Origin: Gammaproteobacteria bacterium
GTDB lineage: Bacteria > Pseudomonadota > Gammaproteobacteria > Thiohalomonadales > Thiohalomonadaceae
Assembly: GCA_026196275.1 (NCBI GenBank)
Contig: JAPHTQ010000009.1
Span: 70,092 to 109,596 of the forward strand
DNA length: 39,505 nt
Reading direction: 5' to 3'
In this document: positions 1-39,505 of the stretch, piece after piece
How the letters are laid out: every line of letters begins with the position of its first letter
How positions within the stretch are numbered: the first letter of the stretch is position 1
Made by a program: the position numbers and the translations under genes
Notes under the pieces: model-generated
Database searches by the model: none
What the model saw: only the letters and a program-made list of their open reading frames with translations
What the model was told of the DNA's origin: nothing

Positions 1-180
1 GAAGAGGTGGAGGATGACCCCTACTTCGAGTCCCACGAACTCACCCCGCCGCAGCAGGAGACGGTCACCAAGCGTACCGCATTCGGCACCCACTGGGGCC
101 TGGTCTATTTCCGTGGCGAGGACCCGCACCGCCTGCGCGATCTGCTGAAGCGGCAGGAAGAGGTGGACTACTATGTCTGA
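1..180 (+). CDS. C-terminal end of an unidentified protein
   Basis: The window opens inside an open frame of 60 codons that ends with TGA after the residues VDYYV. The visible part is acidic at its start (EEVEDD), then has a hydrophobic strand-like run (THWGLVYFRG) and a charged helical tail (RLRDLLKRQEE). I do not recognise a family from this fragment. Codon use is GC-rich like the neighbours, and the frame has no internal stop, so it is very likely a real gene whose start lies outside the window. The next gene starts 64 bases downstream on the same strand, so the two may be cotranscribed. Confidence 0.7.
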   Translation, partial: EEVEDDPYFESHELTPPQQETVTKRTAFGTHWGLVYFRGEDPHRLRDLLKRQEEVDYYV

Positions 181-244
181 ACGCGGCCTCTTCGGCTGGC
201 CAGGATCGCATGGAAATCTTTGAACCGGATAGCAGGGCGAGTGT

Positions 245-2263
245 GTGATAAATCAGCAACCGTTTTCCGGGACGCAGCCTGAGCCCGCTGCCGGCGGGAA
301 GCTCGCCGGCCTGTGCGAAAAGCTCGACGAGGCCATCACTCTGTTGGCAGCGGCGCGTGACTTTGCCAAACCGGGGAGACTGCCAAGGGTTCTGGACAGT
401 GCCCGGCGCGTGCTGCTACAGGAGGGGGGCGCGGCTGAGATCGAGCGGCGTGCCCGTGCGCTGGAGGAGGCGGGTCTGTTCGTTGGCTCCGACTGGGACA
501 CCCCCCAGTACCTGGTCCCCTCACTGACCACAAACGCACTCAAGAGCGCCGATCCCGATACGGTTGTCATCGAGGCGCTCAGCGAATTGCGCCTGTTGGC
601 GGTGGCCATGGGAGAGTATCTCCACCCCCTCATCTCCGCGGAACAGGCCCGCCACTACCTGACCCAGGTGATGGCCATCAACCTCTGGCTGCTTTTCGGC
701 GCGCCCAGCGAGGCGGAGCGTGAGACCCAGGGTCGCCTGGCCCAGATCCCCCGTCAGCTCTTTCATCACTTGGCCGAGCGCATCGGCTATGAGCACATCA
801 TTGACAGCCTGATTGAAGAGATTTGGCGCATCCTGCAGCAGCGGCCGATCCAGGTGGAGCCGGTGAAGCAGATGATCACCCAGATCGCCATCTGCCAGGC
901 CAACCCGGAGATCGACCTGGGCACCAGCGGGCAGGGTGCCGACAGGCTCGTCAGTTCGCTTTTCGGTCCTACCCAGGCCTGCCGCGAGGACCCGGGCATC
1001 GAGATCTATGGCGAGCGGCTGACCAGCATGGATGCTACCGCCCTGCAGAGCGAGGCCACCGGTTTCGCCCGCGCCATGCACGACACGGGACTGGTCTCTC
1101 CCTATCATCCGGTACTGCTGCGCCATCTGCTCGATCACGGTGATCACCTGCTGGCCGAGGCGCTGGGGCTCTCCTCAACCGGCCGTGACTGTCTGCTTTG
1201 CTACCGCGAGCTGGTCTCAGCGCTGATCAGTAACGCCGTCCACCCCTCCACCCCCCAGGCCGTGTATGGTCTGGCGCTCATGCTGGAGCGGGGCATTCTC
1301 TACCAGCCGCCGGTGGCACCGGCCATGTGGCGCCAGTTGAGGCTGCCTCTTTGCGATGAAACACGGCGCCGTCTCACCCTCACCTTCGGTGATGCAGTCC
1401 CGCCCGAAGCGCATCTGCTGGAGGGGGTGCTCTGCATGCTCGGTCAGCCGCTGGGCGTGGGCCAGGGCAACAACCCCACCTGCCAGTCGGCCCGGGCCCT
1501 CTCCATGTGGGCCTACAACGACCCCGACTATCTGCTGCAGATGGTCGCCTGGGCGGCACGCGACGACGAAATCATCATGCACTTCGAGGGGCAGCCCATC
1601 TCTTCCCGGGAGAGCAGTGGCGGCGTAGCCCAGTATCTTCCACTCGACCTCGACCCGGTGTCGCTCATCGTGGTGCCCCACCTGGATCGCATCTATGCCG
1701 AGATGGGCCGGCGCTGCAGCGGCCGTGAAGGGGATCCGCACCGCTGGGTGAACCCGGAATTCCATGGCTGGTGGGCGGGCCGGGGCTTTCGCATCAATGT
1801 GGACGTGGCCAGCGGCCAGCTCCAGGATCTGGAGACCTTTCTGCGCCACTTCTACGCCAGCTACCACCCCTACTACAACGGCAACCAGCCGCTCATCCAC
1901 CCCCAGCCGGCGGGCGTCGCCGTCACCGACAGCGCGGCGCGTTTCATCGGCTGGCACGCGATCACCATCCTGCGGGTCAGCCTCGATCCCAGTGAGGTGA
2001 TGCGGGTCTACTTCTATAACCCCAACAATGACAGCGGGCAGGACTGGGGCGACGGCACCAAGGTGAGCACCGCCAGCAACGGCGAACGCTACGGAGAGGC
2101 CTCACTGCCCTTCGAGCAGTTCGCCTCACGGCTCTATATCTTCCACTACGATCCCCTGGAGCATGGCGAACTGGCCCAGATCACCCGCGAGGAGCTGGAT
2201 CGCGTCATCGGCCATATCCACCGCAGCTGGGGCGCCGACCGGCTTCCCAACGCCGAGATGTAG
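245..2263 (+). CDS. Large protein with a papain-like Cys/His/Asn pattern, family not recognised
   Basis: This is a 672-residue protein starting at GTG. No signal peptide or membrane segment is visible, so it is probably cytoplasmic. I recognise no named family. The N-terminal 380 residues look helical. The C-terminal part carries the spacing typical of papain-like cysteine peptidases: Gln407 six residues before Cys413 (GQGNNPTCQS), then His571 (GWHAITILRV) and Asn592 (YFYNPNNDSG). In papain the oxyanion-hole Gln is also six residues before the catalytic Cys. The fold and activity are my inference; a transglutaminase-like or inactive relative is possible. The alternative frames inside this gene are shadows. 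The gene may be cotranscribed with the fragment upstream, and nothing nearby gives it a pathway. Confidence 0.85.
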   Translation: MINQQPFSGTQPEPAAGGKLAGLCEKLDEAITLLAAARDFAKPGRLPRVLDSARRVLLQEGGAAEIERRARALEEAGLFVGSDWDTPQYLVPSLTTNALKSADPDTVVIEALSELRLLAVAMGEYLHPLISAEQARHYLTQVMAINLWLLFGAPSEAERETQGRLAQIPRQLFHHLAERIGYEHIIDSLIEEIWRILQQRPIQVEPVKQMITQIAICQANPEIDLGTSGQGADRLVSSLFGPTQACREDPGIEIYGERLTSMDATALQSEATGFARAMHDTGLVSPYHPVLLRHLLDHGDHLLAEALGLSSTGRDCLLCYRELVSALISNAVHPSTPQAVYGLALMLERGILYQPPVAPAMWRQLRLPLCDETRRRLTLTFGDAVPPEAHLLEGVLCMLGQPLGVGQGNNPTCQSARALSMWAYNDPDYLLQMVAWAARDDEIIMHFEGQPISSRESSGGVAQYLPLDLDPVSLIVVPHLDRIYAEMGRRCSGREGDPHRWVNPEFHGWWAGRGFRINVDVASGQLQDLETFLRHFYASYHPYYNGNQPLIHPQPAGVAVTDSAARFIGWHAITILRVSLDPSEVMRVYFYNPNNDSGQDWGDGTKVSTASNGERYGEASLPFEQFASRLYIFHYDPLEHGELAQITREELDRVIGHIHRSWGADRLPNAEM

Positions 2264-2337
2264 GGGCGCAGTGATCCGGGAGGGGAGTTTGGGTGGTTTT
2301 CCTTGTTATCGCGCACTATCTGTAAAGACGAATCGCC

Positions 2338-2616
2338 ATGAATGCAGTGGTTGTAACACTCCTTCTCATCGCTGTTGTCGCCGTGGCTTTCTATCTGCGG
2401 CTGAAGTTCTCAATTTCTAACAGTGTCAATACTGTCAAAAAAGCGCCCGAGGTTATCCCTGAAGATTCGGTGCAGTGTTTCTCCTGTGGCATGGTGGTCC
2501 CGCGCGAAAAGGCGCTGGAAAAAAAGGGACGCTATTTTTGTGGGGTGAAACGCAATGACCGTGATGGCAATCCCATCGGTGAGAAGTCAGGAAAAAACGA
2601 GAGTGAGGTGCCGTAA
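2338..2616 (+). CDS. PP0621-family small membrane protein with a Cys-pair motif
   Basis: This 92-residue protein has one N-terminal membrane segment (about residues 3-19, VVVTLLLIAVVAVAFYL) and a short cytoplasmic tail. The tail carries two cysteine pairs or singles, CFSCG at about 43-47 and YFCG at about 67-70, in the arrangement seen in PP0621-family proteins, whose tail resembles a small zinc-ribbon. The function of the family is not known to me. Length fits the family. It is followed by the VOC gene on the same strand with about 70 bases between, so cotranscription is possible. Confidence 0.7.
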   Translation: MNAVVVTLLLIAVVAVAFYLRLKFSISNSVNTVKKAPEVIPEDSVQCFSCGMVVPREKALEKKGRYFCGVKRNDRDGNPIGEKSGKNESEVP

Positions 2617-2689
2617 AACCCCATCCTTCGTGTCGCATCCCGCGATATGCGACACCGACAGACCAGATTGTTACCCGTGGTGAGTGCGA

Positions 2690-3100
2690 ATGAAACCCAG
2701 AATCAGCATGATTACGCTCGGTGTGCAGGACCTGGACAGATCGGTCCGCTTTTACGAACAAGGCCTCGGCTTGCCACGAATGGAGTCAGCGCCGGGAGTT
2801 GCCTTCTTTACCCTCAACGGTTGCTGGCTGGGGCTTTACGGGCGAGAGTCCCTTGCGAATGATGTGGGTGTTTCGCCTGAGGGTCGTGGTTTTCCCGGTT
2901 TTACCATCGCGCACAATGTCGAATCAGAGCAGGCGGTTGACGAGGTTATGGCGCAGGCTGTTTTGGCGGGCGCGCAAATTATGACCCCGGCGCAGAAGGT
3001 TTTCTGGGGTGGCTATGCAGGCTATTTTTCCGATCCGGACGGCTATCTTTGGGAGATCGCCTATAATCCTCTTTTCTGGGTTGGTCCAAGAGATGAGTAG
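2690..3100 (+). CDS. VOC (glyoxalase/bleomycin-resistance) family protein
   Basis: This 136-residue protein has the paired beta-alpha-beta-beta-beta modules of the vicinal oxygen chelate superfamily. The start ITLGVQDLDRSVRFYEQGLG is the classic first module, and the end YFSDPDGYLWEIAYNP is the classic last strand with the metal-ligand Glu (YLWEIAYNP). Members bind a metal and act on small molecules, or bind drugs; substrate cannot be told from sequence. I use the ATG at 2690; a GTG two codons earlier is also open. A stem-loop follows the stop codon. Confidence 0.85.
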   Translation: MKPRISMITLGVQDLDRSVRFYEQGLGLPRMESAPGVAFFTLNGCWLGLYGRESLANDVGVSPEGRGFPGFTIAHNVESEQAVDEVMAQAVLAGAQIMTPAQKVFWGGYAGYFSDPDGYLWEIAYNPLFWVGPRDE

Positions 3101-3115
3101 GGGCCGGCTCTGAGT

Positions 3116-3150
3116 GTCGGCAACCCGACTACTTCCCCGGTAGTGCCGAC
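3116..3150. other. Nested stem-loop between the VOC and hydrolase genes
   Basis: GTCGGC at 3116-3121 pairs with GCCGAC at 3145-3150, and inside it ACTAC (3128-3132) pairs with GTAGT (3140-3144). No T-run follows on the plus strand, so it is not a standard intrinsic terminator; it may be an RNA structure in the message or a small repeat. Confidence 0.35.
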
Positions 3151-3199
3151 TGATCAGCGACATATTCTCAAGCTACACCACCACCTTCAGGAGGCATCT

Positions 3200-4054
3200 A
3201 TGTTGAAAAAGATTTTGCTGATCGGCCTTGCCGCCGTGACCGGCTTGCTGGTCCAGGGTGTGAGTGCCGCTGAAACGAAGGTGATCTGGCATGGTCACGC
3301 GACTTTCGAGGTGGTAACGCCCAAGGGCAAAGTGCTGCTGATCGATCCCTGGCTCAATAATCCGAAGAATCCCCAGGGCGGTGAGGACAAGGATGTCGTG
3401 GCCAGCCTGAAGCGGGCCGACTATGTCCTCATCACCCATGCGCATACCGACCACATCGGTGATGCCACGGCGATCGCGAAGAAGACCGGCGCACAACTTG
3501 TCGCCATGCCCGAACTGGGTCGGCAGATGGTGAAATTGAAGGCCTTTCCGCAGCAGCAGTTCGGTTTCAGCTCGATGATGAACATGGGCGGTACCCTGAC
3601 CCTCGCCGACGGTGAGGTGAAGGTCTCGATGACCGATGCCAAGCACTCAAGCGGGATGGAGAATCCGTTTGCCGCTGACAGCGAAAAGGCACCGGCCGTG
3701 GTCTACGGCGGCAACCCGGCGGGCTTTGTCGTGCGTATCGAAAACGGTCCGACCATCTATCACAGCGGCGACACCGACTATTTCGGTGACATGAAGCTGA
3801 TCGGTGAGCGCTATCGCCCGGATCTGGCGCTGCTGTGTGCCGGCGATCACTTCACCATGGACCCGAAAACGGCGGCCCATGCGGCCAGTGCGGTGGGGGC
3901 GAAGCTCTCCGTGCCGATGCACTGGGGGACCTTTCCGGTACTTGCCCAGAGCATCGAGCCGTTTGTGACGGAGGCAAAGTCGCTAGGGGTGAAGACCCAT
4001 GTGATGGCGCCGGGTGACACCCTGGTCTACCAGGGCACGAAGCTCAAGAAGTAG
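3200..4054 (+). CDS. Exported metallo-beta-lactamase-fold metal-dependent hydrolase
   Basis: This is a 284-residue protein with a Sec signal peptide (MLKKILLIGLAAVTGLLVQG, cleavage near VSAAE), so it likely acts in the periplasm. The mature part carries the metal-binding motif of the metallo-beta-lactamase fold, THAHTDHIGD, preceded by IWHGHATFEV and followed by YHSGDTDYFGD, and ends with a conserved MHWGTF block. This layout is that of the UPF0173/YtkL-type hydrolases, which normally lack a signal peptide; substrate is unknown. The ATG at 3200 is chosen because a strong AGGAGG sits just upstream and the protein then begins at the signal peptide. An upstream in-frame extension to 3143 has no such support. 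Confidence 0.88.
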   Translation: MLKKILLIGLAAVTGLLVQGVSAAETKVIWHGHATFEVVTPKGKVLLIDPWLNNPKNPQGGEDKDVVASLKRADYVLITHAHTDHIGDATAIAKKTGAQLVAMPELGRQMVKLKAFPQQQFGFSSMMNMGGTLTLADGEVKVSMTDAKHSSGMENPFAADSEKAPAVVYGGNPAGFVVRIENGPTIYHSGDTDYFGDMKLIGERYRPDLALLCAGDHFTMDPKTAAHAASAVGAKLSVPMHWGTFPVLAQSIEPFVTEAKSLGVKTHVMAPGDTLVYQGTKLKK

Positions 4055-4061
4055 ACTCTGT

Positions 4062-4084
4062 GGGCCCGGAACCCTTGCGGGCCC
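4062..4084. terminator. GC-rich hairpin between convergent genes
   Basis: GGGCCCG (4062-4068) pairs perfectly with CGGGCCC (4078-4084) over a 9-base loop. It lies between the convergent hydrolase and leuA genes, followed on the plus strand by CTTACTCC, a weak T-run. It could end transcripts from both sides. Confidence 0.5.
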
Positions 4085-4120
4085 CTTACTCCTCATCCAG
4101 CCTGATGCGGACCCGACCGT

Positions 4121-5785
4121 TCAGGCGGCAGCCTTGAGCGCGGCGCGGTTGAGCGCCGCCATCACCGCCATCAATGAGGCACTCACCGTATCGTGGTCCA
4201 GTGCCGCGCCACTGACGCGTTTGCCGTCGATGTTGAGCTGCACGTAGGCGGCGGCCTCGGCATCGGTGCCTTCGCCGATGGCGTGCTCGGCGTAGTCGAC
4301 GACCACCACCTGCTGGCCGCTGTGCTGCTGCCAGGCGTCGATGAAGGCGGAGAGAGCGCCTTCGCCCGCGCCGCGGATCACCGTCTCAACGGTGCCCTCA
4401 TTGATGCGCGCCTCGACGCTGTCGACACTGCCGCTGCGGTCGAGACGGTAGCCGTTCAGCCGCGGGCTGTCGGCGGTGGCGATGAAGTTCTCCACAAAGA
4501 GGCGGTGGATAGTTTCGCTGTCGACCTCGCCGCGCTGCTGCTCACTCTGTCGCTGTACCAGTTGTGCCAGCTCCACCTGCATCCAGCGGGGGATGGCGAG
4601 GCCGTAATCACGTTCCAGTACGAAGGCGACGCCCCCCTTGCCCGACTGGCTGTTGACCCGGATCACCGCCTGAAAGTCACGCCCCAGATCCTGTGGATCG
4701 ATGGGCAGGTAGGCCACCTGCCACGGCTCGTCCGGCTGCTGTTTTTGCAGGCACTTGCGGATCGCATCCTGATGCGAGCCGGAGAAGGCGGTGTAGACCA
4801 GCTCGCCGATCCAGGGGTGGCGCGGGTGGACCGGCAGCCCGGTGCACTGGGTGTAGGTCTGGATGATCTCGTCGGGGTTGGCCAGATCCAGCTCCGGGTC
4901 GACCCCCTGGCTGTAGAGGTTCATCGCCAGGGTGACGATATCCATGTTGCCGGTGCGCTCGCCGTTGCCCATCAGCGTCCCCTCGACCCGATCGGCGCCG
5001 GCCAGGAGCCCCAGCTCGGCGGCGGCCACCGCCGTGCCGCGGTCATTGTGGGTGTGCAGCGAGACGATGATGCTCTCGCGCCGCGCCACATGGCTGCAGA
5101 ACCACTCCACCTGATCGGCAAAGACGTTGGGGGTGGCGCTCTCGACGGTGGCCGGCAGATTGATGATGCAGGGCTTTTCGGGGCTCGGCTGCCATACGGC
5201 GGTTACCGCATCGACCACCTCGACCGCGTAGTCCATCTCGGTCTGGCTGTAGCTCTCCGGGGAGTACTGGAAGGTCCAATCGGTCTCGGGGTAGCGGGCC
5301 GCCTCGGCCCTGACCATCTCCGCACCCCGCACGGCGATCTGCTTGATCCCCTCACGGTCCATGGCGAAGACCCGCTCGCGCTGCACCGTGGAGGTGGAGT
5401 TGTAGACGTGGACGATGGCCCGCCCCACCCCCTTGAGCGCCTCGAAGGTGCGCTCGATGAGGTGCTGACGTGCCTGCACCAGCACCTGCACCGTGACATC
5501 CTCGGGGATCTGCTCCTCCTCGATGAGCCAGCGCACGAAGTCGTAGTCGTGCTGGCTGGCGGAGGGGAAGCCCACCTCGATCTGCTTGAAACCGAGCCTG
5601 ACCAACAGCGCCCACATCCTGCGCTTCTGCGCGACGTTCATCGGCTCGAGCAGCGCCTGATTGCCGTCCCGCAGGTCGACGCTGGCCCAGATCGGGGCCT
5701 TGTCGAGGATGCGGTTCGGCCACTGGCGGTTCGCCAGCTGGATAGTCGGGGCGGGGTGGTACTTGCGGTGATCAAACGGTTTCAT
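4121..5785 (-). CDS. leuA: 2-isopropylmalate synthase, long (LeuA type 2) form
   Basis: This 554-residue enzyme condenses acetyl-CoA with 2-ketoisovalerate to 2-isopropylmalate, the committed step of leucine synthesis. The N-terminal TIM barrel has the family signature SVDLRDGNQAL (Asp40 with Arg39) and the metal ligands in SLHTHNDRG (His244, His246). The C-terminal third is the LeuA allosteric dimer domain where leucine normally binds. Length and the start MKPFDHRKYHP match the long form known from actinobacteria and yeast rather than the short E. coli type. A ribosome site (GGAG) lies about 8 bases before the ATG. It is divergent from an Lrp/AsnC-type regulator, and the shared region carries a 13-base inverted repeat, which suggests leucine-linked control. 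Confidence 0.97.
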   Translation of the reverse strand: MKPFDHRKYHPAPTIQLANRQWPNRILDKAPIWASVDLRDGNQALLEPMNVAQKRRMWALLVRLGFKQIEVGFPSASQHDYDFVRWLIEEEQIPEDVTVQVLVQARQHLIERTFEALKGVGRAIVHVYNSTSTVQRERVFAMDREGIKQIAVRGAEMVRAEAARYPETDWTFQYSPESYSQTEMDYAVEVVDAVTAVWQPSPEKPCIINLPATVESATPNVFADQVEWFCSHVARRESIIVSLHTHNDRGTAVAAAELGLLAGADRVEGTLMGNGERTGNMDIVTLAMNLYSQGVDPELDLANPDEIIQTYTQCTGLPVHPRHPWIGELVYTAFSGSHQDAIRKCLQKQQPDEPWQVAYLPIDPQDLGRDFQAVIRVNSQSGKGGVAFVLERDYGLAIPRWMQVELAQLVQRQSEQQRGEVDSETIHRLFVENFIATADSPRLNGYRLDRSGSVDSVEARINEGTVETVIRGAGEGALSAFIDAWQQHSGQQVVVVDYAEHAIGEGTDAEAAAYVQLNIDGKRVSGAALDHDTVSASLMAVMAALNRAALKAAA

Positions 5786-5814
5786 GCTACAGCTCCTGCT
5801 GGATCTGGAAATCT

Positions 5815-5916
5815 CACCACAGAGGCACAGAGGTCGCAGAGGTAAAAACCTTTACAAGTAGCAGGGAGTGCGCTGGCTGGTTATTCACCCTCCGTGCTCT
5901 TTGTGTCTCTGTGGTG
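5815..5916. repeat. Foldback repeat, CACCACAGAG family, copy 1
   Basis: The left arm at 5815-5842 begins CACCACAGAGGCACAGAG and the right arm at 5888-5916 ends GTCTCTGTGGTG; the arms are imperfect inverted copies. It sits just upstream of the leuA start. Related arms occur at 6251-6285, 6783-6936, 21081-21150 and 25216-25334. Confidence 0.75.
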
Positions 5917-6043
5917 AATCATCAATTTGCTTTTCCTCACCCTTGTGGGGCGGTTGCCTGGCCGGCCCTTGTGAGGCCGGCCTCCGGCTGGCTTGCCCGC
6001 TTGTGGCGGACAATTGAAAGATTAGTGCATAAGGCGGGAAATG

Positions 6044-6085
6044 TTATTGCGAATTTAGTGGCATTTTTCTAAAAATACGCAATAA
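6044..6085. promoter_or_regulatory. Palindromic operator candidate between leuA and the Lrp-type gene
   Basis: TTATTGCGAATTT (6044-6056) and AAATACGCAATAA (6073-6085) are inverted copies with one mismatch in 13, in an AT-rich stretch of an otherwise GC-rich region. The site lies between two divergent genes, one of which encodes an Lrp/AsnC regulator, a family that binds such degenerate palindromes. That this protein binds here is inference. Confidence 0.5.
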
Positions 6086-6163
6086 TGTTGCTAATAAATT
6101 CGATATTTAATCAGATTGTGCCCGAGTGAGATTAAGAGGCGCATGATTCGGTCAGGGTTGATT

Positions 6164-6239
6164 GTCGGATTACGCCGCCGAGCGGCTAATCCGACCTACA
6201 ACGCCCCTCACCCCAACCCCTCTCCCTGAGGGAGAGGGG
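6164..6239. repeat. Two short palindromic intergenic repeats
   Basis: GTCGGATTA (6164-6172) pairs with TAATCCGAC (6187-6195), a REP-like palindrome type widely seen between genes in proteobacteria. It is followed by a perfect 11-base stem, CCCCTCTCCCT (6217-6227) with AGGGAGAGGGG (6229-6239). The second could also act as a transcript end, but neither strand has a T-run after it. Confidence 0.6.
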
Positions 6240-6250
6240 CTATCGAAATC

Positions 6251-6285
6251 TTTGCGACCTCTGCGCCTCTGCGATCTCTGCGTTG
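6251..6285. repeat. Single arm of the CACCACAGAG repeat family
   Basis: TTTGCGACCTCTGCGCCTCT and its continuation match the right arms of the foldback repeat family, but no left arm is seen close by. It lies directly before the regulator gene, whose far side carries a complete copy (6783-6936). Confidence 0.55.
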
Positions 6286-6314
6286 ATAAGGGTTTTTACT
6301 AATCAGGAACAGCC

Positions 6315-6776
6315 ATGGAACTCGACCGCTACGACCGCCGCATCCTTGAAGCGCTGCAAAAGGACGGCCGCATCAGCAATCAGGAGCTGGCCGAGCGTAT
6401 CGGTCTCTCCCCCTCGCCCTGCCTGCGCCGGGTGCGGGCGCTGGAGGAGTCCGGCCTCATCACCGGCTACCGTGCGCTGCTGGATGCAAAGAAGCTCGGC
6501 CTCGACCTGATGGCGCTCATCCACATCTCGATGGACCGCCACACGCCGGAGCGCTTCGCTAACTTCGAGGAGCGGGTCGCCGCGCTGCCGGAGGTGCTGG
6601 AGTGTCTGTTGGTCACCGGTCAGGACGCCGACTATCAGCTCAAGGTCGTGGTGGCCGACATGGACGCCTTCCAGACCCTGCTGTTGGAGAAGATCACCCG
6701 CATCGAAGGGGTCAGCGGGGTGCACTCCAGCTTCGTCCTGCGCCGGGTGGTGGACAAAACCGCGTTGCCTGTATGA
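6315..6776 (+). CDS. Lrp/AsnC family transcriptional regulator
   Basis: This is a 153-residue protein of the standard feast/famine length. The N-terminal winged helix-turn-helix (about residues 5-55) includes DRRILEALQKDGRISNQEL and LSPSPCLRRVRALEESGLI, the recognition part. The C-terminal RAM/ligand domain begins near GLDLMALIHISM and contains GQDADYQLKVVV, where amino acids bind in this family. It probably senses an amino acid and controls itself and the divergent leuA; that target is inference from position and from the palindrome at 6044-6085. Ribosome site AGGAA precedes the ATG. Length is too short for Lrp with extra domains, and it could be a regulator of another amino-acid pathway. 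Confidence 0.93.
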   Translation: MELDRYDRRILEALQKDGRISNQELAERIGLSPSPCLRRVRALEESGLITGYRALLDAKKLGLDLMALIHISMDRHTPERFANFEERVAALPEVLECLLVTGQDADYQLKVVVADMDAFQTLLLEKITRIEGVSGVHSSFVLRRVVDKTALPV

Positions 6777-6782
6777 ATGGCT

Positions 6783-6936
6783 CACCGCAGAGGCGCAGAG
6801 TACGCAAAGATTATTAAAAGTGGTAAACCATCAGAATCGACGTCGCTCGCCTCAGGTATAGTTCGAGCAGCTATGCCCGGTCTTGTCTGAGGGATAGGAC
6901 AAGAAAAACCTTTGCGTACTTTGCGCCTTTGCGGTG
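6783..6936. repeat. Foldback repeat, CACCGCAGAG family, copy 2
   Basis: The left arm at 6783-6809 starts CACCGCAGAGGCGCAGAG and the right arm at 6910-6936 ends GCGCCTTTGCGGTG. The two 27-base arms differ at only three positions and enclose about 100 unrelated bases. It fills the gap between the convergent regulator and ABC permease genes. Confidence 0.75.
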
Positions 6937-6943
6937 AAAACAA

Positions 6944-8149
6944 TCATTCATGTCGCAGGGCGTCGATGGGGTCGAGCCGTGCCGCCTTGCGTGCGGGGAA
7001 GTAGCCAAAGGCGACGCCTATCGCCATGGAGAAGAGGAGGGCGAAGAGCACCATGCCCGGCTCCACCACGTAGGGGATCGTCAGTGCGCCGGCGATGAAC
7101 CAGGAGGCGGTGAGCGCCAAAGCGATCCCGACAATGCCGCCGAAGGAGGAGAGTACCACCGCCTCGACCAGGAACTGGGTGAGCACATCACGCTCCAGCG
7201 CACCGATGGCCAGGCGGATACCGATCTCGCGGGTACGCTCGGTGACCGACACCAGCATGATGTTCATGATGCCGATGCCGCCCACCAGCAGGCTCACCGC
7301 TGCCACTGCACCGAGCAGGGCGGTGAGGATGCGGGTGGTACCGGTAAGGGTGTCGGTGATCTCGCGCAGGTCCATGACGTTGAAGTCGTCCTCCTGGCCG
7401 GGGGCGATGCGGCGGCGCTCGCGCATCAGCTGCTCCACATCGCGCACCACCGCCGTGGTGGAGACCCCGTCACGGGCGGAGATATGGATGCGGCTGACGT
7501 CGCGGTTGCCGGCGATACGGCGCCAGAATGCGCGCATCGGCATGACAATGGTGTCGTCCTGATCGGTGCCGCCGGCGGATTGGCCCTTGCTCCTGAGCAG
7601 GCCGATCACCTCGCAGGAGAGGCTCTTGATGCGGATCGCGCTGCCCACCGGCGGCTGCGCCCCGAACAGTTTCTGGCGCACGGTTTCGCCGATCACGCAG
7701 ACGCTCTTGCCGCCGCGCAGTTCGCTGTCGCTAAAGTAGCGGCCGCTGGCCAGCTCCCAGTTGCCGACGGCGAAGTAGCGGTTGTCGCTGCCGGTAACGG
7801 AAGTGTTCCAGTTGGCATTGCCGTAGATCGTAGTCATCGAGCGCGCAGCGATGGGTGCCACCTCTGCCACCCCCGGCACCTCCATGGCAATGGCCTCGGC
7901 GTCGGCCATCTCGAACGGCGCCGCCTGGCCGCGCTGGCCGTGGCCGAAGCGCTGGCCGACGCGCATGAACAGCAGGTTGCTGCCGAGGCTCTCGATCTGC
8001 TGTTTCACCTGCTGGGTGGCACCGCTGCCGAGGTTGACCATGATGATCACCGAGGCGACACCGATGACGATCCCCAGGGTGGTGAGGAAGGAGCGCATGA
8101 CGTTGCGCCGGATCGATCGCAGCGCCAGCAACAGGGCGTTCCACCACAT
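6944..8149 (-). CDS. MacB-type ABC transporter permease (FtsX/MacB family)
   Basis: This 401-residue inner-membrane protein begins with the family start WWNALLLALRSIRRNVMRSF, has a first membrane segment near 20-42 (LTTLGIVIGVASVIIMVNLG), a large periplasmic MacB-PCD domain, and three C-terminal membrane segments (about 280-310, 330-355, 365-385) with the conserved GGIGIMNIMLVSVTERTREI loop that contacts the ATPase. It corresponds to the permease half of MacB, here encoded apart from the ATPase. Its ATG overlaps the ATPase stop codon (TGATG at 8147-8151), so the two are translationally coupled. With the adaptor gene upstream it would form a tripartite efflux pump for a macrolide, peptide or lipid-like substrate; an outer-membrane channel gene is not in the window. 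Confidence 0.93.
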   Translation of the reverse strand: MWWNALLLALRSIRRNVMRSFLTTLGIVIGVASVIIMVNLGSGATQQVKQQIESLGSNLLFMRVGQRFGHGQRGQAAPFEMADAEAIAMEVPGVAEVAPIAARSMTTIYGNANWNTSVTGSDNRYFAVGNWELASGRYFSDSELRGGKSVCVIGETVRQKLFGAQPPVGSAIRIKSLSCEVIGLLRSKGQSAGGTDQDDTIVMPMRAFWRRIAGNRDVSRIHISARDGVSTTAVVRDVEQLMRERRRIAPGQEDDFNVMDLREITDTLTGTTRILTALLGAVAAVSLLVGGIGIMNIMLVSVTERTREIGIRLAIGALERDVLTQFLVEAVVLSSFGGIVGIALALTASWFIAGALTIPYVVEPGMVLFALLFSMAIGVAFGYFPARKAARLDPIDALRHE

Positions 8150-8862
8150 CAGTCGTGCTCTCCGACCGGCGCGCCGCTTTGCCGATCATCGTCCACAAGC
8201 CCGTCGACGAACTGGATGGTGCGCCGGGCAAAGGCGGCGATCTCCGCCTCGTGGGTGACCATGACGATGGTGATCCCCAGCTCGCGGTTGAAGCGGCTCA
8301 ACAGCTCCATGATCTCGTGGCTGCGGGCGGTGTCGAGGTTGCCGGTGGGCTCATCGGCGAGCAGCACCGAGGGGCGGGTGACGATGGCGCGGGCGATGGC
8401 GACACGCTGCTGCTGGCCGCCTGAGAGTTCGCCCTGAGTATGGTGCTCCCAGCCCTCAAGCCCGACCGCCTGCAGCGCCTCGCGGCTGAGGCGATGGCGC
8501 TCCCCGGCGGGGGTGCCGCGGTAGATCAGCGGCAGTTCCACATTCTCTTGCGCCGAGGTGCGGTTAAGCAGATTGAAGCCCTGGAAGACAAAGCCCAGGT
8601 AGTGGCGTCGCAGCAGGGCCCGCTGGTTGCGGCTCAGGCCGCCCACATCGACCCCCTGAAAGTGAAAGCTGCCGCTGGTCGGGGTATCCAGGCAGCCGAT
8701 GATGTTCATGCAGGTGGACTTGCCCGAGCCGCTGGGGCCCATCACCGCAACGAACTCGCCCGGTTCGATGGTCAGATCGACACCGCGCAGCGCCTGCATC
8801 GCCGCTGCGCCCCGGCCGTAGACCTTGCTCACCTGCGCCAGTCGGATCAGCGGTTCAGCCAT
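8149..8862 (-). CDS. MacB-type ABC transporter ATP-binding protein
   Basis: This is a 237-residue ATPase of the LolD/MacB class. Motifs in order: Walker A GPSGSGKS (42-49), Q-loop FVFQGFNLL (91-99), signature LSGGQQQR (146-153), Walker B VLLADEP (166-172) with catalytic Glu171, and the switch His in VTHEAEIA. The ATG at 8862 is chosen because the protein then starts MAEPLIRLAQVSKVYG, the usual place, and because that ATG overlaps the stop codon of the adaptor gene (TGATG at 8860-8864). The frame stays open for 46 more codons upstream, but those codons lie over the adaptor gene. It would power the permease encoded next. Confidence 0.95.
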   Translation of the reverse strand: MAEPLIRLAQVSKVYGRGAAAMQALRGVDLTIEPGEFVAVMGPSGSGKSTCMNIIGCLDTPTSGSFHFQGVDVGGLSRNQRALLRRHYLGFVFQGFNLLNRTSAQENVELPLIYRGTPAGERHRLSREALQAVGLEGWEHHTQGELSGGQQQRVAIARAIVTRPSVLLADEPTGNLDTARSHEIMELLSRFNRELGITIVMVTHEAEIAAFARRTIQFVDGLVDDDRQSGAPVGEHD

Positions 8863-10127
8863 CAATTGCCACCGCTGAGGCTGTCGGTGATGAGCGCCAT
8901 GCCCGGTTCCAGCGCACCCTCTAACACCTCGGTGAGCAGACCGTTGCTGGCGCCGATGGTGATCTCGACGGCCTGTGGCTTCTCCTCCTGCAGCACCCAT
9001 ACCGTGCGCTGTGGCCCCTGTGCCGCGGCAGGAGTGCCTCCGCCGCGGCGGGGTGGACGGAACATGCGACTCATCAATGAGCCACCGCCCTGTGTGGAGT
9101 CCTGCGTCTCGACCGGCGGGCTATAGCGGAAGGCGGCGTTGGAGATGAGCAGGGCGTTTTCGATCCGACGGGTACGGATATCGGCGGTGGCGGTCATGCC
9201 GGGCAGCAACAGCTGATCAGGGTTCTCCACCGCCAGCACGGTCTCGTAGGTAACCACCCCGTCGATCGTTTGCGGGGCGTGGCGGATCTGGGTAATGGTG
9301 GCGCTGAAGCTGGTGTCGGGGTGGGCATCGACGCTGAACCTGGCCTCCATCCCCTCGCGGATCTGACCGATGTCCGCCTCGTCAACGGCGACGATGAGTT
9401 CCATGCGGGTCAGATCCTCGGCCAACGTAAAGAGCTCCGGGGTCTGCAACGAGGCGGCCACGGTCTGCCCCGGCTCCACTTTGCGGTTAAGGACGATACC
9501 GTTGATCGGCGAGCGGATGGTGGCCTTCTCCAGATTGGTGCGATGGCCATCGAGCACTGCCTCGGCGATCGCCACCTGCGCCCTGGCGCTGGCCACCCCT
9601 GCCTTGGCCCGTTCGTAGGCGGCGACAGCGGCATCCACGTCGTTGGCCGAGCACATCTGCCGTTTGGCCAGCTCGCGACAGCGCTGCAACGACACCCGCT
9701 TCTCCTGTTCGGTGGCCTGCGCCTCCCGCACCTTCGCCTGTGCCGACTGCAGGGAGGCGCGCGCCTCCACGATACGACTCTCAAGGGTGGAGGTGTCGAG
9801 CCGGGCCAGCACACTGCCGACCTCGACCCGATCGTTGAAGTCCACCTCGATGGCGTCAATGGTGCCGGAGAGCTCGCTGCCGACCACCACCTGGTTGACC
9901 GGCTGCAGGGTGCCGGTGGCGCTGACGTGGATAGTCAGATCGCCTCGTTCCACCGCAGTGGTCTGATAACTCACCTCTCCCCCATTCTCGGAGGAGAAGG
10001 GGTTAAAGAGCAGACCAATGAGCAGCAGGGCCACGAGCAGTGCAGCGCGTAACAGCCACTTTTTGCCTCCGGTGCGTGGCTTATCCAGCCCCAGGGTCTG
10101 ACTGATCTCGCTTTCATTTGTTGCCAT
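8862..10127 (-). CDS. MacA-type periplasmic adaptor (membrane fusion protein)
   Basis: This 421-residue protein has an N-terminal membrane anchor (about 25-45, WLLRAALLVALLLIGLLF) after a short cytoplasmic tail. It then has the biotinyl-lipoyl/HlyD module (TLQPVNQVVVGSELSGTIDA), a long alpha-hairpin coiled coil (about 110-185, ARASLQSAQAKVREAQATEQ and on), the second lipoyl half (IRSPINGIVLNRKVEPGQTV) and beta-barrel domains. This order is typical of MacA-like adaptors that link a MacB transporter to a TolC-type channel. It is the first gene of the three-gene operon. A Ser/Gly/Arg/Pro-rich insert near residues 345-375 interrupts the membrane-proximal domain, as in some MacA relatives. Confidence 0.93.
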   Translation of the reverse strand: MATNESEISQTLGLDKPRTGGKKWLLRAALLVALLLIGLLFNPFSSENGGEVSYQTTAVERGDLTIHVSATGTLQPVNQVVVGSELSGTIDAIEVDFNDRVEVGSVLARLDTSTLESRIVEARASLQSAQAKVREAQATEQEKRVSLQRCRELAKRQMCSANDVDAAVAAYERAKAGVASARAQVAIAEAVLDGHRTNLEKATIRSPINGIVLNRKVEPGQTVAASLQTPELFTLAEDLTRMELIVAVDEADIGQIREGMEARFSVDAHPDTSFSATITQIRHAPQTIDGVVTYETVLAVENPDQLLLPGMTATADIRTRRIENALLISNAAFRYSPPVETQDSTQGGGSLMSRMFRPPRRGGGTPAAAQGPQRTVWVLQEEKPQAVEITIGASNGLLTEVLEGALEPGMALITDSLSGGN

Positions 10128-10157
10128 TGTGCTTCCTTCGTCGATGTCGTAACGGCG

Positions 10158-10425
10158 CTAGTGGTCCATGCGGGAAATAATATCAGCCTCAGAGCCCCGC
10201 CAATGAGTCAAGGCAAGGCACGCTGCGCAGGGAATGGCAGGCCCCTTTCCAAGCAGCGTAACGCCGCATTGGCTCATTGGCGGGACTCCCTTCGGGCCGT
10301 TCCACAGGGCTCATCGGCGGTGTTGCACTCGCTTGAATTAGCTCGCTAGTCCTGCGCTCCTGCGCCTTGCCGATGAGCCTTGTGGAACGGCTGAGGCTGA
10401 CATTATTTCCCGCATGGACCACTAG
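10158..10425. repeat. 268-bp foldback element with 35-bp terminal inverted repeats
   Basis: The ends are inverted copies with one mismatch in 35: the left end (10158-10192) begins CTAGTGGTCCATGCGGG and the right end (10391-10425) ends CCCGCATGGACCACTAG. Inside are two more inverted repeats: CCCGCCAATGAG (10196-) with CTCATTGGCGGG (-10284), and GCCGTTCCACA (10296-) with TGTGGAACGGC (-10391). The left inner part is related in sequence to the core of the element at 15071-15230. No transposase is encoded; short open frames across it look spurious. It is probably a MITE-like or other non-autonomous repeat. No clear target duplication is seen. Confidence 0.75.
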
Positions 10426-10427
10426 GG

Positions 10428-11750
10428 TTAATCCGCTTCTGCCGTTGGCAGGCTCAGCGTTACACAGAGTCCGCCACCGGTGCGATTGTGGGCGTTCACG
10501 GTGCCGCCGTGGGCGGCCATCACCTGTCCGGTGATCGCCAGTCCCAGGCCGTAGCCGCCGCTGTCGCGGTCGCGCGCCTCGCCGATGCGGGTAAAGGGCT
10601 CGAACATCCTCTCCAGGGCCGTCTCCGGCACCCCTTCGCCGCGGTCACAGACCTGCAGCGTGAGCATGCCGCCACTGCCCGCCAGCGATACCTCCACCGT
10701 TGTGTCCTCTGCGGTGTAGCGTACCGCGTTGCGTACCACGTTTTCGATCGCCGCACGCAGCAATACGGGATCGCCTTTTACCATAAAGTCCTGGGACATC
10801 TCGAGCGTCACACGGCGTCCGTGGGCCTGTGCCTCAAAATCAGCATCACTGATGATGGCATGCAGCAACTCGCCCAGACTCAGCTCGCGCCGCTCCAGCA
10901 GCGACTGGCCCGACTCCAGCCGCGAGAGCGAGAGCAGGTTGGCGAGCAGCAACTCCAGCTCGTCCGCCTCCTTCTCCACCCGTGCCAGTGATTTAGCCGG
11001 CTCCGCACTGCGTTCGGCCAGCTCCAGGGCGATGCGCAGTCGCGCCAGCGGCGAGCGCAGCTCATGGGAGACATCGCGCAGCAGTCGACGCTGGCTCTCC
11101 AGCATCTCGCGCAGACGCTCGGCCATGATATCGAAATCGCGCCCCAGCGCGGCGACCTCGTCACCGCCGCGCCCCCCGACCCGTATGTTGAGATCACCGT
11201 CGGCCAGTGTTTGTGCGGCATGACGCAGGCGCCGTATCGGCCGGCTCAGCATCGCCGCCAGACCCAGACTCACCAGGGCACTGATCAGCAGGGCGAGGAT
11301 GAGACGTGTTGTCGGTGAGAGGGTGTGCAGACGTCCTGTATCGACCAGCGTGGCAAGAAAAAGTTTATTCCCCTCCAGCGCCAGCGGCGCCAGCACCAGG
11401 TAGCGGCCGCGTTCAAGACGCTGGCTACCCGCCTCGATGGGGACAAGCTGTGGCAGGCGTTGGTGCAACGCCGGGGGTAAGTGCTGGCGAAACAGCGGTT
11501 GACCCGCACCGTCGAGCAGCAGCACCGGCAGCCCTTCGTCACGGCGTATGCCGCGCAGCCAGCGGCGCAGTGCGTCATTATCGCCTTCCCGTAACAGAGC
11601 GGTGGCGGTTTCGGCATGCGCACCGAGCCAGTGTTCACTGCGCTCCAGCTGCCGATCGCCCAGCCCGCGCTCGCCGAAATACATCGCCGCGCCGAGCAGG
11701 ATCAGTGTCAGCCAGAAGGCAATGAAGATCTTGCCGAATAGAGAACCCAT
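10428..11750 (-). CDS. CpxA-like sensor histidine kinase
   Basis: This 440-residue inner-membrane kinase has a first membrane segment (about 7-26), a periplasmic sensor domain of about 120 residues, a second segment (about 148-168), a HAMP linker (170-222) and the DHp helix with phospho-acceptor His229 (RDVSHELRSPLAR). The ATPase domain follows with its N box (ENVVRNAVRY, about 336-345), G1 (CDRGEGVP), F box (MFEPFTRI) and G2 (GYGLGLAI). Layout and neighbour genes match CpxA. It starts 5 bases after the response-regulator stop codon, so the pair is one operon. The sensor domain does not give the ligand; in Cpx systems the signal is misfolded envelope protein, held off by CpxP. Confidence 0.92.
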   Translation of the reverse strand: MGSLFGKIFIAFWLTLILLGAAMYFGERGLGDRQLERSEHWLGAHAETATALLREGDNDALRRWLRGIRRDEGLPVLLLDGAGQPLFRQHLPPALHQRLPQLVPIEAGSQRLERGRYLVLAPLALEGNKLFLATLVDTGRLHTLSPTTRLILALLISALVSLGLAAMLSRPIRRLRHAAQTLADGDLNIRVGGRGGDEVAALGRDFDIMAERLREMLESQRRLLRDVSHELRSPLARLRIALELAERSAEPAKSLARVEKEADELELLLANLLSLSRLESGQSLLERRELSLGELLHAIISDADFEAQAHGRRVTLEMSQDFMVKGDPVLLRAAIENVVRNAVRYTAEDTTVEVSLAGSGGMLTLQVCDRGEGVPETALERMFEPFTRIGEARDRDSGGYGLGLAITGQVMAAHGGTVNAHNRTGGGLCVTLSLPTAEAD

Positions 11751-11755
11751 CGCCC

Positions 11756-12433
11756 TCAGCCTCGGGTGTACTGGTAGCCGGTGCCGCGCAACGTGTGGAT
11801 CCGCGGGCTACCATCGGCCAGCGGGCCGAGCTTGCGCCGGATCTGTGCCATGTGGGTCTCGATTCGCCGGTCATAGGCCTGCAGCGGCCGCCCCAGCCCT
11901 TCGCTGGCCAGCTGCTCCTTGCTCACCACGGTGCCGGCATGGGCCACCAGCAACTGCAGCAGATTGAACTCGGCACCGGTCAGCTCCACCGGTTCTCCGC
12001 CGACCGTCACGCTGCGGTTGCCCATATCCAGTGTCAGATCACCTACTCTGAGTTGCTCGGCGGGGGCATGGCTGCCGTGGCGGCGCAGCAGTGCCCGCAG
12101 TCGTGCTACCAGTACCCGGGGACTGCAGGGTTTGGCCACATACTCATCGGCACCCAGCTCGAGTCCGACCACGGTGTCGGTATCCTCGCCGCGGGCGGTG
12201 AGCATCAGGATCGGAGCACTGACCGCCGGCTTGATCCGCTTGAGCACATCAAAGCCGCTCATCCCGGGCATCATCACATCGAGGATGATCGCATCCCACT
12301 CCCCGGCGAGGGCACGCGCGGCACCGCTCTCGCCATCGTGCAGGCTCTCCACCGTAAAGCCCTCGCCCTCCAGGTATTCACCCAGCAACTCGCACAGCGC
12401 CCGGTCATCATCGATCAACAGTATCTGCGGCAT
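11756..12433 (-). CDS. CpxR-like response regulator (OmpR/PhoB type)
   Basis: This 225-residue regulator has a receiver domain with the acidic pocket Asp8-Asp10, phospho-acceptor Asp52 (ILDVMMPG), Thr79 and Lys101 (VAKPCS), then an OmpR-type winged helix with EFNLLQLLVAHAGTVVSKEQL and the C-terminal HTLRGTGYQYTRG. The receiver start closely resembles CpxR (DDDRALCELLGEYLEGEGF). I use the ATG at 12433, which gives a normal MPQILLIDDD start 9 bases after AAGGGG; the ATG at 12439 is a near alternative. Longer upstream frames are unlikely because they cross the promoter region. It likely activates the divergent CpxP/Spy-type gene and its own operon through the site at 12501-12515. Confidence 0.92.
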   Translation of the reverse strand: MPQILLIDDDRALCELLGEYLEGEGFTVESLHDGESGAARALAGEWDAIILDVMMPGMSGFDVLKRIKPAVSAPILMLTARGEDTDTVVGLELGADEYVAKPCSPRVLVARLRALLRRHGSHAPAEQLRVGDLTLDMGNRSVTVGGEPVELTGAEFNLLQLLVAHAGTVVSKEQLASEGLGRPLQAYDRRIETHMAQIRRKLGPLADGSPRIHTLRGTGYQYTRG

Positions 12434-12500
12434 CGTCATTGTCCCCTTGTCCCTATTCTGCGCCGCCAGCCGAGACAAAGGAAAGCCGCTCGGATGAGGA

Positions 12501-12515
12501 TTTGCACTTCTTTGC
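12501..12515. promoter_or_regulatory. CpxR-box-like direct repeat
   Basis: TTTGC-ACTTC-TTTGC gives GCAAA-N5-GCAAA on the other strand. The known E. coli CpxR box is GTAAA-N5-GTAAA, so each half differs by one base while the 10-base period is exact. It lies between the divergent response-regulator and CpxP-like genes, about 100 bases from the latter's start codon. Confidence 0.5.
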
Positions 12516-12611
12516 ATAACTTCATTCTGCCGCACCCAACTTCTCATTGCCCTCGGCTAGACTTCTCCTCACTGCAAACAACAGCAGACTGACCCACAGA
12601 GGAGAAAGACC

Positions 12612-13076
12612 ATGAAACGTTCCAATAAAAGTATTGCACTGATTCTGGCAGGTACCCTGCTGCTCGGCGGCACCGGCGCGGCGCTCGCCTACGGCGGCGG
12701 CCATCACGGCAAGGGCGGCTGTGACCGCAACGGCTCTCCGATGAAGGTCTTGGACAAACTTGAGAGTCTGAGCGATGCGCAACGCGAGCAGATCAAGTCC
12801 ATCTACCGGGAGCAGCGCGAGACGATGCGGGAGCAGATGCAGTCCGGTCGTAGCGATCGTGAGGCGCTGCACCAGGCGATGCAGGAGGGCGTTAGCGGCG
12901 ATGAGCTGCGTGCACTGGCCGATAAGCAGGGCGACCGGATGGCCGATATGATCGTTGCCAGGGCGGAGCTGCGTGATCGCATTCACGCGGTGCTCACCGA
13001 GGAGCAGCGTGCCGAGCTCAAACAGCTGGAGCAAAAACGGGGGAACAAGGGCCGTATGTATTTTAAGGAGAACTAA
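12612..13076 (+). CDS. CpxP/Spy-like periplasmic stress chaperone
   Basis: This 154-residue protein has a signal peptide (SIALILAGTLLLGGTGAALA, cleavage near ALAYG) and a His/Gly-rich stretch (YGGGHHGKGG) that may bind metal. A helical body follows with the two LTxxQ-type motifs of the family: LSDAQREQI and LTEEQRAEL. CpxP and Spy bind unfolded proteins in the periplasm, and CpxP also restrains the CpxA kinase. The divergent position beside CpxR/CpxA-like genes, as in E. coli, supports the CpxP role. A good ribosome site (GAGGAGAAA) precedes the ATG. A strong hairpin follows the gene. It could instead be called Spy-like, since the family is not split clearly by sequence. Confidence 0.88.
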   Translation: MKRSNKSIALILAGTLLLGGTGAALAYGGGHHGKGGCDRNGSPMKVLDKLESLSDAQREQIKSIYREQRETMREQMQSGRSDREALHQAMQEGVSGDELRALADKQGDRMADMIVARAELRDRIHAVLTEEQRAELKQLEQKRGNKGRMYFKEN

Positions 13077-13102
13077 CGGGAGCAGGGAGAGCCGAAAGCG
13101 AC

Positions 13103-13127
13103 AATGGGGCCGCGTCGCGGCCCCATT
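13103..13127. terminator. Terminator hairpin after the CpxP-like gene
   Basis: AATGGGGCCGC (13103-13113) pairs perfectly with GCGGCCCCATT (13117-13127) over a 3-base loop. It lies between two convergent genes, and only a weak T-run (ATCTT) follows. Confidence 0.65.
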
Positions 13128-13154
13128 ATCTTACCGGGTATATTCAGGCGTTGG

Positions 13155-13694
13155 TCAGAATCGGTAGTTAAGGCCGACAGCCAGCGAGGTTAACTCAATG
13201 TCTTTTTCATCCAAATAGCTCATGTATTCAATGTTGACCGAGTAGTTGTGCGCAAAGCTCAGATCAAACCCCAGGCCGTAAGAGATATCTTCATCGTCAC
13301 CTGAAACAGAGTCTCCCGGAACCCTTTTCGTTATTTTTCCATGGGTAGCGCCAAGAACACCGTAAACCGAGGCGGTATCGGCAAAGGGGTAGCGCAGAAC
13401 CCCGTAGAGGCCGGCGAGCCGGTCAAGCTCAAAATCCGTTGAAACGCCAGCGATAGTGGTTGAGTCGGTGTCGATATTGGTCGCGATGCGCGCCTCGAAG
13501 GCGAGATAGTCGGTGTTCTGTTTGCCGAAACGTGCAACGGCCACCTGCGGATTGGCCTCGTCATCCGAATTCAGGCTGGCGGTCAATTCGGCATACTGAA
13601 TACCCACGTAGTCATTGCCCTGGGCCATGACACTGCCGGTCCATAACAGCGTGGTGGATACAAGACAGCCAATGACGATCTTTCCATGTTTCAT
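13155..13694 (-). CDS. Small outer-membrane beta-barrel protein
   Basis: This 179-residue protein has a signal peptide (IVIGCLVSTTLLWTGSVMAQ, cleavage after AQ). Alternating hydrophobic strands follow, separated by acidic turns (SDDEANP, PGDSVSGDDED), and the chain ends in NYRF, the C-terminal aromatic signature that guides barrel assembly. The size fits an eight-stranded OmpA/OmpW-like or OmpX-like barrel. No enzyme motif is visible. The gene is alone, convergent with the CpxP-like gene. The nearby Cpx-like system could control it, but no box is seen before it. Confidence 0.78.
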   Translation of the reverse strand: MKHGKIVIGCLVSTTLLWTGSVMAQGNDYVGIQYAELTASLNSDDEANPQVAVARFGKQNTDYLAFEARIATNIDTDSTTIAGVSTDFELDRLAGLYGVLRYPFADTASVYGVLGATHGKITKRVPGDSVSGDDEDISYGLGFDLSFAHNYSVNIEYMSYLDEKDIELTSLAVGLNYRF

Positions 13695-13820
13695 AGTTTT
13701 AATCTCCCGGCACAGGTAAAAAGCTAACAGAGGGGTAATAAGCCAATATGGGTCAAGATTAGCACATCGTTAAAGAGCGTCAAGCAGTGCTGATCGCTGC
13801 CTGCATGGTGGGGCAACGGC

Positions 13821-14120
13821 TTACATCAGTTGTTGTCTTACGCTGGATACCTTGTCATCCAGCGACTGCTCCTTGTCGGTGCGGGTGCCGACCGAGATCA
13901 TCGAGTGGATCCGCGGCGCGCCCATCTCGTGCACCACCTCGTGACAACGGCGCACGGCGTCAAAAACCGCATCCCACTCCCCCTCGATATTGGTGCCATT
14001 ACCGTGTAACTGGTAGTGCAGGCCGGCCGCCTCCAGCACCTTTTCGCAGGCAACGATATATTTGGATACCGATACCTCGGTACCGACCGGTATCACCTGC
14101 AGATTGACCAATGCTTTCAT
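13821..14120 (-). CDS. Thiamine-binding (MTH1187/YkoF-like) family protein
   Basis: This 99-residue protein matches the small ferredoxin-like MTH1187 family (formerly DUF77). It starts MKALVNLQVIPVGTEVSVSK and contains YQLHGNGTNIEGEWDAVFDA and VVHEMGAPRIHSMISVGTRT. Members form tetramers and bind thiamine or HMP-like molecules; they are often near thiamine transport or synthesis genes, which are not seen here. The ATG at 14120 gives the normal family start with AGGA about 8 bases upstream. A longer frame to 14252 overlaps the next gene and has no support. Confidence 0.85.
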   Translation of the reverse strand: MKALVNLQVIPVGTEVSVSKYIVACEKVLEAAGLHYQLHGNGTNIEGEWDAVFDAVRRCHEVVHEMGAPRIHSMISVGTRTDKEQSLDDKVSSVRQQLM

Positions 14121-14166
14121 GCGAATATCCTGCGTTCCGACCATGGATTGAAGGGCGGCCGCCCAC

Positions 14167-14478
14167 CTAAAGGCGAAAGCGTCCCCGTGACTCGTTTGCT
14201 TTGCTTCGTGGACGTGTTTCGGGTTTTTTTCGGATCGGTGGTGGCTTTCCACCCAGCCTGTTCAATGCGGTCGCCGAGCTGATCAGAAACAGCACAGAGA
14301 AGGCAAACACCAACCAGAAAATGGTCATGCCGCTCCAACCCTTTTGCTCGCCATCCCCCTTCTCATCAGCTTGCGCCTCAATCGTGAGCTGTTCCGCTGG
14401 GCTTGTCTCCTGGGCATAGAGTGCGGAGAAGCTGACCAGGCAGCACATAACGATAATAGCCTGCAACACTCTTTGCAC
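14167..14478 (-). CDS. Small exported/membrane protein of unknown function
   Basis: From a GTG at 14478, with GGAGAG upstream, this frame gives 103 residues. It has an N-terminal signal-like segment (AIIVMCCLVSFSALYAQ), an acidic linker, a second hydrophobic segment (MTIFWLVFAFSVLFLISSAT) and a basic tail rich in Pro, Arg and Lys (KPPPIRKKPETRPRSK). I know no family. The predicted topology is one membrane helix with a short periplasmic part after signal cleavage. It lies 46 bases upstream of the thiamine-binding-type gene on the same strand, so they may share a transcript. Confidence 0.55.
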   Translation of the reverse strand: MQRVLQAIIVMCCLVSFSALYAQETSPAEQLTIEAQADEKGDGEQKGWSGMTIFWLVFAFSVLFLISSATALNRLGGKPPPIRKKPETRPRSKANESRGRFRL

Positions 14479-14663
14479 TGAATTCTCTCCGTTATGCCGG
14501 GATGATTGACCCTGTCCGAAGCGCGTATGGTCATCTCTGTAGTGATTTAATACACGTTTTGTTGTGGCAGTAATGCTTGCCACAGCAGATTTTTTTCGCG
14601 GATAATGAAATGCTACGCTCTATATAATAGTGAGTATATACAACAATAACCGGAGGGAGAGAA

Positions 14664-15071
14664 ATGGGGGCGCTATTCTCGCAGTCCTGGATGCGGCAGT
14701 TACAGTCAAAGTGGAATGCCACCAGCAGTATCGTCGAGCCGCTGCAAAAGGCGGGCTTTTCGGCACGTATCGGTTACGGTTTCAAGGGGGAGGGTGCTGC
14801 CCGCGGCATGTTGGTGATCGAGCATGGCCGGGCCATCGAGGCCGGTCCGTTCGATGGTGGCGAGCTGGACTGGGACCTGCGTGCCGAGCCACAGGAGTGG
14901 GCCAGCTGGATTGAGGAGGGATTTGGTCTGACCAAACTCGGTCCGGCGGTGGCCACCGGTGCCCTGGAGTTTGTCCGGGGTAACTATCGGCAGATGATCC
15001 GTAACGTATCGCTCAGCAATCCGTTCATGCAACACTTCGAACTGATGCATGAACTCGGTGTCGGGGATTAG
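14664..15071 (+). CDS. SCP2-like sterol/lipid-transfer domain protein (putative)
   Basis: This 135-residue protein has no signal peptide. Its middle and end resemble the SCP2 fold: a beta-strand core (ARGMLVIEHGRAIEAG, ELDWDLRAEPQEWASWI) followed by the helix-turn GPAVATGALEFVRGNYRQMI, comparable to the KLKVEGD-type segment of SCP2 proteins. Such proteins bind lipids or acyl-CoA; the call is by general resemblance only. A strong ribosome site (GGAGGGAGAG) precedes the ATG, and a TATAAT-like hexamer lies at 14623-14628. It is followed immediately by a foldback element. Confidence 0.6.
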   Translation: MGALFSQSWMRQLQSKWNATSSIVEPLQKAGFSARIGYGFKGEGAARGMLVIEHGRAIEAGPFDGGELDWDLRAEPQEWASWIEEGFGLTKLGPAVATGALEFVRGNYRQMIRNVSLSNPFMQHFELMHELGVGD

Positions 15072-15230
15072 GGGGCTGATCGGAATAATGTTGTCAACAT
15101 CGAGGTCGTGCCTGGGCCATCAATGCAAGGCGCGTTTCGCAGGTAATGGCAGGGTCCTTGCCAAGAGACGCAACACAGCAGTGATGGCCCAGGCGCGACC
15201 GAATGTAAATATTTATTTCGACCAGCCCCC
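15071..15230. repeat. 160-bp foldback element related to the one at 10158-10425
   Basis: The ends are imperfect inverted copies: GGGGGCTGATCGGAATAA on the left and TTATTTCGACCAGCCCCC on the right. An inner perfect pair, CCTGGGCCATCA (15111-15122) with TGATGGCCCAGG (15182-15193), encloses a core starting CAAGGCGCGTTTCGCAGG. That core aligns with CAAGGCACGCTGCGCAGG in the 10158 element, including the shared AATGGCAGG and CCAAG blocks. It fits exactly between the stop codons of two convergent genes. No protein is encoded. Confidence 0.7.
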
Positions 15231-16802
15231 TTAAGTCCGGAGTTTCGTCACCACTGCCTTGTAGAGGGTGTCCGTATCCGGCCAGCACGCGGTATCCACT
15301 TCCAGAGAGAGGGCCTGCTCCGCGGCAGTCAGCGGCTGCCAGCCGGCTAGCTGGTGCTCCAGTACCGCGAGGTCGGCATCGGAAGCCCCCTTTTTGCGGC
15401 TGACGATACGTCGGCGCAGTTCATTCGGGGTCGCCGTAAACTCCACTATCAGACAGGCGATACCCCGCTCCCTGGCCAGGCGGGTAAAGCACTGTCGCTG
15501 GGCATGATGCTGGCACACCGCATCGATGATCACCGGGTAGCCCGCCACCAATACCTTCTGTGCCAGTTGCGCCAGACGGTCGTAGGTGCGCTCACTGGCT
15601 GCGCTGCTGTAGATCCCCTCGCCGGGCGCCGCCCGGCCATCCGTTTCGGCCTGCAGGCCGAAGAGGCGTTTTCGCTCGACATCGGAGCGCAGGCGGATCG
15701 CCTCCAGCCGTTCAAGCAGCGGCCCGGTGAGGGTGGTCTTGCCCGAGGCGGACATGCCGCGGGCGATGATTACCGCCGGCCGGCCAGGGCGGGTATAGCC
15801 CTCGGCGAGCGCCAGATAGGCGGCAAACTCCTGCCGCGCCTCTTCGCGCCCGTTAGCCTCAAGCCCCGCCTGTGCACTGCGGATCGCCGCCACCTTTGTC
15901 CTGACCAGGGCACGGTATACCAGATAGAACGACAGCAGCTGCAGTGCCTCGTAGTCGCCGCTTATTTCCAGATAGTTATTGAGAAAGCGTTGCGCCAGTT
16001 GCGGCTGTTTGCGCGCCTGCAGATCCATTACCAGAAATGCCACCTCACTGATGACATCGATCCAGCGTAGTGCCGGGTTGAACTCAATGCCGTCAAAGGC
16101 CAGCGGCTCGTCGCCGATCCAGGCGAGATTACGCAGGTGCATGTCGCCGTGGCATTCGCGGATAAAGCCGTTCTCTTTGCGCTGCTTGAGCAGCGGGGTG
16201 AGCCGCTCGAATCGCTGACGGCTCCACTGCTCCAGGCCAGCGAGCTGCGTCTCATTTGCCGCAGTGCCGGCGTGTTCACGGATCTGGCTGAAGTTTTCCG
16301 CCACCGGCTGCCACACCTGTGCCGGGGTACCAAACTCGCTCTGCGCATCGGCCATCGCGACCCGCTGGTGGAATGCCGCGGCCATCCGCGCAAAGGCGTC
16401 GATATGGCGCTTCTCCAGCTGCCCCCTTGCCAGCATGCGATCCAGCTGTGCCTGCTGGGGAAAACGGCGCATCTTTACCGCGTACTCGATAACCTTTGTT
16501 TGCGCCCCCAGTTCGGGGTGTCGCGGCGTGCCGCCGATGGCAACCGTGTCCAGGTAGATGGCCGGGGCGAGGCGACGATTCAGCCGCAGCTCCTCATCAC
16601 AGTAAAAGCGCCGTTTTTCCAGGGTAGAGAAGTCGAGAAAACCGAGATTGAGCGGTTTTTTGATCTTGTAGACATAGTCGCCGGCCAGGATCACCCAGGA
16701 GATATGGGTTTCGATAAGCTGACAACGCTCCGCCGGGTGGGGGTAGGCCGCAGGGTCGAGCAGCGACTGGATGAGTGGCGGTAGCTGCGTGCTATTGCTC
16801 AT
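15231..16802 (-). CDS. Fused APH-type kinase and P-loop ATPase
   Basis: This is a 523-residue two-domain protein. The N-terminal part (about 30-300) is like the aminoglycoside/choline phosphotransferase fold, with the catalytic loop CHGDMHLRNLAW (His218, Asp220, Asn225) and a metal-binding Asp237 (AFDGIEFN). The C-terminal part (about 342-523) is a small-molecule kinase-like P-loop domain with GMSASGKT (349-356). Proteins of this layout are annotated as bifunctional aminoglycoside phosphotransferase/ATP-binding proteins; the true substrate is not known and need not be an antibiotic. It stands apart from its neighbours, with a foldback element right after its stop codon. Confidence 0.88.
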   Translation of the reverse strand: MSNSTQLPPLIQSLLDPAAYPHPAERCQLIETHISWVILAGDYVYKIKKPLNLGFLDFSTLEKRRFYCDEELRLNRRLAPAIYLDTVAIGGTPRHPELGAQTKVIEYAVKMRRFPQQAQLDRMLARGQLEKRHIDAFARMAAAFHQRVAMADAQSEFGTPAQVWQPVAENFSQIREHAGTAANETQLAGLEQWSRQRFERLTPLLKQRKENGFIRECHGDMHLRNLAWIGDEPLAFDGIEFNPALRWIDVISEVAFLVMDLQARKQPQLAQRFLNNYLEISGDYEALQLLSFYLVYRALVRTKVAAIRSAQAGLEANGREEARQEFAAYLALAEGYTRPGRPAVIIARGMSASGKTTLTGPLLERLEAIRLRSDVERKRLFGLQAETDGRAAPGEGIYSSAASERTYDRLAQLAQKVLVAGYPVIIDAVCQHHAQRQCFTRLARERGIACLIVEFTATPNELRRRIVSRKKGASDADLAVLEHQLAGWQPLTAAEQALSLEVDTACWPDTDTLYKAVVTKLRT

Positions 16803-16837
16803 ACCAATTCCACCTCTGGGGGATCTTCGACTGCAGA

Positions 16838-17206
16838 CTATGTTTTGCCGAGCTGCAGGATCGGCAGAATGGAGAGATACAACACGGCGGCGATCGCCAG
16901 CAGATAGAGCAGGATGCGTAGCGGGTTCTTGCGCAGGCGATCTAACAGACCCTCCAGCCTCCCCTCGCGCTTCAGCTTCTCATACTCCTCGCGGGCGAGG
17001 CGGTAACGCTCCTGCTGATAACGGTCGATGAGTTCGTTTGCCTGAGCCAACTGGCTCTCGTCCCTGAGCCAGATTGCCGCCACCGAGATCCCCCAGCGCC
17101 CTGCCGATGTTTCGTAGTAGTCGATGCGGTTCCCATCCAGCAGCTCACGGATATCCTGCGCCTCATCCTGCGGTACGCCGTTGAGTCTAAACAGGAGTTT
17201 TGCCAT
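16838..17206 (-). CDS. DUF6164 family membrane protein
   Basis: This 122-residue protein begins with a short ferredoxin-like regulatory region (LLFRLNGVPQDEAQDIRELL and GRWGISVAAIWLRDE). It continues as a charged helix (RYRLAREEYEKLKREGRLEG) and ends in one membrane segment (about 99-117, LLYLLAIAAVLYLSILPIL). This matches DUF6164, an uncharacterised gammaproteobacterial family. Its ATG overlaps the stop codon of the thioesterase gene (TAATG at 17204-17208), so the two are translated together. Confidence 0.82.
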   Translation of the reverse strand: MAKLLFRLNGVPQDEAQDIRELLDGNRIDYYETSAGRWGISVAAIWLRDESQLAQANELIDRYQQERYRLAREEYEKLKREGRLEGLLDRLRKNPLRILLYLLAIAAVLYLSILPILQLGKT

Positions 17207-17607
17207 TACTCGGCGAGATGCCTTTCCAGCTCTTCAGGGATCGCCGGACGGCCCTGCGGGTTGAGTGCGGTGCCGATGATCTTGGCACTGAGGATCAAAT
17301 TTTTATCGGGTAGACGGAAGATGTCCTGGTAGAAGGCGAACCTCAGTTGCGACTCGCGCTTCATGTTGAGTCCAACCACAAAGTCATCACCGGTCTGCAG
17401 TGGTTGCTTGTAATCCAGTTCGGCACGCACCACCACCAGGTGGATCCCCTCTTTCGCCAGCGCGGCGAAGTCGACCCCGATCTGTTTCAGATAGACATGC
17501 CGCGCATGTTCAAGGTAGTTCTGATAGATGCCGTTGTTGACGATACCCTGGATATCGCACTCGTAGTCCCTGACATGCATCTCCAGTGTAAACGCGTAGC
17601 CTTCCAT
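17206..17607 (-). CDS. Acyl-CoA thioesterase, hotdog fold (YbgC/4HBT-like)
   Basis: This 133-residue protein has the single hotdog domain of the YbgC-like thioesterases. Near its start, HVRDYECDIQGIVNNGIYQN carries the pattern in which an acidic residue (usually Asp in YbgC, here DYECDIQGIVNN) precedes the Asn-rich helix, and LEHARHVYLKQIG follows on the central helix. It would hydrolyse acyl-CoA thioesters in the cytoplasm; chain length is unknown. It is the first gene of a two-gene operon with the DUF6164 protein. Confidence 0.82.
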   Translation of the reverse strand: MEGYAFTLEMHVRDYECDIQGIVNNGIYQNYLEHARHVYLKQIGVDFAALAKEGIHLVVVRAELDYKQPLQTGDDFVVGLNMKRESQLRFAFYQDIFRLPDKNLILSAKIIGTALNPQGRPAIPEELERHLAE

Positions 17608-17701
17608 CCCTTTCTCCCCGTTGTTATCGTTTTCACACTTGAGGGAACGATTATAGGGTGAAAGTCACCCCTCCCGCCAATGACGCGGCAGCGTCGAACG
17701 A

Positions 17702-17956
17702 TTAGTGCTCACGATACCAGATCAACACCCCGTTTCGGTACAGCTCCTTCACCCGGTGGTAGGGGATGGTGTGCAACGCCCCCTCCTCATCCACCAGCCG
17801 GAAGGCGAAGTGATCCTGCGCATCGAACAGCAGCTGGTGGAACGGGACGCACACGATCTGTTGAGCTACCCGGTCGAAATAGCCCACCGTGAAATCCGCC
17901 GCACCGAACTCCTCATCCCATCGGATACGGCTGAACAGCTCGTGAATCGGTCTCAT
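17702..17956 (-). CDS. DUF504 domain protein
   Basis: This 84-residue protein matches DUF504 (UPF0248-like). It has the conserved opening RIRWDEEFGAADFTVGYFDR, the middle VCVPFHQLLFD and the end PYHRVKELYRNGVLIWYRE. The family is found in archaea and bacteria, sometimes fused to RNA-linked enzymes, and its function is not established. The ATG at 17956 overlaps the stop codon of the LysR gene (ATGA at 17953-17956), which argues for translational coupling and for this start rather than one 33 bases upstream. Confidence 0.82.
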   Translation of the reverse strand: MRPIHELFSRIRWDEEFGAADFTVGYFDRVAQQIVCVPFHQLLFDAQDHFAFRLVDEEGALHTIPYHRVKELYRNGVLIWYREH

Positions 17957-18882
17957 CGCCCGCCCAGCCCTGGCAAGGCTGTTTCCCATGGTGGCGGATC
18001 ACCCAGCCGTTCGATGAGAAAATCGATAAAGACCCGTACCCGTAATGGCAGGTGGCGTCGCGAGGGATAGATAGCATAGGCGGCGCTCGGTTCGCTGTGG
18101 TAGTCGGGCAGTAACTGGCGCAGCCGGCCATCGGTCAATTCGCGATGACAGATAAAGGTCGGCATCACCGCGATGCCCAGGCCTGCAAGCAGCGACTCGA
18201 GCAGCAGATCGCCGTTGTTGGCCCGCAGCCGCATCCGGGGACGCGCCATGTGGATCGCGCCCTTGCTGTCGAACAGGGTCCATTGGCGCTGATCGGACAT
18301 GTTCGCATAGCTCAATCCCAGGTGATGCTGCAGATCGGCCGGCTGCTGTGGCTCACCCCGCTGTGCCAGGTAGTCGGGGCTGGCGCAGAGCACTGTCCGC
18401 ACCGGGGCCAGGCGCCGTGCCACCAGTGAGGAGTCATCCAGTTTGCCGATACGGATCGCCAGATCTACCCCCTCCTCCAGCAGATTGATCTGCCGGTCCT
18501 CAACATCCAGCTCCAGTCGTACCTCCGGGTAGCGGTGCAAGAATTCGTTGATCAGAGGCGCCAGGTGACGCAGGGTAAAGGAGAGCGGGGCGGCCACCCG
18601 CAACAGGCCGTGGACCTGCTGCTGCTCGCTGCTCAGGCTGCGCTCGGCCTCTTCCAGCTCATCCAGGATGCGCAGGCAGCGTGCGTAGAAGTGTCGGCCA
18701 TCCTCGGTAAGGCTGATGCGCCGGGTGGTGCGTTGCAGTAACTGCACCGCCAGACGGTTCTCCAGCCCTTGCAGGCGCCGGCTGATCGCCGACTTGGCCA
18801 TCCCGAGCCGCTCGGCGGCAGCGCTGATCCCATTGCACTCGACCACACGGACGAAGGTCTGCATCTCATCGAAGCGATCCAT
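17953..18882 (-). CDS. LysR family transcriptional regulator
   Basis: This 309-residue regulator has the N-terminal helix-turn-helix typical of LysR proteins (MQTFVRVVECNGISAAAERL, then GMAKSAISRRLQGLENRL) and a C-terminal periplasmic-binding-like effector domain (from about residue 90). It resembles the CrgA/DsdC-like subgroup that often sits beside pirin genes. It is divergent from the pirin/cytochrome b561/YceI group and probably regulates it and itself; the effector is unknown. It is coupled to the DUF504 gene downstream. Confidence 0.93.
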   Translation of the reverse strand: MDRFDEMQTFVRVVECNGISAAAERLGMAKSAISRRLQGLENRLAVQLLQRTTRRISLTEDGRHFYARCLRILDELEEAERSLSSEQQQVHGLLRVAAPLSFTLRHLAPLINEFLHRYPEVRLELDVEDRQINLLEEGVDLAIRIGKLDDSSLVARRLAPVRTVLCASPDYLAQRGEPQQPADLQHHLGLSYANMSDQRQWTLFDSKGAIHMARPRMRLRANNGDLLLESLLAGLGIAVMPTFICHRELTDGRLRQLLPDYHSEPSAAYAIYPSRRHLPLRVRVFIDFLIERLGDPPPWETALPGLGGR

Positions 18883-18947
18883 GATTGTTCACCATAAAGC
18901 AACAGTATGTTCCTTATTATCGAGTTTATGCTTGATTTTGCAACACT

Positions 18948-18961
18948 ATACTTACTTGTAT
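18948..18961. promoter_or_regulatory. Small palindrome between LysR and pirin genes
   Basis: ATAC-TTACTT-GTAT is a 14-base palindrome in the divergent intergenic region, 26 bases before the pirin start codon. LysR proteins bind palindromes around a T-N11-A core; this one is near that form but not exact. Confidence 0.3.
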
Positions 18962-18987
18962 CGATCAGTGATTTGATGGGGAAGACG

Positions 18988-19854
18988 ATGCATCAGAAAA
19001 GCAGCCCAACTCGCCCTGTCGAGCGGATTATCAACGGACGCGAGACCTCCGATGGCGCCGGGGTGCGCCTGCGACGCATCATCGGTGGTCCCGAACTCGA
19101 CAGCCTCGATCCCTTTCTGCTGCTTGATGCCTTCCGTTCCGATGACCCGGATGACTATATCGCCGGCTTTCCGCCACACCCCCACCGTGGTTTCGAGACC
19201 GTGACCTACCTGTTGGCAGGCACCATGCAGCACCGTGACAGTGCCGGCCACGAAGGGGTGCTGCGCGCCGGCGGTGTGCAGTGGATGACCGCCGGCAGCG
19301 GCATCGAGCACTCGGAGATGCCACAGCAGGAACAGGGTCTGCTATCGGGTTTCCAGCTCTGGGTTAACCTGCCGGCAGAGCAGAAGATGCAGCCGCCGCG
19401 CTACCAGGAGTTCGAGCCGGAGCAGATCCCGCTGGAGCGGCTCGACAACGGGACCGAGCTCCGCGTGGTGGCCGGTACCACCGCCGGCGGCACCCGCGGC
19501 CCGGTGGCGCAGATCGCCGCCCGGCCGATCTATTTCGACATCACGCTTCCTGCCGGCGCGGACTACGTTGAGGCAATACCAGAGGGACACAACGGCTTCG
19601 TCTACGTCATCGAGGCGGCGGTGGAGATCGGCGGGACCACCGTCCCCGCCGGCAGCCTGGCGGTGCTTGGTCCGGGTGAGCGGCTAGAGCTTCATGCGGG
19701 GCCGGGCAAGGCACGGCTGCTGCTCATCGCAGGCAAGCCGTTCGGTGAGCCGGTGGCCCGCTCCGGCCCCTTTGTGATGAACAGTCGCGAAGAGCTCCAG
19801 CAGGCCTATGATGACTACCGCCACGGAGAGTTCGGCAGGGTGGCAGGTTCATGA
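18988..19854 (+). CDS. Pirin family protein
   Basis: This 288-residue protein has two cupin barrels. The first carries the pirin metal site, HPHRGFETVTYLLAGTMQHR and GGVQWMTAGSGIEHSEMP, giving the His/His/His/Glu ligands. The second barrel lacks them, as is normal. Pirins are iron-binding, and some bacterial members oxidise quercetin or modulate enzymes; the role here is unknown. I use the ATG at 18988, which follows GGGGAAG at good distance; ATG at 18976 is possible, and an earlier start at 18907 would run across the promoter. Its stop codon overlaps the cytochrome b561 start (ATGA), so the two are coupled. Confidence 0.92.
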   Translation: MHQKSSPTRPVERIINGRETSDGAGVRLRRIIGGPELDSLDPFLLLDAFRSDDPDDYIAGFPPHPHRGFETVTYLLAGTMQHRDSAGHEGVLRAGGVQWMTAGSGIEHSEMPQQEQGLLSGFQLWVNLPAEQKMQPPRYQEFEPEQIPLERLDNGTELRVVAGTTAGGTRGPVAQIAARPIYFDITLPAGADYVEAIPEGHNGFVYVIEAAVEIGGTTVPAGSLAVLGPGERLELHAGPGKARLLLIAGKPFGEPVARSGPFVMNSREELQQAYDDYRHGEFGRVAGS

Positions 19855-20396
19855 TGCACTGGCGTAACCATGGCGATGGCTGGGGTGCGGTGGCGATAGC
19901 GCTGCACTGGCTGAGTGGGCTGGCGGTATTTGGACTGTTCGGCCTGGGCCTGTGGATGACCGGGCTCGACTACTATGACTCGTGGTATCGCAAGGGGCCG
20001 GACCTGCATCGCAGCATCGGCGTGCTGCTCTTTATCGCCACTCTTTTTCGCCTGTTGTGGCGCTTTGTCTCACCCTCTCCGCCGGCGCTGGCAAGCCATC
20101 GTCCGTGGGAGCGGCTGAGTGCCAGGGCGACACATGCCCTGCTCTATCTGTTGCTGTTTGCCCTCATGCTCAGCGGCTACTTCATCTCCACCGCCGACGG
20201 GCGGTCGATAGCGGTCTTCGACTGGTTCAGTCTGCCGGCGACCCTGACCGGTGAGCACCAGGAGGATCTGGCCGGCGAGGTTCATCGGGTGCTGGCCTGG
20301 AGCCTGATCGGTCTGGTGGCGCTGCATGCCGGGGCCGCCCTGAAACACCACTTTATCGACCGGGATAGCACGCTCAGGCGCATGCTCGGTCTGTAA
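19851..20396 (+). CDS. Cytochrome b561 family protein
   Basis: This 181-residue inner-membrane protein has four membrane helices (about 13-35, 53-70, 88-108, 142-162). Heme-ligand histidines lie in helix-associated positions: ALHWLSG, DLHRSIGVLL, THALLYLLLF and LHAGAALKHH. The family passes electrons from quinol or superoxide to partner proteins. It lies directly between pirin and YceI; b561 next to YceI is a common pair in proteobacteria, which suggests a shared lipid/quinone redox function. The start overlaps the pirin stop codon. Confidence 0.93.
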   Translation: MMHWRNHGDGWGAVAIALHWLSGLAVFGLFGLGLWMTGLDYYDSWYRKGPDLHRSIGVLLFIATLFRLLWRFVSPSPPALASHRPWERLSARATHALLYLLLFALMLSGYFISTADGRSIAVFDWFSLPATLTGEHQEDLAGEVHRVLAWSLIGLVALHAGAALKHHFIDRDSTLRRMLGL

Positions 20397-20429
20397 AAAA
20401 CCAACCACAACATAAACAGGAGTCACACC

Positions 20430-20999
20430 ATGAAAAAGATCCTCTTTGGCCTGCTTGCCCTCGGAATGAGCAGCCTGCCGGCGCAGGCAGCGGACTATGT
20501 CATCGATACCAAGGGTGCCCATGCCTTTGTCCAGTTCCGCGTGCAGCATCTCGGCTATAGCTGGCTCTATGGCCGTTTCAACGATTTCGAGGGGAGGTTC
20601 AGTTACGATGAGAAGGCGCCGGAGAAGGCCAGTGTCAGCGTAACCATCGACACGGCCAGTCTCGACAGCAACCACGCCGAGCGGGACAAGCATCTGCGCA
20701 GTCCGGACTTTTTCGATGTGAAGAAGTACCCGCAGGCGAAATTTGCCAGCACCGCCTATCGCGAGACCGGCGAGGGCAGGGGGCAATTGAGCGGTAATCT
20801 GACCCTGCACGGCACCACCCGGCCGATCACCATCGATGTTCAGCAGGTCGGTGCCGGAGAGGATCCGTGGGGAGGCTATCGACGCGGCTTCCAGGGCAGC
20901 ACCACCATCACGCCCGCCGATTTCGGCATGGACTACGATCTCGGGCCCGCCTCCAGCACGGTGGAGCTGATTCTCTCCGTGGAGGGGATCCGCCAGTAG
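20430..20999 (+). CDS. YceI family periplasmic lipid-binding-type protein
   Basis: This 189-residue protein has a signal peptide (ILFGLLALGMSSLPAQAAD, cleavage at AQA-AD). The YceI lipocalin-like barrel follows (DTKGAHAFVQFRVQHLGYSW, then FFDVKKYPQAKFAS and LTLHGTTRPITIDV). Family members bind polyisoprenoid lipids such as ubiquinone precursors in the periplasm. It is the last gene of the pirin/b561/YceI group, with a good ribosome site (AGGAGT) and an intrinsic terminator right after the stop codon. Confidence 0.94.
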   Translation: MKKILFGLLALGMSSLPAQAADYVIDTKGAHAFVQFRVQHLGYSWLYGRFNDFEGRFSYDEKAPEKASVSVTIDTASLDSNHAERDKHLRSPDFFDVKKYPQAKFASTAYRETGEGRGQLSGNLTLHGTTRPITIDVQQVGAGEDPWGGYRRGFQGSTTITPADFGMDYDLGPASSTVELILSVEGIRQ

Positions 21000-21022
21000 G
21001 GACGCTCTCCCCGGGAGAATTG

Positions 21023-21049
21023 AGACCGCCTTCCACGGCGGTCTTTTTT
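21023..21049 (+). terminator. Intrinsic terminator of the pirin/b561/YceI operon
   Basis: AGACCGCC (21023-21030) pairs with GGCGGTCT (21037-21044) over a 6-base loop and runs into TTTTTT. It is a standard Rho-independent terminator 23 bases after the YceI stop codon. Confidence 0.85.
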
Positions 21050-21080
21050 GGTAACTACTCGCCCCACCTAAAAAATGATC

Positions 21081-21150
21081 TCACCGCAAAGACGCCAAGC
21101 GCGCAAAGAAAAGCAAGCCCTTTCTTGGCGAGCTTTGCGGCTTGGCGAGA
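21081..21150. repeat. Foldback repeat, CACCGCAAAG family, copy 3
   Basis: The left arm starts TCACCGCAAAGACGCCAAGC and the right arm ends TTTGCGGCTTGGCGAGA. The arms are imperfect inverted copies and close to the arms at 6783-6936. It lies in the gap after the YceI terminator, before a convergent gene. Confidence 0.6.
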
Positions 21151-21260
21151 GTATTGGGTAAGGGCACCGGGCGTGCCGTGTGTGCGCCATGAGAAATGCA
21201 AACAGGGGGAGAGTAGTTACCAAGCCAGGTTCGGCAAGGGGCATCGGGCGAGGGCGCGTA

Positions 21261-21662
21261 TCAGCCCTGTTTGCCCAGCCGGTAGGCCTCCAGCAGCGCC
21301 TCTTTCAGTGCCGGCTGTTGAGCCAGTTGTTCCACCCCGAGATGCTTGCGTGCGATCCTCTCCAGTGCGCCGAGTTCGCTTTGCTCCAGCCAGCGCTGGC
21401 GGAAACCCTCAAAGTCAAAATGGCCGTTCACAACATAGTCGGCGGCCAGCCCCGTGGCGTTTTCGAACACCAGCTCACTGGACTCAAGCACCTCGTATTC
21501 GTAGCTATAGGGATCAATGCCGTTTTCCGCGGCAAGCCGCTGGTGATAATCGGGTAGCTCGGCGCCGCGCTCCATCAACCAATCCAGATCCAGGGTGGTA
21601 CCGGGCCGGAAGGTTTTACCGCGAAAATCAAACTGTGCGCTGATCGTTATGCTGTTTTCCAC
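21261..21662 (-). CDS. Hypothetical protein
   Basis: This 133-residue soluble protein has no signal peptide or membrane segment. It opens with a beta-rich part (ITISAQFDFRGKTFRPGTTL), then has acidic stretches (ENGIDPYSYEYEVLESSELV) and a helical end (LGALERIARKHLGVEQLAQQ). I recognise no family. Codon use matches the GC-rich neighbours and the frame is clean, so it is likely real. It stands first of a run of small minus-strand genes in map order. Confidence 0.65.
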   Translation of the reverse strand: MENSITISAQFDFRGKTFRPGTTLDLDWLMERGAELPDYHQRLAAENGIDPYSYEYEVLESSELVFENATGLAADYVVNGHFDFEGFRQRWLEQSELGALERIARKHLGVEQLAQQPALKEALLEAYRLGKQG

Positions 21663-21701
21663 TCCAGATGCTCCAGATAGTGTGAGGACGGCCGACAGCC
21701 A

Positions 21702-21887
21702 TCACTCTTTTTTGTCGCCGGCGCGCATCAGGAAAGTGACGCCGGCTATCACCAGAGCAACCCATGCCACCAAGGCGCCTATGCCCAGCGCCTCCCAGGC
21801 ACGGCCCATGAACAGCAGGAGCAGCAGGGCCACGCCGAGGATGATGTTGCCGATGAGAAAATAGTTCGCGTTTTCCGGTCCACGCAT
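21702..21887 (-). CDS. Small two-helix membrane protein
   Basis: This 61-residue protein has two hydrophobic segments (about 10-27, FLIGNIILGVALLLLLFM, and 33-54, ALGIGALVAWVALVIAGVTF) and a charged tail (RAGDKKE). Function is unknown to me. It lies between another unknown gene and the DUF3096-like gene on the same strand. Confidence 0.55.
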   Translation of the reverse strand: MRGPENANYFLIGNIILGVALLLLLFMGRAWEALGIGALVAWVALVIAGVTFLMRAGDKKE

Positions 21888-21919
21888 TTGTTTATATATC
21901 CCCGTTTTTGGGCAGTGAT

Positions 21920-22054
21920 TTACTGGACAAGTCCGATTATACCAACCAGTAGCAGATAGCCGCCCACCACGTAACGCAGGAGTTTTGGTGCCAGCAGCAC
22001 CAGGAGTCCGGCGATGATGGAAACAACAGGGACAATGTCAATGAAGATCGTCAT
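21920..22054 (-). CDS. DUF3096-like small membrane protein
   Basis: This 44-residue protein is short but clear: MTIFIDIVPVVSIIAGLLVL, then LAPKLLRYVVGGYLLLVGII. Two hydrophobic stretches flank the PKLLRYVV turn, the form of the DUF3096 family (about 40-55 residues). A strong AAGGAGT lies 6-7 bases before the ATG at 22054. Function is unknown. Confidence 0.75.
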   Translation of the reverse strand: MTIFIDIVPVVSIIAGLLVLLAPKLLRYVVGGYLLLVGIIGLVQ

Positions 22055-22096
22055 TATTTAACTCCTTGCTGAGGGGGTACTCCTCGGGCGTATCAG

Positions 22097-22441
22097 TCAG
22101 CCGGCGAGCAGGGTGACCGCGGTCTCGCCGCTTTGCGGATCGATGCTGAACGCCAGATCGCAGTACTCGGCCTGCACATCCTGTGGCGTCGGGTCATCCG
22201 AGCAGCTGCAGCCGGCGATGATGCCGCTGTAGAAGACCCCCGCCTTGACCTGGAGTCGCCCTTCACTCTCGCCGGTACTGATCACCATCACCCGGAACGG
22301 CTCGTCACTGATGCTGGAGCTGAGCGACAGCCCCTGTTGCAGCGGAAGCTGCTCGGGGGGCAGCGCCTCCACCTCCTTTTTGAAGGTGGCATTAAACTCC
22401 GGTGCCCCCCATGCCTGCAGTGTCTGTTTCAACGCAATCAT
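22097..22441 (-). CDS. Hypothetical protein with a GCSCSDDP motif
   Basis: This 114-residue protein has no signal peptide. It starts MIALKQTLQAWGAPEFNATF, has two cysteines in a metal-site-like GCSCSDDP segment and ends in a beta-rich tail (YCDLAFSIDPQSGETAVTLL). It looks like a member of a small conserved gammaproteobacterial family whose role I do not know. The ATG at 22441 follows GGGAGAG; a longer frame upstream overlaps the lipoprotein gene and is not supported. Together with the lipoprotein gene just upstream it may form an operon (19 bases apart). Confidence 0.7.
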   Translation of the reverse strand: MIALKQTLQAWGAPEFNATFKKEVEALPPEQLPLQQGLSLSSSISDEPFRVMVISTGESEGRLQVKAGVFYSGIIAGCSCSDDPTPQDVQAEYCDLAFSIDPQSGETAVTLLAG

Positions 22442-22460
22442 CGTGCTCTCCCGCCGCGCC

Positions 22461-22781
22461 TCAGCGCAGACAGCGGTAAACCTCATAGATCTGTACGCCA
22501 TCGACCGGCTTGTCCAGCGGCACCACCGTATCGCCACCGATATCCACCGCGGAGTTACGTGCCAGGGTGTCCAGTTCCGTCTGCACCTTATCGGCGTGGC
22601 GGGCCAGTCCCGCCGCGGTGGCGCTGGTACGTACGGTGGTCTTGCCCACCCGCTCACAGTTGGCTACCTGGCTGGGCTCAAATACCCGCACATCCTCTCC
22701 CTGTTCAGTCAACTTGACCCAGGAGCAGGCCGCCACGGAGAGGGCCAGCGCCGCGACGACGAAACCTTTTGTCATGCTCAT
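22461..22781 (-). CDS. DUF4156-type lipoprotein
   Basis: This 106-residue protein has a lipoprotein signal (VVAALALSVAAC, lipobox SVAAC with Cys19), so it should be anchored to a membrane in the envelope. The mature start SWVKLTEQGEDVRVFEP and the following VANCERVGKTTV resemble DUF4156 proteins. A second cysteine lies near the C-terminal end (EVYRCLR) and may pair with the one in NCERVG. Function is unknown. AAGGGG precedes the ATG. Confidence 0.8.
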   Translation of the reverse strand: MSMTKGFVVAALALSVAACSWVKLTEQGEDVRVFEPSQVANCERVGKTTVRTSATAAGLARHADKVQTELDTLARNSAVDIGGDTVVPLDKPVDGVQIYEVYRCLR

Positions 22782-22857
22782 ATCTGATTCCCCTTAAGAT
22801 GGATGCTGCCCAGAGTATATCGCCAAGCGTGCAACAGTACACTGGTCTCATGAGTGA

Positions 22858-23157
22858 TCAGCGAGGCACTGATCGGGCGTCGGCATTCGGTTGCCACTCA
22901 TCCTGACACTCGCTGCCGCCCATGGCATAGTCGCGGCACAGCTGTGGTCGCTGGGCGTAGATGGTACAGCGCATGCTATGGCGATCGAGGGCGGTACACC
23001 AGCCATCGGTCTCGCGGCGCATCACCTGCCCGCCCCAGTCGCTCCACTCGACCATTGACTCCGGTACATCGTTATCGCCGAACAGTAGTACCTGCAAGCG
23101 GCAGCAACTGGCCCGACAGTTGTTACAGTCGATGGTGTTGCTCGCCGGGCCGCTCAT
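22858..23157 (-). CDS. YkgJ-type cysteine-cluster protein
   Basis: This 99-residue protein carries the cysteine pattern of the YkgJ/YcgN (CxxCxxxCC) family: CNNCRASCC at about 11-19, then WCTAL, MRCTIYAQRPQLCRDY and SECQDEW. Such proteins bind zinc or an Fe-S cluster; their role is not established. The ATG at 23157 overlaps the stop codon of the methyltransferase gene (TGATG), so the pair is coupled. A longer frame upstream runs inside the methyltransferase gene and is not used. Confidence 0.85.
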   Translation of the reverse strand: MSGPASNTIDCNNCRASCCRLQVLLFGDNDVPESMVEWSDWGGQVMRRETDGWCTALDRHSMRCTIYAQRPQLCRDYAMGGSECQDEWQPNADARSVPR

Positions 23158-23816
23158 CAGTGCAGGCCGCGGCGATAGTTGAGCAGGTGTCCGCGTGACA
23201 GGGTCCTTTTTATATCCTGTTGCGCCGACCACTCCGTCTCCAGCCTGTAGCCGAGTCGCTCCATCGCGCGCTTGAACTTACCGTGATGGCCGCGGCCGGG
23301 GTCGACAATGATCACCTCCACCTCGTCATTGGCGTGGCGGTCGATGAACCCTGCCAGTAGTGCAGGGTGTGCTGTCTCATACAGCAGATCACTGCCGATA
23401 ATCAGATCAAATTTCTCCAGCTCTAGGTCGCTCTCCTCCCACGAACCGATATGAAAAGGCATCGGGGTGAGATCGTTCAGCGCAAGATTTTCCTCGAGAA
23501 AGGTCTCGGCCAGCGGGTGCTGATCGGTGGAGGTGATATCGGCGCCGGCGCGGTGCAGCGCCAGGCTGGCCAGCCCCAGTCCGCAACCGATTTCGAGGAT
23601 CCGCTTATCGTCGCAGGGAAAGTGGCACATGGTCTGTGCCAGAAACAGGCCGGCGGGCCACACCAGGCCGAAGATCGGCCACATGGAGGGCGGGATGTTG
23701 GCGCGTGCCGCCACCCCTTCCGGGTCATAGTATTGCTGGCGATCCAGCAGTGAACGGATATAGAAGTCAGAGTTGCCGATGGTCAGGGTCTCGAATTTAA
23801 CCTGATACTCTTGCAT
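23157..23816 (-). CDS. Class I SAM-dependent methyltransferase (lysine-methyltransferase-like)
   Basis: This 219-residue enzyme has the SAM-binding core ILEIGCGLGLASLALHRAGA with motif I, the acidic end of strand 2 (ITSTDQHP), and motif IV-like DLIIGSDLLYE. The WPAGLFLAQTM segment before motif I is typical of the Nnt1/METTL (MTF16) group that methylates lysines in proteins; the substrate here is unknown. It is the first gene of a coupled pair with the Cys-cluster protein, which could be its target or partner (inference). Confidence 0.85.
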   Translation of the reverse strand: MQEYQVKFETLTIGNSDFYIRSLLDRQQYYDPEGVAARANIPPSMWPIFGLVWPAGLFLAQTMCHFPCDDKRILEIGCGLGLASLALHRAGADITSTDQHPLAETFLEENLALNDLTPMPFHIGSWEESDLELEKFDLIIGSDLLYETAHPALLAGFIDRHANDEVEVIIVDPGRGHHGKFKRAMERLGYRLETEWSAQQDIKRTLSRGHLLNYRRGLH

Positions 23817-24023
23817 GGTCGGTACGCCCTATTTCAGGCCTGAGAATAACTGTTCAGTCAGGCGCGACGCATCCACAAAGAGGCGCAAGGCGTAGCCGAA
23901 GAGGAATTTCCTGGCGTTGGGGGCCCAGTTGCAGCAACCCACGGGAAGAAAAGCTGGAAAAGCCGTCAGTATAGCATCACTTCTATCGCCTGCCGCAGTG
24001 CCTCATCCCGTCGGCGGACGGAG

Positions 24024-24704
24024 CTACACCTGGCGAAGGGCGGTCCAGATGGTGTGACGTGCCCCCTTGCGCCCGGCGTGGGCCCGTACCGTGTGTACTT
24101 CGACCTCAAAGCCGACGGTGCGAAGGCGCTCGGTAAAACTATGGTCAGGACCGGCGGACCACACCGCCAGCACCCCGCCGGGGCGCAGGGTATCAAAGGC
24201 CGCGGCCAAACCGGTGTCGCCGTAGAGCCAGTCATTCTCGCGCTGGGTCAGCCCCTCCGGACCGTTATCCACATCGAGCAGAATGGCATCGAAGCTGCCG
24301 TGTTCACGTTTGATGATGCGGGCGATATCGCCCTCGCGCACGCTGACACGCGGGTCATCCAGCGGATGGCCGGCATAGGCGCCGATATAGTCGCGGTTCC
24401 AGCGCACCACCGCCGGCACCAGCTCCGCCACCACCACTTCGGCATCGTCGCCGAGCTGGCGCAGCGCCGCCGCCAGGGTATAGCCCATGCCCAGCCCGCC
24501 GACCAGTACCCGCGCCCCGCTGCGTCGGGCGATGGGGGCACAGCCGAGCTGTGCCAGTGACTCTTCGGAGCCGAAGAGGCGGCTGCTCATCAGTTCACCC
24601 TCCCCGGCGATAGCAATGGAGTGCTCACCGCCGCGCTGGTAAAGGCGAAGCTCACCACCCTTGCCGGGGATCCCGGAGGTGTCGATCAGCGTCCAGGGTT
24701 TCAT
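24024..24704 (-). CDS. Spermidine-synthase-like methyltransferase-fold protein
   Basis: This 226-residue protein resembles the spermidine synthase family: EGELMSSRLFGSEESLAQLG, then the nucleotide-type loop VLVGGLGMGYTLAAALRQLG, EVVVAELVPAVVRWNRDYIG, VREGDIARI and FDAILLDVDNGPEGL. The usual GGGDGG loop is changed to GGLGMG, as in spermidine-synthase-like proteins of unknown substrate. It lacks the N-terminal beta hairpin of true SpeE, so I would not call it a polyamine enzyme. The ATG at 24704 is chosen because the protein then begins at the conserved part; no strong ribosome site is seen. The gap of about 200 bases after it (23817-24023) shows nothing clear. Confidence 0.8.
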   Translation of the reverse strand: MKPWTLIDTSGIPGKGGELRLYQRGGEHSIAIAGEGELMSSRLFGSEESLAQLGCAPIARRSGARVLVGGLGMGYTLAAALRQLGDDAEVVVAELVPAVVRWNRDYIGAYAGHPLDDPRVSVREGDIARIIKREHGSFDAILLDVDNGPEGLTQRENDWLYGDTGLAAAFDTLRPGGVLAVWSAGPDHSFTERLRTVGFEVEVHTVRAHAGRKGARHTIWTALRQV

Positions 24705-24795
24705 CGTTACACTCGTTTGCTTGACATCGGCATTGGAACAACCTGTTCGCTGCGTGGTAGCGGCCACGTCCGTTTAGTATGAGGCATCTTGCCTA

Positions 24796-25185
24796 CTACC
24801 CGGCAAACCGCTCGCGAAGGTAGGCAATGATGTCATCCGATTCATACAGCCAGGAGTGTGAGCCGTGCTCGTTGGTGATGCGCAGGCAGGGCACCTTGAT
24901 CTCACCGCCGCCCTGCTCCAGCTCGGCGCGGGCCTCGGGGTCCCTCTGCGCATCGCGCAGTTCGATGTTGAGTGAGAGGCGTTTCATCTCACGGCGCACC
25001 TTGATGCAGAAGGGGCAGGTAGCGAACTGGTAGAGCGCCAAATCCTTGCTCTGCTCGTCGATCTTTTTTTGTGTCTCGGGGTCGCGCTCGATCCCCTTCG
25101 GGGTGGTGAGCCGTTCGCTGAGCATCATGAACGGACCGAGGATGACACGGAGGGTGCGGAAGAAGTAGCGGAAAAAGAGTCGCAT
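24796..25185 (-). CDS. Glutaredoxin/GST N-terminal-type thioredoxin-fold protein
   Basis: This 129-residue protein has an N-terminal amphipathic/hydrophobic segment (about 3-24, LFFRYFFRTLRVILGPFMML) that may attach it to the membrane. A thioredoxin fold follows with the redox motif CPFC (LYQFATCPFCIKVRREMKRL), the cis-Pro strand IKVPCLRI and the end YESDDIIAYLRERFAG. It resembles glutathione S-transferase N-terminal domains and glutaredoxins; glutathione use is inference. The C-terminal helical domain of full GSTs is absent, which is normal for this group. Confidence 0.85.
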   Translation of the reverse strand: MRLFFRYFFRTLRVILGPFMMLSERLTTPKGIERDPETQKKIDEQSKDLALYQFATCPFCIKVRREMKRLSLNIELRDAQRDPEARAELEQGGGEIKVPCLRITNEHGSHSWLYESDDIIAYLRERFAG

Positions 25186-25215
25186 GATGGATTAAAACCT
25201 TTGTTGAGTGATTTT

Positions 25216-25334
25216 CACCACAGAGACGCGGAGGACACAGAGGCTGGAAATGCGATGCGATATCGTTAAATCAAGACGAGTCCCCGCTGCTTCGCAAGGG
25301 CCTGTGCTCTGTGTACTCTGCGACTCCGTGGTGA
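25216..25334. repeat. Foldback repeat, CACCACAGAG family, copy 4
   Basis: The left arm begins CACCACAGAGACGCGGAGG and the right arm ends CTCTGCGACTCCGTGGTGA. The copy lies just upstream of the thioredoxin-fold gene and marks the edge of the accessory region that follows. Confidence 0.7.
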
Positions 25335-25450
25335 GCATTAGATGGGGTTACACACGCCGGGTCTCAATAGGGTACCTGATTTCATTGGAGGAGTGGCAGG
25401 GAAAGCAGGCCAAGTCTCAAGGCGTGAAGAATAGCTGAGCAGTGGAACTG

Positions 25451-26422
25451 CTAATCAACTATCTCGTCGAGACTTCTACGTGGAACAGAATCCAGTTGAT
25501 CCGCTGGGAAACCTAGTCTGAGCAAGATTTGCGCAAACCCAGTCCGGCCAAGAAGGCTTTGAAGCTTGGGGCGTAGTGAGGCAACCTGGATTGGTTGATT
25601 CAAGAACGACGCCTGTAGACCGTTAGCCTGAGCTTTGAGCAATATCCGTTCAAGTGCCTGACCAGCCCCTAGCCAATCTATCACGCTGTCACCTTCAGTC
25701 CCAAGGACAGCGATGACCGACGACTCATCGACAAGTTGTTTGTCCTTCGCGCCGACTCCTTTTCCCAGATCAAATGTCCGAACAACGATGTGCGCTATAG
25801 GAGCAACAATTCCAGGCACAGTTAGTCCATCACCCCGATGGCGCGGATGTATCCAGGCAGCCAGCTCGCGACGCCAACTCGGATTGGACCATTGGAGCAG
25901 GTCGCCTTCGGAAACGATCGCGGCGATACTCTGGCGAATGCTCTCCGACTCAATCACCTGAAGCCAGGCCCCCTCCTCAGTAGCGGCCTCGATTAATGCC
26001 AGCAGTATTGAATCAGTGACTTCTCGCGGTGCGAAACGTTTACGGTACGTTCGGCGCGCCTCGATAGACTGAAAAAGTTCAGTTTCGCCCAGAGATGGCG
26101 ACTCGGTTTCATGAAAAGAAGCAACAGCTAACAAATCTTCATCATTATGATCCGGCACAATCTCACAGGTCATATCAAGGCCCTCATGAGCTGCCGCGAC
26201 ACGCAAATTCATCAACGCACAACCACAACTGATTGTCAGCTCTCTGTCATCCGGATCATTCGCGGGAAGCGCTCGAGTTCTATCAGCGTATAGCGATACA
26301 GTGTTGTTATTGATTTGGAAACGCCATGGCTGCGTATTGTGGCTTGAAGGAGCGAGAACGGCGTATTTTAATAACGATCTCAACCGCTCTGCATTGGGTG
26401 TACTTGATTCGAAGATCCTCAT
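25451..26422 (-). CDS. Acg-like nitroreductase-family FMN protein
   Basis: This 323-residue protein resembles the Acg family: AVLAPSSHNTQPWRFQINNN near the start is its hallmark. ELTISCGCALMNLRVAAAHE, SIEARRTYRKRF and GQALERILLKAQANGLQASF are the usual later blocks. Acg proteins bind FMN deep in a nitroreductase-like dimer but lack classic reductase activity and may store flavin. A strong AAGGAGG precedes the ATG at 26422, which fixes the start. Base composition is lower in GC than the core genes to the left, so it may have been acquired. Confidence 0.88.
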   Translation of the reverse strand: MRIFESSTPNAERLRSLLKYAVLAPSSHNTQPWRFQINNNTVSLYADRTRALPANDPDDRELTISCGCALMNLRVAAAHEGLDMTCEIVPDHNDEDLLAVASFHETESPSLGETELFQSIEARRTYRKRFAPREVTDSILLALIEAATEEGAWLQVIESESIRQSIAAIVSEGDLLQWSNPSWRRELAAWIHPRHRGDGLTVPGIVAPIAHIVVRTFDLGKGVGAKDKQLVDESSVIAVLGTEGDSVIDWLGAGQALERILLKAQANGLQASFLNQPIQVASLRPKLQSLLGRTGFAQILLRLGFPADQLDSVPRRSLDEIVD

Positions 26423-26545
26423 GTTTCCTCCTTGTGCCTTGTTTTTTGTCCGACTCATCAAGAGCCAATCATCACTTCGATGAAGGCGCCACACTCAAGG
26501 CCCCGACAAAAAATCTTGACGGTACTTGCCGCAAGCATCCAAATA

Positions 26546-27358
26546 TTATCGTTCATCGGTAATTGCACTTCTACGCGGAAACACCTCTGTTATAGCAGCA
26601 TGACGAGAAAACATGGCAGCACGGTTAAACCACACTACAAGCATCGCGACGACTACGAATAGCCAAGTGTCGTAGGGTTGCGCATCCGGCCACAGGGGGT
26701 TGATCAGCTGTAGGTGGAACAACGCGGGGAGTAGAATACTGCCGCGTGAGCTGTTAAACAGTGGTGTCACAATGATGCTGAGGGCCATGGTGCCCAAAAA
26801 GAAAGGCGTCACCGACCAGGCGCTTTGCGGTGTGCCGCTGAGCAAGAAGGCCGGGTAATGCCAGAGCGCCCAAACAACACCTAGCACCAGTGCTGCCCAG
26901 ATGGGTGTCATCCGACGCTGTAGCAGCGGAAGCGCCAAACCACGCCAACCAATTTCCTCAACGGGTCCCTTGATCGCCATGAGAAGTAGAGCCAGCAGGT
27001 AGGCCTGTACCGAGGCGAAGGGAAACAGACTGTCGTATTCGTTTTCTTTTAACAAAGCCGATACATAGAATACCAACGGTATGATGACTAATATCAGGGC
27101 ATACCAATAGCGTGTCGCCCGCCACAGCAACAGCCGTGAAAGAAAACGCCCCACCCCGACAAAACCGTGCCGATAGAGGACCAGGGTCAACGCAGCGATG
27201 GCCGGTGCATAGACCGCAAGATGGAATAATGGATGTTCACCCGTAAGATTTCCGAATAACCGGACCATCCTGTCTGGAACAAATATATAGAGCCCGAGAA
27301 TGCCCCATGCGATCACAAAGGTCATCGAGAAGAACGGGACCAGGTCACGTTGGTGCAT
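26546..27358 (-). CDS. CPBP family intramembrane metalloprotease
   Basis: This 270-residue multi-pass membrane protein has the CPBP (Abi/CAAX protease) motifs: EEIGWRG (Glu134-Glu135, Arg139) and, further on, the zinc-type His in WALWHYPAFL (His167). At least six hydrophobic segments are visible. Members cleave prenylated proteins or bacteriocin-like peptides, and some give self-immunity. The ATG at 27358 has AAGGA about 8 bases upstream. It follows the DUF6544 gene and a short remnant on the same strand. Confidence 0.87.
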   Translation of the reverse strand: MHQRDLVPFFSMTFVIAWGILGLYIFVPDRMVRLFGNLTGEHPLFHLAVYAPAIAALTLVLYRHGFVGVGRFLSRLLLWRATRYWYALILVIIPLVFYVSALLKENEYDSLFPFASVQAYLLALLLMAIKGPVEEIGWRGLALPLLQRRMTPIWAALVLGVVWALWHYPAFLLSGTPQSAWSVTPFFLGTMALSIIVTPLFNSSRGSILLPALFHLQLINPLWPDAQPYDTWLFVVVAMLVVWFNRAAMFSRHAAITEVFPRRSAITDER

Positions 27359-27369
27359 ATCAGAAATCC

Positions 27370-27465
27370 TTACGGGTGTGGTTTGATCTCGATATCGGGA
27401 GCTTTCCTTTTTTGCCACAGCCCGATCAGCAGGAGCGCGACAAAGAGATTGCCGACGGCGTGCAC
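27370..27465 (-). pseudogene. Possible remnant of a small membrane protein (DUF2231-like)
   Basis: Just after the DUF6544 stop codon and in the same frame, 31 codons read from GTG as a membrane-like stretch, VHAVGNLFVALLLIGLWQKR, then a charged tail and a stop. The HAVGNLFVALLL part recalls helices of DUF2231 membrane proteins. It is too short to be a whole member, so a decayed fragment is more likely than a real small gene. The resemblance is weak. Confidence 0.25.
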
Positions 27466-27468
27466 GGA

Positions 27469-28302
27469 TCAGCCATGAGGAAAATCGATATCGGTTACAT
27501 TCACTACAAAGAACGGAAAGTACTGTTCTGTACCGAACCCGTTGCCGGCTTCAACGTGTGTGGGCAAGCGGAATCCGGCAAACTTCCTAAACTCCGAGAG
27601 ATACCCCCCGAACGGTTGCAGCCGGTGTCGTTTCTCAGCATTGGCATTACTCCATCGCTCAAAACAGACCTTGATTGGCTGACCATCCGGCGCCACCGTG
27701 ACATCGACGGACTGAGAAAGGCCTTGATAGCTTACGGTGAGTCGGGCGCAATCCTTACCCACAGACTTCCACTCAACACCCGGGCCAGGTAAAACTGCTG
27801 CAGGTGTCCAGAAAACGGCCTCGGCCACATAGCGCCCAAAAGCCGAGCGCGTATGATCCGGATCCCCGCCCATTCGTGCGATAGGTATCAAGCCCATCAT
27901 CCAGAACCGTGTCCAGCGATCGCTGTCCGATCCGGACAGACTCATCAGGCCCTGCCGTGCACGCATTTTCCACACAAATCCTGCTGGCATGGCAAGGGTC
28001 TGAAGCGCCCTCATGTCGAGATACTTGGGTTTGGCCTTGTTCCCCATACCAAACTGTCCTGCCATAGTGATTTTGGCCACCGTGTAGAGAGGTGTGCCCG
28101 GTTCAATCGCGTAGAGAAAATAACGCCGTGCGGGATCGGGCAGATTGTCAAGCATCGTGGGATCGAACCGTGCAGGCCTTGGCGGCTGCATGGATACAAG
28201 CCTTTCCATGGCATCGTGATCAGCCCTGTGATCAAGACACCGCCAAGCAAGAAGCGTCAATGCGCCCAGAAAAGAGGATGTAAGAAGAAAAGCCATCAGC
28301 AT
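27469..28302 (-). CDS. DUF6544 family protein
   Basis: This 277-residue protein has an N-terminal membrane segment (about 3-20, MAFLLTSSFLGALTLLAW). A large soluble domain follows that matches DUF6544 (formerly DUF6920): LPDPARRYFLYAIEPGTPLY, then MGLIPIARMGGDPDHTRSAF and the end GFRLPTHVEAGNGFGTEQYF. The function of the family is not known; such genes often sit near membrane proteases or transporters. It is the first gene of a minus-strand group with the CPBP gene. Confidence 0.8.
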   Translation of the reverse strand: MLMAFLLTSSFLGALTLLAWRCLDHRADHDAMERLVSMQPPRPARFDPTMLDNLPDPARRYFLYAIEPGTPLYTVAKITMAGQFGMGNKAKPKYLDMRALQTLAMPAGFVWKMRARQGLMSLSGSDSDRWTRFWMMGLIPIARMGGDPDHTRSAFGRYVAEAVFWTPAAVLPGPGVEWKSVGKDCARLTVSYQGLSQSVDVTVAPDGQPIKVCFERWSNANAEKRHRLQPFGGYLSEFRKFAGFRLPTHVEAGNGFGTEQYFPFFVVNVTDIDFPHG

Positions 28303-28662
28303 GATTCAGACTCTTAATGAACTGCTTGCACGATTATGGCCTCTTATGAGAAAAGCGCCTTGTGACGCTCTGTATTTGTGGACCGGACAAATCATCCTCT
28401 TCAGAAAATGATAATTAGGTCAGTCCTGTAGCTCGAAGTGACGTGCTTAGCGTTTATGCCTGCTCCTGACAACTAGGAAGTCTGTTCCTGGCTGTGTCCA
28501 GCCTAAACCTTGTAGTTATCCGCATCGGATCAAGGTGAGGGCTGCTATGCGACCTAAGCGGACTTCATGACACTCTTCGGAAGGCGTCCGCTAGTGAACA
28601 GCGAGCGGGCATTAAAGTTTCATCTGACCCCACTTATTGCAAGCTCAGTGCCGCATCCAGTC
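28303..28662. other. Gene-poor stretch with no clear feature
   Basis: I see no convincing coding frame, RNA gene or terminator in these 360 bases. Short frames across it have atypical residues and no ribosome site. Confidence 0.5.
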
Positions 28663-28799
28663 GTAGGATGGGCAAAGGAGCGAGAGCGACGTGCCCATCA
28701 AACTCAGGTACGTGATGTAGGTTGGGCTGAGGGACGAAGCCCAACATTATCCTTCCATTGCGATGAGCGTTGGGTTTCGTTCCTCAACCCAACCTACGC
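28663..28799. repeat. Cluster of three short palindromic repeats
   Basis: GATGGGCA (28667-28674) pairs with TGCCCATC (28692-28699). A second unit, TGTAGGTTGGGCTGAGGGAC (28716-), recurs in inverted form at 28768-28799 (CGTAGGTTGGGTTGAGGAAC on the other strand). These are common intergenic repeat types in gammaproteobacteria. Confidence 0.65.
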
Positions 28800-28816
28800 G
28801 CTCAGTGTGGCGGCTA

Positions 28817-29101
28817 TCAATTCCTTTCGTTTTCTTTGTTGTGCCAAACCCGCAATATGTAGATCACTTCATCGGCGATGAGGTAACGCACCGTATAGTT
28901 GCTGATATAAAGATCGCGGATTTGTTCCGGGTTAGGCGCCTTCAAAACGGGTAGACCAATTTCTGGAAATTGCTTTAGCTTATCGATGCCCTCTTGTAGA
29001 TCAATCGCTATTCGGCGTGCTGCGAAAGGGCTTTTAACCTCCACAAATTCCACCACTCTTTGGAGGACATCGATAGACTCCGGTGAGTATCTTACCCTCA
29101 T
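28817..29101 (-). CDS. ParE/RelE-type toxin
   Basis: This 94-residue toxin has the ParE/RelE fold order: SIDVLQRVVEFVEVKSPFAA, ARRIAIDLQEGIDKLKQFPE, then NYTVRYLIADEVIYILRVWH near the end. PEIGLPV and YTVRYLI are typical of the ParE group, whose members poison DNA gyrase; RelE members cut mRNA. Which target applies here is not certain. Its ATG overlaps the antitoxin stop codon (ATGA at 29098-29101), the usual coupling. It is probably active, with full length and no frameshift. Confidence 0.88.
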   Translation of the reverse strand: MRVRYSPESIDVLQRVVEFVEVKSPFAARRIAIDLQEGIDKLKQFPEIGLPVLKAPNPEQIRDLYISNYTVRYLIADEVIYILRVWHNKENERN

Positions 29102-29364
29102 GATTCCGGTGGCGATTTACGATCAGCGCTACCCCAGCTATTCAGCCAGGCATTCACATCCTCTTCATCAATGGATTTACCCGCCTTTATGGATTCAAGC
29201 GCTTCGAGGGTGTCCTGCCACCTCGAATCTTCCATAGACTGCCTCGCGATAAACTCCTTAATTGCTTGATTTATAAGGTAGTTCTTGCTCCTATCAAGCT
29301 TTTTCGAAAGAGCCTCCAGGGGAATTTCCATATCGTCAGTGATTCGAATACTCGTAATGCCCAT
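29098..29364 (-). CDS. Ribbon-helix-helix antitoxin (CopG/ParD-like)
   Basis: This 88-residue antitoxin has an N-terminal ribbon-helix-helix DNA-binding domain (ITSIRITDDMEIPLEALSKK, then LDRSKNYLINQAIKEFIARQ) and an acidic C-terminal part (SIDEEDVNAWLNSW) that would wrap the toxin. The ATG at 29364 is used because GAGG lies 8 bases upstream; a GTG at 29373 is also open. It should repress its own promoter, and an 11-base palindrome lies 24 bases upstream. Confidence 0.88.
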   Translation of the reverse strand: MGITSIRITDDMEIPLEALSKKLDRSKNYLINQAIKEFIARQSMEDSRWQDTLEALESIKAGKSIDEEDVNAWLNSWGSADRKSPPES

Positions 29365-29387
29365 GAACCCCACCTCGGTGTAGTGAT

Positions 29388-29398
29388 ATGTATTACAT
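29388..29398. promoter_or_regulatory. Operator candidate of the toxin-antitoxin pair
   Basis: ATGTA-T-TACAT is a perfect palindrome 24 bases before the antitoxin start codon. Ribbon-helix-helix antitoxins bind such short palindromes. Confidence 0.4.
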
Positions 29399-29483
29399 GT
29401 TAGTACGCTGAGTGGGTATGGTCTAGAGGAACTGAAAACGCCGGCACTCAGCCGCTGAAAACACCGAGTCGAGGAAGGGCTAC

Positions 29484-29666
29484 ATGTCTAGCGTCCATGC
29501 TCCGCATTATCGCGAGCTGTTTACTCTGGCCCCATTGCTGTGGTCTGCTATTTATCTGGGGTTGAGAGTGGCCAGCGATAGGCGATTTGAATTCACCCTA
29601 AGTGAGCTCAGACCAATTGTGCGCAGTCTTCATGAATGCATCCTGAAACATGGCGACGGCTGGTAA
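29484..29666 (+). CDS. Small hypothetical protein, doubtful
   Basis: A 60-codon frame with AGGAAGGG before its ATG reads MSSVHAPHYRELFTLAPLLW and continues with a helical part (SELRPIVRSLHECILKHG). It is the only plausible gene on the plus strand here. I know no family, and it may be spurious or a fragment. The rest of the gap 29374-29739 holds the palindrome at 29388 and nothing else I can name. Confidence 0.3.
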   Translation: MSSVHAPHYRELFTLAPLLWSAIYLGLRVASDRRFEFTLSELRPIVRSLHECILKHGDGW

Positions 29667-29739
29667 ATTCGTGGGGATCCCTCAGATACTGTCCCCGGAA
29701 TTGCCGCTTGTTACATCTTCTTTGTTGGATCATTTGTTG

Positions 29740-30225
29740 TTAACTGGTGATGCCTAACACGGCTTCAACGTTAGCGATTACTGTTCGTGTTAATGGGTAT
29801 TTTTGACAGAGCTCATGGAAGGTGAGGTTGAGACTTCCTTTCTTATGAACGACTGCATGCCGAGCCTTCATAAGTGAGTCCCAAGCTGCGTGCTCTGGAG
29901 AATTCTCGATATTGTCCATAAACGATACCTTGTATGTTCCGTCAAAACGGTTAAGAGTTTCGCTTATCTTGGATAGGTCCGGGCTCCTAAATTTTTGGGA
30001 AAGAGTTTTCTTTATATAGTTGGCGGCATGTGCATCGCCACATATGTCTGCTCTCCTAAAAAATACTGACTCTAAATAATCCTCATACTCCGCGACTATT
30101 AAGACAACCAATCCGGCAACTATGTATGTTTCAAGTTCTTTGTCTCGAATGTTGGTCGGATCCAGCGACTGAACGTGCTGCTTGCATATTTCTATTGCGT
30201 TATCTATCCGTTGATAAATATTCAT
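29740..30225 (-). CDS. HEPN-domain protein (predicted ribonuclease or its partner)
   Basis: This 161-residue all-helical protein carries the HEPN active-site motif Rx4H: Arg122-HAVV-His127 (SLMKARHAVVHKKGSLN). It also has conserved acidic residues in the first helices (LIVAEYEDYLESVFFRRADI), as in RiboL-PSP/MAE_28990-type HEPN proteins. HEPN domains with this motif are metal-independent RNases in many toxin and defence systems. Its ATG overlaps the DUF262 stop codon (ATGA at 30222-30225), so the two act together. The gene is AT-rich compared with the core genes in the window. Confidence 0.8.
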   Translation of the reverse strand: MNIYQRIDNAIEICKQHVQSLDPTNIRDKELETYIVAGLVVLIVAEYEDYLESVFFRRADICGDAHAANYIKKTLSQKFRSPDLSKISETLNRFDGTYKVSFMDNIENSPEHAAWDSLMKARHAVVHKKGSLNLTFHELCQKYPLTRTVIANVEAVLGITS

Positions 30226-31307
30226 TGCACCAAATACTGTTTCGCAAGGCTCATTCTTAGCTCTACAATAGACTCGTCGGCCGTGGCTCCACGTACACCC
30301 TTGATGAAATCTTGGTCGCTCTTTAGGTTAGAGAATCTTTGATTTAGGTCTTCTGGGAATCCGTTCAAGGCCAACACTGTAAAGGTCGAATCAAATACAG
30401 CTACGTTTAATCCTGACCATATGTGGAATGGTTTGTCGCCGAGATGCTCTACAATATTGTCGCAAGTTGTTTTGAATAAATTGTCAAATTTTTCGGCTTT
30501 TTTGAGGCTGATATGTTGATTTTCCCGCATGTAGTTAGACATAAAGTCTTTTATGGGTCGCTCATAATTATGACCATTCTCAAAAAACGAAAAGAATCTA
30601 AGGATCAATTCAACATCCTTCTGACGCTTATGAGGGATGTCGCTGCCAAATATTTTTCTCCAGTTGTCGTATTGATTTAGTGTACACAACAGATTGTTGA
30701 ATTCACCGTGATAGACGCAATTCCTTATCTCTTGGCCAACTAATTGTGTCCCGCCAGTATTTAGTCGCTCAAAAATGTGGTAGACGCTAGTGTTTCCATT
30801 TGGGGTTAGTTGTTTGACAACAAATGCACGAAGAACGCTATCATTTAGCTTATTGAATGCGGCCTGATCTGATTCTTCTAGCTCGGCGTATGTCTTGTTG
30901 TAATATGGGCTTTTTTCATTTAATCCTGTAAGCCTGAAGACCTTTCTTCGTCCTTTTTGATCTGGTTCACCAAAATACCCATCAAAGAAATACACGACCG
31001 ACATCAGTCGTTGTTGTCCGTCAATTACAAGTTGTTCATTGTTTACCTCGTCAGTAAACAAGAATATTGCTGGGACAGGCAAGCCAAGCAGGAACGACTC
31101 AATGAGGCGACTAGCTTGTTTTATGGTCCATACAAAGTTTCGCTGAAATCCTGGGATAGTCATTGAGCCTTTTCTAAACTTTGAAACTAGACCTTCTAAA
31201 GTGAAGTCTGCAGGATAAGTGATTACTTCATAGGTGGAAGGGGTAGATTCTAAATCGAGCTCTTCGCTCTCTATTTCTTCTAGTCCTTCGTTGTAGTCGG
31301 ATGTCAT
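30222..31307 (-). CDS. DUF262 domain protein (GmrSD N-terminal-like)
   Basis: This 361-residue protein has the DUF262 (ParB-like) core: LVSKFRKGSMTIPGFQRNFV near residue 50, SFLLGLPVPAIFLF, and EQLVIDGQQRLMSVVYFF with the DGQQR motif (96-100). DUF262 forms the first half of GmrSD, an enzyme that uses nucleotides to cut modified phage DNA; the second half (DUF1524 HNH nuclease) is absent here, and the overlapping HEPN gene takes its place. So a sensor/switch role that controls the HEPN protein is likely (inference). An acidic N-terminal tail (EGLEEIESEELDLE) precedes the domain. The gene is AT-rich. Confidence 0.88.
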   Translation of the reverse strand: MTSDYNEGLEEIESEELDLESTPSTYEVITYPADFTLEGLVSKFRKGSMTIPGFQRNFVWTIKQASRLIESFLLGLPVPAIFLFTDEVNNEQLVIDGQQRLMSVVYFFDGYFGEPDQKGRRKVFRLTGLNEKSPYYNKTYAELEESDQAAFNKLNDSVLRAFVVKQLTPNGNTSVYHIFERLNTGGTQLVGQEIRNCVYHGEFNNLLCTLNQYDNWRKIFGSDIPHKRQKDVELILRFFSFFENGHNYERPIKDFMSNYMRENQHISLKKAEKFDNLFKTTCDNIVEHLGDKPFHIWSGLNVAVFDSTFTVLALNGFPEDLNQRFSNLKSDQDFIKGVRGATADESIVELRMSLAKQYLVQ

Positions 31308-31422
31308 ATTTTTCTCTTTTACTTAGTGTTGGAGGGTGTGCATTAGTCAGCTAGCTACCAAACTCGAAACGTCGAGATCTGCAACGTTACCCTAAATCTG
31401 GTGAAGCGCCTTCGTTGGACGG

Positions 31423-32250
31423 TTAGCATGGTAAATGTGGGTCAGGCCAAATTGGCTCGTTAACCTCAAGCGAATCTGGGTCAAGAGCCAAGTAACTGTT
31501 TCTTTCATAAGGTAGTAGTGTTCTCCCTCCAAACGAAAGTAGGCCATGCTCACTCGAAGGCCAGTACACATTGAGCGGCATTGTGTTTAGGTGCGTGTAC
31601 ACCTTCCATACTTGTGGGGCTCCTCCAATAGAATGTATGTCCTTGTTTCTGATAAATTCAACTAATGTCTCAAACGGCTCCATTTCCATTCCTGGTACTT
31701 TAACTCTATTTCTCTCCTTTAGTTTGGTATAAACACTATTTGTTGCTTTAGCAACCTCGTCACCTATAAATGCGAAATATTTATTTCCGCCACCTTTTTT
31801 TCGGTGCCTTGATGTTTGTCGTAGTCGAAATTCATCAGCCTCAGATTCAAAATATAGAGTCCATATTTTAAATTCCTGAAATCTCCACGAGTATCCGCAA
31901 AGCATAAATCTGACAGTTGCAGGGTCAGGTTTTTCCTGCCCCACAGGTAAATTATCAATACTCTTCCACATAGCATTGAATATTCTTACTACATATCCTT
32001 TTAAATCAACAAGGTCATATGCCCTTGATTTTATCTTTGGATGCATTTTTACGGCAGATTGCAATTGTAGCATTAATGGGTATGCTTCTTCAGTTAGTCC
32101 AGCGAATGCAATGACGACATCGCCGCGACCTAGATCCAAAATTTTTGTGCCAATATCCCAATTTTGACCGCCACTCAATCGTGAATCACCTGCTACGTAC
32201 AGTTCCTTGGTTTTTCCCTGATGCCTGACCCATGCTGCTATGAGTGTCAT
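31423..32250 (-). CDS. Proteasome-beta-like Ntn hydrolase (peptidase T1-type), undescribed subgroup
   Basis: This 275-residue protein starts MTLIAAWV from the ATG at 32250, so Met removal would expose Thr as N-terminal nucleophile, as in HslV and proteasome beta subunits. The remaining active-site pattern is present: Asp22 in YVAGDSRLSGG (HslV AGD; proteasome Asp17), Lys36 in GTKILDL (Lys33), a strand-turn VVIAFAGLTEEAYPLMLQL like the HslV GFAGGTADAF block, FIGDEVAKA at 161-169 in place of GSG, and Asp204/Ser207-GG in NKDIHSIGGAPQVWKVY, matching the RDxxSGG end motif. A GTG start at 32268 is also open but would bury the Thr. It is longer than HslV (about 175) by inserts near 100-155 and a C-terminal extension. 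No HslU/ATPase gene is in the window. Activity and substrate are inference. Confidence 0.78.
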   Translation of the reverse strand: MTLIAAWVRHQGKTKELYVAGDSRLSGGQNWDIGTKILDLGRGDVVIAFAGLTEEAYPLMLQLQSAVKMHPKIKSRAYDLVDLKGYVVRIFNAMWKSIDNLPVGQEKPDPATVRFMLCGYSWRFQEFKIWTLYFESEADEFRLRQTSRHRKKGGGNKYFAFIGDEVAKATNSVYTKLKERNRVKVPGMEMEPFETLVEFIRNKDIHSIGGAPQVWKVYTHLNTMPLNVYWPSSEHGLLSFGGRTLLPYERNSYLALDPDSLEVNEPIWPDPHLPC

Positions 32251-32312
32251 TAATCCTATTGTCCTCACTTATACGCCTAACGGTTCAATTAATGCGACCT
32301 AGTTTTACGTCA

Positions 32313-32396
32313 TGCATTAATAGATAAATTAAAGGGATCGGCGACAAGTGACAATCATTCTAATTCGCAGTTGTCACCGACCTCTTTCTTAATGCA
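32313..32396. other. Long imperfect hairpin between two minus-strand genes
   Basis: TGCATTAA (32313-32320) pairs with TTAATGCA (32389-32396), and GGATCGGCGACAA (32335-32347) pairs with TTGTCACCGACC (32371-32382) with small mismatches. It lies between the 49-residue protein gene and the proteasome-like gene. It could be an attenuator-like RNA, a repeat or a recombination site; no T-run follows on the minus strand. Confidence 0.5.
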
Positions 32397-32448
32397 ACGA
32401 TACCACTTGTTTTTTCGCTTAATGAGTGGTGATTATTGCTTTAGCTGT

Positions 32449-32598
32449 TTAATTTTTACAGCCATTCTTATCGCAGGTGATCCTCTCTGACGTTGTAACC
32501 CAATGGTTTAGGTGGTCATTTGTGTCCGTCCCGCACCCTGTCTTACCGCCTTTTACTCCACTATGAACAACTCCAGTTGGTGTGTGCTTAACAGCCAT
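32449..32598 (-). CDS. 49-residue Cys/His-containing small protein
   Basis: From the ATG at 32598, with a strong AAAGGAGGG upstream, this frame reads MAVKHTPTGVVHSGVKGGKT, then GCGTDTNDHLNHWVTTSERI and TCDKNGCKN. Cys22, Cys42 and Cys47 with His5, His12, His29 and His32 could bind a metal. There is no signal peptide. I do not know a named family, but the clean start and motif-rich sequence argue it is real. It lies upstream of the proteasome-like gene on the same strand, with a long hairpin between, so it might be a substrate, regulator or small partner (inference). Confidence 0.6.
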   Translation of the reverse strand: MAVKHTPTGVVHSGVKGGKTGCGTDTNDHLNHWVTTSERITCDKNGCKN

Positions 32599-32920
32599 TT
32601 TGAATCCCTCCTTTAGGGCTTGTGGTTATAAACCACTATTTTGAACAGCGTCCCAGTGAGCGAGAGCGAACGACTTGAGCTATTTGTCAATCTCGACACT
32701 TTCAATCTTTACTTCGGCTTCTTTAATAAGTTCAGAACATTCTTTGAAAACACCCTCAAGATCTGACCAGAACTCATCGGTTAACTTTAGTTGTTTGCTA
32801 CCACCTGAGTAATATTTGATAAAGCAACCCTGCATACTGTCATGCTGCACTTTGCCGTGGGCGAATGCGTTGCGCCACTCCATTATCTTCTTTAATGAAC
32901 TTTGTAATTTATCGTGAATT

Positions 32921-33963
32921 CAATTTCCAAGTGCAACTCAACAGAGTTGGTTAGAGGGCAAGCTGCGGTAGCATAGGTAGCTTCTCTCACCGACCAAAGT
33001 TTGAGGAGCACCATGTACACACAGCTTACCCAGGAAGAACGATACCAGATCTACGCCTTGATGAAAGCCGGTCACAATCAATCTGAGATAGCCCAGATCA
33101 TTGGGCGCGACAAGTCCACCATTAGCCGTGAGCTTCGTCGCAACAGTGGTCTGCGTGGCTATCGCCCCAAGCAGGCCCAGCGGCTGTCTGTGAAGCGCCG
33201 TCATGACAGTGGCAGCCTCCGCATCACTCCCGAGCATTGGGCGTTAGCAGAGCGCCTGCTGCGCGAGGACTGGAGCCCTGAGCAAGTTAGCTTGTGGCTA
33301 GCAGACGAGAAAGCTATTCACATCTCCCATGAGTGGATTTACCAGTACGTCCTCCAGGACAAATCCCGAGGCGGCGACCTCTACCGCCATCTGCGCTGTC
33401 AGAAGCAGCGTCGTAAGCGCTACGGCAGCTATAGTCGCCGTGGACAGCTCGTAAACCGTGTCAGCATCGATGAGCGACCTGCTGTGGTCGATGCCCGCTT
33501 ACGGTTTGGCGACTGGGAACTCGACACCATTATCGGCAAGGGCCACAAACAGGCTATCGTCTCACTCACCGAGCGAAAATCTCATCCACAAGGTGGAACG
33601 AAAGACCGCTGCCAGCGTTACCAGCGCCATCCTCAGGCTGCTTAAGCCTATTGCTCACCGTGTACACACGCTGACCTCCGATAACGGCAGGGAATTCGCA
33701 GGTCACGAGACAATCGCAAAAGCTCTGGATGCCAAGTTCTTCTTTGCCCATCCTTATGCCTCATGGGAGCGAGGCCTGAACGAGAACACCAACGGCCTCA
33801 TTCGTCAGTACTTCCCGAAACATCGGGACTTTTCAACTATCACTCAGAATGAAGTTACCCGAGTGATGGATAAACTGAATAACCGTCCCCGAAAATGCCT
33901 TGGCATTAAAACACCCAATCAGGTATTTTTCGGGATTAACCCATCCGTTGCACTAGCGAGTTG
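32921..33963 (+). mobile_element. IS30-family insertion sequence, decayed
   Basis: A 1,043-base element lies between two copies of GAATTC (32916-32921 and 33963-33968). Its ends are imperfect inverted repeats, left CAATTTCCAAGTGCAAC and right (reverse complement) CAACTCGCTAGTGCAAC, with AATT or the full GAATTC as target duplication. It encodes an IS30-type transposase with a frameshift, so it is probably no longer active on its own. Confidence 0.8.
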
Positions 33964-33964
33964 A
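33013..33964 (+). pseudogene. IS30-family transposase, frameshifted
   Basis: The frame from the ATG at 33013 gives the N-terminal helix-turn-helix (YQIYALMKAGHNQSEIAQII, then GRDKSTISRELRRN) and the start of the integrase domain (RLRFGDWELDTIIGKGHKQA). Near 33580, after SLTERKS, the reading frame changes. The next frame continues with VERKTAASVTSAILRLLKPI, then LTSDNGREFAGHETIAKALD and WERGLNENTNGLIRQYFPKH to the stop codon. The DD(E) residues lie in both halves: Asp of FGDWELD, Asp of SDNGREF and Glu of NENTNGL. About three residues usual at this point in IS30 proteins are missing, so a small deletion likely caused the shift. Confidence 0.82.
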
Positions 33965-34383
33965 ATTCGCGTATTCTTTTTCTTACCATGCAGGAGGTTA
34001 TGCTCATTCACAATTTTTGAGACCAACTCCTTTTTTGAGCTATAGGATAGGGCCGACGATTGAAGAATCTCACGTTCAAATAATACCCTTCGCTGCTCAT
34101 GACGGATAAAGGGCCCCATAAAGTACCTGAGCAGCAAGCCTTCAAGTTGTTGTTCTATTGATGTTGTAGCGTAAAGTACCTTTCCTCCATTGCTTCTAGC
34201 TTTTTCAGTGGTAGCAGAAATGCTTTCATTTACCACATCTCCCAATGGCACCATTATCTCGCCATTTTCCATCTCCGCAGCGTCACTCATATCAATATTA
34301 TGAGTATCAATAGTTAAAGAAAATGTTTGTGTGATTGGGAGTTCGATGTCTTTCATGAATTACCTTGTAAGTCTAACAGTGCC

Positions 34384-34409
34384 TATGCGGACACCTACGG
34401 GTCCGTATA
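34384..34409. promoter_or_regulatory. Inverted repeat before the split HEPN gene
   Basis: TATGCGGAC (34384-34392) and GTCCGTATA (34401-34409) are inverted copies with one mismatch, 28 bases before the start codon of the split gene. It may be an operator or a leader hairpin. Confidence 0.35.
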
Positions 34410-34698
34410 TCAATATAACGGGATTCTAATGCGGAGATGTAAATGATTGTTTCGGTGGGCATTAGACAAATCCCTGTCTCATTATAAAATTCAGTAAACC
34501 GAGACCCCGATTTACGTTATTCTCCAGTATACTCAATTAGGTATTTGGGTAAAGACGTAGCTAATGTCTCCTCTGTGGGGAATAGCGGTCGCAGTTACCA
34601 ATTAAACAGAATGTCCGCACCTGGCCGAAAGCCAACTAAATAAGATTCCGGTTTGACGCTTTTCTGAAAGCTCGAATGAGAATGAGCTTGGCTTTTAT
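34410..34698. other. AT-rich gap with no clear feature
   Basis: No gene, RNA or terminator is evident in these 289 bases. The composition changes from AT-rich to GC-rich across it, so it probably contains the right edge of the accessory region. I see no attachment-site-like direct repeat. Confidence 0.5.
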
Positions 34699-35877
34699 CT
34701 AAACATACTGCCCCGCACACCACCCCGAGGACCAGGCCCACTGGAAGTTGTAGCCGCCGAGCCAACCGGTGACATCAAGCACCTCACCGATGAAGTAGAG
34801 GCCGGGCACAGTTTTGGCCTCCATCGTCTTGGAGGAGACCGCGTTACAGTCGACCCCGCCGCGGGTGATCTCCGCTGTGCGGTAACCCTCTGTTCCTCCC
34901 GGGGTGAGCTGCCAGTGATGTAATTGCCGGATGAGGCTCTGCAGCTGCCCCTTGCCGAGCTGGGCCAGTGGTGTTTCGAGCATCTTTGCGGGCAGCAGCA
35001 CCGCCACCAGGCGTGCCGGTAGCAGGCGACCGAGCAGGGTCTTCAGTTGTTGTTTCGGGTGCTTTTGCCGTGCCGTCTCCAGCAGCTGCTCCACCTCCTT
35101 GCCGGGGAGCCAGTCGATGGTTAACGGTTGGCCAGGGTGCCAGTAGTTGGAGGCCTGCAGGATTGCCGGACCGCTGAGGCCGCGATGGGTAAACAGCACA
35201 TTCTCGTGAAAGCTCTGCCCTGCGATCTCCACCACGGCATCTACCGCGATGCCGGAGAGCGGCGCGAGGCGCTCCTTGTCTTCGGGTTGCAGGGTGAAGG
35301 GCACCAGCCCGGCCGAGGGTGGCCAGATCCGGATGCCGAACTGCTCGGCGATACGGTAGCCGAAGGGGCTGGAACCCATGCTGGGAATGGAGAGGCCGCC
35401 TGTGGCGATCACCAGCGAGTCGCAGCGGTAGTCGCCACGTGAGGTGTGCAGCGTGTAACTGTCTTCATTGCGCTCGACACTCTCGATTGTGGTCTTGAGC
35501 TGCAGGATGACACCGCTCTCGCGGCACTCGGCCAGCAGCATGTCGAGGATATCCTTCGCCGTATCGTTGCAGAAGAGTTGGCCGTGATCGCGCTCGTGCC
35601 AGGGGATATGGTAGCGCTCGACCAGGCTAATGAAGTCCCACTGGGTGAAACGTGAGAGGGACGATTTCACGAAGTGCGGATTGTGGCTGAGATAGTACTC
35701 GGGGCCGACGTCGTAGTTGGTGAAATTGCAGCGCCCGCCGCCGGACATGCGGATCTTGTTGCCCGCCTTGGTTGACTGGTCCAGTACCAGTACGCTGCGG
35801 CCGCGTTTGCCTGCCTCGGCGGCACACATCAGCCCGGCAGCGCCGGCGCCGATGATGATGACATCGCTGTAGCTCAT
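34699..35877 (-). CDS. HI0933/YhiN-type NAD(P)/FAD-dependent oxidoreductase
   Basis: This 392-residue flavoprotein has the FAD dinucleotide fold IIIGAGAAGLMCAAEAGKRG at residues 7-26. The family block NKIRMSGGGRCNFTNYDVGP follows, then LVIATGGLSIPSMGSSPFGY, LFTHRGLSGPAILQASNYWH and the C-terminal GLYFIGEVLDVTGWLGGYNF. It matches the HI0933/YhiN (BaiN-like) group, of unknown substrate in most bacteria. I use the ATG at 35877, which gives the usual start; an ATG at 35913 is possible. It marks the return to GC-rich core-type genes. Confidence 0.94.
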   Translation of the reverse strand: MSYSDVIIIGAGAAGLMCAAEAGKRGRSVLVLDQSTKAGNKIRMSGGGRCNFTNYDVGPEYYLSHNPHFVKSSLSRFTQWDFISLVERYHIPWHERDHGQLFCNDTAKDILDMLLAECRESGVILQLKTTIESVERNEDSYTLHTSRGDYRCDSLVIATGGLSIPSMGSSPFGYRIAEQFGIRIWPPSAGLVPFTLQPEDKERLAPLSGIAVDAVVEIAGQSFHENVLFTHRGLSGPAILQASNYWHPGQPLTIDWLPGKEVEQLLETARQKHPKQQLKTLLGRLLPARLVAVLLPAKMLETPLAQLGKGQLQSLIRQLHHWQLTPGGTEGYRTAEITRGGVDCNAVSSKTMEAKTVPGLYFIGEVLDVTGWLGGYNFQWAWSSGWCAGQYV

Positions 35878-36123
35878 GCTGGTTGTTGCCGCTCCGTGGG
35901 TAAAGTCAGCCATTATACAGCAGCGTCTGCCGGCTGATACTTGGCGTACCCGAAAACGGAAAGAGCAAGTGAATGTCGTGTCCATCCCGTCGGCTGAGGG
36001 CAGCGCGGTGGTGCTCTGCGGGGTTGTCAAAATGCGTGGTAACTCCCCATCATTCTGCCAGTCGAACTGGTATCATGTTGCCGGATTGATGCCCTTTGCC
36101 TGCGGAAACCTGTGAGAACTGGA

Positions 36124-37014
36124 ATGAAAACACTGCGATCTCTTCTTCTACTGTTGTTGGCCCTCTTCTTCTCTTCGTTGCTCTTTGCGCAGGAGACGGA
36201 GCAACAGGGGCAAATGGATGCCAGGTCGGCGGAGAAGATCGAAGGGCTGGAAGAGCCGCTCTACAATCCGTTCGTCGAGCGTTATGTGCTGGATGAACTG
36301 AAGAACCTGCGCCAGGAGCTGGCCGATCAACGGGCGACCATGATCAAGACGGTGACCGATCGCGAACTCTCGGTGGCCGACCGCAGCATGACCTATGCGG
36401 TGGACACCATTACCTATTTCTTCTACGTTATCGCTGCGGTCTCGGCCCTGCTGGTGATCCTGGGCTGGAACTCGATGCGCGAGGTGAAGGACAAGGTGGA
36501 GCAGCTGGCACGGCAGGAGGTGGCGCGGATCTCCGAGACCTTCGAGGAGCGGCTGAGGCATATCGAGGATGAGTTGCACCAGAAGTCGGAGAATATCCGC
36601 GCGACCCAGCACCAGCTCTCCATCACCAACGAGATCCACTCGCTCTGGCTGAAGGCCACTCAGGAGACCCAGCCGGAGAACAAGATCGCCATCTACGATC
36701 AGATCCTGGCGATCAAACCCGATGATACCGAGGCGCTGACCTACAAGGCGGACGAGGCGCTGGTGCTGGGCGAGACCAGCTGGGCACGCAGCCTGTGTAA
36801 CCGTGCCCTGGCAATCGATCCGGATAATGGTCACGCCTATTATCAGCGCGCCTGCGCCTACGCTGAGGTGGGGGCACTGGATGAGGCGCTGGGTGATCTC
36901 AATCGGGCCATCGAGATCTCCCCGGCATTCCGCGACAACGCGGCCGATGACAGCAGTTTTGAGAAACTAAGGAATAATCCAAAGTTTATCAAGCTGATCT
37001 CCGAAGGGGTCTGA
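36124..37014 (+). CDS. Membrane-anchored TPR protein
   Basis: This 296-residue protein has an N-terminal signal-like segment (SLLLLLLALFFSSLLFAQ), a region rich in charged helix, and a membrane segment at about 96-115 (ITYFFYVIAAVSALLVILGW). A coiled coil follows (REVKDKVEQLARQEVARISE and on to about 175), then three TPR-like repeats at the end (IAIYDQILAIKPDDTEALTY, ARSLCNRALAIDPDNGHAYY, LGDLNRAIEISPAFRDNAAD). The TPR part should lie in the cytoplasm and bind a partner protein. I do not know the pathway. I start at the ATG at 36124; a GTG four codons earlier is open. Confidence 0.85.
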   Translation: MKTLRSLLLLLLALFFSSLLFAQETEQQGQMDARSAEKIEGLEEPLYNPFVERYVLDELKNLRQELADQRATMIKTVTDRELSVADRSMTYAVDTITYFFYVIAAVSALLVILGWNSMREVKDKVEQLARQEVARISETFEERLRHIEDELHQKSENIRATQHQLSITNEIHSLWLKATQETQPENKIAIYDQILAIKPDDTEALTYKADEALVLGETSWARSLCNRALAIDPDNGHAYYQRACAYAEVGALDEALGDLNRAIEISPAFRDNAADDSSFEKLRNNPKFIKLISEGV

Positions 37015-37015
37015 G

Positions 37016-37225
37016 CTAGCGCCTGCTAAAGGCGGCGGCGCGGTGGCGGTTGTTCAGCCGCTGGATCGAGGCGCTGACGAAGCTCATCACCTCTGCCTTT
37101 GAGCCGCAACGCATTCCGCTGATCTCGGTAATGCGATTGGCGATGGTGTAGCGATACCAGTGGCCCTTGTGGCCGCTGGACGGGGGATTGGCCTTCTCCA
37201 GAGAGACGATCTCGAATTTCCACAT
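37016..37225 (-). CDS. Small conserved protein of unknown function
   Basis: This 69-residue protein reads MWKFEIVSLEKANPPSSGHK, then GHWYRYTIANRITEISGMRC and a basic end (RLNNRHRAAAFSRR). GAGGAGTGG precedes the ATG, so the start is good. The pattern WYRYTIANRIT and GSKAEV suggests a small DNA- or RNA-binding-like fold, but I recognise no family with confidence. It is convergent with the TPR gene, with the stop codons one base apart. Confidence 0.6.
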   Translation of the reverse strand: MWKFEIVSLEKANPPSSGHKGHWYRYTIANRITEISGMRCGSKAEVMSFVSASIQRLNNRHRAAAFSRR

Positions 37226-37430
37226 AATCCACTCCTCGTTTTATCAAACGGTGGCTGAAGGTGTCGGCAGGGCCGCCGGGATCCACGGCTGAGAGTAGGC
37301 GCTGTAGATGTCAGGAGTGTGAAGCGTCGGTTTCCACAGCATGAAACCGGTACTATTGAGACTGGCAGATGCGGAATTTTCTTTCTCTGCCCCTGCTGCC
37401 ACGCCCTGGTAACACTGTTATCATCCTTCC

Positions 37431-38795
37431 ATGCCCGTTTATTCCGCGACAGAGCTGCTGGAGAAGTCGATCATCACCTACCGGGGTGAACCGGTGGGCA
37501 CCGCTGCGGCCTGCGATCCCAAGCCGGCGGCGCCCAATTACGAGGAGTGCTTCGTGCGCGACTTCGTTCCCTCGGCGATGGTGTTCCTGATGCGAGGGGA
37601 GTATGCGATTGTGCGTAACTTCCTCAATACGGTGATGAGTCTGCGTGGCCAGCAATCGGTGATGCCGGGTCATCAGCGCGCCATCGGTCTGATGCCGGCG
37701 AGTTTTCGCGTGGTCAGTGAAAACGGCGAGGAGCGGTTGCAGGCCGATTTCGGTGAGATGGCCATCGGCCGGGTCGCACCGGTCGATTCGGCGATGTGGT
37801 GGATGTTCCTGCTTCGCGCCTATGTGCGCATCAGCGGTGATACAGCCTTTGCCCGCGAACGGACGATCCAGGAGTGCATGCGCCAGACCCTTGAGCTCTA
37901 CCTCAAGGAGAGCTTCGAGGCGGCACCGACCATGCTGGTGCCCGATGGCTCATTCATGATTGACCGGCGCATGGGGGTCTACGGCCATCCGCTGGAGATC
38001 CAGGCGCTCTACTTCGGTATGCTCAACACCGCGCTGGAACTGCTGGAGGAGTGCGAGGAGCACGCGGCCATCCGCCGCACCATTGCGATCCGCAGCAGCG
38101 CCCTGCGCTCCTATGTGCGCATCTACTACTGGATGGGGCGTGACCGACTCAATGAGATCCACCGTTACCACTCCGAGGAGTTCGGCCCCGACGCGCGCAA
38201 TGTGCTCAATGTCTATCCCGAGAGTATCCCCGACTGGACCGACGGCTGGCTTAAGCCCGGCACCGGCTACCTGGTGGGCAACGTCGGGCCGAGCCGGGTC
38301 GATTTTCGCTTTTTTGCCATGGGCAACCTGCTGGCGATCCTGATGGGGCTGGCCAGCGAAGATGAGGCGCAGGCGATCATGCGCCTCTACCACCACCGCT
38401 GGGATCAGTTGGTGGGAGAGATGCCACTGAAAATCCTCTATCCGGCGGTGGAGGACAAGGAGTGGCAGTTCATGACCGGCAGCGACCCGAAGAACGCCCC
38501 CTGGTCCTACCACAATGGTGGCAACTGGCCCGTGCTGTTATGGCCTTTCATCGGTGCGGCGCGGCGTACCGGCCGCATGGACCTGGCAGAACACGCCTTC
38601 TTTGACATGGGTAAGCGGCTGACCAGGGACCACTGGCCCGAGTACTATGATGGCCGACTGGGCAGCCTGATCGGACGCCGCGCCAATTTCAATCAGGTAT
38701 GGAGTGCTGCGGCCTACCTGATCTCCCGGGAACTGATGGAGAACCCCGCCGCCGGTGAGCTGTTCGACCGGATGTGCCACGAACAGCAGCCATGA
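37431..38795 (+). CDS. Glycoside hydrolase family 100 (alkaline/neutral invertase)
   Basis: This 454-residue enzyme matches the GH100 invertases of cyanobacteria, plants and some proteobacteria, which split sucrose into glucose and fructose in the cytoplasm. Key blocks are PNYEECFVRDFVPSAM, the GRVAPVDSAMWWMFLLRAY block with the proton-donor Asp119, and EWQFMTGSDPKNAPWSYHNG with Glu344, followed by GNWPVLLWP. The Asp119-Glu344 spacing (225) agrees with the spacing I recall for the catalytic pair of cyanobacterial InvA. No signal peptide is present. Its stop overlaps the murI start (ATGA), so the two are cotranscribed, although their functions are unrelated. Confidence 0.93.
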   Translation: MPVYSATELLEKSIITYRGEPVGTAAACDPKPAAPNYEECFVRDFVPSAMVFLMRGEYAIVRNFLNTVMSLRGQQSVMPGHQRAIGLMPASFRVVSENGEERLQADFGEMAIGRVAPVDSAMWWMFLLRAYVRISGDTAFARERTIQECMRQTLELYLKESFEAAPTMLVPDGSFMIDRRMGVYGHPLEIQALYFGMLNTALELLEECEEHAAIRRTIAIRSSALRSYVRIYYWMGRDRLNEIHRYHSEEFGPDARNVLNVYPESIPDWTDGWLKPGTGYLVGNVGPSRVDFRFFAMGNLLAILMGLASEDEAQAIMRLYHHRWDQLVGEMPLKILYPAVEDKEWQFMTGSDPKNAPWSYHNGGNWPVLLWPFIGAARRTGRMDLAEHAFFDMGKRLTRDHWPEYYDGRLGSLIGRRANFNQVWSAAAYLISRELMENPAAGELFDRMCHEQQP

Positions 38796-39505
38796 GCATC
38801 GACGCCGAACTCATGCCAGGTTCGCCTATTGGCATCATGGACTCCGGTGCCGGCGGTCTGTCGGTGCTGCAGCAGATCAAGGCCCTGCTGCCGCACGAGT
38901 CACTGCTTTACGCCGCCGACAGCGCCCATCTCCCCTACGGTGACAAGACACCGGCCTTTGTTCGGCAGCGGGTCAATACGGTTGCCGCGGCACTGGTGGA
39001 ACTGGGTGCCAAGGCGCTGGTGGTCGCCTGCAACACTGCCACTGCCGCGGCGGTGGAGTCGCTGCGTGAGCGCTATGCCATGCCGGTGGTGGGGATGGAG
39101 CCGGGGGTCAAACCAGCGGTGCAGGGCAGCCGCAGCGGTGTGGTGGGGATCCTTGCCACCGCCGGCATGGCCGGCAGCAGCCGGATGACGGAGCTGGTGC
39201 AGCGCTTTGCCGGTGAACGCCAGGTGATCGTTCGCGCCTGTCCGGGGCTGGTCGAACAGGTAGAGCGCCAGGCCCTGGATACCCCGGAGACGACTCGCCT
39301 GCTGCAGCAGTACCTGGCGCCAGTGCTGGAGGTGGGTGCCGATACCGTGGTTCTGGGCTGCACCCACTACCCTTTCCTGCGGCCGCTGATCGAGCGCCTG
39401 AGCGGCCCCGGGGTGAGGGTGATCGACACCGGCGAGGCGGTGGCCCGACGCCTGCACCATCTTCTGCAGCAGGGCGGTCTGCTCAATAGCGGGGCGGCAG
39501 AGCCG
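38792..39505 (+). CDS. murI: Glutamate racemase, C-terminal end cut by the window
   Basis: The 238 visible residues are most of a glutamate racemase, which makes D-glutamate for peptidoglycan. The two catalytic cysteines are present: Cys80 (VVACNTATAA) and Cys190 (VLGCTHYPFL). The N-terminal acid/base and substrate loops IGIMDSGAGGLSVLQQI and LLYAADSAHLPYG are also present. The ATG at 38792 overlaps the stop codon of the invertase gene. The last tens of residues lie beyond the window. There is no sign of truncation by mutation. Confidence 0.96.
   Translation, partial: MSIDAELMPGSPIGIMDSGAGGLSVLQQIKALLPHESLLYAADSAHLPYGDKTPAFVRQRVNTVAAALVELGAKALVVACNTATAAAVESLRERYAMPVVGMEPGVKPAVQGSRSGVVGILATAGMAGSSRMTELVQRFAGERQVIVRACPGLVEQVERQALDTPETTRLLQQYLAPVLEVGADTVVLGCTHYPFLRPLIERLSGPGVRVIDTGEAVARRLHHLLQQGGLLNSGAAEP

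Follow-up and report, generated by a model that had tools for sequence, protein, structure and literature searches.

The repeat at 15071-15230 of the 39,505-nucleotide stretch analysed here, referred to below as the window, is a copy of a small non-coding, non-autonomous transposon (MITE) whose interior hairpin, a nearly fixed core held between arms that covary in pairs, recurs between different ends in the same genome and in other genomes. MITE families are usually distinguished by their ends, but here what is conserved is an interior fold, both among many end types and in more than one class of a phylum, and the persistence of the core while the ends differ suggests that evolution has preserved the fold of the core. 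The reading we favour, with confidence a little better than even, is that such MITEs move via their ends as DNA and that the hairpin module recurring across end types is kept by selection on its single-stranded fold, most likely as RNA.

The initial annotation had placed a foldback element at exactly these coordinates, and they are borne out: the 160-base element is enclosed by TTA/TTA, its terminal inverted repeats are imperfect and start GGGGGCTG, and the segment 15068-15240 has a predicted folding energy of -96 kcal/mol (z -10.3), with 0 of 200 shuffled sequences equally stable. Two convergent open frames border it, the TA of the left TTA together with the element's first G forming the TAG stop of ORF 14664-15071, for which there was no Pfam match, and the right TTA providing the TAA stop of the minus-strand ORF 15231-16802, which contains an AAA_33 domain. 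Neither a promoter-like or terminator-like site nor an intrinsic terminator (a stem-loop followed by a T run) was found in 14950-15350; the Rfam 15 scan of the window at gathering thresholds gave 0 matches, and a tRNA scan found nothing. The parts of the element are as follows:

15068-15070, unstranded: left target duplication TTA; TTA/TTA or TAA/TAA likewise surround L002-L005
15071-15100, plus strand: left terminal inverted repeat of family A, GGGGGCTGATCGGAATAATGTT...
15104-15125, plus strand: 5' outer arm of the hairpin, from the predicted fold; it pairs in the core alignment
15126-15174, plus strand: conserved core, CAAGGCGC ... GCAAC, from the alignment with the 10158 core and the covariance-model match
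15175-15201, plus strand: 3' outer arm of the hairpin, from the predicted fold and the core alignment
15202-15230, plus strand: right terminal inverted repeat, ...TTTCGACCAGCCCCC
15231-15233, unstranded: right target duplication TTA

A BLAST search of the genome itself with 15068-15240 returned five full copies of this form, family A (L001-L005, the query included), 87-100% identical over ends, arms and core, and all five are flanked by 3-bp TTA/TTA or TAA/TAA duplications. Four partial copies (L006, L009, L014, L026) retain end sequence without the core. Family A is the smaller, single-hairpin form of about 160 bp, and another genome, G005, has one too (L096). Terminal inverted repeats and a target site duplication are thus both present, and the elements (about 160 bp here, 268 bp for the larger form described below) are short, lack a transposase gene and are dispersed over several contigs. 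Since ends and arms are common to its copies, family A is at the family level an ordinary MITE family, as the initial annotation had anticipated for the case of copies sharing their arms; that description holds inside L001-L005 and fails across families, where the core sits between other ends.

The related foldback element of the window, at 10158, turned out to hold two cores, inverted relative to each other, rather than one. The core had been proposed to be common to the two elements, and 10208-10271 and 15120-15183 indeed align over 64 nt without gaps at 77%. The outer arms, described at the outset as unrelated, are so between these two elements but not among the family A copies. The 10150-10430 segment folds at -186.7 kcal/mol (z -15.5; 0 of 200 shuffles equally stable), and its ends, CTAGTGGTCCATGCGG, define family B, which has 3 full copies in the genome:

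10158-10425, plus strand: twin-hairpin family B element, 268 bp with CTAG ends; terminal repeat, hairpin 1, CCCTTCGGG, inverted hairpin 2, terminal repeat
10204-10278, plus strand: family B core hairpin 1 (C83:80295-80369, 85.6 bits; a copy on which the model was trained)
10288-10296, plus strand: family B central mini-hairpin CCCTTCGGG
10306-10379, minus strand: family B core hairpin 2, inverted (C83:80397-80470, 70.6 bits; likewise used to train the model)

Two further repeats were observed in the window. A second repeat family, CTCACCGCAGAGGCGCAGAGTACGCAAAGA, occurs on either strand, some copies forming inverted pairs, at 5813-5842, 6781-6815, 6904-6937, 21080-21109, 25214-25243 and 25307-25336, and a short foldback, GTAGGTTGGGCTGAGGGACGAAGCCCAAC, lies at 28717-28797 with arms that are 90% complementary.

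The same BLAST search gave many further matches beginning at query position 57 and ending at 98-121, that is, the core and little more, several of them at contig ends, as expected of repeats that break an assembly. These copies carry the ends CTAGTGTAGTGTTTCATAC, CTAGTGTAGTGTCGCGG and GGGAACCTCTGAACAAG; later searches added family B, CTAGTGTACTGCACCGC and a CGAGGCAAGCCCTGCCC type, so that with family A included the core is found in about seven end types within one 2.54 Mb genome. The 10158 element was absent from the list that the 15071 element returned, and such repeats may therefore go unrecognised as members of one superfamily. A covariance model built from 20 cores of the genome, the 15071 copy among them, matched the latter at C83:85207-85281 (window 15116-15190; 81.4 bits, E 2.8e-26) and, with scoring confined to 150 of 1986 first-look candidates, gave at least 53 matches in the genome with an E-value of 0.1 or lower. 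The model, whose E-values the tool itself describes as rough, further found the core in 20 of 56 relatives at E up to 0.01 and in 126 of 369 genomes of a class sample at E up to 1e-4, the genome itself being counted in both, and in 101 of 398 genomes of a phylum sample, 46 from the window's class and 55 from other classes, 39 of the latter belonging to one family. A structure model thus reveals a superfamily in about a third of the class sample. BLAST with a further copy (L189) showed that plasmids of Azotobacter chroococcum, Pseudomonas aeruginosa and Halomonas carry it, the match in A. chroococcum NCIMB 8003 covering 19134-19402 of plasmid pAcX50f; the 10158 element had no match in plasmids, and neither the 15071 element nor L181 had one in phages. 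A pattern scan of genome contigs, with a pattern that was perhaps too strict, returned one gammaproteobacterial MAG only. Against Rfam 15, five relatives at E up to 1 matched only M23 (28 bits against a cut-off of 41.2) and Six3os1_1 (21 against 50), both below threshold; the weak M23 sRNA match covers positions 1591-1638 of L091, over the mini-hairpin and the start of hairpin 2.

Across these end types the usual order is terminal repeat, hairpin, a CCC-TNC-GGG mini-hairpin, an inverted second hairpin and terminal repeat. Core matches occur as inverted pairs, with a spacer of 27-30 nt in 49 of 53, and of 38 representatives delineated automatically, all below 86% similarity, the 37 kept measure 264-279 bp (264-272 bp in 35) although the search itself permitted about 220-365 bp. 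Read on the strand with T first, the mini-hairpin loop is TNC in 49 of the 53 pairs, with every base seen at N: the centre is CCC-TTC-GGG in 31 spacers, with TCC in 10, TGC in 7, TAC in 1 and TTT in 1, and 3 spacers are without such a centre. On that strand the centre corresponds to C(UNCG)G, an extra-stable RNA loop family, and on the other to C(GNA)G, a stable DNA triloop. In an alignment of 36 twin elements CAAGGC, GCAAC, CCCT.CGGG, GTTGC and GCCTTG are nearly fixed and the remainder is variable, with some arm letters recurring across end types; mean pairwise identity is 0.66-0.68 in the cores against 0.48 when shuffled, and 0.50, 0.45 and 0.49 in ends and arms against 0.45, 0.43 and 0.43. 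Whichever side a twin element is entered from, the first hairpin reads 5'-CAAGGC...GCAAC.

Several derivatives depart from this architecture. In L016 and L044, single-hairpin hybrids in the window's genome, each half derives from a different hairpin of a twin element and the halves meet within the core, which points to template switching or to recombination mediated by the core; L035 and L037 resemble plain single-hairpin derivatives. A short family A copy (L027/L028, C80:6787-6850) has both ends joined at CGG and no hairpin. In one genome, G010, multi-hairpin arrays (for instance GAATCCGCCGGGAGCGGATTC plus small hairpins) lie inside conserved cores or arms (L127-L129, L132, L135-L142), with an apparent GCA repeat at one junction, and the array-bearing longer forms recur at about 340, 391 and 442 bp, sizes that suggest amplified nested copies. 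Such arrays interrupt the hairpins in L127-L129, elements of recurring size, so spread does not strictly depend on an intact core, or else branching is tolerated by the fold. One and the same 47-bp remnant, in which two terminal repeats abut back to back, was seen between similar flanks in G010 (L131) and G016 (L143), genomes of one genus. The hairpin-less family A copy and the hairpin arrays nested inside these hairpins would both fit a hairpin unit that is itself a small mobile element inserting into the middle of unrelated MITEs, but L027 could equally have lost its hairpin by slippage between short repeats, elements of different end types hardly vary in length, and an inspection that was not systematic showed no hairpin standing alone between target duplications of its own; we regard this explanation as very improbable.

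Arms and ends pair with their own partners though their sequences differ widely, as two kinds of test demonstrate. In the first, 20 cores of the genome were aligned over a hairpin of 27 pairs, and 87.6% of cells were paired against 65.1% when shuffled, with 21 pairs changed on both sides and a covariation score of 0.623 against 0.215, a value reached in 0 of 500 shuffles and by no slid structure (at most 0.137). The initial annotation had proposed testing whether the arms covary in pairs around a fixed core, and across families they do: in 132 distinct sequences among 134 model-aligned hits, with CAAGGC/GCAAC nearly fixed, 89.1% of cells are paired against 62.4%, the covariation score is 0.664 against 0.186 and double-change cells number 891 against 262, values to be read with the alignment's lean towards the structure model to which it was fitted. 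The weak one of five measures was the number of pairs changed on both sides, 24 against 21.8, matched by 34 of 500 shuffles. The other kind of test, a comparison of duplex energies across the 37 twin elements, needs no cross-element alignment. Here the terminal stem pairs with its own partner at -53.2 kcal/mol against -13.6 with the partners of other elements (own best in 36 of 37), arm 1 at -33.7 against -16.1 (31 of 37) and arm 2 at -31.7 against -15.8 (26 of 37); for the short inner core stem the values are -11.5 and -7.9, and the own partner is best in only 7 of 37. Duplex energies were used because the arms contain bulges, for which a test with 18-nt windows was too crude (own best in 18 and 23 of 37 for the arms and 37 of 37 for the ends). 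Together, these data establish the conserved core with covarying arms as real.

Complementarity of this kind could also be kept without any function. Ordinary MITEs of common ancestry could have their arms held complementary by template switching at replication forks, the core being simply old shared sequence, and the hybrid hairpins L016 and L044, which show template switching or recombination, as well as matching changes at both ends, such as CA/TG in place of TA/TA around L138, speak for such a process. What such strand-neutral correction would not produce is the distribution of wobble pairs. Scoring all mismatches alike and reading on the CAAGGC strand, we counted 26 G.T against 6 A.C in the arms of hairpin 1 and 47 against 13 in those of hairpin 2, whereas the terminal stem, with 32 against 26, has no such bias; in the outer arms of 115 distinct model-aligned hits the counts are 106 and 27. 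The elements are related, so the counts are not independent and p-values drawn from them are optimistic. Hairpins 1 and 2 of a twin element occupy opposite strands, so the bias follows the orientation of each hairpin. Template-switch correction, like a double-stranded palindrome as such, would make no distinction between the strands and would give no G.T excess, which a single-stranded fold could. Nor would correction be expected to spare the CAA and AAC, which are conserved and unpaired, or to prefer the TNC loop, and it leaves the persistence of the core during arm divergence unexplained; we hold functionless descent to be unlikely, though not negligible. A transcription-linked C-to-T change on the coding-like strand could be the remaining non-selective cause of the G.T excess.

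We infer that the wobble bias instead reflects selection, and that the selected molecule is most likely RNA. RNA has the best tolerance of G.U, and it is the wobble bias together with the UNCG-type loop that leads us towards it. Counting wobble pairs by strand is also a simple way to ask, by computation, whether selection acts on repeats as single strands.

A single-stranded DNA target would share part of this signature. The initial annotation had suggested that the core is a recombination or nuclease target, and a hairpin recognized by a structure-specific enzyme (of Y1/RAYT type, a relaxase or an integrase), with one copy per strand providing a usable hairpin in either replication direction, would suit both the G.T bias and the TNC loop, which is GNA on the other strand. 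Y1_Tnp genes occur in 14 of 14 element-rich genomes against 6 of 9 genomes without hits, but Y1 genes are common anyway, and the 30 loci scanned of 48 Y1 matches gave, next to Y1/RAYT genes, one weak hairpin of 23.9 bits and two of 12-13 bits, which is not the arrangement that marks REPINs. The genome itself (G000) has Y1-type transposase-like genes at C7:20046-20381 and C73:8421-8753, and the core hairpin is absent from these loci (L211, L228). The target duplications, and an IS5 end that matches, instead suggest transposases of the DDE type, and we judge the single-stranded DNA target to be decidedly unlikely. We also considered integron attC sites, whose consensus has GTTRRRY / RYYYAAC boxes paired at the hairpin base, and rejected them on inspection of the alignments, CAAGGC and GCAAC not being such boxes.

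As to what moves the elements, simple flank tests detected TA/TA at 17 of the 38 twin representatives, another repeat at 3 and none at 18. IS630 elements target CTAG and duplicate TA, and elements of the CTAG type look like such targets. One IS630 element (L196 in G215, NF033545), which is divided between two frames, has ends of 33 bp that start with CTAGTAC, although its resemblance to the CTAGTACTC end type is weak and extends to those first seven letters only; family A, with its 3-bp TWA duplications, does not fit an IS630-derived MITE. An IS5 element (L247 in G141, NF033581) has ends GGGAAC(C/G)TCTGATCAAT, like the GGGAACCTCTGA end type, its two ends reading GGGAACGTCTGATCAAT and GGGAACCTCTGATCAAT, close to the GGGAACCTCTGAACAAG type. 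The ends of L247 and L196 and the TTA/TAA duplications of family A make it plausible, from sequence resemblance, that elements sharing this interior are moved by two or more transposase families.

Autonomous partners were sought in several ways. BLAST of the genome and, for the end sequences, of plasmids found no insertion sequence with family A ends; BLAST of the genome for families A and B gave no end pair at the spacing of an insertion sequence (40 of 53 candidates scored for family B); and end patterns, judged by eye, gave no such pair in G010 and G016 with up to 3 mismatches or in five other genomes with none, G737 having no match. DDE_3 and DDE_Tnp_1 had no match in the 88 contigs of the draft genome, IS630 DDE_3 was present in 2 of 13 genomes tested, and DDE_Tnp_1 was absent from 6 of 14 element-rich genomes. 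Among 39 DDE loci, L201 has a single hairpin of 36 bits about 170 nt from an IS630-like match, and the others have two weaker hairpins, of 20 bits within a stretch that looks coding (L246) and of 11.6 bits. Of three end sequences searched in plasmids, only one had matches, a 19-nt stretch that was identical in two records. MITE membership does not require an autonomous partner, which can be lost or unassembled.

In the model we propose, the element would move as DNA through its terminal inverted repeats, duplicating TTA, with the ends recognized as double-stranded DNA by whichever transposase fits, supplied in trans. The interior hairpin module would recur within several end types, mostly as an inverted pair around the CCC-TNC-GGG mini-hairpin, and transcription running into the element would yield an RNA hairpin whose single-stranded fold is under selection. 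RNA arriving from either side of a twin element would meet a CAAGGC-oriented hairpin first, which would make it a symmetric device. The fold may make insertions tolerable or be processed, candidate roles being processing, stabilisation and the softening of read-through. Flanking gene ends, by crude ORF calling over 72 elements, were 70 3' against 55 5' (p 0.21), a bias that is not significant, and a terminator role drawn from such a bias was rejected. Speaking against the model, a 475-aa frame that ends at the single-hairpin copy L002 (80-1507, plus strand) reads the strand opposite to CAAGGC.

A bolder form of the proposal, possible but in our view doubtful, is that the module has spread through the phylum in miniature transposons of different transposase families and is kept for an active transcript, a symmetric bidirectional RNA device inside selfish DNA. 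Should the fold indeed act as RNA, it would be relevant to the way in which small mobile elements come to be tolerated between genes.

The comparisons with known systems are, unless stated otherwise, by description. Correia- and RUP-type MITE families are defined by their ends, unlike the elements presented here, in which one interior fold is common to many end types. Both are named as IS630-derived MITEs (PMC2817692), and our elements are like IS630- and IS5-derived MITEs in being short, non-coding and dispersed, with terminal inverted repeats and TA or 3-bp duplications. REPIN/BIME repeats, which are RAYT-linked inverted REP pairs (PMC2817692; see also PMC3116915), likewise have two inverted hairpins at fixed spacing, one per strand orientation; the present elements differ in having terminal inverted repeats and target duplications, hairpins of about 100 nt and no clear link to the scanned Y1 loci. 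The consulted parts of the open-licence literature, a 2024 review of prokaryotic MITEs included, describe related phenomena (double-hairpin repeats, a tail-to-tail bias, a hairpin common to a MITE and an intron), and we found in them no description of one core common to different-ended MITEs across genomes. In pseudomonads, Pae-1 of P. aeruginosa is a predicted double-hairpin family (PMC2267715) and the R families of P. fluorescens consist of inverted repeats flanking a core (PMC2718517); they resemble the superfamily, in descriptive terms only, in the double hairpin or the repeat-flanked core. The MITE inside a group I intron of Thiomargarita is a long hairpin that recurs genome-wide (PMC4853749), as here with some copies in a larger direct-repeat/inverted-repeat unit, and differs in its link to the intron P9 region. 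Nearest of all is QMITE1 of Coxiella, which is transcribed, has terminal inverted repeats of 21-28 nt and for which its authors report no orthologues in other genomes (PMC5896051); as described rather than by sequence, it resembles the present elements in combining variable ends with a conserved core.

Follow-up and report, generated by a model that had tools for sequence, protein, structure and literature searches.

What does a proteasome-like protease gene do in an accessory island where no unfoldase gene adjoins it, and does it act together with the DUF262 and HEPN genes beside it? A sequence-only reading of the window (the whole stretch of 39,505 nucleotides analysed here, from contig JAPHTQ010000009.1 of a gammaproteobacterium) had recognized an N-terminal-nucleophile (Ntn) hydrolase laid out like the proteasome and HslV, and had suggested that it might work in a conflict system of a make-up not described before. 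That reading placed the gene exactly, and every residue it quoted (T2, D22 in AGDSR, K36, FAGLTEEAY and D204-I-H-S207-I-G-G) is at the position it had assigned. The open reading frame is real and lies on the minus strand, reading from 32250 down to 31423 and encoding 275 aa plus a stop (Table 1). There is an alternative in-frame GTG six codons upstream of Met-Thr, which would give a product of 281 aa, but the Met-Thr start is favoured because the same start is found in every relative, all 19 of the 19 compared having a Met-Thr N-terminus. The setting is indeed that of an A+T-rich accessory island, with a G+C content of 40-42% around the Ntn gene versus ~60% in the flanks.

Table 1. Features of the Ntn hydrolase locus, in window positions.
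Feature	Position	Strand	Evidence or remark
RiboL-PSP HEPN gene, partner of DUF262	29740..30225	minus	PF18735 E 6e-12; same gene order in plasmids
DUF262 (GmrSD_N) gene, PD-T4-2_A / NsnA-like neighbour	30222..31307	minus	Pfam, PADLOC
Proteasome-like Ntn hydrolase gene	31423..32250	minus	275 aa, Met-Thr start
DIHSIGG	31621..31641	minus	19-relative alignment: GG alone conserved, D204 and S207 not
Asp164 codon, GD at the place of Gly-Ser(129)-Gly in HslV and the sister group	31759..31761	minus	D in 18/19
Gly51 codon (= oxyanion Gly47), FAG	32098..32100	minus	19/19; HslV alignment across FAG-T
Lys36 codon (= Lys33)	32143..32145	minus	19/19
Asp22 codon (= Asp17), DSR motif	32185..32187	minus	19/19
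Thr2 codon, predicted nucleophile (= proteasome Thr1)	32245..32247	minus	19/19; residue 2 of model on chain residue 1
attC 3'-half-like sequence GCATTAATTGAACCGTTAGGC, possible remnant	32275..32295	minus	directly upstream of Ntn gene; single copy in genome
49-aa ORF, neighbour	32449..32598	minus	no family match
Weak attC 5'-half-like sequence TTGACAAATAGCTCAAGTCG	32658-32692	minus	6.5 bits; upstream of 49-aa ORF

Is the encoded protein truly related to the proteasome? The AlphaFold2 model, whose confidence is middling overall (pLDDT 70, pTM 0.72) and low at residues 25-33 and in the C-terminal 50 residues, predicts the alpha-beta-beta-alpha Ntn fold, with elements that follow the proteasome order (S1-S2-S3-S4-H1-H2-S5 to S8-H3-H4-strands). 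Foldseek places 20S subunits at the top of its matches (E 1.9e-8, probability 1.0), and VIA-align gives Z values of up to 16.4 for 20S subunits and of 15.4 for Anbu, laying residue 2 of the model onto chain residue 1 in archaeal and bacterial 20S beta chains and in Anbu chains. Sequence profiles lead to HslV: profile A3 has HslV as its sole match below E 0.1 in the PDB (E 9e-4), while profile A1 retrieves, via positions about 11-77, HslV-sized ORFs in more than 100 of 398 Pseudomonadota genomes, three of these ORFs scoring as HslV well over the NCBIfam cut-off and some of the HslV ORFs inspected having an HslU-like sequence downstream. Five of 18 family members searched singly match PF00227 (best E 9e-4). 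The window protein by itself has no Pfam match and no PADLOC match, and among NCBIfam models it draws those of HslV only, below threshold (E about 0.1), with no match to the models of 20S beta or Anbu. Membership of HslV proper was rejected, the TIGR03692 score being 12.4 against a cut-off of 157.75 bits, and single-sequence phmmer matches to CD1 were set aside as noise. Together with the conservation of Thr, Asp and Lys, the predicted fold bears out the assignment to the proteasome/HslV type: on model and profiles the window protein is a distant proteasome-like Ntn hydrolase, and its gene is a real member of a known enzyme family.

Which parts of the proteasome active site does the protein retain? 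Relatives were gathered from genomes, plasmids and IMG/VR contigs, and conservation was read from an alignment of 19 relatives from Proteobacteria, Rhodococcus and Lactiplantibacillus, with identities down to about 26-30%. In all 19 of them T2, D22, S23, R24, K36 and G51 are invariant, as is G210. The proposed Thr1/Asp17/Lys33 layout, represented by T2, D22 and K36, is therefore conserved far beyond chance, and Gly47 can be added to it in the form of G51. The further match of Asp204 and Ser207 to Asp166 and Ser169 did not survive the alignment: because D204 occurs in only one of the 19 relatives and S207 in nine (T in three and Y in four), this match is a coincidence that arose by chance in a single sequence. 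Among the window gene and the relatives closest to it, pN is 0.22-0.27 versus a saturated pS of 0.79-0.89, and the sole clearly unsaturated pair (L007-L056) has a dN/dS of 0.08; judged by these values, the family is under strong purifying selection. A sister group (L067-L070, L084, L085), first reached via the weak match L037, has proteins that start MTTL.. and that retain GSG and D-x-x-[ST]-G-G, the alignment being approximate in that region. Since the sister group keeps these motifs, it appears that the window family dropped auxiliary residues yet kept the catalytic core; with the Ser129, Asp166 and Ser169 positions altered, activity is therefore not assured. The sister-group gene lies directly downstream of that for an HEPN/Toprim protein in Arcobacter and of an unrelated 519-aa gene in Pseudomonas.

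Among proteins of known type, the family profile matches HslV (peptidase T1B; TIGR03692) best by sequence, and HslV has the FAG-T-A motif and the Thr1/Asp17/Lys33/Gly47 layout in common with the window family. However, HslV is about 180 aa long whereas the window protein has 275 aa, the HslV Ser129 position is Asp in the window family, the window family has a C-terminal extension relative to HslV and, among the window genes read, no HslU adjoins the Ntn gene; the host's own HslV is encoded at a separate locus (G000:C24). The 20S beta and Anbu structures (1q5q, 6bdf, 5nyw, 5lox) share the predicted fold and the position of the N-terminal Thr, although their identity to the window protein is only 10-15%. 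The D-x-x-S-G-G motif of 20S beta (Asp166, Ser169) is not conserved in the window family, and neither an alpha subunit gene nor an ATPase gene adjoins the window gene. 20S beta, HslV, Anbu and BPH all form ring or helical oligomers. A 2021 study by Fuchs, Alva and Lupas reported 22 orphan proteasome-like families (DPH, RPC, AAH, PPH, GPH, DAH and others), in which the core residues are the same and neither an AAA+ partner nor an informative gene context is seen (PMC8665760). Like the window family, these are proteasome-like, prokaryotic, small in membership and in some cases phage-borne (PMC8665760), and the window family, compared with them by description only, is probably one of the 22 or a neighbour of theirs. 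The main text of that paper mentions neither integrons nor plasmids. The earlier remark that no described system of this make-up was known consequently holds weakly, as many orphan, ATPase-less proteasome-like families had already been presented together in 2021 (PMC8665760).

How is a gene of this kind carried? Its relatives travel as one-gene cargo on plasmids, in integrons and in phages. Their distribution is sporadic (5 of 398 genomes, host included), and five of the eight plasmid records with a relative are conjugative. In G243 and G1382, which appear Vibrio-like from their repeats, the gene sits within long cassette arrays with attC repeats, and attC sites flank it in two loci of the same Vibrio-like genus that were not used for training (L065, E 9e-7; L066, E 4e-5). 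By locus, an attC is beside the gene in the L059 and L064 arrays and in the training loci L002 and L003; by genus, attC sites adjoin the copies in Comamonas and Sinimarinibacterium, both of which supplied training sequences. No published link between integrons and an Ntn hydrolase was found in the open-access literature searched. Relatives are likewise present on IMG/VR contigs. On one of them (L053, a virus by IMG/VR, 2305-11935) the Ntn gene is inside a phage head-tail operon, in the order major head/protease, others, Ntn, tail terminator (7 bp on), tail proteins and tape measure, and the downstream arrangement in L054 is the same; a tblastn search of the phage collection with the window protein gave no match. 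Several copies are broken: that of a Klebsiella plasmid is interrupted by an IS insertion, there are truncated or frameshifted ones in Rhizobium and related genomes, and an E. coli allele (L012, 10001-10846) has an in-frame stop codon immediately ahead of the EPFE motif. This last allele is found at an identity of at least 99% in 126 of 5426 complete genomes, and in both genomes inspected an allele of its type adjoins an integrase and ypjA. To our knowledge orphan proteasome-like proteins are otherwise known merely as sequence clusters without a function, and a lifestyle as mobile single-gene cargo is unusually clear here for proteins of that kind. Carriage on integrons and plasmids and within a phage structural operon speaks for a self-sufficient activity, and the mobility of the gene hints at a possible benefit in host-phage-plasmid conflict.

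Does the window gene nevertheless act with the genes next to it? Pfam confirmed both the DUF262 and the HEPN neighbour, and the 49-aa ORF is present, without a match. DUF262 plus a PF18735 HEPN constitutes the anti-phage system PD-T4-2 (PMC10952713; PMC9519451), in which a DUF262 type A protein is followed by the HEPN protein, as downstream of the Ntn gene, but which does not include an Ntn gene. In PADLOC the DUF262 protein matches NsnA (Menshen, E 3e-64) above PD-T4-2_A (E 4e-54), and the HEPN protein has no match to the model of the second PD-T4-2 protein. It could be argued that all three genes belong to one conflict system, with the protease switching the DUF262-HEPN effector on or holding it back, as they share strand and order, with 115 bp between the Ntn and DUF262 genes and a 4-bp overlap between DUF262 and HEPN, and as the sister-group gene of Arcobacter has its HEPN/Toprim neighbour directly upstream. 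Against this, each of the five plasmid DUF262 homologues examined is followed immediately by a HEPN-sized gene (in four cases annotated as HEPN) and no Ntn relative is nearby, DUF262 or a RiboL-PSP HEPN occurs at none of 32 Ntn loci, and PD-T4-2 is known as a pair (PMC10952713), so we judge a three-gene system to be very improbable. Because the pair occurs without the Ntn gene and the Ntn gene without the pair, DUF262-HEPN is, to judge from these gene neighbourhoods, a self-contained PD-T4-2-like unit separate from the Ntn gene. Their adjacency is island co-residence with no shared system; the conflict system suggested at first is not supported, and the reading of the island is corrected to one in which the pair is a defence unit of its own. 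Co-transcription of the Ntn gene with the pair in this host is possible, given the common strand and the 115-bp gap. Regarding an unfoldase, none adjoins the Ntn gene among the window genes read and none was seen among the Pfam-scanned neighbours in a sample of loci, so that this part of the original picture stands. The survey of homologues revealed no shared partner: the only recurrent neighbours across 29 Ntn loci are near-identical island pairs, insertion elements and integron/plasmid housekeeping genes. The neighbours named by Pfam in the sampled loci include DUF6602, AbiTii, OLD-like AAA/TOPRIM and HEPN_Toprim_N. As neighbour domains were scanned in a sample of loci, the lack of an unfoldase may not extend to every one of them.

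If the gene stands alone, must its product be a protease, or active at all? Connectase, a monomer of proteasome-like fold, provides the precedent of a protein ligase (PMC8665760), and a ligase or other amide-transfer enzyme would suit an orphan gene without an unfoldase, the family-specific C-terminal extension and the changes at the auxiliary Ser129/Asp166/Ser169 positions. The model elements show no clear counterpart, however, of the helical insertion that connectase has between S3 and S4, and we regard this reading as unlikely. A catalytically dead protein with a structural or binding role would fit an active site that is partial outside the core triad, but is hardly to be expected, for such a protein would not retain exactly Thr2, Asp22, Lys36 and Gly51, which are invariant across Proteobacteria, Rhodococcus and Lactiplantibacillus. 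There is also the possibility, which we entertain with some doubt, that the gene by itself makes up an anti-phage or counter-defence module, its product acting on a protein of phage or host. Its sporadic occurrence, its carriage by conjugative plasmids, integrons and phages, the broken copies and the defence-type genes sometimes near it (AbiTii, OLD-like TOPRIM, HEPN_Toprim) are in keeping with such a role, although little can be concluded from a shared place in a defence island, and PADLOC has no model for the Ntn protein.

We consider it likely that the product of the window gene is a proteasome-like Ntn hydrolase that works alone, with no dedicated unfoldase, and that the gene is carried as mobile one-gene cargo. 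How might such an enzyme function? Methionine aminopeptidase would remove Met1, Thr at position 2 permitting, and free the amino group of Thr2, so that no propeptide processing would be needed. By analogy with the chemistry of the proteasome family, Thr2 would then attack an amide bond as the N-terminal nucleophile, and conservation and the model would have Lys36 and Asp22 tune it and Gly51 sit in the oxyanion hole. The protein may act as a homo-oligomer or a monomer, without a dedicated unfoldase, and for want of one its substrate would most likely be peptides, an already unfolded protein or one specific protein. A more pointed version, in which a lone mobile threonine hydrolase of integrons, plasmids and phage late operons hits one specific protein target in phage-host or plasmid-host conflict, is speculative and in our view rather doubtful, but if it is true, a protease (or ligase) of proteasome type would serve on its own, without any unfoldase, as a weapon or shield.

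Could the window copy itself be an integron cassette? Its stop codon lies within a TGCTAAC motif, and half-site-like sequences lie upstream of the gene and of the 49-aa ORF (Table 1). No credible match to a complete attC was obtained in the window with covariance model R1, and none by regex scan; a present-day cassette thus has no support from these scans, the half-site-like sequences being too short to claim. No sequence like the window half-site is found on host contig C71 (L078, G000:C71, 9518-15874), which carries an intact integron integrase, IntI, and then a run of small same-strand ORFs whose attC scores are weak. Elsewhere in the window, a ParE toxin (PF05016, E 2e-11) is encoded at 28817-29373 (-), overlapped by the gene of a ribbon-helix-helix-like antitoxin, and a transposase with HTH_38, probably a frameshifted one of IS30 type, occupies two overlapping frames at 33001-33964 (+).
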